A DNA stretch of 43,449 nucleotides, taken from the IMG/VR virus record IMGVR_UViG_3300045747_000395, positions 1 through 43,449 of that record; one strand, 5' to 3'. A program made the translations under genes and the position numbers. The DNA is from a virus. Shown piece after piece: positions 1 through 43,449 of the stretch (the stretch's first letter is position 1; each line of letters begins with the position of its first letter). The notes under the pieces are model-generated. The model saw only the letters and a list, made by a program, of their open reading frames with translations, was not told the origin of the DNA and searched no databases.

Positions 1-79
1 GCTGGTCGCCGTCTGCAACAACACCGATACACTGATCCAGCTTTCGGATTTCACCGTTACCGTTAATTCTTACGCCTGA
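1..79 (+). CDS. 3' end of the tail tip protein gene (partial)
   Basis: The first 79 bases read through to a TGA at 77-79 and are the same sequence as the last 79 bases of the 1091-residue tail-tip gene ending at 43401. On the circular molecule this is a fragment of that gene and not a separate one. Confidence 0.95.
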   Translation, partial: LVAVCNNTDTLIQLSDFTVTVNSYA

Positions 80-127
80 TATTAAAGGAGAAACCATGAA
101 GCGCTTTATCATCGTATTTTTTCTTTT
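1..127. repeat. Direct terminal repeat (left copy)
   Basis: Bases 1-127 are identical to bases 43323-43449. A 127-base exact overlap at both ends equals the largest k-mer commonly used by de Bruijn assemblers, so it most likely marks a circular or circularly permuted molecule of 43322 bp rather than a biological terminal repeat. It joins the tail-tip gene that ends at base 79 to the fibre gene that starts at base 96. Confidence 0.95.
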
Positions 128-932
128 GTTCGCCACCGTTGCCTGCGGTTCACAGCAGGATTTCGACATCAGCACCACCGATGCCAACACCGGAACAACC
201 TTCCGGGCGGCAATCAACTCATCTCTGCAGGCGCTGGCCAGCAACAGCAGCGGCGCCACGGCACCGTCCACAACCTATGCCTATCAGTTCTGGGTGGACA
301 CATCCACCACACTACCTACGCTGAAGCAGCGAAACGCGGCCAATACGGGATGGGTATCGTTGTTTCAGCTGTCCACGAGTCAGTGGACGTTTGTGAATGA
401 TGTTGTGATTAACGGGTTGACAGTCGGCGCTGGCGGAGGCTCAGATTACAGCAACTCAGTAATAGGATACTACTCATTACTGAATAATACCGGTGGAAAT
501 TACAACGTCGCATTAGGGTTGTCTACTTTGATGGCAAATACCACAGGTGCCGGTAATGTAGCTGTAGGTGCGCAAAGCCTTTTCAATATCGGTACCGTAA
601 ATTACAACACGGCTTTAGGGTACAGATCGGGCAGGTATGTATTGTCTGGTTCAAATAACACTTCATCATCTTCATCGGTTTTTATTGGTTACGACGCTCG
701 CCCATCTGCCGACGGAAATACAAACGAAATAGTAATAGGTTCGACGGCACGTGGCAACGGCAGCAACACTGCCACCCTCGGTAATGATTCCATCACAGAA
801 ACCATTCTCAAAGGCCGCTTGAAACTCAACACCGTCCCCACCGACTACGCCGATAACGCCGCCGCCCTTGCCGGCGGGCTGGTGTCCGGCGAAACCTACC
901 GCACGGGCGACGTATTGAAAGTAGTGCGCTGA
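96..932 (+). CDS. Tail fibre-like protein with an N-terminal export signal
   Basis: 278 residues, ATG preceded by a clear AAGGAG. Residues 1-18 are a basic start plus a hydrophobic stretch (KRFIIVFFLLF) ending at Cys17, which looks like a Sec signal; the TVAC box is a poor lipobox, so a lipoprotein is possible but not clear. After this comes a segment typical of phage fibre N termini (FRAAINSSLQALA, then a W-D-x-S-T strand). Residues about 125-185 carry repeats of the NVALG / GAGNVAVGAQSL type found in trimeric beta-roll adhesin heads and fibres. The C terminus ends YRTGDVLKVVR, a common end of phage fibre proteins. It follows the tail-tip gene directly on the circle. Role as receptor-binding or accessory fibre is inferred; the signal peptide is anomalous. 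Confidence 0.7.
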   Translation: MKRFIIVFFLLFATVACGSQQDFDISTTDANTGTTFRAAINSSLQALASNSSGATAPSTTYAYQFWVDTSTTLPTLKQRNAANTGWVSLFQLSTSQWTFVNDVVINGLTVGAGGGSDYSNSVIGYYSLLNNTGGNYNVALGLSTLMANTTGAGNVAVGAQSLFNIGTVNYNTALGYRSGRYVLSGSNNTSSSSSVFIGYDARPSADGNTNEIVIGSTARGNGSNTATLGNDSITETILKGRLKLNTVPTDYADNAAALAGGLVSGETYRTGDVLKVVR

Positions 933-946
933 TTAAAGGAGCAACC

Positions 947-1303
947 ATGACCAGCATCTACGCCTGCATAAATCAGGGCATCCTCTACATCACCCAGGGC
1001 TGCGACTATCAAGACACCGTATCGCTTACCCAGCTGGACGGCTCCCCCTACGACCTGACCGGCTGCACCGCCACCGGACTGGTACGGGATCTGACCGGCG
1101 GGCTTGCCGCCACATTCACCTGCTCGATCCCCAACCCGACAGCCGGGGATATTGATATAGATTTCCTGGCTGCGCAAACGGCACTGCTGACGGTTGCCTC
1201 TAGTGTGTCAAATGTGTGGGGCATCCGGATCACCGATCCTTCCGGCCGGAGACTGCCGGAACTGCAAGGCGGTATCATGGTGACCGCCGGGGTAGTTCAA
1301 TGA
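947..1303 (+). CDS. Small beta-rich phage structural protein, baseplate/fibre module
   Basis: 118 residues, 14 bases after the fibre gene, with an AAGGAG site. The pattern of an N-terminal strand, then a TQG-x-D-Y-x-D-T-V strand, a polar turn with YDLTG, and a C-terminal WGIRITDPSGR strand resembles the small Ig-like proteins often encoded beside tail-fibre genes (BppU-N-like). There is no signal peptide, unlike its neighbours. The stop overlaps the next start as ATGA, implying translational coupling. Assignment to a structural role comes from fold-like pattern and context only. Confidence 0.5.
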   Translation: MTSIYACINQGILYITQGCDYQDTVSLTQLDGSPYDLTGCTATGLVRDLTGGLAATFTCSIPNPTAGDIDIDFLAAQTALLTVASSVSNVWGIRITDPSGRRLPELQGGIMVTAGVVQ

Positions 1304-1512
1304 GTGCGGTGATAGTCACGTGGCGCAGCACCGGGATCAGACCCGCCAATATCACCCCGGCCTATGCTGCATCCTTTGTGATTTATCCGGTAACCGTTCA
1401 GCCGTTTGTAGTGCGCGGTTTCCCAGCACAAAGCGGCGGCAGTGTGGACGTAGACGGCGGGCAGTTCGGAACAGACAGTCAAAACATTTATGATGGAGGA
1501 ACATTCCCATGA
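1300..1512 (+). CDS. Small protein of unknown function in the fibre operon
   Basis: 70 residues starting at the ATG at 1300, which overlaps the preceding stop (ATGA). Its own stop overlaps the next gene's ATG at 1509 in the same way. The sequence is beta-prone (ITPAYAASFVIYPVTVQPFVV) with a Gly-rich C terminus and no recognisable domain. The two overlaps in a tight plus-strand operon are the main reason to accept it. A structural accessory or fibre chaperone is possible but unsupported. Confidence 0.5.
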   Translation: MSAVIVTWRSTGIRPANITPAYAASFVIYPVTVQPFVVRGFPAQSGGSVDVDGGQFGTDSQNIYDGGTFP

Positions 1513-3050
1513 AGCGAAACCTGATTACAATACTGCTGGTGCTGGCTACGGGCATGTCGGCCCTGGCGGCGACAACTATCGGCACCATCCAGTTCAAACG
1601 TGGTACCGAAGCCAACCTGCCGACACGGGGGAAAACCGGGGAGCCACTCTTTAGCACCGACACTCACCGCGTATTTATCGGCACCTCCAGCAGCCGGATA
1701 GAGCTACTGAAAACCAACGGCAGCGGTGCAGCACTGACCGGCATCACGGCCACCCAAGTCGGAGCGGCTCCAATCGCTAACCCGACCATTACCGGAACCC
1801 TGACAGTACCCGAAATAAACTCCAGCTCCGCAGACGGAACACACTACATCCAGCCTTACAACTCTGTACCCTTCAGCGGCACACCCTTAACTGGTATGAT
1901 AATGACCAACATGAGCGGTATCCGCTGGTATAACGGTTCTGCCTGGGTGCCAGTATCCGGTGCGGTAGACTTGTCAGGAGTTCAACATCAACCCTACGAT
2001 CACACCGTTTCGGGCCTTGTGGCAACCACCATCAAGACCGCTATTGACGAACTTAAAACCCTGTTCACCACACAGATCAACGCATTGATAACAGTGCTGG
2101 AAAACATGGGTGTTCTCCCCCCTGCTGTTTTGTCACTGGATAAATCAGCTCTGACTTTCGGTAATGTGTCCTCAGCATCATACCGTACTCAGGCATTTGT
2201 CATAACCAACACCGGATTCCGCAACCTCTCAACCGGAACCATCAACAAGACTGGAACCGGAGCGACCAAGTTCTCCAGTTACACGGCATGCCAGAACAAG
2301 GTGATTGCAGTCGGCGGTACCTGCACAACCAATGTCAAGTTCACTCCTGGTGCCGCTGGTGACTTTGCCGCTTCTCTGGCTATCAATTCCAACGATCCTG
2401 ATTATGTGACTAATGTTGCGTTGAGCGGCACTGGCGTTGCCAGTTTACCGGTCTATCAGTCAGCGGGTGCAATCGCCACAGGAGCAACAAACCAGATAGT
2501 TTTATCCCCTCCATCCGGTATTCAAAATAACGATATATTGATTGGCATTGTTGGTGGTGGTTATGGTGGCAATACAATGTCATGGCCTGCTGGTTGGACG
2601 GTTATTCAGACCAGTACAACCAACCCAGAAGGCACCTTGGCATGGAAACGAGCTTCAAGCGAATCAGGCAGTTACACTGTTACCGGTCTGAATAGTTATC
2701 CGTATTCGTTTTTTGGCCGAGTTTTCCGTGTCAGCGGGTGTCCCACTTCTGGTAGTCCCATTGACGCATCCAGTATTTATTCTGAAGGATCATCCACGTC
2801 AGCATCTTGGGCGAGCATAACCACTACACAAGCCAATACCCTGGTGATGGCGCTGAGTGCTACACAGAATTACCCGTTTAATTTTTCAAGTTACACGGGA
2901 GGTGGTTATACCTGGACAGGTATAATGGGGTCAGAAGAGGTGCTGGTTGAAACAGCAATAGCAACTACGGCCGGAAGTATCTCCATTACAGCTACTATTA
3001 ATTCAGCCGCTTCAAAAACCCTGGCGGCAGTAGCATTGAGAGGCATGTAA
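1509..3050 (+). CDS. Tail fibre protein: signal peptide, Mtd_N-like domain, ASH/choice-of-anchor-D domain
   Basis: 513 residues. Residues 1-20 form a textbook Sec signal peptide (KRNLITILLVLATGMSALAA, likely cleavage after ALA). Residues about 24-70 (IQFKRGTEANLPT, GEPLFSTDTHRVFIGT) match the N-terminal domain of major tropism determinant-type fibres. Residues about 205-315 (LSLDKSALTFGNVS, VGGTCTTNVKFTP, NDPDYVTNVALSGTG) form an ASH/choice-of-anchor-D immunoglobulin-like domain. The C-terminal 200 residues (AWKRASSESGSYTV) look like a jelly-roll-like surface domain. The gene overlaps both neighbours, so it belongs to the fibre operon. A fibre role fits family and place; the signal peptide does not, since virion fibres fold in the cytoplasm. 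Confidence 0.7.
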   Translation: MKRNLITILLVLATGMSALAATTIGTIQFKRGTEANLPTRGKTGEPLFSTDTHRVFIGTSSSRIELLKTNGSGAALTGITATQVGAAPIANPTITGTLTVPEINSSSADGTHYIQPYNSVPFSGTPLTGMIMTNMSGIRWYNGSAWVPVSGAVDLSGVQHQPYDHTVSGLVATTIKTAIDELKTLFTTQINALITVLENMGVLPPAVLSLDKSALTFGNVSSASYRTQAFVITNTGFRNLSTGTINKTGTGATKFSSYTACQNKVIAVGGTCTTNVKFTPGAAGDFAASLAINSNDPDYVTNVALSGTGVASLPVYQSAGAIATGATNQIVLSPPSGIQNNDILIGIVGGGYGGNTMSWPAGWTVIQTSTTNPEGTLAWKRASSESGSYTVTGLNSYPYSFFGRVFRVSGCPTSGSPIDASSIYSEGSSTSASWASITTTQANTLVMALSATQNYPFNFSSYTGGGYTWTGIMGSEEVLVETAIATTAGSISITATINSAASKTLAAVALRGM

Positions 3051-5767
3051 TGAGGTATATTTTAGCGGCAATACTGCTGATTTTACCGGCGCTTTCATTT
3101 GCGGATACGCACTATGTCAGAAAAACAGGATCAGGAAGCGCCTGTACTCAGGGAGCGCCATGCCTAACCATTGCGGCAGGGATTGCCTCTATGGTTGGTG
3201 GAGATACTCTTGTTATTGGTGATGGAACGTATGTTGGTGATCCTGTCAGCAATGTTCCTTCTGGCTCGTCTGGCGCATGGACTGCGGTTCGGTCTGAAAA
3301 TGTTGGTGGTGTTACTATTGATATGAGTGGTGCCTCAGATTGGGGAGCAACTGCAATTAACGTAGGATCATCTGATCACCATATCCAAATTGAAGGATTC
3401 AAGGCCAAGGCAAGTTTAACGGCATGGTCAAACGGCGCCGTTCACTCTTCAGGCAGTTATATCAAACTGTTTCGTATAGCATCATATAACGCCCGTCAAA
3501 ACGGCAATACAGCGTCATTCGTAATTGGTACCGGTTCGGATCACGTCCTAGTTGAGGATTGTTGGTCATGGGGTACCGGCAGATATAAATTTATTGCCTA
3601 CATGTCGACCAACGTAATTTTCCGCAGATGTGTGGCGCGACATGATTACAACACCGATGTTCCAGGGGGTGAAGGTTTAACACAACAAGCAACCTTTGTG
3701 AATTACGATTCAACAAATACTCTCTTTCAGAATTGCATTGCAATTGATTCAGGTGTTCATGGGTCTGGTCAAGAGATATATGGTGGATTTTGGGACGAGA
3801 ACAATGGCGATATAGACAAAAGCGGCAAGATCACCGGTAGTATTGTTCTAAACTTTCGGACGAATCAGGCCGGCATGGCTGATAAAGTTTCGGGTACTCG
3901 TAGCATTACGGACTCTATCATATGGGATAGTGGCGGCGGATGGGGGGCCATTATGCGCGGAGCCACGTCCTTTGACCCGACTGTTACACTCAATCAAAAT
4001 ACGTTCGGTAATTTGGTCTATAACTTCCCGGGCACTTACGGCATGTACGGGGTAGGTTCAGGTAGTGCAGGAAACTGGAATATTTCGACAACCAACTCCA
4101 TCATATACGGTGCTAATTCATATGGTATTTCCGATTATATGTACTCGGATTGGAATGTTCTCTATGGCAATGGCGCAAACTATGGCGGGTGGCAAACTCC
4201 TACTGCTGGAACTCACGATATTACGAATCATAATCCTTTGACTAACGGATTGCGCTACCTCCCCAGGATAGAATCAGGGACATACCTTGCTTCTGCTGGT
4301 TACGGTGGCAGCAGGATCGGGGCAGAGATTCTTTATCGACATGGAACGTCAGGAACCCTTTACGGAGATACTGGATACGACACGCTAACCGCTGAACCGC
4401 TTTGGCCGTTTCCCAACGAATCCCTTATTAAAACCGACTTCGCTTCCTATGCAGATACAGGCCCAACCGGTGCAAGGGGTTTTGCAACTGGAACAAGCCT
4501 GGATGGTTCAGCACAGACACTTACAAAATATATCTGGGAATATCTTGGCAACCAGATACCTGCCAATATCTACACAAAAACTTATTATGTACGACCAGAC
4601 GGCAACGACTCCAATACCGGATCGGCAAATACGGCAGGAAGCGCCTTTCTGACCATTCAAAAAGCCGTTAATCTGACCAATGCCGGTGATACTGTTATGG
4701 TGGCAGATGGGGATTATACGGGATTTTATGTGGATCGTACAGGGACAGCAGCGGCGCCTATTACGATTAAAGCCATCGGTACAGGGGCAAATATAATACA
4801 CCCACTTTGGAGAGGATACCTGACGAATCCTCCAACAGAAAGAACTGATGGAATTAACATAGAGGCATACAGCCCTGACTATGCCAGCTACATTACGGTT
4901 GATGGTTTCAAAGTTTATGGCATGCCGCGCATAGGTATCCGGGCGGTTGGTGGTACCGGGGTAATTATCAAAAATTGTACGTCTCATAATAACGTCATGG
5001 GGATACTGACTGGCAATACTCCAAACATCCAGATATTAAGCAACATCACCTACAGCAACGGCAACACAACCAATGACCACAATATATATGTTTCCAATGC
5101 CGAATCGGACGGAGCGATTATCAGGGGTAATTTGATTTATAACAGCACTAGCGGCAATGGCTTGCAACTCAATGGTGATCCCCCCTCAGGTGGTGACGGA
5201 TTTATTGATAACGCATTGATCGAGAACAATATCATCTACGGTAATACCCAAAAAGGCATGTCCTTGATTTGTGTCCGGTCCTGCAGGATTCAGAACAATA
5301 TTATTTACAATAACGGAATGTCTGCTGGCGGCATCCACATTGTAGATCAGTTGGATACTCATTACTCCACGGGAAACATCGTAGTCAATAACACCATAGA
5401 CGAAACCAATTATATTGCGGCGGTCAGGATTAATTCCGGTTCAACCAACAACTATGTTTTCAACAATGTTGCACTAGGGGCGTCTGGTGGAATTGTCTTT
5501 GAGGGAACGGGCAACTTTCAAAACAACAATCTGACCACAACCCCAACATTCGTAAACAGAGCAGGGCGTGATTACAGGCTGGTATCCGGTAGTGCGGCGA
5601 TCAACGCAGGCGTGGCAAGCTACATGACATACAGCGCTCCGGCCTTGGATTTCCTGGGAGCATCCAGGCCGGCAAACAGCCTGTTTGATATTGGGGCTTA
5701 TGAGTTTGGAGCAACAATCCCCTTCTTCGCCAAATACAGAGCATCAGGCAGATATTCATTACGATAA
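3050..5767 (+). CDS. Tandem beta-helix tailspike-like protein with signal peptide
   Basis: 905 residues starting at TAATG. Residues 1-18 are a signal peptide (RYILAAILLILPALSFA). There are two right-handed beta-helix modules of the pectate-lyase-like/DUF1565 kind. The first begins at about residue 20 (HYVRKTGSGSACTQ, then LTIAAGIASMVGGDTLVIGDGTY); the second restarts at about residue 505 (TYYVRPDGNDSNTG, LTIQKAVNLTNAGDTVMVADGDY), followed by many N-x-I-x-x-N rungs. The C terminus ends with the usual FLGASRPANSLFDIGAYEFG cap. Such modules bind or cleave polysaccharide in tailspikes and secreted enzymes; no catalytic residues can be assigned. It may be a spike depolymerase or a secreted surface protein. 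Confidence 0.7.
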   Translation: MRYILAAILLILPALSFADTHYVRKTGSGSACTQGAPCLTIAAGIASMVGGDTLVIGDGTYVGDPVSNVPSGSSGAWTAVRSENVGGVTIDMSGASDWGATAINVGSSDHHIQIEGFKAKASLTAWSNGAVHSSGSYIKLFRIASYNARQNGNTASFVIGTGSDHVLVEDCWSWGTGRYKFIAYMSTNVIFRRCVARHDYNTDVPGGEGLTQQATFVNYDSTNTLFQNCIAIDSGVHGSGQEIYGGFWDENNGDIDKSGKITGSIVLNFRTNQAGMADKVSGTRSITDSIIWDSGGGWGAIMRGATSFDPTVTLNQNTFGNLVYNFPGTYGMYGVGSGSAGNWNISTTNSIIYGANSYGISDYMYSDWNVLYGNGANYGGWQTPTAGTHDITNHNPLTNGLRYLPRIESGTYLASAGYGGSRIGAEILYRHGTSGTLYGDTGYDTLTAEPLWPFPNESLIKTDFASYADTGPTGARGFATGTSLDGSAQTLTKYIWEYLGNQIPANIYTKTYYVRPDGNDSNTGSANTAGSAFLTIQKAVNLTNAGDTVMVADGDYTGFYVDRTGTAAAPITIKAIGTGANIIHPLWRGYLTNPPTERTDGINIEAYSPDYASYITVDGFKVYGMPRIGIRAVGGTGVIIKNCTSHNNVMGILTGNTPNIQILSNITYSNGNTTNDHNIYVSNAESDGAIIRGNLIYNSTSGNGLQLNGDPPSGGDGFIDNALIENNIIYGNTQKGMSLICVRSCRIQNNIIYNNGMSAGGIHIVDQLDTHYSTGNIVVNNTIDETNYIAAVRINSGSTNNYVFNNVALGASGGIVFEGTGNFQNNNLTTTPTFVNRAGRDYRLVSGSAAINAGVASYMTYSAPALDFLGASRPANSLFDIGAYEFGATIPFFAKYRASGRYSLR

Positions 5768-5780
5768 ATGGGGGGATGCA

Positions 5781-6149
5781 ATGACAGAAGCAGATCAGAA
5801 AGAACTGGAAGAATACCGGCATCAGCGCACCAACAAGAGACGACAGGAAGATATTGAGTGTGCGGCCCACGAAAAGCGCCTTGATACCATGGATACGCAC
5901 ATTGCCAGTAATAAAGGCTGGTTGAAGGGTACGGCTTCTCTTGTCGGTATTGTGGGATTTGTCCTGACTCTTTTCTGCACCAACATAATAGGTAGACTCA
6001 CAACAATTTCTGATTTGCTGACCGATTATAAAGTCATGCTAAAACAACACGAAACCGAAATAAATAATATCAAGAATGATGTTAAAGAAATTCAGGAACG
6101 TCACAAATATATCGATCAGGCCAGCGGTTCATTCAAGAGGGCAAGATGA
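5781..6149 (+). CDS. Membrane-anchored coiled-coil protein of the lysis cassette (XhlA/holin-accessory-like)
   Basis: 122 residues from the ATG at 5781, chosen because a G-rich site (GGGGGA) lies just upstream; longer versions would overlap the spike gene. Residues 1-40 are charged (EADQKELEEYRHQR), residues about 50-72 form one membrane helix (SLVGIVGFVLTLFCTNII), and the rest is a heptad-like coiled coil (LKQHETEINNIKNDVKEI). This architecture resembles hemolysin XhlA-like proteins that accompany phage holins. It lies directly upstream of the endolysin and holin and overlaps the next mini-gene by ATGA. Confidence 0.55.
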   Translation: MTEADQKELEEYRHQRTNKRRQEDIECAAHEKRLDTMDTHIASNKGWLKGTASLVGIVGFVLTLFCTNIIGRLTTISDLLTDYKVMLKQHETEINNIKNDVKEIQERHKYIDQASGSFKRAR

Positions 6150-6235
6150 TGGAACCTCGCTGCTGTCCGGCAACAGGGGCCAAGTGTCCCTACGCTGATT
6201 TCGTCTGCAGATATTGTAAGGAGAAAAACGAATGA
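6146..6235 (+). CDS. 29-residue Cys-rich mini-protein
   Basis: A short frame from ATG 6146 to TGA 6235 that overlaps both the upstream stop (ATGATGG) and the endolysin start (ATGA at 6232). The product has cysteines at positions 6, 7, 14, 21 and 24 and ends C-R-Y-C-K-E-K-N-E, which could bind zinc. Upstream AAGAGGG may act as its ribosome site. The perfect fit between two genes with coupled starts supports translation. It could simply be a coupling leader for the endolysin; its function is unknown. Confidence 0.45.
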   Translation: MMEPRCCPATGAKCPYADFVCRYCKEKNE

Positions 6236-6813
6236 AAACCATCAATGAACTTTTTTATTTCGTTATTCTCCAGAACGAACTGGGCGGCAACAAAAACGCG
6301 GCCCTGCGCTTCTCCGATCCGGACGGGGCCAGCGGTCGCAGCGGCTGGTCGTTCGGTCTGTGCCAGTTCGATACCAGGCACAATGGCCAGGCTATCAACT
6401 GCCTGGTGGATTGCGGCTTCACTGATGGCGAAATCAAGGGCATCGTCAACCAGTCAACAAACGTCAAGCCTCTGGCCGCCCGCCTGATCGCCCATGCTGA
6501 CATTATCGAGAAATACGACCAGGCCCAACTGTCCTACTGCATCAACAAGGCCATGGAGTTCAACATTGCGCACGGCATCATCATGGTGGAGACTGCTGCT
6601 ATTCTCTGTGTAGCGGATTACGTCAATCAGTACGGTAGTGAGGGCGACGGTATTGCGAAATATTTCAATGAGATCGACATCAAACGCCCGATCATCGCGG
6701 AAGATGTGCAGCATTTCAAGCTGGAGCATACCAAGTATGGCCGGGAACATAGAGCGGACTGTGAGCGGCGTTACAACAATATTCTGCAAGTTATCCACGA
6801 GGAGGGACTATGA
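6232..6813 (+). CDS. Endolysin, lysozyme-like muramidase
   Basis: 193 residues with a strong TAAGGAG site. The N terminus has a Glu in N-E-L-G-G (Glu16), a candidate general acid, and a block GRSGWSFGLCQFDTRHN at about residues 37-53 that matches the substrate-cleft glycine/serine/glutamine motif of lysozyme-like phage endolysins (compare G-x-S-x-G-x-x-Q-x-D). The rest is helical, consistent with an all-alpha lysozyme fold. There is no signal peptide, so it should need a holin for release. It overlaps the holin gene by ATGA. The exact bond cleaved in peptidoglycan cannot be stated from the sequence. Confidence 0.7.
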   Translation: MKTINELFYFVILQNELGGNKNAALRFSDPDGASGRSGWSFGLCQFDTRHNGQAINCLVDCGFTDGEIKGIVNQSTNVKPLAARLIAHADIIEKYDQAQLSYCINKAMEFNIAHGIIMVETAAILCVADYVNQYGSEGDGIAKYFNEIDIKRPIIAEDVQHFKLEHTKYGREHRADCERRYNNILQVIHEEGL

Positions 6814-7145
6814 ATTTTACAGAATTTTTACGCAGGCAAATGTCAGAGAATGGTGAGCCGAGCAACAACAGAGTAATGTTGTTCCTGTTTTTGACAACAG
6901 TGATGTTGCTGGTGGTAGCCGTAGTAGTTGCGCCGCTGTTCAAGGTACAGCTGTTCCTGCCTGTGGTACCACCATCGTTTGAGACATTCGTAGAGATCAT
7001 CGTCGGTACACTGGTGACCGGTTCTTTCATCGGCAAGGGTATCACCGCATACAAAGAAAAAGGAACCTCCAGCACCTTCACAACATCAACGAGTACTGAA
7101 GTGAAAGGGACTCCCGATGCAAATCAACCTGCCGGTAATTCCTGA
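6810..7145 (+). CDS. Holin-like membrane protein
   Basis: 111 residues with two predicted membrane helices at about 22-43 (VMLFLFLTTVMLLVVAVVVA) and 58-75 (FVEIIVGTLVTGSFIGKG), a charged N terminus, and a hydrophilic Thr/Ser-rich tail. Size, topology and position straight after the endolysin (ATGA overlap) are those of a class II holin or pinholin. The 3' end overlaps the next gene by 29 bases. Confidence 0.6.
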   Translation: MNFTEFLRRQMSENGEPSNNRVMLFLFLTTVMLLVVAVVVAPLFKVQLFLPVVPPSFETFVEIIVGTLVTGSFIGKGITAYKEKGTSSTFTTSTSTEVKGTPDANQPAGNS

Positions 7146-7701
7146 TAAAGGTAAACGCACAGCAATGTATATCGGCCTGGGCATCCTCGCCCTGGCTGGT
7201 ATGCTGTTGCTCTATAAAACATTCATATATCACGCTCCTGTCCCTGGCATCTGGACCGGCACAGAGCCGGCCAAAGGTATGGCAAACGCACCCACTCATA
7301 CCACGCCGCCGGTCAAACTGCAGGCGTACGATAAAGAGACCGCTGTTAAGAAGATGAACATTCCGGAGATCATCCTGTCTGATCCAAAGTTGGAGCTGGT
7401 AGGACACGGCAAAGTAAAGCCCAGCGAGGGCGGCTATACGATTGGAGCCGTCACCAACATCGAGACCGGCAAAACAGAGATCATCACGAAAGAAGAGCCG
7501 CGGCCGCTGTTCGGTTTCGGCGGGAAAACTTCCATCGGTGCCCTGGCTGGAGTTAGTACAAAAGGCGATGTCGCATTGATGTATGTTAGTCAGGACCTGC
7601 TGCGGATTGGCGGGGTCAACATCGGTGCAGCCGGTGGTGCCGGCACGGTAGGTGGTGAACTGGCGGCGGGAGCATTTGTGAATGCGCGGTTTTCGTGGTG
7701 A
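7117..7701 (+). CDS. Membrane-anchored protein of the lysis region, unknown (spanin-like position)
   Basis: 194 residues. A short basic N terminus and one membrane helix at about residues 16-36 (TAMYIGLGILALAGMLLLYK) are followed by a soluble region, Gly-rich at the C terminus (GAAGGAGTVGGELAAGAF). It starts inside the holin gene. An inner-membrane spanin would sit here, but the soluble part is not the long coiled coil typical of Rz, so the role stays open. It is the last gene of the plus-strand tail-to-lysis transcript; attP and convergent genes follow. Confidence 0.5.
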   Translation: MQINLPVIPDKGKRTAMYIGLGILALAGMLLLYKTFIYHAPVPGIWTGTEPAKGMANAPTHTTPPVKLQAYDKETAVKKMNIPEIILSDPKLELVGHGKVKPSEGGYTIGAVTNIETGKTEIITKEEPRPLFGFGGKTSIGALAGVSTKGDVALMYVSQDLLRIGGVNIGAAGGAGTVGGELAAGAFVNARFSW

Positions 7702-7772
7702 ATTTGTTGACGTAGTATATACAATCAAGACAACAACAGTCTTTAATCCCCGAATTTTCCCGAATAAATCAC

Positions 7773-7806
7773 AAAAAAAGCGCCTTCACAATCTCTGTGA
7801 AGGCGC
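7773..7806 (-). terminator. Rho-independent terminator after integrase/attP
   Basis: An 11-bp perfect inverted repeat (GCGCCTTCACA / TGTGAAGGCGC) with a 5-base loop is flanked on its left by seven A residues, which form a U-run when read from the minus strand. It would end the integrase transcript. Because it follows the tRNA 3' end by only a few bases, it may also be the terminator of the host tRNA acquired with the attachment site. Confidence 0.8.
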
Positions 7807-7814
7807 GTAATTAT

Positions 7815-7859
7815 TGGCTGGGGTACCTGGATTCGAACCAAGAGATGACGGCGTCAGAG
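7815..7859 (-). other. attP: attP core: 3' part of a tRNA-Gln (CUG) gene
   Basis: Read on the minus strand, this segment contains the anticodon loop with CTG, the 3' anticodon stem, a variable loop, a T arm with GGTTCGAATCC (stem CTTGG/CCAGG), the 3' acceptor strand TACCCCA, and a G discriminator with CCA. This matches the 3' half of bacterial tRNA-Gln, whose 5' end is TGGGGTA. No 5' half exists here, so it is not a working tRNA gene. Tyrosine integrases commonly use such fragments to restore the tRNA upon insertion. The integrase stop codon lies inside it. Confidence 0.85.
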
Positions 7860-8987
7860 TTTCTTTACCTTAGCTTTAACAGGCTTATTTGTTTTAGTTT
7901 TTATGGTTGTTTCCTTTGTGTGGTTCCCGAAGCGCCCCATTTGTTCAGTCAGGAAGCTGCCGGCCAGTTCAGTATACATTTGGGTGGTGGTTATGGCGGC
8001 ATGGCCGAGCAGCATTTGCACTGTGCGGGCATCGAGTCCCCAATAGATGCAATGAGTACCAAACATGTGCCGGAACATGTGTGCGCTCATGTGGGCACCA
8101 ATGCCGGCCTTTTTTGCTGAGGCCCCTACCCTGCCGATGTTCGGGCTGAATGGTTTGCCCGATCTTTTGGATATCATCAGTACTTCGTCTGGTTTACGTG
8201 GTTTTTTTGTTTCGCTGTCAATCATCAATTGTTCAAGTACTGGTTTAAGTTGTGGCACTATCGGCATGAATCTCTGTTTGTTCCCCTTCCCGCTGATCAG
8301 TATCAAATCCCTGTCAAGATCCACATGTCCGACGGTCAATGTCCGTGCTTCTTCGCTTCGCATCCCGGTGTAATAAAGCAGTTGATACAGCGGCCGCCGG
8401 TCGGATCTGATTTGTGCCAGCATTTCCTGCACCTGGTCTGGTGATGGAATGATTTTTTTACGTGGTGCGGTTTGAGATTTGCTGAAGGTTTTTATTTTGA
8501 ATGGCAGAGGCTCACACATGTTGCGCTCTACGGCAAAGGTGATGATGCCGGATAAGCAATTGAGCTCTTTCTGGACGGTGCGCTTACAGACGAGATTGTG
8601 ACGAATTCCGGCTTTTTGTGCGAGTCGGTATGTTTTGTATTGATCGATGAGTGCCGGGGTCAGGTGGTTGGGTTTGAGTTTGCCGAAATGTGGTGACAGG
8701 TTGTTCCAGGATTGCAGCCAGGCCTGGAGTGCGCGGGGTTGTCGGTGCAGGCCGTACCATTCCAGAAACTCCGGGAGGATCAATTCAAAGGATGGAGCGA
8801 TTAATGTGGTGGCGCTGGGCCGGTGGGAGCGTTTCAGGTCATTATCAAAGAGTTGTGCTTCCCGATCTCCCGCAAATTGCATGACGATGGTAACACGATC
8901 ATCACCATGGCCGGATTCAATCTGATAAAAGCGGGGTTCGCCCGGTTTCAGTTTCTTGTTTTTTGTGGGGTGGAGACGGTAGGACAT
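7854..8987 (-). CDS. int: Tyrosine recombinase (phage integrase)
   Basis: 377 residues. The catalytic set is visible: Arg210 in YYTGMRSEEARTL, Lys234 in GKGNK, His303 and Arg306 in HMFRHMFGTH, His329 in LLGHA, and nucleophile Tyr338 in TTTQMYTEL. The N-terminal half (about 65-160) is a SAM-like core-binding domain and residues 1-55 an arm-binding region. It should catalyse integration into and excision from host tRNA-Gln at the adjacent attP, where its stop codon lies. It starts two bases after the upstream minus-strand gene and has no good ribosome site of its own, so translation may be coupled. Confidence 0.95.
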   Translation of the reverse strand: MSYRLHPTKNKKLKPGEPRFYQIESGHGDDRVTIVMQFAGDREAQLFDNDLKRSHRPSATTLIAPSFELILPEFLEWYGLHRQPRALQAWLQSWNNLSPHFGKLKPNHLTPALIDQYKTYRLAQKAGIRHNLVCKRTVQKELNCLSGIITFAVERNMCEPLPFKIKTFSKSQTAPRKKIIPSPDQVQEMLAQIRSDRRPLYQLLYYTGMRSEEARTLTVGHVDLDRDLILISGKGNKQRFMPIVPQLKPVLEQLMIDSETKKPRKPDEVLMISKRSGKPFSPNIGRVGASAKKAGIGAHMSAHMFRHMFGTHCIYWGLDARTVQMLLGHAAITTTQMYTELAGSFLTEQMGRFGNHTKETTIKTKTNKPVKAKVKKL

Positions 8988-8989
8988 GG

Positions 8990-9547
8990 TTATTTTACGC
9001 TTTGACCGGTTTTGAGTTTTTCCCGTTCCAGTTTGATCTTCTCAATTTCAAGTTCAATCTTCATTTTTTCAAGGTCATCCGATTTGTTGATTTGATGATC
9101 CAATCTGGCAATTGCTTCTGTAGAGGACAGATTAAAACAGTCGGAGTATGTCCTGGTTGAAAACATCGCGGCTTTTATACCGGAACAACTCCTATCACCA
9201 CAACAATCGAATGAAAATCGTATAACAGCACCCGGATCTATCCAACCGGTATTTTCACCACCATCAGCATCTTTGCCGTTTTTCCAGTATCTGACATGCA
9301 GTCGTCCGTCTTTCTCTTGCTCGGATGCAAGTGTCGTTGTGTTATTTCCAAATAGCGCAGCAACAACACCCGAAGCATGCATGGCTATTAGTGGGAAGTG
9401 TTGCGGCAAGTTATCGTCGACTGCAGTTCCATCGGAATCGGTGTAAATAACTGCTCCTTTTTTTGCAATGTATCCGATTCCGATGGTTTGGGCTTCAGTT
9501 ATACCGGCCAATCCAATAATAATAACCAAACAAATTATGAGTTTCAT
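8990..9547 (-). CDS. Exported SH3-like protein in the integrase operon (possible lysogenic conversion gene)
   Basis: 185 residues from the ATG at 9547, chosen for its AGGAGA site and because the protein then begins with a clear signal peptide (KLIICLVIIIGLAGITEA, cleavage before QTIG). The middle (GYIAKKGAVIYTDSDG, then LHVRYWKNGK and TGWIDPGAV) resembles a bacterial SH3 (SH3b) domain. Four cysteines (FDCCGDRSC, SDCF) may form disulfides. The C terminus is a charged coiled coil (LEKMKIELEIEKIKLEREKL). It lies directly upstream of the integrase on the same strand, so it is probably expressed in the lysogen. A cell-envelope role such as superinfection exclusion is only inferred. Confidence 0.6.
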   Translation of the reverse strand: MKLIICLVIIIGLAGITEAQTIGIGYIAKKGAVIYTDSDGTAVDDNLPQHFPLIAMHASGVVAALFGNNTTTLASEQEKDGRLHVRYWKNGKDADGGENTGWIDPGAVIRFSFDCCGDRSCSGIKAAMFSTRTYSDCFNLSSTEAIARLDHQINKSDDLEKMKIELEIEKIKLEREKLKTGQSVK

Positions 9548-9566
9548 GAGTTCTCCTGGTTTTATC

Positions 9567-9595
9567 TTCACAATTATCGTACCATCCTGTATATA
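9567..9595 (+). promoter_or_regulatory. Candidate promoter and palindrome ahead of the RHH gene
   Basis: TTCACA (9567-9572), a 17-base spacer and TATATA (9590-9595) fit a sigma-70 promoter. The start point would lie almost at the ATG at 9604, suggesting a leaderless message. The perfect palindrome TGTATATACA (9588-9597) overlaps the -10 element and is a candidate operator. Confidence 0.35.
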
Positions 9596-9603
9596 CACCT
9601 GTA

Positions 9604-9756
9604 ATGACAACTGCCGACAGGTTGAAATCACAAAAGATTCAACTCCGGCTGACACCTTTGGAACGGGAATATCTGGATGCTCTGGCGGATAAAAATCAGA
9701 TGTCACTATCTGAATACCTGCGCTGGTTAATCCACCGAGAATCCGAAAAGCTGTAA
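9604..9756 (+). CDS. Ribbon-helix-helix (Arc/CopG-like) DNA-binding protein
   Basis: A 50-residue frame from ATG 9604 to TAA 9756. The product has the RHH layout: a beta strand IQLRLTP at residues 12-18, helix A (LEREYLDALADKN) and helix B (SLSEYLRWLIHRES). Proteins of this family dimerise and insert the paired strands into the major groove of short palindromes. It is divergent from the integrase operon and upstream of a small early gene, where it could repress transcription or act as a recombination directionality factor. No clear ribosome site is seen, consistent with a leaderless transcript. Confidence 0.65.
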   Translation: MTTADRLKSQKIQLRLTPLEREYLDALADKNQMSLSEYLRWLIHRESEKL

Positions 9757-9803
9757 ACCCCCTCCCCTGCTGTCCGCATGATCATCTTCTAAATTATTTT
9801 GTC

Positions 9804-9852
9804 AGTACATGTGAACGTACTATTTACATTCGGGCGTATTATGTCGTATATC
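9804..9852 (+). promoter_or_regulatory. Candidate operator and promoter between the RHH gene and the 53-residue gene
   Basis: An inverted repeat AGTAC-N8-GTACT (9804-9821) sits against a possible promoter TTTACA (9823-9828), 18-base spacer, TATATC (9847-9852). The ATG of the next gene with its AAGGAG lies about 50 bases downstream. The intergenic stretch 9757-9899 holds no other gene. The elements are pattern matches only. Confidence 0.3.
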
Positions 9853-9899
9853 TCTGATATTGATTGCCTATGCAATGTTTGAATTTGAAGGAGCACACT

Positions 9900-10061
9900 A
9901 TGTCCGCACTAGAAGAACCGTATCAAAGAGGCGCAACCGATTACATTCTGGCTGCTATTGAACATCTGCTCGCATCACGATTACCGGCTCCGTTGATCCT
10001 GATGATGATAATGGAACTGATTGAGCACGGTCCCGCTGTTTTTCAAAAGTTAATAAAATAG
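9900..10061 (+). CDS. Small helical protein of unknown function in the lysogeny region
   Basis: 53 residues from the ATG at 9900, which has a good GAAGGAG site; a start 36 bases upstream lacks one. The product is helical, with a polar N terminus and a hydrophobic C-terminal segment (LPAPLILMMIMELIEHG). It could be a small regulator or a membrane-active peptide. A terminator follows. It does not match a family I recognise. Confidence 0.5.
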   Translation: MSALEEPYQRGATDYILAAIEHLLASRLPAPLILMMIMELIEHGPAVFQKLIK

Positions 10062-10070
10062 CAGTATGTG

Positions 10071-10096
10071 AAGGGGGATTTATTCCCCCTTTTTTT
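10071..10096 (+). terminator. Rho-independent terminator between convergent genes
   Basis: AAGGGGGA (10071-10078), a five-base loop, TCCCCCTT from 10084 and a run of seven T (10090-10096) form a classical terminator for the plus-strand gene ending at 10061. It overlaps the 3' end of the convergent repressor gene (stop at 10080-10082). Confidence 0.8.
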
Positions 10097-10448
10097 GTAG
10101 TTTTGCCAGCTGATCCGCGCAGTAATTCCATTGTTCTTCTTCTGTCATATCTTTCATACGATCAAATACCCTGCCCAGCATCTTCTGTGTGACCGAATCG
10201 AAATGCAATAGTGTGTCTATGGCCTTGGTTGCGTCCTGTGAGACTTCTCCATCACTGCTGTATAGCGTGGGAGGTTCGGATACTATGCCCCGCTCTCGCA
10301 TTATCTCACTGGCCCGACGTTCAATTGATGCAGGAACTGATGTTTTTCTCCAGTTTGAAACCGCGCCAGGAGTCCTATCAAAGATATCTGCCAGCTGCTG
10401 ATCTTCTTCCACTTTAAATAATCTTTTGAGTTCATCGACGGTAATCAT
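10080..10448 (-). CDS. CI-like repressor, helix-turn-helix protein without a peptidase domain
   Basis: 122 residues. The N terminus (VDELKRLFKVEEDQQLADIF, then RTPGAVSNWRKTSVPASIERRASE) fits the helix-turn-helix of phage CI-type repressors, with recognition helix around T-P-G-A-V-S-N-W at residues 26-33. The C-terminal half is acidic and helical; the LexA/CI-like self-cleaving peptidase domain is absent, so induction would not follow the RecA-stimulated autocleavage route by this protein alone. It is transcribed away from the Cro-like gene across a 65-base divergent control region with a perfect palindrome, the standard layout of a lysogeny switch. Confidence 0.7.
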   Translation of the reverse strand: MITVDELKRLFKVEEDQQLADIFDRTPGAVSNWRKTSVPASIERRASEIMRERGIVSEPPTLYSSDGEVSQDATKAIDTLLHFDSVTQKMLGRVFDRMKDMTEEEQWNYCADQLAKLQKKGE

Positions 10449-10476
10449 TTTTTTTGACCTCGATAAAGATTTTCTG

Positions 10477-10505
10477 TTGACACATCAAATTATTTGAAGT
10501 AGAAA
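10477..10505 (+). promoter_or_regulatory. Early promoter with embedded operator palindrome
   Basis: A consensus -35 TTGACA (10477-10482) is followed after 17 bases by TAGAAA (10500-10505), and the Cro-like gene begins at 10514. The perfect palindrome TCAAAT-T-ATTTGA (10485-10497) lies wholly between -35 and -10, so a bound repressor would block RNA polymerase. The divergent repressor gene starts 29 bases away from the -35. Probable operator for the CI-like or Cro-like protein. Confidence 0.6.
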
Positions 10506-10513
10506 TAATTCCC

Positions 10514-10759
10514 ATGCAAAGTATACAAGAAAAAATAAATAAGTCAAAATTTTCAAATGAAATTAAATCGCGCCTGATATTGCGCGGTTTAACTATTCGC
10601 AAGTGGGCAGCACTCTATGGGTATACCTATACGTTGGTGTATCAAGTGATTATGGGTGATGCGGGCAAATTGAACAAGGCGGATACTATTTCTGGCCAGA
10701 TTATTCTGCACCTGAAGTCTGAAGGTTTCTGGCCTGCTGATGAGGATAAAGCCGCATGA
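10514..10759 (+). CDS. Cro-like HTH protein (BcepMu gp16-like)
   Basis: 81 residues. The centre (LRGLTIRKWAALYGYTYTLVYQVI, helices at about 24-45) is a helix-turn-helix similar to the BcepMu gp16 family of phage-associated DNA-binding proteins: an I-x-x-W-A-x-x-x-G helix, then a recognition helix ending V-Y-x-V. First gene of the rightward early operon and divergent from the repressor, so it is the natural Cro counterpart. Its stop overlaps the next start as ATGA. Confidence 0.65.
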   Translation: MQSIQEKINKSKFSNEIKSRLILRGLTIRKWAALYGYTYTLVYQVIMGDAGKLNKADTISGQIILHLKSEGFWPADEDKAA

Positions 10760-10941
10760 GTGCTGATGAAATCCGCGAGATTATACGTCAGGAGCTGGCG
10801 GCTTTTTTTGCGACTCCGGTTGTGCGTACTGAGTCGGATGAACCAATCAGCCCAATGAGAGCTATGCAGATTCGCAGCGCGGCCCGGACTGAACTGGCGG
10901 CGGCGCTGGAGAGGAAGCATAACAGAAAGAAGGTGGCGTGA
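10756..10941 (+). CDS. Small early protein, unknown
   Basis: 61 residues, coupled to the Cro-like gene by an ATGA overlap. The product is largely helical and charged (ADEIREIIRQELAAFF, ending ELAAALERKHNRKKVA). No domain is recognised. The overlap and compact operon make it a credible gene. Confidence 0.55.
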   Translation: MSADEIREIIRQELAAFFATPVVRTESDEPISPMRAMQIRSAARTELAAALERKHNRKKVA

Positions 10942-11123
10942 TGGCATCAAGTCAAGAGTTTCCGGCACCGCCGGAGCCATGCAAGGGATGCAAGTTTGAG
11001 GGATGTCGGGTTTCTCCGCTGATTAATCGCCTGGCTATTGAGGCCTGGCTGTCTGATCAGCAGATCGGTTGCGATGATTACAAGGATGATCCATTCCACG
11101 GTGTTGAGGGGTGCTACGCATGA
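10941..11123 (+). CDS. Small Cys-containing early protein, possible zinc binder
   Basis: 60 residues from the ATG at 10941 with an AGAAGG site upstream; a GTG one codon earlier is also possible. Residues about 14-24 hold C-K-G-C-K-F-E-G-C, and two more cysteines lie near residues 44 and 58, suggesting metal binding. It overlaps both neighbours. Function unknown. Confidence 0.5.
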   Translation: MASSQEFPAPPEPCKGCKFEGCRVSPLINRLAIEAWLSDQQIGCDDYKDDPFHGVEGCYA

Positions 11124-11371
11124 GAATACTTGATCTGGCTTCGTATGTTGTTTTTGCGGTGATTATTGCGGCGCTTACGTTGATGGCCGGTAATGCGATG
11201 TATCAGACGGCCCATTATGAGTTTACCCGCCCCAGGTTGTCACGGGTGGCTTTTGTCCCGCCTTCTCGTGATGAGCTGGAGCAGTACAAGATCATCCAGT
11301 CCTGCAATCTGGCCGAGGATGAAGCACAAACGATCAGGGATATGAATATCAGAGCCGGGGGTGTGCGATGA
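11120..11371 (+). CDS. Small single-pass membrane protein, unknown
   Basis: 83 residues from the ATG at 11120, which overlaps the previous stop (ATGA). One membrane helix at about residues 6-27 (SYVVFAVIIAALTLMAGNAM) is followed by a polar tail containing one Cys. The N terminus is short and the tail would probably be exposed outside the membrane. No family is recognised. Confidence 0.5.
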   Translation: MRILDLASYVVFAVIIAALTLMAGNAMYQTAHYEFTRPRLSRVAFVPPSRDELEQYKIIQSCNLAEDEAQTIRDMNIRAGGVR

Positions 11372-11547
11372 GCAATTTCTTCATGTGGCTGTTTGTGTAT
11401 GTTTTTTTGGGTGTTCCGGTGTTGCTGTTCATCTTTTCGGCGTTTGCTGTTGCGAGTCGCAGTGATGATGAGATTGAGGAGATATTCGGGGATATTATCC
11501 CGCCGGAAAAACCACGCAATGTGGACCCGCCCAGGTTGCCGCGCTGA
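11368..11547 (+). CDS. Small membrane protein, 59 residues, unknown
   Basis: Starts at an ATGA overlap with the preceding gene. Residues 3-29 form a hydrophobic helix (FFMWLFVYVFLGVPVLLFIF), followed by an acidic, Pro-rich tail (SRSDDEIEEIFGDIIPPEKP). Two membrane proteins in a row within the early operon suggest a small membrane-directed pair. Start and stop are both coupled to neighbours; function cannot be inferred. Confidence 0.5.
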   Translation: MSNFFMWLFVYVFLGVPVLLFIFSAFAVASRSDDEIEEIFGDIIPPEKPRNVDPPRLPR

Positions 11548-11654
11548 TGTTGTGCGAATTATCTGCGCGGATTGAACCTGGTGATGCCAGGTGCGAACAA
11601 TATCGCAAGTCCTTTTCGGCAAGCTGCCGAGAGTGTGACGCTTGGCGAATTTAA
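11547..11654 (+). CDS. 35-residue Cys-rich mini-protein (tentative)
   Basis: ATG at 11547 overlaps the preceding TGA (TGATG). The product has Cys at positions 3, 16, 27 and 30, with C-R-E-C at the end, so it could bind zinc. Coupled start and compact spacing are the only support. Confidence 0.35.
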   Translation: MLCELSARIEPGDARCEQYRKSFSASCRECDAWRI

Positions 11655-11684
11655 CCTGTAATTGAAGTTCCGGAGGAAGATATT

Positions 11685-12260
11685 ATGGCTCGTAAGATTT
11701 GTAGTGTGGAAGGTTGTGATTCAATTGTCCATGCTCGCGGGATGTGCTGGAAGCACGAGAAGTCTGTTCTGGGGATCAATCCGAATACGGGCAAGCCGTT
11801 AAGGGTTGTTGAGCCTAAAACGACCAAGAATACAAAGCCGCGCTGTTCGGTGGCTGGCTGTACCAAGCAGATACAATTGAAGGGTATGTGCAAGCGGCAT
11901 ATAACCCTTTCTTTGAGTGAAGCGTCGCTGGATCCGGTGGACAAGATCATCGAGCATGTTGAGAAGGCCGCACTGGTCCAGGTGAAGGAAGTGCTTGAAG
12001 AACAAAAGGCCCCCAATAATGTCGAGGCTTATGCAGAGCAGATTAAACATAATCTGAATTATTGCCCGGTTTGCCAGTGTGATCCCTGCCGGTGTTCGAC
12101 TGATTTGCAGAAGATCAAGGGCATGGCTGCCGAGATCGATGCAATTGTTGCCTTCAAGCTGGCTGATTGGTTTGATGATCTGTCGGGTGCTACTACCGAG
12201 CGCAGCCGCTCTAAGATGTTTGTTTCTATGTGTGAGTCGCTGGAAGGGTTGGCATACTGA
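11685..12260 (+). CDS. Protein with two CxxxxC...CxxH zinc-finger-like repeats
   Basis: 191 residues with a GGAGG site. Two tandem motifs of the form C-S-V-x-G-C-x(8-10)-G-M-C-x2-H lie at about residues 6-24 and 54-72, typical of small zinc-binding modules in phage and plasmid proteins. A third cysteine cluster (YCPVCQCDPCRC) lies at about 126-137. The C terminus (KLADWFDDLSG) is helical. A DNA- or RNA-binding regulatory role is plausible but unproven. Confidence 0.55.
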   Translation: MARKICSVEGCDSIVHARGMCWKHEKSVLGINPNTGKPLRVVEPKTTKNTKPRCSVAGCTKQIQLKGMCKRHITLSLSEASLDPVDKIIEHVEKAALVQVKEVLEEQKAPNNVEAYAEQIKHNLNYCPVCQCDPCRCSTDLQKIKGMAAEIDAIVAFKLADWFDDLSGATTERSRSKMFVSMCESLEGLAY

Positions 12261-12637
12261 TGAACTATCACAGGGCGGCAGAGATTGTTTTCAATGAATA
12301 CGCCAATTCAGTCGAGAGACACGGCACCTGGGCCGATTACACGATTGAGCAAATGATGAGTGTGATCATTCATGAGCTCATGGTTGAGGCGGGTGGTGCT
12401 GAGCAGATTGGTGATATTCATGGCGACCATGGTGTGATACGTGAGCTCGCCCAGGTGGCGGCGTGTTGTATGAAGGCGATTATGGTGCTGGTAGATCGCC
12501 ACAAAGAGACCTTGGCTGAGACATTACGCCCCGCAGGGGCGCACTCAGGCTTAGAGGGCTGCGTCCTCCCCGCCTCCCCTACCCTTCATCAGGATAAAAA
12601 AGCCTGCTCCAATCATCCTGAAGGGAAGGATATATGA
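12260..12637 (+). CDS. MazG-like helical protein (tentative), early operon
   Basis: 125 residues, start overlapping the previous stop (TGATG). The core (IIHELMVEAGGAEQIGDIHG, then IRELAQVAACCMKAIMVLVD) has the pattern of all-alpha NTP pyrophosphohydrolases: an E-x-x-x-E-A helix, a G-D loop, then E-L-A-x-V-A. The usual E-x-x-E metal motif is not complete, so the enzymatic assignment is weak. The last 35 residues are low complexity. The gene is coupled to the next one by ATGA. Confidence 0.4.
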   Translation: MNYHRAAEIVFNEYANSVERHGTWADYTIEQMMSVIIHELMVEAGGAEQIGDIHGDHGVIRELAQVAACCMKAIMVLVDRHKETLAETLRPAGAHSGLEGCVLPASPTLHQDKKACSNHPEGKDI

Positions 12638-13428
12638 TCACACTCCGATTCGAAGGCATCAAAGAATTTGAGGATCTGTTAGCCAGTGCCGGCAGGAAAG
12701 CGCCAGTTGCTACCCGGAATGCTCTAAATGATCTGGCGTTTATGATTCGTGATGCCGAGATGGAGACAATGCGACGGGTATTTAAAAACCCGATGGAAAA
12801 AACAGTCCGCAATATCCGGGTGCGTAAGGCATCTGCTTCCCTACCGTCAGCAACTATTGCATTCAACCAGATATGGGACTGGGACGAGTACATGGTGCCG
12901 GAGATCGGCGGCGGCCCACGTCCTATGAAGCGATCAGAGAAGGCCTTTGGCCGCTACTATGTGCCGGGTATAGGAGCACAGCTCGATCAGTACGGTAATA
13001 TGCGCGGCAGCCAGGTACAGCAGATCATGTCGTACCTGGGTCAGTTTAAAGAACGCGGCTTTAAGATGAACCGCACTGCCAGCACAACTGTAATGCGGCA
13101 GAAAGGCAAGATCGATTATTTTAAATTGGATGAGCCCAGCCATGGCCTGGCGGCTGGTGTGTATATGCGTACTGACAAGAGCGCCGGGCAGATGATCGTG
13201 TCCCGTGCATTGGCTATGAAGGGTAGGAAAGGCAGTAAGCGCGCTATCAAGTTCCAACACCGCCAAATGCTGGAGCGTGGCGTGATCCCTGTGATGATCT
13301 TTGTCAACAGACCACCGACATATACAAAGCGTTTCCCATTCTATGAGGTGGGCCAGAAGATCATGGATACACACGGTCCTGCTGTGTGTAAGAAGTGGAT
13401 ATCCTGGGTCATGAGTACAGCACGATGA
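12634..13428 (+). CDS. Tail/neck structural protein, minor tail Z / gp10 type
   Basis: 264 residues. The N terminus (ARNALNDLAF-like helix, M-R-R-V-F-K-N-P, then T-V-R-N-I-R-V-R-K-A) and the segment QLDQYGNMRGSQVQQIMSYL at about residues 113-132 are hallmarks of a phage head-tail or minor tail protein family usually found among head-tail genes. Here the gene is at the end of the early operon, coupled by ATGA to the MazG-like gene and far from its usual partners. A virion role is expected from the family; the location is anomalous. Confidence 0.6.
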   Translation: MITLRFEGIKEFEDLLASAGRKAPVATRNALNDLAFMIRDAEMETMRRVFKNPMEKTVRNIRVRKASASLPSATIAFNQIWDWDEYMVPEIGGGPRPMKRSEKAFGRYYVPGIGAQLDQYGNMRGSQVQQIMSYLGQFKERGFKMNRTASTTVMRQKGKIDYFKLDEPSHGLAAGVYMRTDKSAGQMIVSRALAMKGRKGSKRAIKFQHRQMLERGVIPVMIFVNRPPTYTKRFPFYEVGQKIMDTHGPAVCKKWISWVMSTAR

Positions 13429-13606
13429 TCCCCCTCGCCCCCAATGGAACGTGCATACCAGATATGATTAATGGTCATGTAAGACATTTCAAATCTTCAT
13501 TAGAAAAAAAAGGTACTCCCCCGAAGCCTCCAACATGCGGGTAATTGCACCCCCGTGCTTTAGTTACGAACAAACTTTTTTTTGCCGCGGAGAAACGGAT
13601 AGAGCC
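13429..13606. other. Intergenic region between early operon and replication genes
   Basis: 178 bases without a convincing gene. It holds an A8 run near 13505-13512, then a GC-rich stretch with imperfect inverted character (GCGGGT near 13539 and ACCCCCG near 13550) and a T8 run. It could hold a promoter or a packaging/cos-like site, but nothing here is decisive. Confidence 0.4.
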
Positions 13607-14005
13607 ATGACAGTTGACAGTTCAGCCACTTACAACCAAAGCTTTGTAGCCGCCTTTTTCGAGTTGGCCTGCACCGAAGAAATTTCGGCAGCGCGGGTAC
13701 TGCGCCAGTTATATCCCTCTGGCCCAGTATGCTCTGGATGTGGTGCCGGCATCGCTGGTCGCCGCTCAGTTGCTTCTTTCTATCGTGGCGATCGCACATA
13801 CTGTGCCGCCTGCGACTCAAAGTTTTCCCCCCGGGCCGGAACGATCCTGGCCGACTCCAAACTCAGCTACTCCCAATATGAAATCATCTGTCTGTGCCTC
13901 TCCCTGGGTGTAGATCACAAACGCATCGCCACCCTGGCCAGCGTCCACGAAGACACTGTCGCGATCTGGCACTCCAAGATAAAGTTCTGGGAGTCCCATG
14001 TCTGA
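13607..14005 (+). CDS. Zn-ribbon plus HTH protein (IS1595-transposase-like N-terminal domain)
   Basis: 132 residues from the ATG at 13607; the GGAG at 13589 is rather distant, so the start is uncertain. Cysteines in C-S-G-C-G-A-G and C-A-A-C-D form a four-Cys zinc ribbon like the one at the N terminus of IS1595-type transposases, followed by R-A-G-T-I-L and a helix-turn-helix (VDHKRIATLASVHEDTVAIW). The DDE catalytic domain is missing, so it should only bind DNA. It overlaps the helicase gene by eight bases, suggesting a replication or transcription regulator. Confidence 0.6.
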   Translation: MTVDSSATYNQSFVAAFFELACTEEISAARVLRQLYPSGPVCSGCGAGIAGRRSVASFYRGDRTYCAACDSKFSPRAGTILADSKLSYSQYEIICLCLSLGVDHKRIATLASVHEDTVAIWHSKIKFWESHV

Positions 14006-15644
14006 CCAGGTGAATACAGATAACAAAGTGGTCGACATCCGTGCCGCCGTCGAAGAGCGCCGTAAAGCTGAAGAGCTGGCGCTGGCCGATCGCGAACAAT
14101 CGGACGTCCCACGCCTCACCTCCACCAAAATCAAGCAATGCCTGCAAGCCAACGAGCTCGGGGACGGCACCCTCTTTACCGCCATCCACTCGGGCAAATA
14201 CCTCTACAACAAAACCCTCGACAAATGGTTGAAATGGGACTCCCACCACTGGGAATACGACACCATGGAAGAGCGCTATCAGGCCGTCGAAGATGTCGCC
14301 AAAGTTTACCTTGACGCAGCCTATGAGCTGAAAGAAGAAATCGCCAAAGCCAGCGCCGCCGATCAGGACGCCGAAGTCAAACGCCTCAAGGATCTGCAAG
14401 GTGAATACTTCAAACGTGTCAAGCGGCTGCGCTCCAACTCCGGAGCCACCGCCTGTCTGCAGTACAGTCACAGGATTGAGGATCCCATCGCCATCCGTGG
14501 TGATGAACTCGACACCAACCCATTGCTGCTCGCTTGCAGCAATGGCGTCCTCGATCTTCGCACGGGCAAACTGAGAGAAGGCCGTCCAGACGACTACCTG
14601 CTCAAATACTCCCCGCACGAATGGCGCGGCATCGACGCACCCTGCCCAGCCTTCGAATCCTTCCTGGCCTCCGCCCTCGATGGCGATTGTATGGTCGACC
14701 AGGAAGAACGGGATCAGCATCGTGAACAGGTCACCGCCTTCATGCGTCGCGCCCTGGGCTACGGCATCACCGGACTCAGCACCGAGCACATGTTCCTGGT
14801 CTTCAATGGTGCTGGTAGAAACGGCAAAGGCGTCCTGGTCGAGACCCTGCGCTACGTCCTCGGCTCCATCGCCGGTCCTATCCCCGCCGAAATGCTGTTG
14901 GATCAGGGCCGTGCCGCCACGCCATCCGGGCCAACTCCCCACATCATGGCGCTCAAAGGCCTCCGGATCGCCTTCGCCAGTGAGACAGATGAAGGCCGGC
15001 GCTTCTCCCCGGGTCAAGTCAAATGGTACTCAGGCGGCGACACCCTCAAAGGTCGTGACCTCAATGCCAAGGATTACATTGATTTTGATCCCACGCACCT
15101 GCTGATCCTGCTCACCAACAACCTGCCGCACGCCCCTGGTGATGACTTCGCCTTCTGGCAGCGGCTCAAGCTGATCCCGTTCCAGTATTCATTCGTAGCC
15201 GAGCCGGATCCGTCCAAGCGCAACCAGAAACAGCGCGACGACCAGCTGCGCGACAAACTCAAGTCCGAAGCATCCGGCATACTGGCCTGGCTGGTTCGTG
15301 GTTGCCTGGAGTGGCAGCAGCAGGGACTCAAGCCACCACCACAAGTCACGCAGGCCACAGAAAATTACCGCCTCAAGGAAGATACCATCTCCGAATTCGT
15401 CGAAGAGTGTTGTGACCTGGCTGCCGATCACTTCTCCAACGCCACCGACCTCTACGTCATCTTCGCCAGATGGCACAAAGCCGTCATCAGTAAAAAGGGC
15501 GGCATCGCCCAGAAGAAGTTCGGGGAAATGCTCGGCAAGCAGTTCAAGAAAGAGAAGAAGGGCGGCAACACCCGCTACTACGGCCTGCAACTCAAAGAGA
15601 ATATTCACATGAAGTACCCGGAAGAGACCACGTCAGGACGATAA
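13998..15644 (+). CDS. Replicative helicase, P4/D5 family (D5_N plus SF3 helicase)
   Basis: 548 residues. A D5_N-type region covers about 150-260 (LLACSNGVLDLRTGK, then ALGYGITG), followed by the SF3 helicase: Walker A GAGRNGKGV at 271-279, Walker B region IAFASETDEG at 325-333, motif C LLILLTNNLP at 368-377, and an arginine in WQRLKLIPF. The C terminus (about 430-540) resembles the winged-helix end of P4-type primases. It should form a hexamer unwinding the phage origin. The primase part is encoded by a separate gene across the candidate origin. Confidence 0.85.
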   Translation: MSDQVNTDNKVVDIRAAVEERRKAEELALADREQSDVPRLTSTKIKQCLQANELGDGTLFTAIHSGKYLYNKTLDKWLKWDSHHWEYDTMEERYQAVEDVAKVYLDAAYELKEEIAKASAADQDAEVKRLKDLQGEYFKRVKRLRSNSGATACLQYSHRIEDPIAIRGDELDTNPLLLACSNGVLDLRTGKLREGRPDDYLLKYSPHEWRGIDAPCPAFESFLASALDGDCMVDQEERDQHREQVTAFMRRALGYGITGLSTEHMFLVFNGAGRNGKGVLVETLRYVLGSIAGPIPAEMLLDQGRAATPSGPTPHIMALKGLRIAFASETDEGRRFSPGQVKWYSGGDTLKGRDLNAKDYIDFDPTHLLILLTNNLPHAPGDDFAFWQRLKLIPFQYSFVAEPDPSKRNQKQRDDQLRDKLKSEASGILAWLVRGCLEWQQQGLKPPPQVTQATENYRLKEDTISEFVEECCDLAADHFSNATDLYVIFARWHKAVISKKGGIAQKKFGEMLGKQFKKEKKGGNTRYYGLQLKENIHMKYPEETTSGR

Positions 15645-15689
15645 CTGGCCGGGCGGTTGTCGTCTTACAACAGGGAAAGGGAGGAAGTA

Positions 15690-15929
15690 ATGGTAATGCG
15701 AGCAAAGATGAAGGTTGAATCAGTGCAGCGGTTCGAGGGTAGGGAAGTTTTGAAGATGCACGCAGTGGCTAAAAGTAGCGGATATCCTGATGATGGAAGT
15801 GATGAGGACAATACCTTTGCGAAATTCACTCCCGGGGCCAATCTTGAAATGACCATTTCGAATCCTACATTACATGGTCAATTCAGTCCTGGTCAGAAGT
15901 TCTATGTGGATTTCACGGCTGCGGAGTAA
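15690..15929 (+). CDS. Conserved small phage protein of the replication region
   Basis: 79 residues from the ATG at 15690, preceded by a strong GGGAGG; a second ATG two codons on is possible. The sequence is beta-rich (KMKVESVQRFEG, then FAKFTPGANLEMTISNP and GQKFYVDFTAAE), a pattern I associate with small proteins in phage replication modules, without known activity. Its position between the helicase and the candidate origin suggests a replication accessory or DNA-binding role. Confidence 0.55.
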   Translation: MVMRAKMKVESVQRFEGREVLKMHAVAKSSGYPDDGSDEDNTFAKFTPGANLEMTISNPTLHGQFSPGQKFYVDFTAAE

Positions 15930-15931
15930 AT

Positions 15932-16199
15932 CAGGACAATAGGACAGTGCAGGACAATAGCTTTTTTGTTTGTCCTGCACTGTAACCACTTTTAATTACT
16001 ACACAATATCACCACATCAGGACAATAGGACAGTAAACGCAGAAAGTCGAAGGGGGTTTTTAACCTTCAAACAGGACAGTAAATCTTATCTATTATTGTC
16101 CTATTGTCCTGATCTTATAAAAAAGACTAAAGAAATAAAGGCTTTAAATAGCAGGACAATCCTTTTTTTTGAAAGTCCTGCATCGTCCTAAAGTCCTGA
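15932..16199. other. Candidate replication origin: AGGACA iterons and cruciforms
   Basis: This gene-free stretch holds ten copies of AGGACA in either orientation. A 17-base unit, CAGGACAATAGGACAGT, occurs exactly at 15932-15948 and 16018-16034, and a one-mismatch inverted copy lies at 16095-16111. ACAGTGCAGGACA (15944-15956) pairs perfectly with 15971-15983 around a T-rich loop. GCAGGAC at 16151-16157 pairs with 16175-16181. AT-rich DNA lies between. Iterons plus AT-rich DNA between a helicase and a primase gene are the usual form of a phage origin. Confidence 0.65.
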
Positions 16200-16222
16200 T
16201 TATCATCCTGGAAGGGTATTTT

Positions 16223-17725
16223 ATGAACCTGCTCGACATCGTACAGAAACGGGTATCAATGAGGAAAGTCGGTGCAGCCGAATACCATGGCCCGTGCCCG
16301 TCCTGCGGAACCAGCCATAAAGACCCGGCCTTCTCCGATCGCTTCAGCGTCAAGGTCAACGCCGGCGGTGAAGATCAGTGGTTCTGCCGCAACTGTGGCC
16401 ACGGTGACACCATCGCCTTCCTCATGCAGTTCGAAGGCATGTCCTTTCCGCAGGCCTGTAAGGAAATAGGCAAAGAACTCCCCGACCAGGAAGAGTACCA
16501 GGCGCCCAAATTTAAGCGCCCCGTCGCTGCCGAAAGCTTCACCGCCCGGGAGATCACCGCACCCGCTGATCTCTGGATCGAGCATGCCGAAAAGTTTGTC
16601 GAGTGGTCCCACCAGCAGCTGCTGGCCCTGGGTGAAGGCGACGGATCCCCGCTGGCCTATCTGTCCGGCCGCGGCATTACCAAAGAAACCGCCATCAAGC
16701 ACCGCCTCGGCTGGAACCCGGGCGAAAAAGGCAAAGACCTCTACAAAGCGCGGGAAGCCTGGGGCCTCGAAACCGTACTGAACGGAGACAAGAAAAAGAA
16801 ACTCTGGCTGCCGATCGGCCTGATCATTCCGTTCTACATCACCGGCACCCTCCGCCGCGTCCGGATTAGGATCCCCAATGCCAACCGCACCCCGCAGTTT
16901 GAAATGTCCTACTACCTGGTGCCCGGATCCTCCATGGACACCTTCATCATCAACCCCGCAGCGCGCGCCTTCGTCATCATCGAAGCCGAACTCGACGCCA
17001 TCCTGGTCGATCAGTTCGCCGGTGATCTGGTCGGTACCATGGCCATGGGCAACAGCACCGCCAAACCAACCACCGAAGCCTTCAGCCTGCTGTCCGATTG
17101 CCTGCACATCTCCAATGCCCTGGACTACGATGCCCGTACCAGCGACGCCGGGAAGTACGAAAACCCCGGCGGGGTAGGGTGGCTCTGGTGGAAAAAACAC
17201 TTTGCCCAGGCCGAGCGCTGGCCGGTACCGGTCGGCAAGGATCCGGGCGACGCATGGAAAGCCGGCATCGATCTGCGCGAATGGGTCAAGGCCGGATTGC
17301 CGCCCGTCCTTACCATGCCGAAACCACAACATGTTGTGTCGAGACCGTCCCTGGGTGCCACAACATCTAGTGAAACAGCCCTAGTTCAGGACAATTCTGG
17401 CGCGGTTGTTTCTGCTGCTACTTCCGAGTGCGAACAGAAACCGGCGACAGTCACCGTGTTCACCGCCAAAGACGGCCGCACCGTCCATATCACCGACGAT
17501 CCGAATGAGTATGCCAACCTGGTCGCCGCCGGTGCCATCGTCTTTGACTCCAAGGAAATCGCCTTTGTCAAACTCACCGGCGCTGATCAGGATCAGAACG
17601 CTCGCTTCCTGGATGCAAAACAGACCTTCCCGGGATCCCGCATCATTGGTGCCGATCCCGACTATGTCCGTACCGAAACCGACCGCTCGCAGTACCAGGG
17701 CAAATATACCAAGGAGACCCCATGA
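16223..17725 (+). CDS. DNA primase: CHC2-like zinc finger plus Toprim
   Basis: 500 residues from the ATG at 16223, which has GGAAGGG upstream; the frame stays open further 5' but into the iteron region. Cys25-x2-Cys28 and Cys55-x2-Cys58 form a DnaG-type zinc finger (PCPSCGTS, WFCRNCGHGD). A Toprim domain follows with Glu254 in VIIEAELDA, the D-x-D pair at 301-303 (DYDAR) and KDPGD at 339-343. Residues about 405-480 form a separate short domain (TVFTAKDGRTVHITDDPNEY). It should make primers for phage replication with the upstream SF3 helicase. It is coupled to the clamp gene by ATGA. Confidence 0.85.
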   Translation: MNLLDIVQKRVSMRKVGAAEYHGPCPSCGTSHKDPAFSDRFSVKVNAGGEDQWFCRNCGHGDTIAFLMQFEGMSFPQACKEIGKELPDQEEYQAPKFKRPVAAESFTAREITAPADLWIEHAEKFVEWSHQQLLALGEGDGSPLAYLSGRGITKETAIKHRLGWNPGEKGKDLYKAREAWGLETVLNGDKKKKLWLPIGLIIPFYITGTLRRVRIRIPNANRTPQFEMSYYLVPGSSMDTFIINPAARAFVIIEAELDAILVDQFAGDLVGTMAMGNSTAKPTTEAFSLLSDCLHISNALDYDARTSDAGKYENPGGVGWLWWKKHFAQAERWPVPVGKDPGDAWKAGIDLREWVKAGLPPVLTMPKPQHVVSRPSLGATTSSETALVQDNSGAVVSAATSECEQKPATVTVFTAKDGRTVHITDDPNEYANLVAAGAIVFDSKEIAFVKLTGADQDQNARFLDAKQTFPGSRIIGADPDYVRTETDRSQYQGKYTKETP

Positions 17726-18897
17726 AATTCGCCATCCCTCAAAAAGAACTATCCATCGCCCTGGCGCGCTGCGCCGCTATAGCCGGAAAAATGACCAGCA
17801 TGCCGATCCTCTCCAACGTCCTGATCGTACCCTGTGCCGGACTGCTGAAGGTCAGCGCCACCGATCTGGAAGTCGGTTACACCACCGCCATCGGCGGCAT
17901 GATCTGGGAAGATGGAATGGAAGACGGCTGTGCCCCCTTCCTGCTCGATGCCAAAACACTGGCCGCCTGCGTCAAGGCCATCCCGGTCGGAGAGGTCACC
18001 TTCACCGTCACCGATAACGTCGCCGTCATCAGCGGGGGCACCATCAGTTTCACTCTCACCGGTCTGGATGCCGAGGACTTCCCAGCCATGGCAAACAATA
18101 CCGAAGAACTGACCCTCACCATCGATCCGGCTGGCCTGTCTCAATCCCTGCGTAACGTCGCCTATTGCCACTCCACCGACGCAACAAAACCAAACCTCAA
18201 CGGCTGCCTGCTCCAGCTAGAATATAACCTCGAAGGCGACCTCTTTGCCGTAACCAGTGCCACCGATGGTCACCGTCTCTGCCTTGACACCAACTCCCTG
18301 GTATTTGAAGACGAAGAAACCAGTGATCTATCGCCGCCGGGACAGTTCATCCCGCCCGCGCTGATCAAGGGCATCATCATCCCAGCCAAAGGTGTTGCTG
18401 AACTGGTTAAGCTCACCGGATCCGGCCCGGGTGTCCTGGGGATCATCGGTAACAGTCTCACCGTCTCCCTGGGTGATGAAGTTCTCACCATTCAACTATC
18501 CGAAGGTGTCTACCCTGATGTTAAGCGAATCATCCCGGAGAATCCCGGCCACATTATCCAGACTAAACGCCAGGCGTTGATCGATGCTCTGGAGCGCTGC
18601 CGGATCATCACCAACAAGGATACCCGCGGCGTAGATCTTTGCGCATTGGGCCACGTCATGGTAATAACCTCCGCGATCCCGCAGATCGGAGCCGAATCCA
18701 CCGATCACGTCACCGTAGAAATCGAAGGCATGCCGCCCATTCTCCGGATCAATATCGACTACCTGCTGCAGGCCCTGGGCAATATCTCCACCGCCTCGGT
18801 AGAGCTGCGCATCACCGATGAACTATCACCCATGATCATCAACCCGGTCGGCACCGACTTCCCTCAAGCCATCGTAATGCCGATGAGAGGTGCCTGA
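17722..18897 (+). CDS. dnaN: DNA polymerase III beta subunit (sliding clamp)
   Basis: 391 residues, close to the 366-380 of bacterial DnaN. It begins KFAIPQKELSIALARCAAI, as clamps do, has three repeated alpha/beta domains (for example VSATDLEVGY near residue 45 and the SATDGHRLCL strand near 180-190), and ends FPQAIVMPMRG, matching the conserved C-terminal strand with P-M-R. It should form a ring that tethers polymerase. Phage-encoded bacterial-type clamps are uncommon; this one probably recruits host polymerase III or is resistant to a host block. Confidence 0.85.
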   Translation: MKFAIPQKELSIALARCAAIAGKMTSMPILSNVLIVPCAGLLKVSATDLEVGYTTAIGGMIWEDGMEDGCAPFLLDAKTLAACVKAIPVGEVTFTVTDNVAVISGGTISFTLTGLDAEDFPAMANNTEELTLTIDPAGLSQSLRNVAYCHSTDATKPNLNGCLLQLEYNLEGDLFAVTSATDGHRLCLDTNSLVFEDEETSDLSPPGQFIPPALIKGIIIPAKGVAELVKLTGSGPGVLGIIGNSLTVSLGDEVLTIQLSEGVYPDVKRIIPENPGHIIQTKRQALIDALERCRIITNKDTRGVDLCALGHVMVITSAIPQIGAESTDHVTVEIEGMPPILRINIDYLLQALGNISTASVELRITDELSPMIINPVGTDFPQAIVMPMRGA

Positions 18898-18898
18898 C

Positions 18899-19369
18899 AT
18901 GGCCAGTGACTATGTGCAGATGGATCTGCTGGAATGGGCACCGGCGGAAAAAGAGGATCCCTATCGTCTGGCCAAAGAACGGGTTGCAAGAGTCGTGAAA
19001 ATAGAACTTTCTGATGAATTTTTCGCCGATAAAGGGCCATTAAAAAAGGCCATACATCTCAATAAAGGGATGATCGGCATTCCTGAATCAGGCAAGCTCA
19101 ACAAAATATTTGAATACGCGGACAATATGCATGTCGTTTACGGATCCCTCTCTTCGGGTTATGCAGGTTTGATGCAGGTATACGGATACAGAATGATCCC
19201 GCGGGACAACTGGAATGATGAGTGTATCCCTGTAACAACCATCAAGGCCCGTATCGACGAACCACGGGCATCACATCTGGTTTATACCGGCTGCCTGGTT
19301 ACCTATGAAAACGATGAGTATGTTTTGCAAAGTCCGGTGGAGTTTATCAGACCTGGAAAAGAAGGATAA
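18899..19369 (+). CDS. Unknown protein with N-terminal clamp-binding-like motif
   Basis: 156 residues from the ATG at 18899, with GAGAGG upstream and two bases after the clamp gene. Residues 7-11 are Q-M-D-L-L, close to the beta-clamp binding consensus Q-L-[SD]-L-F. The remaining sequence (LNKGMIGIPESGKLNKIFEYAD, SSGYAGLMQVYGYRMIP) has no domain I recognise. Being coupled to a phage clamp, it may be a clamp-loading, polymerase-recruiting or host-takeover protein; this is inference. Confidence 0.55.
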   Translation: MASDYVQMDLLEWAPAEKEDPYRLAKERVARVVKIELSDEFFADKGPLKKAIHLNKGMIGIPESGKLNKIFEYADNMHVVYGSLSSGYAGLMQVYGYRMIPRDNWNDECIPVTTIKARIDEPRASHLVYTGCLVTYENDEYVLQSPVEFIRPGKEG

Positions 19370-19377
19370 CACCAAGC

Positions 19378-19439
19378 TGACCGGCTCGTCCGGTCATGCG
19401 ACTGGTTATATCCGGGTGGACGCATTCGGGTGTAACCAG
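19378..19439 (+). promoter_or_regulatory. Two hairpins in the leader of the DGR target gene
   Basis: TGACCGG (19378-19384), loop CTCGT, CCGGTCA (19390-19396) is a perfect 7-bp hairpin. CTGGTTA (19402-19408) pairs with TAACCAG (19433-19439) around a GC-rich loop. Both lie in the 97 bases between the previous gene and the target gene start at 19467. No T-run follows, so they look like RNA structures or protein sites rather than a terminator. Confidence 0.5.
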
Positions 19440-19466
19440 AAAATACAATCAATAAAGGAGAAACCA

Positions 19467-20087
19467 ATGAAACCAATCGCAACAGTAATCAACAACAATC
19501 AACCAGGGTGGACCAACATCATCGAAACCGAGCCAAATGTAACATTGGAGGTTGGCATAAAACTCTATCTTCCGGAACCCTTCGCTGAAATAGGCTCCCC
19601 CTTGGCCGGTGGCTTCTTCGCCGGAGAAATCACCATCGAAGGCGACCGCTACGCCCTGATCGTCGCCCCCAAGGCCTCCGGCGAAAAGTTGGAGCTGGAG
19701 TACAAGCCGAAGGATAGGGGCACAGCCGATGGTACCGACAGCGACGATGACGGCCCGGCCAACACTAAGCGTATCAATGATGTTAACCACCCCGCCGCTC
19801 AGTTCTGCAGTGGCCTGAATATCGGAGGCTTTGACGACTGGTACCTGCCATCGCGAGATGAACTGGCGATGCTGGAGCGTAACCTCGGCCCCTATCGCAA
19901 GAATACCCCGGAACAATTCCGCGAGGATGCCCCGGAGGCGCTCGAAACTAACTGGTACTGGTCAAGCACTGAATACGCTTCGTACTCATACCTCGCCTGG
20001 ATCGTGGGTTTCGACAGTGGCCTCCAGAACGGCTTCAATAAGGACCTCGATTATGGTGTTCGGGCGGTCCGCAGATTGAAACTTTAA
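19467..20087 (+). CDS. DGR target (variable) protein with DUF1566/C-type-lectin-like domain
   Basis: 206 residues from the ATG at 19467, preceded by AAAGGAG. Residues about 120-206 (GGFDDWYLPSRDELAML, NWYWSSTEY, YGVRAVRR) are a DUF1566/Lcl-type C-lectin fold, the usual DGR target fold. Residues 170-194 are encoded by the variable repeat; eleven codons differ from the template Asn codons: Tyr170, Tyr173, Tyr175, Leu176, Asp183, Ser184, Leu186, Gly189, Phe190, Asp193 and Leu194. The N-terminal half (about 1-118) is unknown and has no signal peptide or fibre domain. It heads the cassette of target, Avd, TR and RT. The ligand-binding face is expected to be diversified; how the protein is displayed is unclear. 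Confidence 0.9.
   Translation: MKPIATVINNNQPGWTNIIETEPNVTLEVGIKLYLPEPFAEIGSPLAGGFFAGEITIEGDRYALIVAPKASGEKLELEYKPKDRGTADGTDSDDDGPANTKRINDVNHPAAQFCSGLNIGGFDDWYLPSRDELAMLERNLGPYRKNTPEQFREDAPEALETNWYWSSTEYASYSYLAWIVGFDSGLQNGFNKDLDYGVRAVRRLKL
19974..20076 (+). repeat. DGR variable repeat (VR)
   Basis: 103 bases, gap-free match to the template repeat at 20649-20751. They differ at 18 positions; 16 are at template adenines (8 to T, 5 to G, 3 to C) and two are not (T to C at repeat base 21, G to T at base 84). The last 19 bases are identical and include the GC-rich CGGGCGGTCCGCAG, the likely initiation-of-mutagenic-homing element. The adenine bias is diagnostic of DGR retrohoming. Confidence 0.95.
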
Positions 20088-20122
20088 CTATTTAACCATT
20101 TACCACTTTAAAAGGAAACATC

Positions 20123-20476
20123 ATGGCACTGGCATCAACACTACCAATATATCGCGTCACGTATGAGCTGCTGCAGGTAGTCACTCGCATCACCAAAGAC
20201 ATGCCCCGTGACTACAAGCAATCGCTCGGCAGCAAGATCCGTGAGGAATGCGTTGAATTGACTGTGCTGATTTACCGGGCGAACTGCTCCCGTGACAAGC
20301 GCCCACATCTGGAGACTCTGCAGGAACATCTCCAGGTGGCGACGCTGCTGCTCAGACTGTCCAAGGACATGCGGCTGATCAGCACGGGGCAGTTCGCCCA
20401 AACCGTTGAACTGACCGATCAGATAGGCCGTCAGGCCTCCGGTTGGCTCAAGTCCACATCGTCGCCTGCTGCATAG
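20123..20476 (+). CDS. avd: DGR accessory variability determinant (Avd), four-helix bundle
   Basis: 117 residues with AAAGGA upstream. It matches the Avd/23S-intervening-type four-helix-bundle family in order: PIYRVTYELLQVVTRI, MPRDYKQSLGSKIREECVEL, then LLLRLSKDMRLIS and a final helix ending R-Q-A-S-G-W-L. Avd forms a basic pentamer that binds the reverse transcriptase and template RNA and is needed for homing in phage BPP-1. It lies between target and template, the same order as in BPP-1. Confidence 0.9.
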   Translation: MALASTLPIYRVTYELLQVVTRITKDMPRDYKQSLGSKIREECVELTVLIYRANCSRDKRPHLETLQEHLQVATLLLRLSKDMRLISTGQFAQTVELTDQIGRQASGWLKSTSSPAA

Positions 20477-20648
20477 CCGTCATGGCGGCTCTGCCTGTGC
20501 GAAATAATCTGGTCGTGCCCCTGGGGATAGGCCCCACGGTCAAGCGCCCTAAGACGAAACCGGCGGGCATATGGTCCCGACAGGTCGCGGCGCAGTTTCA
20601 GGATGGATCGACTCTGCCTTCTCTCTTGCAACGTGAGCAGCACGACAT
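20477..20648 (+). ncRNA. Upstream part of the DGR template RNA
   Basis: About 170 bases between the avd stop and the template repeat. It contains GC-rich self-complementary segments (GCCCCTGGGG near 20517, then GGCCCC near 20528). In the BPP-1 DGR the avd-to-RT spacer RNA flanking TR is required for template-primed cDNA synthesis, so this is likely part of that RNA. A reading frame open here in the RT frame has no ribosome site and is not taken as coding. Confidence 0.5.
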
Positions 20649-20751
20649 AACGCTTCGAACTCAAACAATGCCTGGATCGTGGGTTTCAACAATGGCAACC
20701 AGAACAACAACAATAAGAACAACGATTATGGGGTTCGGGCGGTCCGCAGAT
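20649..20751 (+). repeat. DGR template repeat (TR)
   Basis: 103 bases, the unmutated template for the VR at 19974-20076. It is packed with AAC/AAT triplets; in the target frame it reads Asn at every diversified codon (for example N-Q-N-N-N-N-K-N-N), then D-Y-G-V-R-A-V-R-R and a stop. The 3' end shares the GC-rich homing element with VR. It overlaps the likely 5' end of the reverse-transcriptase gene in another frame. Confidence 0.95.
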
Positions 20752-21861
20752 AATAGCGATGTGGATGTAACGGTGGATGAACTGCTGTGCGCCTATTACG
20801 ACTGCCGCCGGCGCAAGCGCAATACCATCAATGCGTTAAAATTTGAAACAAACCTGGAGCGTAACATCATGGATCTGTACCGGGATCTAATAGACGGCAG
20901 CTATCGTCCCGGTACCTCCATCTGCTTTGTCGTCACCCGGCCAAAACCCCGAGAGGTATGGGCTGCCGATTTCCGCGACAGGGTAGTGCATCACCTACTT
21001 TACAACCGGATAGCGGATCGCTTCCACCGCTCATTTATCACGGACAGTTGTGCCTGCATACCTGGTCGGGGCACCCTGTACGGAGCAAAGCGCCTGGAGC
21101 ATAAGATCAGGAGCATTACCCAGAACTGGTCGCAGCGTGCCTATTACCTGAAGCTGGATCTGGCCAACTTCTTTGTCAGCATCGACAAAAACATCCTCCG
21201 GGATTTGCTGGCCCGGAAGATCGCAGAGCCGTGGGTCATGTGTCTGGCTGAAACTATCCTGTTCCACGATCCACGGGAAAACGTCCAGATCAAGGGCGCA
21301 TCAAAACTACTGGCCCTGATCCCTCCGCATAAGAGCCTCTTCAACCAACCGGCGCACCTAGGGCTCCCGATCGGCAATCTCAGCAGCCAGTTTTTTGCCA
21401 ACGTCTACCTGGATGCCCTCGATCAGCACATCAAGCATCGCATCGGGGCAAAGCATTACATCAGGTATGTGGATGACATGATCCTGCTGCACAAATCACC
21501 GGAATGGCTGAATGCTGCAGCTGCCGAGATAAGCTGCTTTGTGCAGGACCGGCTCGGCATGGCCCTAAACCCACGCAAAACAATTCTCCAGCCGATTGAC
21601 AGGGGAGTGGATTTTGTCGGGCAGATCATCAAACCCTGGCGCCGGGTAACCCGTAAGACCACGCTTGAAAATGCGGCTGCTGCACTTGCCGGCAAGAGTG
21701 GTGAAGATTTAATGATGAGCGCAAACAGTTATCTCGGTTTGCTGCGACAAGCCAGCAGCAGCCATAACTCCCGTGCTCGGTTGTCTCGTATTGTAATTGG
21801 TAAGGGGCATTGTGTGGACAGTCAGTTCAGAAAGATATTCAGAAAGAAGGTATCAGCATGA
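20728..21861 (+). CDS. DGR reverse transcriptase
   Basis: About 377 residues from ATG 20728; GTG 20761 or 20776 would give the more usual N terminus, and no strong ribosome site decides. RT motifs in order: F-R-D-R-V-V-H-H-L-L (motif 1-2), LKLDLANFFVSIDKNIL (motif 3, first catalytic Asp), LPIGNLSSQFFANVYLDALD (21373-21390 encodes GNLSSQ, the DGR-type G-x-x-x-S-Q signature), YVDD at 21466-21477, and K-T-I-L-Q-P-I followed by V-D-F-V-G-Q. It should copy TR RNA into cDNA with errors at adenines. It is coupled to the next small gene by ATGA. Confidence 0.95.
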   Translation: MGFGRSADNSDVDVTVDELLCAYYDCRRRKRNTINALKFETNLERNIMDLYRDLIDGSYRPGTSICFVVTRPKPREVWAADFRDRVVHHLLYNRIADRFHRSFITDSCACIPGRGTLYGAKRLEHKIRSITQNWSQRAYYLKLDLANFFVSIDKNILRDLLARKIAEPWVMCLAETILFHDPRENVQIKGASKLLALIPPHKSLFNQPAHLGLPIGNLSSQFFANVYLDALDQHIKHRIGAKHYIRYVDDMILLHKSPEWLNAAAAEISCFVQDRLGMALNPRKTILQPIDRGVDFVGQIIKPWRRVTRKTTLENAAAALAGKSGEDLMMSANSYLGLLRQASSSHNSRARLSRIVIGKGHCVDSQFRKIFRKKVSA

Positions 21862-21998
21862 TCAACCCGCGCCTGCTCCCCACAACCATGATTATCCTCA
21901 GCATCCTGGCCGCCATCATCTACGGCCTCCAGGGCGATATCCGCCGAACCTGCTACTGGGTCGCCAGTGCCGTGCTCATTAACTCGGTAACCTACTGA
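21858..21998 (+). CDS. Small membrane protein after the DGR, unknown
   Basis: 46 residues from the ATG at 21858, overlapping the RT stop (ATGA). It has one or two hydrophobic stretches (TTMIILSILAAIIYG and CYWVASAVLINSV). It links the DGR to the terminase genes, the next start being two bases downstream. No family is recognised. Confidence 0.45.
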   Translation: MINPRLLPTTMIILSILAAIIYGLQGDIRRTCYWVASAVLINSVTY

Positions 21999-21999
21999 C

Positions 22000-22662
22000 A
22001 TGACCACCCACGCCTCACATCTGCAGGCCATCCTGGATGCTGCCACCACCGCCGCCAAGGCCAACCCCACCAGCGCCAACATTGCCGCCGTGGAGAAAGC
22101 CCACAAGGCCATGGATGACCACGCCCAGACAATGGCCGCCGATGCCTCTGGCGAAAAGTTCAAAACACAGGCCGCTGCCCTGGAATACCTGCAGCGCCGC
22201 TTCAAGATCGAAAAGAGCAAACTCAGCAAAGACGTCCAGGAAGGGCGCTGTCCGCGCAAAGAAGGAAACTTCCTGACCCGTGATCTCGACTTCTACGCCG
22301 CCGCCGTCCACCTGGAGCCTAAAACCAGCGAACAAAAACCGGCTGATGATCAAGATATCCGCCTCAAATCCGCCCAGGCCGAAGAGCGCGAACTGCGCGT
22401 CGCAAAGATGAAAAGTGAACTGATCGACGCAGCCGAAGAGGAAGCCCGTGACGCCAAACTCTGGTATGCCGTGCGATCGGATATCGAAAACGAAGGCCCC
22501 CGGGTCATAAACGAACTAATCAACCGCATTTCCACCCTGGGAATCCCCGAAGAGTATTACAACAGAATCGCGGCCCTGATCCCCGAGCTGCGCAACACCT
22601 ACGAAGATTCCCTGGCCGAAATATTCGACCGCTACGCCCAGGCCGGCGGGGTAGAAATATGA
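22000..22662 (+). CDS. Terminase small subunit-like protein
   Basis: 220 residues just upstream of the large terminase gene and coupled to it by overlap. An Ala-rich helical N terminus is followed by a likely HTH region at about 60-95 (AALEYLQRRFKIEKSKLSKD, R-C-P-R-K-E-G) and a helical oligomerisation-like C terminus (LWYAVRSDIENEGPRVINEL). Order and architecture fit a DNA-recognition terminase small subunit; sequence identity to a named family is not certain. Confidence 0.6.
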   Translation: MTTHASHLQAILDAATTAAKANPTSANIAAVEKAHKAMDDHAQTMAADASGEKFKTQAAALEYLQRRFKIEKSKLSKDVQEGRCPRKEGNFLTRDLDFYAAAVHLEPKTSEQKPADDQDIRLKSAQAEERELRVAKMKSELIDAAEEEARDAKLWYAVRSDIENEGPRVINELINRISTLGIPEEYYNRIAALIPELRNTYEDSLAEIFDRYAQAGGVEI

Positions 22663-24518
22663 TGCCGGCTCCGCAAAAAGAATTCATCCGCCTTCGACCG
22701 GGTGAAATTAAGGTTTTCCGGCGCAGAAAGCGCCTGCCTGGTCCGGAATGGATGGAACGGAATATCTATGTCCCGGTCGGATCCCGCCAGGGTCTCTATC
22801 GCAACTCCAACAATCCGGCCATGTACGGCGTGCTGGACTGGGCCACCCGGGCCTATGTCCGTGTCATCGTCATGGCCAAGGGAATTCAGGTCGGCGGAAC
22901 ACTGGTGTTTCATGGCCTCATGCTGCGGGAAGGCGAATACAGCAGCGACAATGCCTTGGTTGTCATGGCTGATGAAAAATCCATCAAGAAACTCAGCAAA
23001 AAACGCCTGCAGACGATGATCGACAAAAGCGCCTCTCTGTCCGCCATCAAGAGCAGTAATCCCGACGACACCAGCATCTACAGCATCACTCTGGCCCACG
23101 GCTTTACCATCGATCTCGGCTGGGCATCGTCCGAAATGTCGGTCTCTTCCGAATCCTACCGTGTGCTGTTGCTGGATGAGATCAGCAAATACAAGACCCG
23201 CGGCAACATCGAAGACGGCAAGGCCCGTACCACCGTCTTCGCCGACACCAAAAAGGTCTTTATGTGGTCCTCCCCCGGGATAGACACCGACGATCCTGAA
23301 AACCGTGATCCGCTGATGGTGGAAGCCGAGGCCTGCGACATCATGATGGATTACCATGCTATCTGTCCTGATTGCGGCACCGAGCAGGTCATGACCTTCG
23401 AGCAGTTCAGGTGGCCGGGTCAGACCACCCTCTCCGGAGAGATTGAAGCGGATCCCAAAGCCATCCGCCGCACTCGCTCCGTCTGGTACGAATGTACGCA
23501 CTGTCAATCCCGCTGGAACGACTGGAAGCGCGACAAGGCCGTCCTCACCGCCATGAAAAACGGCTGGAAACCAACCGAAGACGGGATCGAGTTTCCGCAA
23601 TCAATCTATTTCCACTTCCCCAGCTGGTTGTCCCCCTACGTCTCCCTGTCCGATGTCGTCGCCGACTGGCTGGAAGCCCAGGGCGACGAAGAAAAACTGC
23701 GCAAGTGGAACAACCGTCATGCCGGGGTCTCGCACATCCGCAAAGTCGCCGGCAAGCGCGAACCGGAAATGCTGCTGAAGTTCAAATCCGAACTGCCGCG
23801 CAACCTGGTCCCGCCCGACACCGCCATGGTGGCCCTGCTGGTCGATACCCAGCAGGCCAGTTTTTATTATGAGGTCTGGGCCCTGGGTTATGCCCCGCAG
23901 GTATCGCTGCACATGATGCGGCATGGCATAGTCGAAACCTTTGCTGATATCGAAGGCATGCTGGCTGGAACCTGGCTGGATCATGCCGAACGGGAATACC
24001 GTATCAGCGGTGGCCTGATCGACTCCGGCGGTACCCGTCGCGGTTGGCAGAAACATTCCCGCACCGTCGAAGTTTACGAATGGTGCAGCCGTAACCGTGT
24101 GATCATGCCGATCAAGGGCGGCCATGGCCGTGCCGGTGAAATGATCAGTTTCAAGATGATCACCACCCTGCCCGGCACCAACAAGGCCATCCCCGGCGGT
24201 CTCAATCGTGCCAATATTCGGGTAGACCTGTTCAAGGATGAGCTGGAAAACCGAATGCACAAAGAACCTGACGATCCAGGTGCCCTGTCGTTTCATGATG
24301 CGATCGACGAACCTTTTGCCCGGCACTTCACCGCCGAGCACAAGGACAAGAGCGGCGACTGGATCCACGACCGCAAACAGAGAAACGACTACTGGGACTG
24401 CGCCGGATACGCCCTGGCCTTCCGGGAAATGATCAAGCTACGGATCCCGCTCAAGCCGGGAACGGAACAACCAAAAGACACTAAGACCAAAAATGACACA
24501 TCACGACGGAGGTGGTAA
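22659..24518 (+). CDS. Terminase large subunit, lambda gpA family
   Basis: 619 residues, the usual gpA-family length. The N terminus W-M-E-R-N-I-Y-V-P and the ATPase motifs fit: a degenerate Walker A V-M-A-K-G-I-Q-V-G-G-T at 71-81 (gpA enzymes also deviate here) and Walker B YRVLLLDEISKY at 167-178. Two Cys pairs (236/239 and 279/282) form a zinc ribbon as in many gpA homologues. The nuclease half includes GGLIDSGGTRRGW and ends with a W-D-C-A-G-Y-A-L-A helix. It packages phage DNA into proheads and cuts concatemers. Confidence 0.9.
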   Translation: MMPAPQKEFIRLRPGEIKVFRRRKRLPGPEWMERNIYVPVGSRQGLYRNSNNPAMYGVLDWATRAYVRVIVMAKGIQVGGTLVFHGLMLREGEYSSDNALVVMADEKSIKKLSKKRLQTMIDKSASLSAIKSSNPDDTSIYSITLAHGFTIDLGWASSEMSVSSESYRVLLLDEISKYKTRGNIEDGKARTTVFADTKKVFMWSSPGIDTDDPENRDPLMVEAEACDIMMDYHAICPDCGTEQVMTFEQFRWPGQTTLSGEIEADPKAIRRTRSVWYECTHCQSRWNDWKRDKAVLTAMKNGWKPTEDGIEFPQSIYFHFPSWLSPYVSLSDVVADWLEAQGDEEKLRKWNNRHAGVSHIRKVAGKREPEMLLKFKSELPRNLVPPDTAMVALLVDTQQASFYYEVWALGYAPQVSLHMMRHGIVETFADIEGMLAGTWLDHAEREYRISGGLIDSGGTRRGWQKHSRTVEVYEWCSRNRVIMPIKGGHGRAGEMISFKMITTLPGTNKAIPGGLNRANIRVDLFKDELENRMHKEPDDPGALSFHDAIDEPFARHFTAEHKDKSGDWIHDRKQRNDYWDCAGYALAFREMIKLRIPLKPGTEQPKDTKTKNDTSRRRW

Positions 24519-24761
24519 ATGGAAGCAAAGAGCAAAGGGCAGTCCACACGAAACAAGAGCATATCACCACCACCGCCCCCCTCGGCCGAATCCGACCTGC
24601 TGGTCGGCATGAAGTCAATCTGTTCCTTCCTGCGTATGAGCGAAGCGACCGTCCTCAAATGGCTGCGGGAATATGACGACTTCCCGGTCAAGAAAAACGG
24701 CGGCTATGTGTCCAGTCGCTACAAACTCAACATCTGGTTTCAGAACTATTTGGAAAGATGA
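24519..24761 (+). CDS. Small winged-helix/HTH protein (Nu1- or excisionase-like)
   Basis: 80 residues with GGAGG upstream, starting right after the terminase stop. After a disordered Pro-rich start (PPPPPSAESDLL), residues about 29-75 form a MerR/Nu1-like helix-turn-helix: LVGMKSICSFLRMSEATVLKW followed by a wing with P-V-K-K-N-G-G-Y-V. Such proteins serve as terminase small subunits or excisionases. Its position after the large subunit suggests packaging or late regulation. It may be the cos-binding partner instead of, or with, the 22000 gene. Confidence 0.55.
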   Translation: MEAKSKGQSTRNKSISPPPPPSAESDLLVGMKSICSFLRMSEATVLKWLREYDDFPVKKNGGYVSSRYKLNIWFQNYLER

Positions 24762-24767
24762 CCCGCA

Positions 24768-24788
24768 GGGGCGGGAAACCGCCCCTTT
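24768..24788 (+). terminator. Hairpin terminator after the packaging operon
   Basis: GGGGCGG (24768-24774), tetraloop GAAA and CCGCCCC (24779-24785) form a perfect 7-bp GC hairpin followed by TTT and an A-rich stretch. The T-run is short, so termination may be partial. It separates terminase from the head operon. Confidence 0.6.
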
Positions 24789-24872
24789 AAAACCCCCATG
24801 TCAAGCAGAAAAACGCCATAAAAACCCACAAAAACCCCCCGAAAACCCTTAAAAACACCACAAAAACCAAAA
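24789..24872 (+). promoter_or_regulatory. Phased A-tract element upstream of the portal operon
   Basis: A-tracts of four or five start at 24789, 24809, 24820, 24830, 24842, 24851, 24862 and 24869; five successive steps from 24809 to 24862 average 10.6 bases, close to one helical turn, with C-rich DNA between them. Such phasing causes intrinsic curvature. It lies in the 167-base gap before the gpW-like gene and has a counterpart at 31447-31519. Confidence 0.5.
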
Positions 24873-24928
24873 CCGCCGAATTACGGCCCTATGATTGCGG
24901 ATAAAATCCCGCATATCAGGTGGCGTCC

Positions 24929-25171
24929 ATGGCTATCTACACCCTGGCAGAGCTCGAAACAGAAATCAGTACCTACAAAACCGCCCTCACCGGCCTGGCT
25001 GACGGGAAGACCATCACCATGGCCGACAAGACCCTCACCCGCCACGATATCCCCGCCATGCGTGATCATCTGCAATGGTTGGACAACCAGCGCAGCCAGC
25101 TAACCGCCACAGGCGGCATTAGTGCCGCCCCCGTCGGTCGCACCTATGCCAGCAATGGAAGGGGTCGCTGA
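24929..25171 (+). CDS. Head-tail joining protein, gpW-like
   Basis: 80 residues from the ATG at 24929 with AGGTGG five bases upstream. AIYTLAELETEISTYKTAL, then K-T-I-T-M-A-D-K-T and a helix ending H-L-Q-W-L-D-N-Q, matches the gpW fold (helix, beta hairpin, helix) of lambda-like phages. It sits immediately before the portal gene, as gpW does in lambda. Its stop overlaps the portal start (TGATG). Confidence 0.8.
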   Translation: MAIYTLAELETEISTYKTALTGLADGKTITMADKTLTRHDIPAMRDHLQWLDNQRSQLTATGGISAAPVGRTYASNGRGR

Positions 25172-27105
25172 TGAGCATTCTCTCCAGCATCGAACATGGC
25201 CTCGATCGTACCATCGGCATCTTCTCCCCCGCCTCCGAGATCCGCCGCCGCATCCAGCGCAAGGGTGCCGAACAGGCCCGCCAATATGCCGCCGCCAAAT
25301 CCAACCGCTCCACCGGCAACTGGTCACCCTGTGGCCAGGATGTCAACTCCCTGATCCGTTCCAGTTCCGTCAACGTCCGCAATCGTACCCGCCAGCTGGT
25401 GCGCGACTTCGCTTATTTCGCCCGCGCCGTGGATGTCCTGGTGGATTACACCGTTGGTACCGGCATACAGTATCAATCCCGCGTCACCCGCGGCATCGAT
25501 GATGCCGGCAAGAGCAAACTGAACACCCGCGCCATCCGCCAGATCGAAGACGCCTGGCAATGGTGGATGGAAGAAGCCGACGCCTCCGGCCGCCTGCATT
25601 ATTACGAACTGGAACAGCTGGCCAAGCGTCAGGATGTGGAAAGCGGCCAACACCTGTTTGTAAAAGTCCACCTGAACGATCCCAAGCGCTTCATCCCCTT
25701 CGCCATCATGCCTTACGAAGTGGACTGGCTTACCTCCAATTACACCACCGTCGGTGCCGGTAACATTGTCGACCAGGGCGTCGAATGTGAACCGATCACT
25801 GGCCGCGTCGTCGCCTATCATTTCGCTGTCCCCAACGGCTTCAACAACCTGACCGGCGGTGTAAAGTCCCAGCGCATCCTGGCCGAAAACGTCATCCACG
25901 GTTTCAAGACCCTGCGCCCCGGCCAGTTGACCGGAATTTCCCCTTTCACCACCGCCATCCTGATCGCCGATGACCTGCATGAGTACCTGAACGCCGAAAT
26001 AGACGGCGCAAAAATGGCGGCCAAATATCTGGCGATAATAGAAACCCCCGACATTGCCGGATTCCAGGGCGTGCGGGCCACCGCAGGCGACAATGGTCAG
26101 ATGATCGAATCGATGGAAAACGCCATCATCGAATACACACGACCCGGTGAAAAGGTCAACTTCGCCAATCACAACCGCCCCGGTGATTCCTTCGAGCCCT
26201 TCACCCGCCTGATCCTGCGCATGGTCGCCATCAGCACCGGCGTCACCTACGAACTGCTGACCGGCGATTACAATAACATCAACTACAGCAACCTGCGCGG
26301 CATCAGGAACGACTTCATGAAGATGGTCATGCCGCTGCAGCAGCGTCATATCCGACAATTCAGCAAGCCGGTATTTGAATCCTTCATGGAATCCTGTTAC
26401 CTCTCCGGAAAACTCAACCTGCCGGGCTACTCCGCCAACCCACGCCCCTGGCTGGCAGGTCACTGGCAGGCGCCTGGTGTGGAGAGCATCGATCCGCTGC
26501 GCGAAGGCAAAGCCAATCTGGATCAGGTCGGCGGCTTGCTCAAATCTCCGCAGGAGATCACCTCCGCCCGTGGCCGCGATTACGAAGACGTCCTCAACGA
26601 GATCGCCGAAGCCAACCGCATGGCCGATGCCCGTGGTTTGTCGCCAGCCGCCGTCAAAACCGCTCTGGCCTCCAACCCGGCCTCTATCTCTGGTGAACCA
26701 GCCGCTAGCGCCACTGATACAAAACCGGCCAAGCGTGATGAGCGCATGGAACTGGCCGAGCGGGCTATTGATGCCCTGGCGAATCGGGAAACACCGGTAC
26801 CTGCTGCACCACCGGTCATTAACATAACCAACAACATGCCGGAACAATCGCCGCAGCCCGCGCCGGTTGTAAATGTTACCAACCAAAACAACTTGCCGGA
26901 ACAGCTACCGCAGACAGCACCGATTGTTAATGTTACCAACCAAAACAACATGCCGGAGCAACCAGCCCTGGTAGTAAACAACAACATCCCGCCGCAGGCT
27001 GCACCCGTCATCCGCAATGAGATAACCGTGCAACCGGCGGCTGCCAAAGAAGTCACGCTGAAAAAAGACGCCAATGGCAAAGTCGTTGGCGCGGAAGTTA
27101 AATAA
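25171..27105 (+). CDS. Portal protein, lambda gpB family, with repetitive C-terminal tail
   Basis: 644 residues. The core shows lambda-portal features: SVNVRNRTRQLVRDF, YTVGTGIQYQSRV, then VIHGFKTLRPGQLTGISPF and YELLTGDYNNINYSNLR. It forms the dodecameric ring through which DNA passes. Residues about 545-610 are a low-complexity tail with three imperfect repeats (I/V-N-x-T-N-Q-N-N-x-P-E-Q) with DNA periods of 51 and 57 bases; similar tails occur in other phage portals, possibly contacting the scaffold. Confidence 0.9.
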   Translation: MSILSSIEHGLDRTIGIFSPASEIRRRIQRKGAEQARQYAAAKSNRSTGNWSPCGQDVNSLIRSSSVNVRNRTRQLVRDFAYFARAVDVLVDYTVGTGIQYQSRVTRGIDDAGKSKLNTRAIRQIEDAWQWWMEEADASGRLHYYELEQLAKRQDVESGQHLFVKVHLNDPKRFIPFAIMPYEVDWLTSNYTTVGAGNIVDQGVECEPITGRVVAYHFAVPNGFNNLTGGVKSQRILAENVIHGFKTLRPGQLTGISPFTTAILIADDLHEYLNAEIDGAKMAAKYLAIIETPDIAGFQGVRATAGDNGQMIESMENAIIEYTRPGEKVNFANHNRPGDSFEPFTRLILRMVAISTGVTYELLTGDYNNINYSNLRGIRNDFMKMVMPLQQRHIRQFSKPVFESFMESCYLSGKLNLPGYSANPRPWLAGHWQAPGVESIDPLREGKANLDQVGGLLKSPQEITSARGRDYEDVLNEIAEANRMADARGLSPAAVKTALASNPASISGEPAASATDTKPAKRDERMELAERAIDALANRETPVPAAPPVINITNNMPEQSPQPAPVVNVTNQNNLPEQLPQTAPIVNVTNQNNMPEQPALVVNNNIPPQAAPVIRNEITVQPAAAKEVTLKKDANGKVVGAEVK

Positions 27106-27129
27106 GAGTTCAATTAAAAGGAGAGCATC

Positions 27130-27732
27130 ATGTCAAAACAACTATCAGTAGCAGTAAGAAACGCACGGCTGGACGCATACGAAACCGCAATAGGAACAGC
27201 TCCAAAGTTCAGGATCTACACCGGTGCACCGCCCGCCAACTGTGCAGCAGCCAGAACCGGCACACTGATTAGGGAAATCACGCTACCGTCAGACTGGATG
27301 AACGCCGCTTCAACCGGCAGCAAGACCCTGTTGGGGTCATGGACCGACAGTGCAGCAGGTTTGGCAGGCACAGCCGGTCATTATGCAATTATGGATACAG
27401 CTGGCACGAACTGTCACGACCAGGGCACGATTGCACAGAATGTGGTTATCAATACTAGTTCGCTAACAGCGGCCAATGGCAATGTATTGAACTTTGCCTC
27501 TACAACCGGTGTTGCCGTGGGGCAGAACATATCGGGTACCGGGATTGTCGCAGGCTCAACAGTTCTGGCTTTCACCGGCACAACCGTAACCATGAGCATG
27601 TCAACAACCGCAGGCGTAGCAAGTGCCGCCAGTATCACATTCGGTGGCGATTTTGCTTTGGACAACGTGGTTATTGCTCAGAGTCAGACAATCACCATTT
27701 CATCCTGGACACAGACAGACGGCAACGCATAA
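27130..27732 (+). CDS. Phage structural protein with inserted Ig-like domain
   Basis: 200 residues with AAGGAG upstream. Residues 1-105 (ARLDAYETAIGTAPKFRIYT, then GHYAIMDTAGTNCHDQGTI) and the end (GDFALDNVVIAQSQTITISS) look like the two halves of a small phage virion protein family. Between them, about 107-167, is a module of the ISGTGIVAGSTVLAFTGTTV type seen in many surface proteins. First gene of a repetitive-protein block between portal and capsid. A capsid decoration or head-fibre role is inferred. Confidence 0.5.
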   Translation: MSKQLSVAVRNARLDAYETAIGTAPKFRIYTGAPPANCAAARTGTLIREITLPSDWMNAASTGSKTLLGSWTDSAAGLAGTAGHYAIMDTAGTNCHDQGTIAQNVVINTSSLTAANGNVLNFASTTGVAVGQNISGTGIVAGSTVLAFTGTTVTMSMSTTAGVASAASITFGGDFALDNVVIAQSQTITISSWTQTDGNA

Positions 27733-27741
27733 GGGGGTATT

Positions 27742-27879
27742 ATGGAAGTCCATATACCTAAAGAATGGGCCGAGATCATTTTGAGTTGGGAAGAAGCTGC
27801 CAACTCAGAAGGTCAAGGTTTGCCTGATACTGGAATTGTAGCTTGGATACATGCAACGTATCCAGAATTGAGGGGATAG
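27742..27879 (+). CDS. Small acidic protein, 45 residues, unknown
   Basis: ATG at 27742 with AAGGGGG upstream, TAG at 27877-27879, filling the gap between two structural genes. The product (KEWAEIILSWEEAANSEG, ending A-T-Y-P-E-L-R-G) is acidic and Trp-rich. Good ribosome site and tight fit support it. Confidence 0.5.
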   Translation: MEVHIPKEWAEIILSWEEAANSEGQGLPDTGIVAWIHATYPELRG

Positions 27880-27882
27880 AAT

Positions 27883-28992
27883 ATGTCACTTACCGTTACA
27901 GTAGCACATACAACTAATGCGACAGGCGGAGATTCTGCTGGACTGATAGGGCAAACAGCCTTTAACGGCACAGGTGCTCATACTATTACCGTTGATGGAT
28001 TTGCTGGTGATGGGGGTTACGCATTTAGATATGCTTTTGCTACTGCTACAACTAACACCCCGGCCGCAGGTACAATTCAATTCAATAACGCAACACTCGC
28101 AAGCGTTACTGCTATATATGTAAACGAGACTGAAGCTGCGGGTATCGCTCTTGGGTCAATAATTAATGGCATTAATGTCAATGATCGATTGATGTTTTCC
28201 AACAGTGATAGATCAGATTTCCAAGTGTTTCTTGTTACTGCTGTTCCTACAACAACAGGCGGAGTAACGACTTTCACAGTAACTAGAACCGCAGGAACAG
28301 CAGCGCTGTTTGCTGCTGCTGAGACTATATTTCTATCCCCTCGTAGGACTGCCGATAATATAGGTCTTTCTGCCGGGACTACAGCAATTGCCCCTGCAAA
28401 TATTGCCGCTGGTACGAACAAGACAACAACTGCCGCAGGCGATATAATGTATGATGGAGCATCATTCCAGTTTGCAAATGCGGCAGCAGCAAGAGGTGTG
28501 GTATCGCTTGAGCAATTCATTCAACTAAACACAGCTTATACTATGGTTTCACAAACAGCGGCACAAAAGGCTTTTAACAACCCTACTGGCGGGGCGCTTA
28601 CTGTTCTTGCTTCTACCCTCTATTTCTTTGAAGGTATGTTTAACTTATCCGCCATGTCCGTATCATCTGGATCGTTTGGTTTTGCATTTGGTGGAACTGC
28701 AACGAGAACATCAGAATTATGGGAAGCGATAGCTAAAAAGACTGCACCAGCAACCGCAGCCGCACCACAAACCTCTCTCAATACAGCCGCAAATACTACA
28801 CTCGCAACAGCAAGTCTAATAGCTACTGGTTATTTTACTGTTCGTGGTGTAGTCAAGATAAACGCCGCTGGAACACTAATACCTATGATTTCTCTTACCG
28901 TAGCCGCCGCCGCAGTCGTTGGTGTAAACTCTTATTTTCGCCTTACTCCAATGGGTGCTAACACTCAACTCTCTGTAGGTAACTGGGCTTAA
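27883..28992 (+). CDS. Ala/Thr-rich structural protein, head-cassette, unknown fold
   Basis: 369 residues, three bases after the preceding mini-gene. Composition is rich in Ala, Thr, Gly and Asn with alternating beta-strand patterns, typical of virion surface proteins; the last 120 residues (FFEGMFNLSAMSVSSGSFGF, then YFTVRGVVKINAAGTLIPMI, F-R-L-T-P-M-G) resemble a jelly-roll-like trimer end. Its codon use seems more AT-rich than the capsid genes, hinting at separate acquisition. Probably a head fibre or decoration protein. Confidence 0.45.
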   Translation: MSLTVTVAHTTNATGGDSAGLIGQTAFNGTGAHTITVDGFAGDGGYAFRYAFATATTNTPAAGTIQFNNATLASVTAIYVNETEAAGIALGSIINGINVNDRLMFSNSDRSDFQVFLVTAVPTTTGGVTTFTVTRTAGTAALFAAAETIFLSPRRTADNIGLSAGTTAIAPANIAAGTNKTTTAAGDIMYDGASFQFANAAAARGVVSLEQFIQLNTAYTMVSQTAAQKAFNNPTGGALTVLASTLYFFEGMFNLSAMSVSSGSFGFAFGGTATRTSELWEAIAKKTAPATAAAPQTSLNTAANTTLATASLIATGYFTVRGVVKINAAGTLIPMISLTVAAAAVVGVNSYFRLTPMGANTQLSVGNWA

Positions 28993-29006
28993 AAGGAGTT
29001 GTATCA

Positions 29007-29045
29007 ATGGCAACTCTGCTCTTTGACATTTTGGTGATTGGCTGA
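29007..29045 (+). CDS. 12-residue leader peptide coupled to the next gene
   Basis: ATG at 29007 has a strong AAAAGGAG site and ends at TGA 29043-29045, which overlaps the ATG at 29045 as TGATG. The downstream gene has no site of its own, so ribosomes probably reach it by reinitiation. The peptide itself need not have a function. Confidence 0.4.
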   Translation: MATLLFDILVIG

Positions 29046-31237
29046 TGGCAACTAAAACCGCCTATGACAATTTTACAGAAGCATCTGATGTAGCACTAAC
29101 TGCGCATACGTCAGACAGTTCTGATACATGGTCAGTGTATGGAAGTGCTTCAGTATCTATAAATGCCGCAGGGGATTTTGCATATTGCACAAACGGTGCA
29201 GGTGTATACACTTATTATTCGTCATATATTCCAGCAAGTGCAGATTACGATGTAGTCGCTACCATATTCCTTGCTGCTGGCGATTTGTCAATGGCAGTAG
29301 CAGGTAGAATAAATACAACAAACGGTGCTTGCTATTCAGTAGGAACATCTTACGGAGTTTGGATACTTAATGGCAACGGAGTAAATATTGGCTCCTACAC
29401 CGGAGATTCTCCAACAACAGCCCGTGTTGTAACCCTCAGGATGGTTGGGGATCAAATATCGGTATTAATTGATGGTGTATTAAGAATTGGCCCGATTACT
29501 AACTCTGCAATATCTGCAATAGGTAGACCTGGGATTGGTGTTGGTTATTCTGATGTGGGTACTACCACCTCTATTGATAATTGGGAGGTTTGGGAAGCAT
29601 CTGCGAATACTGGTTCTTTCTTCGGCGGTGCATTTTTTAGCGGGGCGTTTTTTGTACCGGCATCGGGCGGATCTACTGGCAATCAAAGCACTCCCCTCGC
29701 CGGTATTACCGCAACAGCCGCCGGTACTGTCTCCGTACAGGGTTCGCAATTAAATACACTTGAAAAACTAACCTCGTCTGCAGCCGGTACTGTCTCTGGT
29801 GGTGTCAGTAGCATCACCGGCAATCAGTCCGTAACCTTTGCCAATATCACGCCTATCCAAACCGGAAACATTACTGTAACCGGTTCCACCACCGCCACTC
29901 TCGCCAAACTGACCGCAACACAAAACGGCCAAACTACAGCAACCGGATCTTCAAGTAAAACCCTTACTGCTCTTGTTCAATCAGCTGCCGGTACCGTCAG
30001 GATCACCGGCACACAATCCGCAGTTTTCGACGCTCTTTCGCAAACCGCAGCCGGGACAATATCATCGATCATTGCCGGCACCTCGTCGCAGACGTTAGCG
30101 CCCTTGTCTGGAGCGCAAGCCGGTGGCGTAGCGGTAACCGGGCAATCCGCCAAAACCCTTGATAAACTTTCCAGTAGTGCAGCGGGAGGGGTTCGGGTCA
30201 CAGGTACGCAAAACCTGACACTGGCCGGCATAACCGTTTCCGAAACCGGCACGGTACTGGTTTCCGGTTCTGCTTCCGTCACGTTTGCAGGACTCACGCA
30301 ATCAGCCGCGGGCTCTATCGGTAATGCGCCGGCAACGGGCAACCAAAGTATAACCCTGGCAGGTATTACAACAGCATCAAGCGGCACGGTCAGCGTCACC
30401 GGCGCACAGAATCAAACCCTGGCAGGATTGACAAGTAGCGCAACGGGGGCGGTTCTTGCCGCTGGTTCTTCCTCAATCACCCTGGCCGCCTTGTCTCAAT
30501 CTGCAATCGCTTACGTCGGTGCAGCGCCGGCAATTGGCAATCAGTCAACTACTCTGGCGGGCATGGCCGGCAGCGGGACCGGCGCAGTGCTGGCGGCAGG
30601 AACTTCCGCGGTTACCCTGGCGGGACTCACCGGTAGTGCAGCCGGTACCGTAACGATCAGCGGAACTCAGGCCGCAACCCTGGCAGTGCTGTCAGGAGCA
30701 GGACAGGGCAGTGTTGCAATTCAGGGCAATGCAACGGCAGTGATGGGGATGCTGGTGCAGATAGCCGTCGGTCGGGATGGTTCGACACTAACCGTTGACG
30801 ACATTTGGAATACCGTAATCGTTGGCACCTACACCGCCGGAGATATCCTGCGGGCCATGTCCGCCGCTCTGGCCGGCAAGGTTAGTGGGGCCGGAACCGA
30901 TACCGTGACCTTCCGCACTGTTTCCGACACCCGTGATGCAATTATTGCCACAGGCGATCAGAATGGAAACAGATCCACAGTGCTGCTGGATGTCATATCA
31001 CCGTCAGCATCCGGCCTGTCGGTATCCTCCCCTGATGATATCTGGAATGCGACGATTGACGGCACCTTTACCGCCCGTGATCTATTGAAACTGTTTGCCG
31101 CGGCCCTGGCCGGAAAGGTCAGCGGCGCAGCATCCGAAACCATCGTCTTCCGCGACATGGCCAATACCAGGGATGCAATTACCGCCACCGTGGATGTCAG
31201 TGGCAACCGCACCGCCCTGACCTATGACGTACAATAG
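29045..31237 (+). CDS. Large repetitive surface protein: lectin-like N terminus, 16 short repeats, duplicated C-terminal domain
   Basis: 730 residues. Residues 1-190 resemble a concanavalin/LamG-like sandwich (TWSVYGSASVSI, then RVVTLRMVGDQISVLIDGVL). From about 212 to 560 there are 16 repeats of mostly 21 residues with pattern G-x-x-x-x-T-L-A-x-L-x-x-S-A-A-G-T-V-x-V, some 23-26 long. The end has two copies of a DDIWN-x-x-I-x-G-T-[YF]-T-A unit followed by LAGKVSGA (about 595-650 and 660-715). Lying between portal and capsid genes, it is likely a capsid fibre or decoration protein. The overlap with the next frame is 14 bases. Confidence 0.55.
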   Translation: MATKTAYDNFTEASDVALTAHTSDSSDTWSVYGSASVSINAAGDFAYCTNGAGVYTYYSSYIPASADYDVVATIFLAAGDLSMAVAGRINTTNGACYSVGTSYGVWILNGNGVNIGSYTGDSPTTARVVTLRMVGDQISVLIDGVLRIGPITNSAISAIGRPGIGVGYSDVGTTTSIDNWEVWEASANTGSFFGGAFFSGAFFVPASGGSTGNQSTPLAGITATAAGTVSVQGSQLNTLEKLTSSAAGTVSGGVSSITGNQSVTFANITPIQTGNITVTGSTTATLAKLTATQNGQTTATGSSSKTLTALVQSAAGTVRITGTQSAVFDALSQTAAGTISSIIAGTSSQTLAPLSGAQAGGVAVTGQSAKTLDKLSSSAAGGVRVTGTQNLTLAGITVSETGTVLVSGSASVTFAGLTQSAAGSIGNAPATGNQSITLAGITTASSGTVSVTGAQNQTLAGLTSSATGAVLAAGSSSITLAALSQSAIAYVGAAPAIGNQSTTLAGMAGSGTGAVLAAGTSAVTLAGLTGSAAGTVTISGTQAATLAVLSGAGQGSVAIQGNATAVMGMLVQIAVGRDGSTLTVDDIWNTVIVGTYTAGDILRAMSAALAGKVSGAGTDTVTFRTVSDTRDAIIATGDQNGNRSTVLLDVISPSASGLSVSSPDDIWNATIDGTFTARDLLKLFAAALAGKVSGAASETIVFRDMANTRDAITATVDVSGNRTALTYDVQ

Positions 31238-31436
31238 TTCAAAATACTTCGTAGCCACCTACTTCCCACGCTACTTCCAGACGGAAGCGCAAACCCAGCC
31301 CGCGGCTCTGCAGGAGCCCACCCGCACGCGCAGCGGCCGCGGCTTCAAATCTCTCTCCGAAACATTCCCGGTTATTTCTGACAACTACTTTAGTGAAGAG
31401 GAAGAACTAATGCTGATGCTGGCGCTTCTGGCCTAG
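31224..31436 (+). CDS. Small protein at the end of the decoration cassette, unknown
   Basis: 70 residues starting inside the end of the preceding gene. The product has an aromatic N terminus (SKYFVATYFPRYFQTE), an Arg/Ser middle and an acidic, Leu/Met-rich C terminus (FSEEEELMLMLALL). Overlap and position support it weakly; no family is recognised. Confidence 0.4.
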   Translation: MTYNSSKYFVATYFPRYFQTEAQTQPAALQEPTRTRSGRGFKSLSETFPVISDNYFSEEEELMLMLALLA

Positions 31437-31446
31437 TGTCAACCTG

Positions 31447-31519
31447 AAAAACACCTCTTCCATCCTCAAAAACCCGTAAATACCCCCTAAAAACCCGCAA
31501 ATATCAAAACCGCAAAAAA
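31447..31519 (+). promoter_or_regulatory. Phased A-tract element upstream of the capsid gene
   Basis: A-tracts of three to six start at 31447, 31468, 31478, 31489, 31499, 31506 and 31514; the steps 21, 10, 11 and 10 match helical phasing before it breaks down. Tracts are separated by C-rich bases as in the element at 24789-24872. It fills the 120-base gap before the protease-capsid gene. Confidence 0.5.
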
Positions 31520-31556
31520 CCGCCTTTATCCTGTGGCCTACCAAGGAGGTCACAGC

Positions 31557-33560
31557 ATGCCGCCCAATGAAGAACTATCTTATCGCGCACTGTCAATACC
31601 GGTCACCCCCACCGGCGCACCCGCTTCACTCGATCTGCCCAGTCGCTCCGTCGAAGCAATCGGCGCAACCGAAGCCCCGGTCATGGAACGCGATTATGAC
31701 ACCTGGGAGTTGTACCCCACCGTCCTGCTCATGTCCGGCTGCCAGATTCCCCCTTCCGGTCAACTCCCCCTGCTGGACACCCATAGCCGCTATGAGACCG
31801 CCAGCGTCATCGGCAGTTATCGAGGCTGCCGCATCGAAGGCGACCAACTGCTGGGCCGCGCCTATTTCTCCAGTGCACCCGAAGCCGAAAGCCCCTGGAT
31901 CAAAACCAAAGAAGGTCATCTCACCGATTATAGCGTCGCCCGCAAGGATCTGGAAGCCGTCATCATCCCCGCCAATCAATCCGGCATTGTGGATGGCCGC
32001 AGTTTTCAAGGCCCCGCCCGCATCGTCACCAAATGGATACCCCGAGAAATGAGCGTCTGCCCTATTGGCGCAGATGAAAACGCAAAAGCTAGGTCGGCCA
32101 CGCCGCCCGAAAAACAGCAAAAGGAGAATAATATGGACAAGGCATTAAGAATATTTCTGGAAAGTCGTGGCCTTCCAACCGGAGCCACAGAAGAAGAGGC
32201 GCTTCGCTTTGCGGAAACCCTCACCGTCAGGGGCGAAACTCTGCCCGCTACCCCCAACCTGGACACGGTCCGCGCCGATGCCGCCCGTGCCGAGAACACC
32301 CGCATGACCGAAATCGATGCCATGTGCGTCCGCTTCGAAGTACCAGCCGACAAGAAAGCCACCCTGATCAAACCGGAAGTAACTGTTGATGCTGCTCGCA
32401 AGGCCATCATGGATCTGGTGATCGAGCGTTCCGCCACCAACCAGCCCGGCTTCCGCACCGCCACTCAGACTGATCAGGCCCGCAGCATCGAGATGGGCGT
32501 GGATGAGCGTGACAAGTTCCGCTCTGCCGCCACTGATTCGATCATCATCCGTACCGGCAAGACTCCTGAAAAAGCCGCTCCCGGCGCACAGGATCTGGTC
32601 GGTTACAGCCTGCGCGAACTGGCCCGCGAAGCCCTGCGCATGAGCGGGCAATCCCAGCATGGCGATCCTCTCAGCATGGTTGGCCGTGCCCTTACCACCA
32701 GCGACTTCCCGTTGATCCTGGCCAACATCGCCAATAAGAGTCTGTTTTCCGGCTACGAAGCATCCGCCGAAACATGGCAGCAGTGGTGTGGTGTCGGTTC
32801 GGTTTCGGACTTCAAAACCAATACCGTTGTTCGCGCCGGTGAAACCTCCGATCTGGATCAGATCCGCGAAGACGACGAATACAAATACGGTTCCCGGACT
32901 GAAGCACAGGAGCAGTTCGCCATCGCTACCTACGGCAAGCTGTTCGCCATCAGCCGCCAGGCGATCATCAACGACGATCTGGGCGCACTGACCGATATTC
33001 CGGCAGCCCACGGCGAAGCCGCCGGTCGCAAGATTGGCGATCTGGCCTATGCCGTTCTAACCGCCAACGCCGCCATGGGCGACGGTACTGCTCTGTTCCA
33101 CGCCAACCATGGCAACCTGGGCACTTCCGGCGTTATCGGAGCCACAACCTTTGCCGAGGCCTTCCGCCTGATGCTGTTGCAGAAGGATATCGGCGGCAAG
33201 CGTCGCCTCAATATCAAACCGCAGTTCCTGCTCATTCCGCCGTCTCTGTCCTACGCTGCCGAGACCTTCATTAAAACCGCCCTGATCGGTACACAGGCTG
33301 CGCCAAACCAACCGAACATCTATGCCGGTACGGTCAACATTATATCGGAAGCCCGTCTGTATGATGACTCCGCCACCTCCTGGTATCTGGCCGGACAGAA
33401 GGGCAAAACCGTCAACCTGTATTTCCTCAACGGAAACCAGGCCCCCTACATGGAGACCAAGCAGGGCTGGGATGTTGACGGTGTGGAATACAAGGTCCGC
33501 ATCGATGCCGGTGCCAAGGCCATCGACTGGAAGAGCCTGCTGAAGAACGCAGGAGCGTAG
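31557..33560 (+). CDS. Prohead protease fused to major capsid protein
   Basis: 667 residues from the ATG at 31557, which has AAGGAGGT six bases upstream; a GTG at 31533 lacks a site. Residues 1-190 are a herpesvirus-assemblin-like prohead protease with His76 in P-L-L-D-T-H and Ser126 in L-T-D-Y-S-V as candidate catalytic residues. A charged helical scaffold-like stretch follows (about 193-290), then an HK97-fold capsid domain (EQFAIATYGKLFAISRQAI, LFHANHGNLGTSG, ending DAGAKAIDWKSLL). Such protease-capsid fusions are a known type in Mu-like and other phages. An internal start at 32133 may make the capsid part alone. Confidence 0.85.
   Translation: MPPNEELSYRALSIPVTPTGAPASLDLPSRSVEAIGATEAPVMERDYDTWELYPTVLLMSGCQIPPSGQLPLLDTHSRYETASVIGSYRGCRIEGDQLLGRAYFSSAPEAESPWIKTKEGHLTDYSVARKDLEAVIIPANQSGIVDGRSFQGPARIVTKWIPREMSVCPIGADENAKARSATPPEKQQKENNMDKALRIFLESRGLPTGATEEEALRFAETLTVRGETLPATPNLDTVRADAARAENTRMTEIDAMCVRFEVPADKKATLIKPEVTVDAARKAIMDLVIERSATNQPGFRTATQTDQARSIEMGVDERDKFRSAATDSIIIRTGKTPEKAAPGAQDLVGYSLRELAREALRMSGQSQHGDPLSMVGRALTTSDFPLILANIANKSLFSGYEASAETWQQWCGVGSVSDFKTNTVVRAGETSDLDQIREDDEYKYGSRTEAQEQFAIATYGKLFAISRQAIINDDLGALTDIPAAHGEAAGRKIGDLAYAVLTANAAMGDGTALFHANHGNLGTSGVIGATTFAEAFRLMLLQKDIGGKRRLNIKPQFLLIPPSLSYAAETFIKTALIGTQAAPNQPNIYAGTVNIISEARLYDDSATSWYLAGQKGKTVNLYFLNGNQAPYMETKQGWDVDGVEYKVRIDAGAKAIDWKSLLKNAGA
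32121..32135 (+). promoter_or_regulatory. Internal ribosome site and in-frame start for the scaffold-capsid part
   Basis: AAGGAG (32121-32126), six bases, then ATG (32133-32135) in frame with the fusion gene. Translation here would give a 475-residue scaffold plus capsid protein without the protease, as in nested protease/scaffold genes of lambda and Mu. The codons before it (K-Q-Q-K-E-N-N) look like a linker. Confidence 0.6.
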
Positions 33561-33572
33561 TAGGTCAATTTT

Positions 33573-33613
33573 GGATGTTGGATTATGAATTTTGAATTTG
33601 TAATCCAACATCC
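33573..33613 (+). repeat. Long perfect hairpin between capsid and decoration genes
   Basis: GGATGTTGGATT (33573-33584) pairs perfectly with AATCCAACATCC (33602-33613) around a 17-base AT-rich loop; AATTTT before it and AAAATT after it extend the symmetry. There is no T-run. It may moderate expression or protect the capsid message 3' end. Confidence 0.65.
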
Positions 33614-33652
33614 GCCATTCAAAATTCAACATTTATAAAAGGAGACTCAACG

Positions 33653-33976
33653 ATGAAAAACTATATTCAGGAAGGCGAAAGAATCGACTTTACCGCAGGC
33701 GCTACAACAGCCTCAGGCGCCGGTGTCAAAATCGGTGTGCGTTTTGGGATTGCCTGTAGCGACGTTGCCAACGGTGCTGTAGGTGTAGCAGCCATGGCAG
33801 GCGTTTTTAACGTCCCAAAACTGTCCACTGACGTTGTTGCCCAGGGCGTCCTGCTCTTCTGGGATGATACCAACAAGCGCCTGACCACAACCTCCGCCGG
33901 TAACACTCAGGCCGGATATGCTCAGAATGCTGCCGGCAACGGCGCCACAACCGTAGATATCATGATTAACCGCTGA
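33653..33976 (+). CDS. DUF2190-type capsid decoration/stabilising protein
   Basis: 107 residues with AAAAGGAG upstream. MKNYIQEGERIDFTAGA, then GVKIGVRFGIACSDVANG and a VEGVFNVPK-like strand, matches the DUF2190 family found just after capsid genes; members form small beta-barrels on the capsid. It is coupled to the next gene by TGATG. Confidence 0.8.
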   Translation: MKNYIQEGERIDFTAGATTASGAGVKIGVRFGIACSDVANGAVGVAAMAGVFNVPKLSTDVVAQGVLLFWDDTNKRLTTTSAGNTQAGYAQNAAGNGATTVDIMINR

Positions 33977-34272
33977 TGCAGTTCAGCTCTTCCGATCTAT
34001 CGGCTTTTATGGCCGCTTTCGGTGTCCCGGCGGTACTTTCTCCGCCGGGACATGTCGGAAGACCGGTCATGGTTATTTTTGATCTCAACAGCATGGATCA
34101 GATGGGTTGCCTGACCGATAAGCCGCAGATCACTATCCGAGAGACTGACCTGGCCTCGATAGATCATACCACCGCGATTATTACCGTTGTCGGAAAATAT
34201 CCGCCGGCGCGCATGACCAAATCAACCCCTGACGGGACCGGATTTACAAAGTTTCTCTTAACAAGACAATAA
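33976..34272 (+). CDS. Head-tail joining protein, gpFII-like (tentative)
   Basis: 98 residues. F-G-V-P-A-V-L-S-P-P, then P-V-M-V-I-F-D, a TDKPQITIRETDL strand and IITVVGKYPPARM give the small beta-barrel pattern of head-closure proteins. The place between capsid decoration and tail terminator genes is that of lambda FII. Sequence support for the family is moderate. Confidence 0.6.
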   Translation: MQFSSSDLSAFMAAFGVPAVLSPPGHVGRPVMVIFDLNSMDQMGCLTDKPQITIRETDLASIDHTTAIITVVGKYPPARMTKSTPDGTGFTKFLLTRQ

Positions 34273-34282
34273 CGGAAACGCC

Positions 34283-34726
34283 ATGGCCTTCACCACCCGC
34301 AAAAACATTCTCGATGATCTGGTCTACCGCCTGGGCATGGTCCGTCCGGCCAACGGCTATCAGACCACCATCAAAACCGTCACCCGCCAGCGCGACATCG
34401 GGGCCGAACCGTACGCACCAAGTGAACTGCCAGCCTTCAACGTCCGCGACCAGAAGGCCGATGTAACCCATGTCATCAGTCAGGATGAGCACAAACTGCC
34501 GGTCACTATAGAGATGCACACCACCTCGCAGATCACCACTGCCGAGGCTGAGAACCTGCTGGCCGATGTGGCCCGCTGCATCGATCTCAACGACATCTGG
34601 AACGGCTATGCTGACGGCACCAACATCGAATCACATGAAATCGACATCACACAGACCGGCGACATCATCCAGGCCGGCACTGTTGACATACTGATCAACT
34701 ACACCACCGCCAAGGGGGCCATATGA
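34283..34726 (+). CDS. Tail terminator protein, gpU-like
   Basis: 147 residues. An N-terminal helix TTRKNILDDLVYRLGMV, a mid strand ADVTHVISQDEHKLPVTIEM, then a helix (AEAENLLADVARCI) and a C-terminal strand (IQAGTVDILINYTTA) fit tail-terminator proteins that cap the tail tube and join it to the head. Its position before the tube gene agrees. The stop overlaps the next start. Confidence 0.65.
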   Translation: MAFTTRKNILDDLVYRLGMVRPANGYQTTIKTVTRQRDIGAEPYAPSELPAFNVRDQKADVTHVISQDEHKLPVTIEMHTTSQITTAEAENLLADVARCIDLNDIWNGYADGTNIESHEIDITQTGDIIQAGTVDILINYTTAKGAI

Positions 34727-34935
34727 AAATCACCTTCACCCAGCACCGTGAAATCGTCAACGGTCGGATCGTCAAGCCGGGCGACACGCTTGAATCTCCG
34801 AAAGACGCCACCGACGAACAATTGCAGGCCTATGTCGATAATGAAGTTGCAACGGTTGCAGATAGCAAAACTCCCGTGATGGCAGCGCCTGCTGTGGCGG
34901 GTAGTTCGTCTACGGAATTAAAAGGCAATTCCTGA
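34723..34935 (+). CDS. Small protein between tail terminator and tube, unknown
   Basis: 70 residues, coupled by ATGA. The first 45 residues (KITFTQHREIVNGRIVKPGD, then D-A-T-D-E-Q-L-Q-A-Y-V) look like a small beta/alpha domain of the kind often encoded between head and tail genes. The Ala/Ser-rich end falls in a degenerate duplicated sequence, so the C terminus may have been remodelled. Confidence 0.55.
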   Translation: MKITFTQHREIVNGRIVKPGDTLESPKDATDEQLQAYVDNEVATVADSKTPVMAAPAVAGSSSTELKGNS

Positions 34936-34993
34936 CTCACTGACCGCCCGCAGATAGTTCGTTTACGAAATAAAAAGATATTTCTAACTCACT
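34903..34993 (+). repeat. Degenerate tandem duplication, 53-base period
   Basis: AGTTCGTCTACGGAAT from 34903 and AGTTCGTTTACGAAAT from 34956 begin two similar copies of about 38 bases, both ending near CTCACT. The first is the coding end of the preceding gene; the second is noncoding. It marks an old local duplication at the 3' end of that gene. Confidence 0.6.
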
Positions 34994-35008
34994 AAAAGGA
35001 GATTCCCG

Positions 35009-36085
35009 ATGGCCTCTAGACAGTATATGGCTTTCAGCCGCCAAACCGTTCGCAACGCCCTGAACGGCTCGCCCGTGTATCGCTTCTACAGGATCAAGGG
35101 CAAGCTCGAACCGGACCCTGATTTCAAAGAAGATGCCGTACGTGAATGGGCCGGACAGGATACCGGCCAGGGTGACGCCACCCATGACCGCACCTCCACC
35201 GCCTGGAAGTTCGGATGGGAATCACGGGTCTGGCCGTCGATAGAACTGGCCGAACTGCTTGAATTCCTGTTCGGATCCAAAACCGCCCCGACGGTGGTCG
35301 ATACGTCCGCCAATAAGGTCATGTATAAAACGGTCACCGAGATGTACGACAGTGCCGCACCGCTGGCTGATAACGCCCTGGCCCTGCTGCCGCACACGGA
35401 CAAGGCCGGAGTCACCACCTGTCAACGTTTCCTGGGTGGCCGCATCAAAAGTGGAGAACTTTCCTTCAAGGGTGGAGAGGACGTCATTCTCAAGCTCGAC
35501 TTCATCGGCGGTCCCTGGATCAGTGCTCCGGAACAGACCGAAGTAGCCGGCATGTCGTTCACTGCCGTCCGTCGCTTCAAGTCCGGCAACCTGACCTGCT
35601 TCCTGGGTACCGGCGCCACCTTGACCGGCACCGCTCCGGATTACACCGACATTGCTCCCGGCACTATGCCGCAATTCCGTCCGGACGATATGACCATCAA
35701 GTTCGAATCGAACATCGATGACAAATACAAAATGAACGGCGAAGACGGCCCCAGCGTCACTGAACGCAACGGAGCCTGGAAGATTACCTCCGAATTCACC
35801 ATCGACTTCAGCGACCCGGCCTCCGGCTGGTCCTCGTATGACGCCTGGGTCGCCAGTTTCGCCGGCATCCAGTACGCGCCGCTGATGCTCAGGCTGGATA
35901 GCGGGGAGTTGGCCGGTTCCACTACTCAGACCCGCCAGCTGTTGACCTACTGCCCCAAAATGAAAATCGGCAACGACGCCGTCGACCGCAAGAATGACGG
36001 CAGCAAGACCAAGGTCAAGTTCAAACTGGAAAGTCTGGTTGATCTGGCTGTTGGCGTCGCTGCTGTTGCCAAGCTAGTTTATTAA
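35009..36085 (+). CDS. Major tail tube protein
   Basis: 358 residues with AAAAGGAG upstream. SRQTVRNALNGSPVYRFYRI, WESRVWPSIELAELLEFLFG, then an Ig-like middle (GGRIKSGELSFKGGEDVI) and end (KSKTKVKFKLESLVDLAVG-like strand) fit phage tail tube proteins of siphoviruses, some of which carry an extra Ig-like domain. It lies before the tail-assembly chaperone and tape measure and is followed by a terminator, as expected for a highly expressed tube gene. Confidence 0.75.
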   Translation: MASRQYMAFSRQTVRNALNGSPVYRFYRIKGKLEPDPDFKEDAVREWAGQDTGQGDATHDRTSTAWKFGWESRVWPSIELAELLEFLFGSKTAPTVVDTSANKVMYKTVTEMYDSAAPLADNALALLPHTDKAGVTTCQRFLGGRIKSGELSFKGGEDVILKLDFIGGPWISAPEQTEVAGMSFTAVRRFKSGNLTCFLGTGATLTGTAPDYTDIAPGTMPQFRPDDMTIKFESNIDDKYKMNGEDGPSVTERNGAWKITSEFTIDFSDPASGWSSYDAWVASFAGIQYAPLMLRLDSGELAGSTTQTRQLLTYCPKMKIGNDAVDRKNDGSKTKVKFKLESLVDLAVGVAAVAKLVY

Positions 36086-36100
36086 TCCATCACACCAAAC

Positions 36101-36130
36101 CTCCGAGATTTTGAATACCTCGGAGTTTTT
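36101..36130 (+). terminator. Rho-independent terminator after the tube gene
   Basis: CTCCGAG (36101-36107) pairs with CTCGGAG (36119-36125) around an 11-base loop, followed by TTTTT. It lies 16 bases after the tube stop and would lower expression of the chaperone and tape measure relative to the tube. Confidence 0.75.
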
Positions 36131-36151
36131 ACCCTAATTTCAGGAGCCCCT

Positions 36152-36562
36152 GTGAAAGTCAACAACCGCAATCATATATACCGTTACGTCCCCAACTACC
36201 TGGACAACCGCCGTCTGCCAATTGAGCGGATTTCCGAACAGATCGTCGTTCGTCTGCGGGTGATCGGCGCGCCGGATGAAGATGCCTATCAGACTGAGGC
36301 ACTCAACAACGCCCGTATGTATGCTCCCGACAAGGCGCAGGAACTTAACACTGCCCGCATGCACAAGCTATTTACAGAAAAGTTTGACGGTGTTGAAGGT
36401 CTGGAGATTGAAGGGCTGGAAGGCCGGGAAATGGACTTTACCACCTTCTATGCCGAAGCCCCGCCTGAACTGGTCAACGAGGTTCTGCGGGTGCTCCGTT
36501 CGGGTGAAGCCTTATCGGCGGGTGAACAAAAAAACTTCTTGCCGGGGTCAGATGGTCCCTGA
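36152..36562 (+). CDS. Tail assembly chaperone, short form (gpG-like)
   Basis: 136 residues starting at GTG 36152 with AGGAG five bases upstream. The product is helical and charged (LNNARMYAPDKAQELNTARM, then LVNEVLRVLRSGEALSAGEQ). It lies between the tube and tape measure genes, where long-tailed phages encode gpG, and carries a -1 slippery site near its end (36529-36535). It should coat the tape measure protein during tail assembly. Confidence 0.75.
   Translation: MKVNNRNHIYRYVPNYLDNRRLPIERISEQIVVRLRVIGAPDEDAYQTEALNNARMYAPDKAQELNTARMHKLFTEKFDGVEGLEIEGLEGREMDFTTFYAEAPPELVNEVLRVLRSGEALSAGEQKNFLPGSDGP
36529..36535 (+). promoter_or_regulatory. Programmed -1 frameshift site, AAAAAAC
   Basis: In the frame of the chaperone gene the bases read A-AAA-AAC, a canonical X-XXY-YYZ slippery heptamer, nine codons before the stop. 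A -1 slip enters the frame beginning CTT CTT GCC, open to 36972. A GC-rich stretch follows that may pair. This is the classic G/GT arrangement. Confidence 0.85.
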
Positions 36563-36972
36563 TCTGCTCCGGCCCCAACGGCAGCCCGTTCGAGTGTAAG
36601 GACTGCACCGAAGAGCAACGGGAAGAACAAAACTGCGGCAACCGTCACCAATTGCTGCATGAGATTCTGACCGGCGAAGAGTGGGACCGCGTACCGGTCC
36701 CGTACCACCATTTCTGGCAAAAGAAGATTGATGACCTGAAGTTTTTTGCCTGTCCGATCAATGTTATCACCGGTAGTACCTGGGATCTGCTGCGACAGGT
36801 CAACCTCTGCTGTAACGGCTCCGGAGAGATCATACATCTACCCGAACCGGAACTTTCCATCATGGATCAGTCACCGCGCTTCCTGAAGGCGGTGGAGATC
36901 GTCAAACGGGAACGTAACAGCGAGTGGTTCCGAGAGCAGCAGGACAAGTGGATAAAAGATAAGGCGGGGTAA
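36535..36972 (+). CDS. Tail assembly chaperone, T-like extension made by frameshift
   Basis: The frame is open from just after TGA 36523-36525 to TAA 36970-36972 but has no credible start of its own; a TTG at 36652 has no ribosome site. Joined by the -1 slip, it gives a fusion of about 273 residues. The extension has Cys in C-S-G-P-N-G, E-C-K-D-C and N-C-G, a possible zinc site, then a helical end. The next gene starts two bases later. Confidence 0.8.
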   Translation, partial: LLAGVRWSLICSGPNGSPFECKDCTEEQREEQNCGNRHQLLHEILTGEEWDRVPVPYHHFWQKKIDDLKFFACPINVITGSTWDLLRQVNLCCNGSGEIIHLPEPELSIMDQSPRFLKAVEIVKRERNSEWFREQQDKWIKDKAG

Positions 36973-36974
36973 CC

Positions 36975-39368
36975 ATGGGTGCAGAAGATGTACGCACAAA
37001 ACTGATTCTGGAAGGTGATGCCAGCGGAGTAGTAGGCGCCACCCAGACCGCCAGTAATTCACTGAATGGCCTAGTCGGAGCCACACAGCAGGCCGAGACA
37101 CAGCTATTCAATTTAAGCACCGCTGCTGCTGCGGCGGCGATTGGTTTGGCGGCCATCAAAGCCGGGCAATATATCCAGGACGCCACAATGTTGGCTGCCC
37201 GTGTTGAAACCTTGGGCGTCGTCATGAAGGTAGTCGGTAACAATGCCGGGTATACCGGCGCACAGATGGAAAGTTACGCTAATTCTGTGGCTTCCATGGG
37301 GATCACAACGGAGTCTGCTCGGCAATCAGTTGTCCAGATGGCTTCGTCTCACATGGATCTGAGCAAGGCTTCCGCCTTGGCGCGTATTGCCCAGGATGCG
37401 GCAGTCATCGGGAACATGAACAGTTCCGAAGCGTTTGACCACATGATCCATGGTATCACCGCCGGCCAGATTGAGGTGCTGAGAACCATCGGCATCAATG
37501 TCCAGTTCGAGGCCTCATACAAAAAACTTGCCGATCAGCTGGGGAAAAATAAGGACAGTCTTACCGAAAATGAAAAGATCCAGGCCCGCACCAATGTTGT
37601 TGTTGAAAAAGGCGTGGACATAACCGGCGCATATTCCGCTTCAATGGATACAGCGGCAAAACTTATTAACAGTATGAAGCGGCCTGCAGAAGAAACAGCC
37701 TTATCTATCGGACAACTTTTCACGCCATCGCTTAATTTGCTGGCCCGCCAGTTTTATGATCACGCGTCCGGTACCGCCAAAACCCTCAAAGATAGCAAAC
37801 CCATTATTGATGAATGGGGCAATAACATTCTGAGATTCACCATTACGGTTGAATCTGAATTTATGCGGCTGGCAATGCTCGTTGATAAGTTCGGCGGCAC
37901 GCTCACGGCAGTCGCGGCCCGGTCATATACTGTTGCAGGTGTAGTTACAAGAGCAGTGACGATTGGACAATTTGGAAAGGGTCTTGAAGACCGTTCAGCC
38001 GGCATGAAAGCTGCCAACGATATGTATGCCGCTCGTTATGCTACTACGGAAGCGGAGCTGGTTAAACTGGCGGAAAAGTATAACAACATCGGACAAAAAC
38101 CAACAGAAGTAGCCGATAAGTTGCGCAAGCAATCCGACACTCCGGCATCTTCGAAAACTCCAAACAGTTCAGCCAGTGCCTGGGATTCTGCCCACGAAAA
38201 ATACTTGTCGTATCTCGAAGCATATAACGCCCGTGAAGTGGCAATTGCTAAAGCCGGCCGGGATTCTGTCCTGTACGCCAATGAGCAGGGCTATGCTTCA
38301 GGTTTAGTATCACTGGGTGAATACCTTAAAACAAAACAAAAGGCAGTCAAAGACGAATTGGACCAGGAATATTATGCGGCATTATCCAACCTGGATGAGC
38401 GTCAGAAAAATTTGGTTGGAAAATCACAAAGTGATCCAAAGCAAAGCGCCGCCGAAAATGCCAAGGAATACCATGCGGCATTGAAGGATGTGGAAACCGC
38501 CACCACTGCTTTAACCAACATAGAGAGCAAGCGCACCATAGCACTGCTCAAAGGTTCGGACGATGCTACAAAAGCACTGTATGAAGATCAGATTAATTCA
38601 TCTGCTACAGTATCTGACTGGGTCGCCCGCCAAGCAGAAAACAACCGTTTAGCCCTCGATCAGGAACGCGAATTCATCGCCGCGCAGGCTGAACTGCGGG
38701 GCTCTTCAACAGAGACTGAACTGTTGCGGATTGACCGTGAACGGCTGGCGCTGGAACAGACCTGGGCCATGAACACAGACAACTTCGCCACCTATGAAGC
38801 GCGGATGACGCAAATAACTGCTAATGCAGAAATTCAACGTACCAAGGTAAAACAGCAGGAAACTTCCCGGCAGCTCGGCTATGCCGCCAACGGTTTCGGA
38901 TCAATGGCGACCATCGCCGATGCCTTCTATCAGATCTCCGGCAAAAAGAGCAAAGAAGCTTTTCTGGCATACCAGGTATTAAAGTCCGGGGAAACTGTTA
39001 TATCCACCGCTGATGCCGCTATGAAGGCCTACAGCGCCTTGGCCAGTATCCCCTATGTCGGCCCGGCGCTGGGTGCCGCCGCTGCCGCTGCGGCTGTTGC
39101 TGCTGGTGCCGTTCAGCTGCAGAGTATCTGGAGTACCTCCCCCGAGGGTGGCGGTTCGCTGGCAAATGTCTCCGGCGGGGGTTCTTCCGGCGGGGGATCC
39201 TCCAACATGGTTACTCAGCCTGTAACCCAGCCGACACAGGCTTCACAGCAAATCACCCTGATACTCAACAATCCCATTGGCGAACGCCGCTGGTTCGAAG
39301 ACAACCTGCCGGATATCGTCAGAGATATGAAAACCCGCAACGTTGATATGGGGGTAGTTTACGCATGA
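36975..39368 (+). CDS. Tape measure protein
   Basis: 797 residues. VRTKLILEGDASGVVGATQT at the start, hydrophobic segments (AAAAAAIGLAAIKAGQYI near 52-70, and an Ala/Gly-rich one near 690-710), long helical coiled regions (KEYHAALKDVETATTALTNI), and a Gly/Ser linker before the C-terminal cap are typical. It follows the G/GT chaperone. By the usual 0.15 nm per residue the tail would be about 120 nm. The stop overlaps the next start (ATGA). Confidence 0.85.
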   Translation: MGAEDVRTKLILEGDASGVVGATQTASNSLNGLVGATQQAETQLFNLSTAAAAAAIGLAAIKAGQYIQDATMLAARVETLGVVMKVVGNNAGYTGAQMESYANSVASMGITTESARQSVVQMASSHMDLSKASALARIAQDAAVIGNMNSSEAFDHMIHGITAGQIEVLRTIGINVQFEASYKKLADQLGKNKDSLTENEKIQARTNVVVEKGVDITGAYSASMDTAAKLINSMKRPAEETALSIGQLFTPSLNLLARQFYDHASGTAKTLKDSKPIIDEWGNNILRFTITVESEFMRLAMLVDKFGGTLTAVAARSYTVAGVVTRAVTIGQFGKGLEDRSAGMKAANDMYAARYATTEAELVKLAEKYNNIGQKPTEVADKLRKQSDTPASSKTPNSSASAWDSAHEKYLSYLEAYNAREVAIAKAGRDSVLYANEQGYASGLVSLGEYLKTKQKAVKDELDQEYYAALSNLDERQKNLVGKSQSDPKQSAAENAKEYHAALKDVETATTALTNIESKRTIALLKGSDDATKALYEDQINSSATVSDWVARQAENNRLALDQEREFIAAQAELRGSSTETELLRIDRERLALEQTWAMNTDNFATYEARMTQITANAEIQRTKVKQQETSRQLGYAANGFGSMATIADAFYQISGKKSKEAFLAYQVLKSGETVISTADAAMKAYSALASIPYVGPALGAAAAAAAVAAGAVQLQSIWSTSPEGGGSLANVSGGGSSGGGSSNMVTQPVTQPTQASQQITLILNNPIGERRWFEDNLPDIVRDMKTRNVDMGVVYA

Positions 39369-40126
39369 GCGGCCGTCCCTCTTTCATCTACTCCCTGGCC
39401 CCGGTAACCGCCAGCGCCGCCGCCAGCGACACCTTCTCCGGTTATGCCGCCCAGAACGTCATGGAGGCCTGCGAGGATACCAGCTGGAAACCGGCCAATG
39501 TCACCGGGGATAAAACCCTGACCCTTGACCTGGCCCTGATCCTGCCGCTGGGTGCCGTCGCCATCCTGGGACAGTACCTCAACGGTATCACCCTGGAGAT
39601 CCGCGGCAGCTCCGACAACTTCGTCAGCAGCGATGTCCAGCTATCCGCAGCCGCAGTCATCTCCACCGCCGCTTACAATACCGCCTATCGTCAATTTGCC
39701 GAGGTATCGTATCGGTATATCCGCCTGATCATGTCCGGCTTCGGGGCCTCGTCCGAAATATACTACGTTGCGCCCTGCCGCGCGGTCTCACTGCCCTGGC
39801 TGGAAGATAACCACGATGCCGACTGTTTCCAGCCCACCGGTTCACATCTGATCGGCGTGGCCGGCATGTACCTGGGTACATCACAGCAGTGCGCCATGCG
39901 CATGATCAACCTGGATTTTGGGCAGATACCTTCCAGCCAGTTCCCGGCCTTCCAACTCTGGTCCGAGGCCTGCATCCGTACCATGCGCCCGTTTTTCTAC
40001 GTTCCGGACAGCACCCTGCCGGAATGCTGGTTCGGCTGGGTTGATGCCAAATACAAGTTTTCCGCACCAAGCAAAATGGGCCGCCACAAACTGGCAACTA
40101 TCCCCTTCACCTCAAGGCTGGCCTGA
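39365..40126 (+). CDS. Distal tail protein-like, discoidin-like domain
   Basis: 253 residues. After FIYSLAPVTASAAASDTFSG come W-K-P-A-N-V-T-G-D-K-T-L-T-L-D-L and A-I-L-G-Q-Y-L-N-G-I strands resembling a discoidin/F5-8C-like sandwich, and a second half (QQCAMRMINLDFGQIPSSQF, FYVPDSTLPECWFGW) like tail proteins that follow the tape measure. It probably forms the distal ring between tube and tip. Overlaps the next gene by TGATG. Confidence 0.6.
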   Translation: MSGRPSFIYSLAPVTASAAASDTFSGYAAQNVMEACEDTSWKPANVTGDKTLTLDLALILPLGAVAILGQYLNGITLEIRGSSDNFVSSDVQLSAAAVISTAAYNTAYRQFAEVSYRYIRLIMSGFGASSEIYYVAPCRAVSLPWLEDNHDADCFQPTGSHLIGVAGMYLGTSQQCAMRMINLDFGQIPSSQFPAFQLWSEACIRTMRPFFYVPDSTLPECWFGWVDAKYKFSAPSKMGRHKLATIPFTSRLA

Positions 40127-43100
40127 TGCCGACACCCGCATTCATAGCAGCGGCTTCAGCCGCCAACCGGCAACCGGTCGCCCTGCTGGCCATCGAAAGC
40201 GTTGACGCTATCAAGCGTGCTATCACCACCAAGGATGAATGGTTGGCGGGCACCCTGGTCAACCTGAACGCATTGACCGAACCGGGTAAGCTCTACATGA
40301 CCACCGATGGCATCGAACCTTATAGCGGCACCTATACCGGACCTGTAACTGCTGTAGGGGTTCTGTCTTCCGATTCGGTCATCACTGGTTATGGGCCTCT
40401 GAATATTTACAACGGCTATTATGCCGATTACGCGGATCTGTCCGGAGAAACCGCCAGTGTGAACATCGGCCCGCTCAGTACCGGCGTCAAACTACATTTC
40501 CACACCCGCGTATCTGCCCCGCTTACCTTTCCCATCGCCGGACGCGGCTGGATCGGCATCGTGCATCTGACTATCCAGGGTCGCAAAGACGCCGGAGCGT
40601 GGCAGGATCTGCAGACCCTTCAAGTGAATGGCACAAACTATTCCTACGAATCAGCGGCACAACATTACAGGGATACCGACATAACCCTGTCCGGATTGGC
40701 GCGTGGTACCTGGGAATTCAAGGTGTTGATGACCCGCTGGGTTCCCCTGTTTATCAAGGTCGACGGCTTATCGTTTGATACCCCGGCGATAAATATGGTG
40801 TCGTTTGAGCAGGCCTATGAAACCCACTATCTTCCGACCGGCTCTGTCTCCACTTCTTCCGTGGATCTGGGCACCATCCCCACCCAGGCCAGCCGCTTTG
40901 AATCGGACGACATCTGCCCGCCGGGCTGCAGCATCGCCTACAACATCTGGGGCGGCAATGACGGCGCCAGCTGGACCGCATTGGGATCGATCGCGGACGG
41001 CGGCTCGGTAGCCGCTTATCGTTATTACCGGTTCTCTGCCGATCTGGTTTCTTCCGGAATGGCGACTCCGGTGATTGACGAATTGCGCATCGTCGGCGGT
41101 AACTCCCAGTATGATTATTTTTCCACCCGTAAGGACGAACCGATCCAGGGCGCCCGCCCCTATATCGCACCCGGCGGGATTTCCTCCATCAGCAGCAAAA
41201 TCAGTCTGACCTCTCCGGCCACCGTCGGTGAACTGACGATCAAACTGTTCTGGACTCGGGAAGTCGGAGACATGATCGCCACCGGCTATCTCAAAAACAA
41301 AACCATCAGCAGTAAAATCGGTTTTCCCGGGCTGTCCGAACAGGAGTTCGAACCCTTCTTTACCGGTACCTGGTACGATTATCAGGCTGATTCAGAAAAG
41401 CAGATCATCACCGTCAAGACTCGCAACATCCTGAAGAAGTTCAATCGCAAGGTTCCATCCGCCAACTACTTTTTGGACGTGAACGGCCAGGCCTATGTAC
41501 CGCCCCGGCTGTTCACCATCACCGGCAACATCATGCAGGCCATGCTGCAGCTGGCCGATGAACTGGGCATTCCGGACCGCTACCTCGACCGGGCCGCCTT
41601 CAACAGCCTGGCATCTGGTGCCCGTACCGGCACCAATTGGGATATCCGCCGCGATATCTTCGAGCCGCAGGACGCCAGTGATCTGATGAATGAACTGGCC
41701 GTATCTGCCGGAGTCTTTCTGGTCGAGGGCGCCGACGGCCGCCTGACGGTTCAGTTGTACGATGATATCACCATCGCCGAACCGGTGGCCACGCTGGACG
41801 CCAAATATCACAAGTTCCGGCAGATCGACGGCGGACAGAAAGAGCTCTTCACCCGCCAGACCATCTACTACCAGCTGCTCCCCGGAAAAGACGGCGGAGC
41901 AGCCAGCGACTATGCCAAAGGGCTGGTTTATATCAACCAGCAGGCTGAAATAGATTGGGAAGAATCGGGAACCATGGAATGGATGGACAAGTGGGGCCTG
42001 TCGGTCTATGCCATCCAGAAGCTGGCCCAGCGGCGGGACGGCTGGTTTGCCAATCCGCTCAGCTCGGTCAAGGTCGAAAACCTCCCGCCCCGTTTCTGGG
42101 ATATCAAGGCTGGCCAGGTGGTGGCGGTCAACAACCTTCAGCTCCCCTGCCCGGCTGCCCAGTGGCAAGGCTACACCACTGGCACCCGTTTCCTGGTGAT
42201 GAGCAAAACCACCAGTGACCCCACCACTGATAATCTGTCCATATCTTTAGACCTGATGCAGATCGGCGACCCGGCCTTTGTGATCGATCCCGATTTCCCC
42301 AGCTATACCCCATTTGAATTTTTTCCGGCCATCACCAATCTGGAACTATCCGAGCGCCTGATCATACTGCCGGGCGGTTCGGTGGATACGGTTCTGGACG
42401 TGGCCTATACCTGCCCCACAGATTTCCATTATGGCGCCGCCTCGATCTGGGCGCAGGTGGGAGGTGGTGCTTGGGAGTTAAAAGGTCGGCAGGAATACGG
42501 TGGGCCCAGCAGCGCCCGGTTGTTCAGCTTTTCCGTTCCGGATCTGCAAACCGTAAAGGTAGCGATATTGACGATCAACGCCGCCGGTCAGATCATGCCG
42601 CTGGAACAAGCCCCCAATGCATCGCATTTCGTTATCGGCAAGACAGCACCTCCGGAAGACATCACCGACATTGCAGCCATAGCAAATATCTCCGGCGCCA
42701 TCACCCTGGAGTGGTCGCCGGTATCCGATATTGATCTGAAAGAATACGTCGTGTGCTATTCCCCGCTCACCACCGGCGCGGTCTGGGCCAACAGCAGCGA
42801 GATCCAGCGAACCGGCAGAATTCCCCGCGCAACCATCCCGGCCGCCCTTACCGGAACCTATCTGGTCAAGGCGCTGGATACCTCCACCCCCGGAAACTTC
42901 TCTCTGAATGCCGCCTCGGTTGTGGTCGCTACCGTGCCGACGTATATCACCTCAACACTGCATTCCCTGATAGATGAAGCACCGGCCTGGGACGGTACGG
43001 CAACCAACATGACGGTAGTTGGTGATCTGCTCAAACTGAATCCTACCATCGGGAATCTCTCCGGCAGTTATCTGGCCGCCAGTGAGGTTGACTTGGGCAC

Positions 43101-43401
43101 AGTCCAAACCGTTCGGGTCAGCGGTCAAGCAGTGTGGACTCTCGGCAGCATGTCCGATGCGTGGGACGACATCAGCGAACTGGACGGCATGCTCGGCATC
43201 GACGCAGCCGCATACGGCGGTAATGTAACGATGAACATTTACACCTCGCAGGATGCCAGTGCACCGACCTTCAAGCAGCCTTTGTTTGCCGGGGATTATG
43301 TTTTCCGCCGCGCCCGCTTCGAGCTGGTCGCCGTCTGCAACAACACCGATACACTGATCCAGCTTTCGGATTTCACCGTTACCGTTAATTCTTACGCCTG
43401 A
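40126..43401 (+). CDS. Tail tip / central hub protein with FN3-like domain
   Basis: 1091 residues, the largest gene. Residues 1-310 hold beta-sandwich domains (TIQGRKDAGAWQDLQTLQV, WEFKVLMTRWVPLFIKVDGL). A middle part (about 430-720: RNILKKFNRKVPSANYFLDV, IMQAMLQLADELGIPDRYLD, SDLMNELAVSAGVFLVEGAD) resembles tail hub proteins of siphoviruses. A fibronectin type III-like domain (ITLEWSPVSDIDLKEYVVCY) lies near 865-925, and the C terminus is a beta sandwich. Its end continues through the circle junction into the fibre genes at base 96. Probable baseplate hub and fibre attachment site. Confidence 0.75.
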   Translation: MPTPAFIAAASAANRQPVALLAIESVDAIKRAITTKDEWLAGTLVNLNALTEPGKLYMTTDGIEPYSGTYTGPVTAVGVLSSDSVITGYGPLNIYNGYYADYADLSGETASVNIGPLSTGVKLHFHTRVSAPLTFPIAGRGWIGIVHLTIQGRKDAGAWQDLQTLQVNGTNYSYESAAQHYRDTDITLSGLARGTWEFKVLMTRWVPLFIKVDGLSFDTPAINMVSFEQAYETHYLPTGSVSTSSVDLGTIPTQASRFESDDICPPGCSIAYNIWGGNDGASWTALGSIADGGSVAAYRYYRFSADLVSSGMATPVIDELRIVGGNSQYDYFSTRKDEPIQGARPYIAPGGISSISSKISLTSPATVGELTIKLFWTREVGDMIATGYLKNKTISSKIGFPGLSEQEFEPFFTGTWYDYQADSEKQIITVKTRNILKKFNRKVPSANYFLDVNGQAYVPPRLFTITGNIMQAMLQLADELGIPDRYLDRAAFNSLASGARTGTNWDIRRDIFEPQDASDLMNELAVSAGVFLVEGADGRLTVQLYDDITIAEPVATLDAKYHKFRQIDGGQKELFTRQTIYYQLLPGKDGGAASDYAKGLVYINQQAEIDWEESGTMEWMDKWGLSVYAIQKLAQRRDGWFANPLSSVKVENLPPRFWDIKAGQVVAVNNLQLPCPAAQWQGYTTGTRFLVMSKTTSDPTTDNLSISLDLMQIGDPAFVIDPDFPSYTPFEFFPAITNLELSERLIILPGGSVDTVLDVAYTCPTDFHYGAASIWAQVGGGAWELKGRQEYGGPSSARLFSFSVPDLQTVKVAILTINAAGQIMPLEQAPNASHFVIGKTAPPEDITDIAAIANISGAITLEWSPVSDIDLKEYVVCYSPLTTGAVWANSSEIQRTGRIPRATIPAALTGTYLVKALDTSTPGNFSLNAASVVVATVPTYITSTLHSLIDEAPAWDGTATNMTVVGDLLKLNPTIGNLSGSYLAASEVDLGTVQTVRVSGQAVWTLGSMSDAWDDISELDGMLGIDAAAYGGNVTMNIYTSQDASAPTFKQPLFAGDYVFRRARFELVAVCNNTDTLIQLSDFTVTVNSYA

Positions 43402-43449
43402 TATTAAAGGAGAAACCATGAAGCGCTTTATCATCGTATTTTTTCTTTT
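43323..43449. repeat. Direct terminal repeat (right copy)
   Basis: Exact copy of bases 1-127. It contains the end of the tail-tip gene, its TGA at 43399-43401, the AAAGGAG site and the first codons of the fibre gene. Confidence 0.95.
43418..43449 (+). CDS. 5' end of the fibre gene (partial, repeated)
   Basis: The first 32 bases of the 278-residue fibre gene, identical to 96-127. On the circular molecule this is the same gene. Confidence 0.95.
   Translation, partial: MKRFIIVFFL

Follow-up and report, generated by a model that had tools for sequence, protein, structure and literature searches.

The descriptions of diversity-generating retroelement (DGR) RNA mechanism that we found concern BPP-1, whose element runs mtd-avd-TR-brt and in which the structured RNA and the priming adenine both lie 3' of the template. 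The BPP-1 TR comes directly after avd, a 144-nt structured spacer (RF03022, Phage_DGR) separates TR from brt, and a stem-loop stands after VR. Bacillus phage BalMu-1 likewise carries a structured RNA, RT-14, on the 3' side of its TR, and in seven other phages the TR lies close to avd with a 3' gap before the conserved RT. Another structured RNA, RT-15 (RF03018), is named in Rfam only as an RT-numbered sRNA; its original description is probably that of Weinberg et al. 2017. In BPP-1, cDNA synthesis is primed from an adenine 3' of TR (PMC12875486). An architecture class in which TR overlaps the annotated RT ORF was noted in 2012 (PMC3521204), and the viral targets of three DGR clades are mostly predicted tail proteins (PMC8144416).

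The window analysed here comprises all 43,449 nt of the viral record IMGVR_UViG_3300045747_000395. A perfect 127-bp direct terminal repeat (1–127 and 43323–43449) makes it probable that the genome is complete and circularly closed. The original prediction placed a complete DGR in this genome, in the gene order of BPP-1. The features of the locus are as follows.

19467–20087, plus strand: target gene, 206 amino acids, Lcl_C/DUF1566 variable protein (Pfam PF07603)
19974–20076, plus strand: VR, from its gapless match to TR with 16 of 18 differences at TR adenines
20058–20076, plus strand: IMH-like 3' end of VR, GC-rich and the same as in TR
20123–20476, plus strand: avd, accessory variability determinant, 117 amino acids (Pfam bAvd PF22296, PHROG 3206)
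20460–20652, plus strand: RT-15 structured RNA (RF03018), 129.9 bits against a gathering score of 82, E = 5.9e-32, overlapping the first 4 nt of TR
20649–20751, plus strand: TR, from the VR/TR alignment and a genome-wide match search
20733–20751, plus strand: IMH*-like 3' end of TR, which encodes ...SAD in the frame of the RT
20692–21861, plus strand: RT, 389 amino acids from an in-frame ATG inside TR (PHROG 1423, RVT_1, start-codon comparison)
20482 (ATG), 20761 (GTG) and 20773 (GTG), plus strand: alternative starts of RT
21370–21390, plus strand: DGR-type RT motif IGNLSSQ (GxxxSQ), from the sequence
21466–21477, plus strand: catalytic YVDD, from the sequence

The repeat pair was re-aligned, and every figure first read from it was reproduced exactly: VR and TR align over 103 nt without gaps, eleven Asn codons are altered in VR (to Y, L, D, S, G and F), and the 3'-terminal 19 nt are identical. 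Adenines of TR account for 16 of the 18 differences (35 A in 103 positions; hypergeometric p = 1.7e-7), the remaining two being T to C and G to T. None of the 18 differences falls at an adenine of VR, which makes the direction from TR to VR clear. When the whole genome was scanned with adenine mismatches tolerated, VR was the best match to TR, with 2 non-adenine mismatches compared with at least 32 at any other site. The genome thus holds a single VR, and the possibility of another copy elsewhere in its 43,449 nt was rejected.

The protein components were then assigned to families. The avd product matched Pfam bAvd PF22296 (1.9e-16) and PHROG 3206, "Avd protein of DGR" (2.5e-34). The RT matched PHROG 1423 (1.2e-111) and Pfam RVT_1, carried both the YVDD and the G-x-x-x-S-Q signature that had been reported for it, and grouped with DGR RTs in a tree of 33 RTs; its best match among solved structures was the reverse transcriptase 8ub7 (4.7e-38), which we take to be BPP-1 bRT. 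With target, Avd and RT each matching their families and the adenine bias of VR/TR confirmed, the assignment of a complete DGR stands. Every general DGR feature that could be tested was found, among them a C-terminal VR in a target resembling C-type lectins (as judged by the Lcl_C match and the structural model described below). Two features specific to BPP-1 were lacking, namely the RF03022 3' spacer and an inverted repeat after VR; just 3' of VR the inverted-repeat search returned arms of 6 nt at most. In one related DGR (L077:5470-6001), no Avd was detected and the target lies directly upstream of TR.

For comparison with relatives, 80 related loci were collected from viral contigs, with further loci from isolates and bacterial genomes. 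VR variability among related phages had been proposed as a check on the element, and VR proved not to be invariant. Two contigs from different metagenomes, L009 and L015, both with the window's order target-avd-TR-RT-terS-terL-portal, differ at 14 positions in 8,516 nt. Every one of these lies in the VR of the target ortholog, opposite a TR adenine, and the TR and a second VR are identical. Random placement would give this pattern with a chance of about 1e-32. Similarly, all 14 VR differences between L022 and L023 lie at TR adenines, with TR unchanged and six more differences over 2,643 nt. An adenine-tolerant tally of TR/VR pairs is biased by construction and was replaced by a scan blind to the template base; over 131 TR/VR pairs this gave a mismatch frequency of 0.53 at TR adenines compared with 0.12–0.19 at C, G and T. 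Such sequence comparisons show adenine-specific VR change in nature within the clade. For the window's own copy, the single VR/TR pair taken together with the relatives suggests that it too is active. A decayed element that no longer retrohomes is very improbable: the two non-adenine TR/VR differences would fit a repeat that has drifted since the last homing, but Avd and RT are intact with their catalytic motifs, the 19-nt 3' end is identical, RT-15 scores well above its threshold and the relatives are active. Seven close relatives (L002, L004, L006, L009, L010, L012 and L015) carry two tandem target genes, each with its own VR, and the window has one, indicating that target number changes quickly.

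The interval of about 172 nt between avd and TR, missed in the first reading, was found to be a structured RNA. By the Rfam covariance model it is a full-length member of RF03018 above the gathering cut-off, and RT-15 was the only Rfam family reported at E ≤ 1 in 19900–21200; the BPP-1-type structured spacer RF03022 was not found 3' of TR in the same scan. The BPP-1 order of the original prediction therefore holds for the genes (target-avd-TR-RT) and fails for the RNA layout, in which the structured RNA lies 5' of TR and TR is fused in frame to RT. Among relatives, the avd-TR interval is kept, with compensatory changes and with indels not divisible by three. Across 21 diverse loci, the 44 pairs of the structure hold in 94.9% of cells, 25 of these pairs showing compensatory (two-sided) change; none of 500 shuffles reached these values, and sliding the partners destroyed them. 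Folding energy by itself was unexceptional (z = 0.70) and hence uninformative, and the evidence for the structure is the covariation together with the match to the Rfam model. RT-15 scored above the gathering threshold in every scanned relative of the clade with a full interval (that of L014 is incomplete), the carriers including the isolates Magia, phPA-G, QDWS and LPPA56 and two Geobacteraceae contigs. At the 27 loci measured, its 3' end overlaps the start of TR by 2–12 nt. The invariant RT-15 loop ATCTGGT and the TR 3' end CAGAT are possible pairing partners, but both hardly vary and we make no claim of pairing. Two type II hammerhead ribozymes (L006:2507-2587 and L006:3320-3385) were also seen upstream of the DGR in a related phage.

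Given its position immediately 5' of the RT reading frame, RT-15 could instead be a cis-regulatory leader for RT translation or transcription, with priming at an unrecognised site 3' of TR within the RT coding sequence. Priming of that kind, from an adenine 3' of TR as in BPP-1, would then be the conserved way. At every locus measured, however, RT-15 ends a few nucleotides from the start of TR and not at a start codon, and the structured RNAs of BPP-1 and BalMu-1 stand on the other side of TR, so that there is one such element per layout. The first RT codons show no clear drop in synonymous change, at either 14 close or 77 wider loci, and no hidden 3' structure is seen there; a spacer concealed in the RT coding sequence was rejected on these grounds. 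Folding of 20752–20900, the 5' end of the RT, was not unusual. We therefore regard a leader as unlikely and favour RT-15 as a domain of the template RNA.

Continuity between TR and the RT was next assessed by frame comparison. In almost every relative no stop interrupts the RT frame within TR, but AAC-rich templates rarely hold stops in this frame, so openness alone is weak evidence. More telling was the SAD encoded by IMH*, which was read in the RT frame, as such or as a near variant, in 82 of 84 loci (not all of them independent) at nine different spacings (14–22 codons) from the RT core. When frames were assigned automatically from the targets, 73 of 79 loci shared a single TR-RT phase. Four of the six exceptions (L044, L046, L058 and L082) still read SAD in frame and were attributed to truncated or misassigned targets; L039 and L043, each with an ATG after TR, are real breaks of the phase (2 of 84). 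Conservation of the frame across indels indicates, on sequence grounds, real translation through the TR-RT junction.

Where translation begins was approached through the available start codons. Half of the loci (42 of 84) have no ATG, GTG or TTG between TR and the RT core, and all 42 have an in-frame ATG in or before TR. Within the close clade, the sole ATG common to all 15 loci is that at 20692, inside TR, although this ATG also falls within a conserved Asn-Gly pair of the target frame and its conservation alone is no proof of a start. In the annotation of phage Magia, the RT begins upstream of TR. The ATG right after avd (20482) was considered and rejected as the start: the frame from it is open in the window but the start is not conserved, as indels in the interval shift the frame among close relatives, five of which reach a stop after 26–27 codons. 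RT translation thus appears to start inside or upstream of TR.

The target was examined by profile search and structure prediction. It matched Pfam PF07603 (Lcl_C) with E = 2e-13, and its AlphaFold2 model had a mean pLDDT of 86.9. The best solved match to the model was the C-terminal domain of Legionella Lcl (8q4e; Foldseek E = 2e-5), followed by C-type lectins with weak scores, so that a C-type-lectin-like fold is predicted. A simple scan of 22 target homologues found neither a hydrophobic N-terminus nor a lipobox.

In the window, the DGR has the phage's DNA sliding clamp gene on one side and the terminase genes on the other, a position among replication and packaging functions and outside the tail module. 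The clamp gene (17722–18897, plus strand) encodes a full-length homologue of DNA polymerase III beta with all three domains. A minor-tail-protein-like gene (12634–13428, plus strand; PHROG 1924) was also noted in the early region, away from the tail module. In the isolates Magia, phPA-G and QDWS the DGR sits among recombination, repressor or integrase genes, and its neighbours in other sampled loci are RecE, SbcC-like, methyltransferase, PAPS reductase, HNH and integrase genes. In L004 and L006 it adjoins terminase and what we take to be Mu-like early genes.

This setting bears on the reading of the locus as an ordinary tropism-switching DGR of the BPP-1 type, in which the target would be a virion receptor-binding protein encoded away from the tail genes and the RNA layout would have no functional meaning. 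Such a reading would accord with the shared gene order, with the prediction of most viral targets in three DGR clades as tail proteins (PMC8144416), and with the structure matches, in which Lcl_C/DUF1566-like folds also turn up in phage proteins annotated as tail fibres or virion structural proteins. The non-tail position speaks against it, both in the window and in the isolates and other sampled relatives, whereas relatives with a 3' spacer do have the DGR beside tail genes. Moreover, the window has a tail-region gene (1509–3050, plus strand) for a 513-amino acid protein with an Mtd_N domain (the N-terminal domain of the BPP-1 tropism determinant) and an Ig-like domain; it carries no VR, and its product, distinct from the DGR target, is a candidate receptor-binding protein. 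On balance we find a BPP-1-type function doubtful. The non-tail position, together with the lack of signal peptide or lipobox in the targets, favours a soluble variable binding protein outside the tail.

Taken as a whole, the locus is very probably the DGR of a temperate phage that acts by mutagenic retrohoming into a C-type-lectin-like target, with a template RNA laid out around RT-15 on its 5' side. The TR RNA would be copied by a complex of RT and Avd with errors opposite adenines, and the resulting cDNA would replace VR in the target gene. Within the template RNA, recruitment of RT-Avd may fall to RT-15, in the role played by the 3' spacer of BPP-1. With the RT translated through TR, a single molecule may be unable to serve both as template and as message. 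The target could serve as a soluble variable binding protein outside the tail, e.g. in early infection or lysogeny.

A broader proposal, which we put forward tentatively and at somewhat less than even confidence, is that two mirror-image template RNAs are tied to two RT lineages, one with a 3' spacer (BPP-1) and one with a 5' element (RT-15). In the latter, the recruiting domain would precede the template, the RT would be translated through the template, priming would be unlike that of BPP-1, and the target would typically be a soluble non-tail protein with a role other than receptor switching. In the tree of 33 RTs, the RT-15 and 3'-spacer groups fall on separate sides with support of 96/96 and 100/99. 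Bacteroides phage F2 and a cyanobacterial MAG are placed beside the RT-15 side, F2 on a long branch and with an unsure placement; both have a gap before TR, a short gap after it and an RT start after TR.

DGRs without the 3' spacer, in which another conserved RNA stands on the opposite side of the template, form a large group in phages and prophages, mostly those of Proteobacteria. How cDNA synthesis starts in the RT-15 layout would tell which features of DGR priming are general, and the non-tail position makes it testable whether phages use DGRs beyond receptor switching. The results also point to a specific candidate function for RT-15, which is identified here by no more than an RT number. 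None of the papers searched was found to describe an association of RT-15 with the TR 5' end, and priority is not claimed. Nor is the window itself a unique case, since dozens of public genomes share its layout and RT-15 was already a family in Rfam.

Compared with known systems, the window resembles the BPP-1 DGR in gene order, strand, Avd, DGR-type RT, adenine-specific TR/VR change, a GC-rich identical 3' end and a lectin-like target. It differs in the 172 nt, including RT-15, that precede TR, in the lack of a spacer behind TR, in an RT frame continuous with TR and in a target outside the tail module, and no stem-loop was found after VR. As in the "group 3" DGRs of DiGReF, TR overlaps the 5' end of the RT ORF (PMC3521204); that group was defined on annotation only, whereas here the frame is kept across indels. 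The fixed place of RT-15 at the TR 5' end of DGRs, as observed here, adds to what its Rfam name conveys. Closest among named phages are Burkholderia phage Magia, Pseudomonas phages phPA-G and LPPA56 and Shewanella phage QDWS, whose RTs are 60–64% identical to that of the window. These differ from the window in host and backbone and carry more than one VR each, but share with it RT-15 directly 5' of TR, a non-tail position and, where examined, an RT frame that runs into TR.
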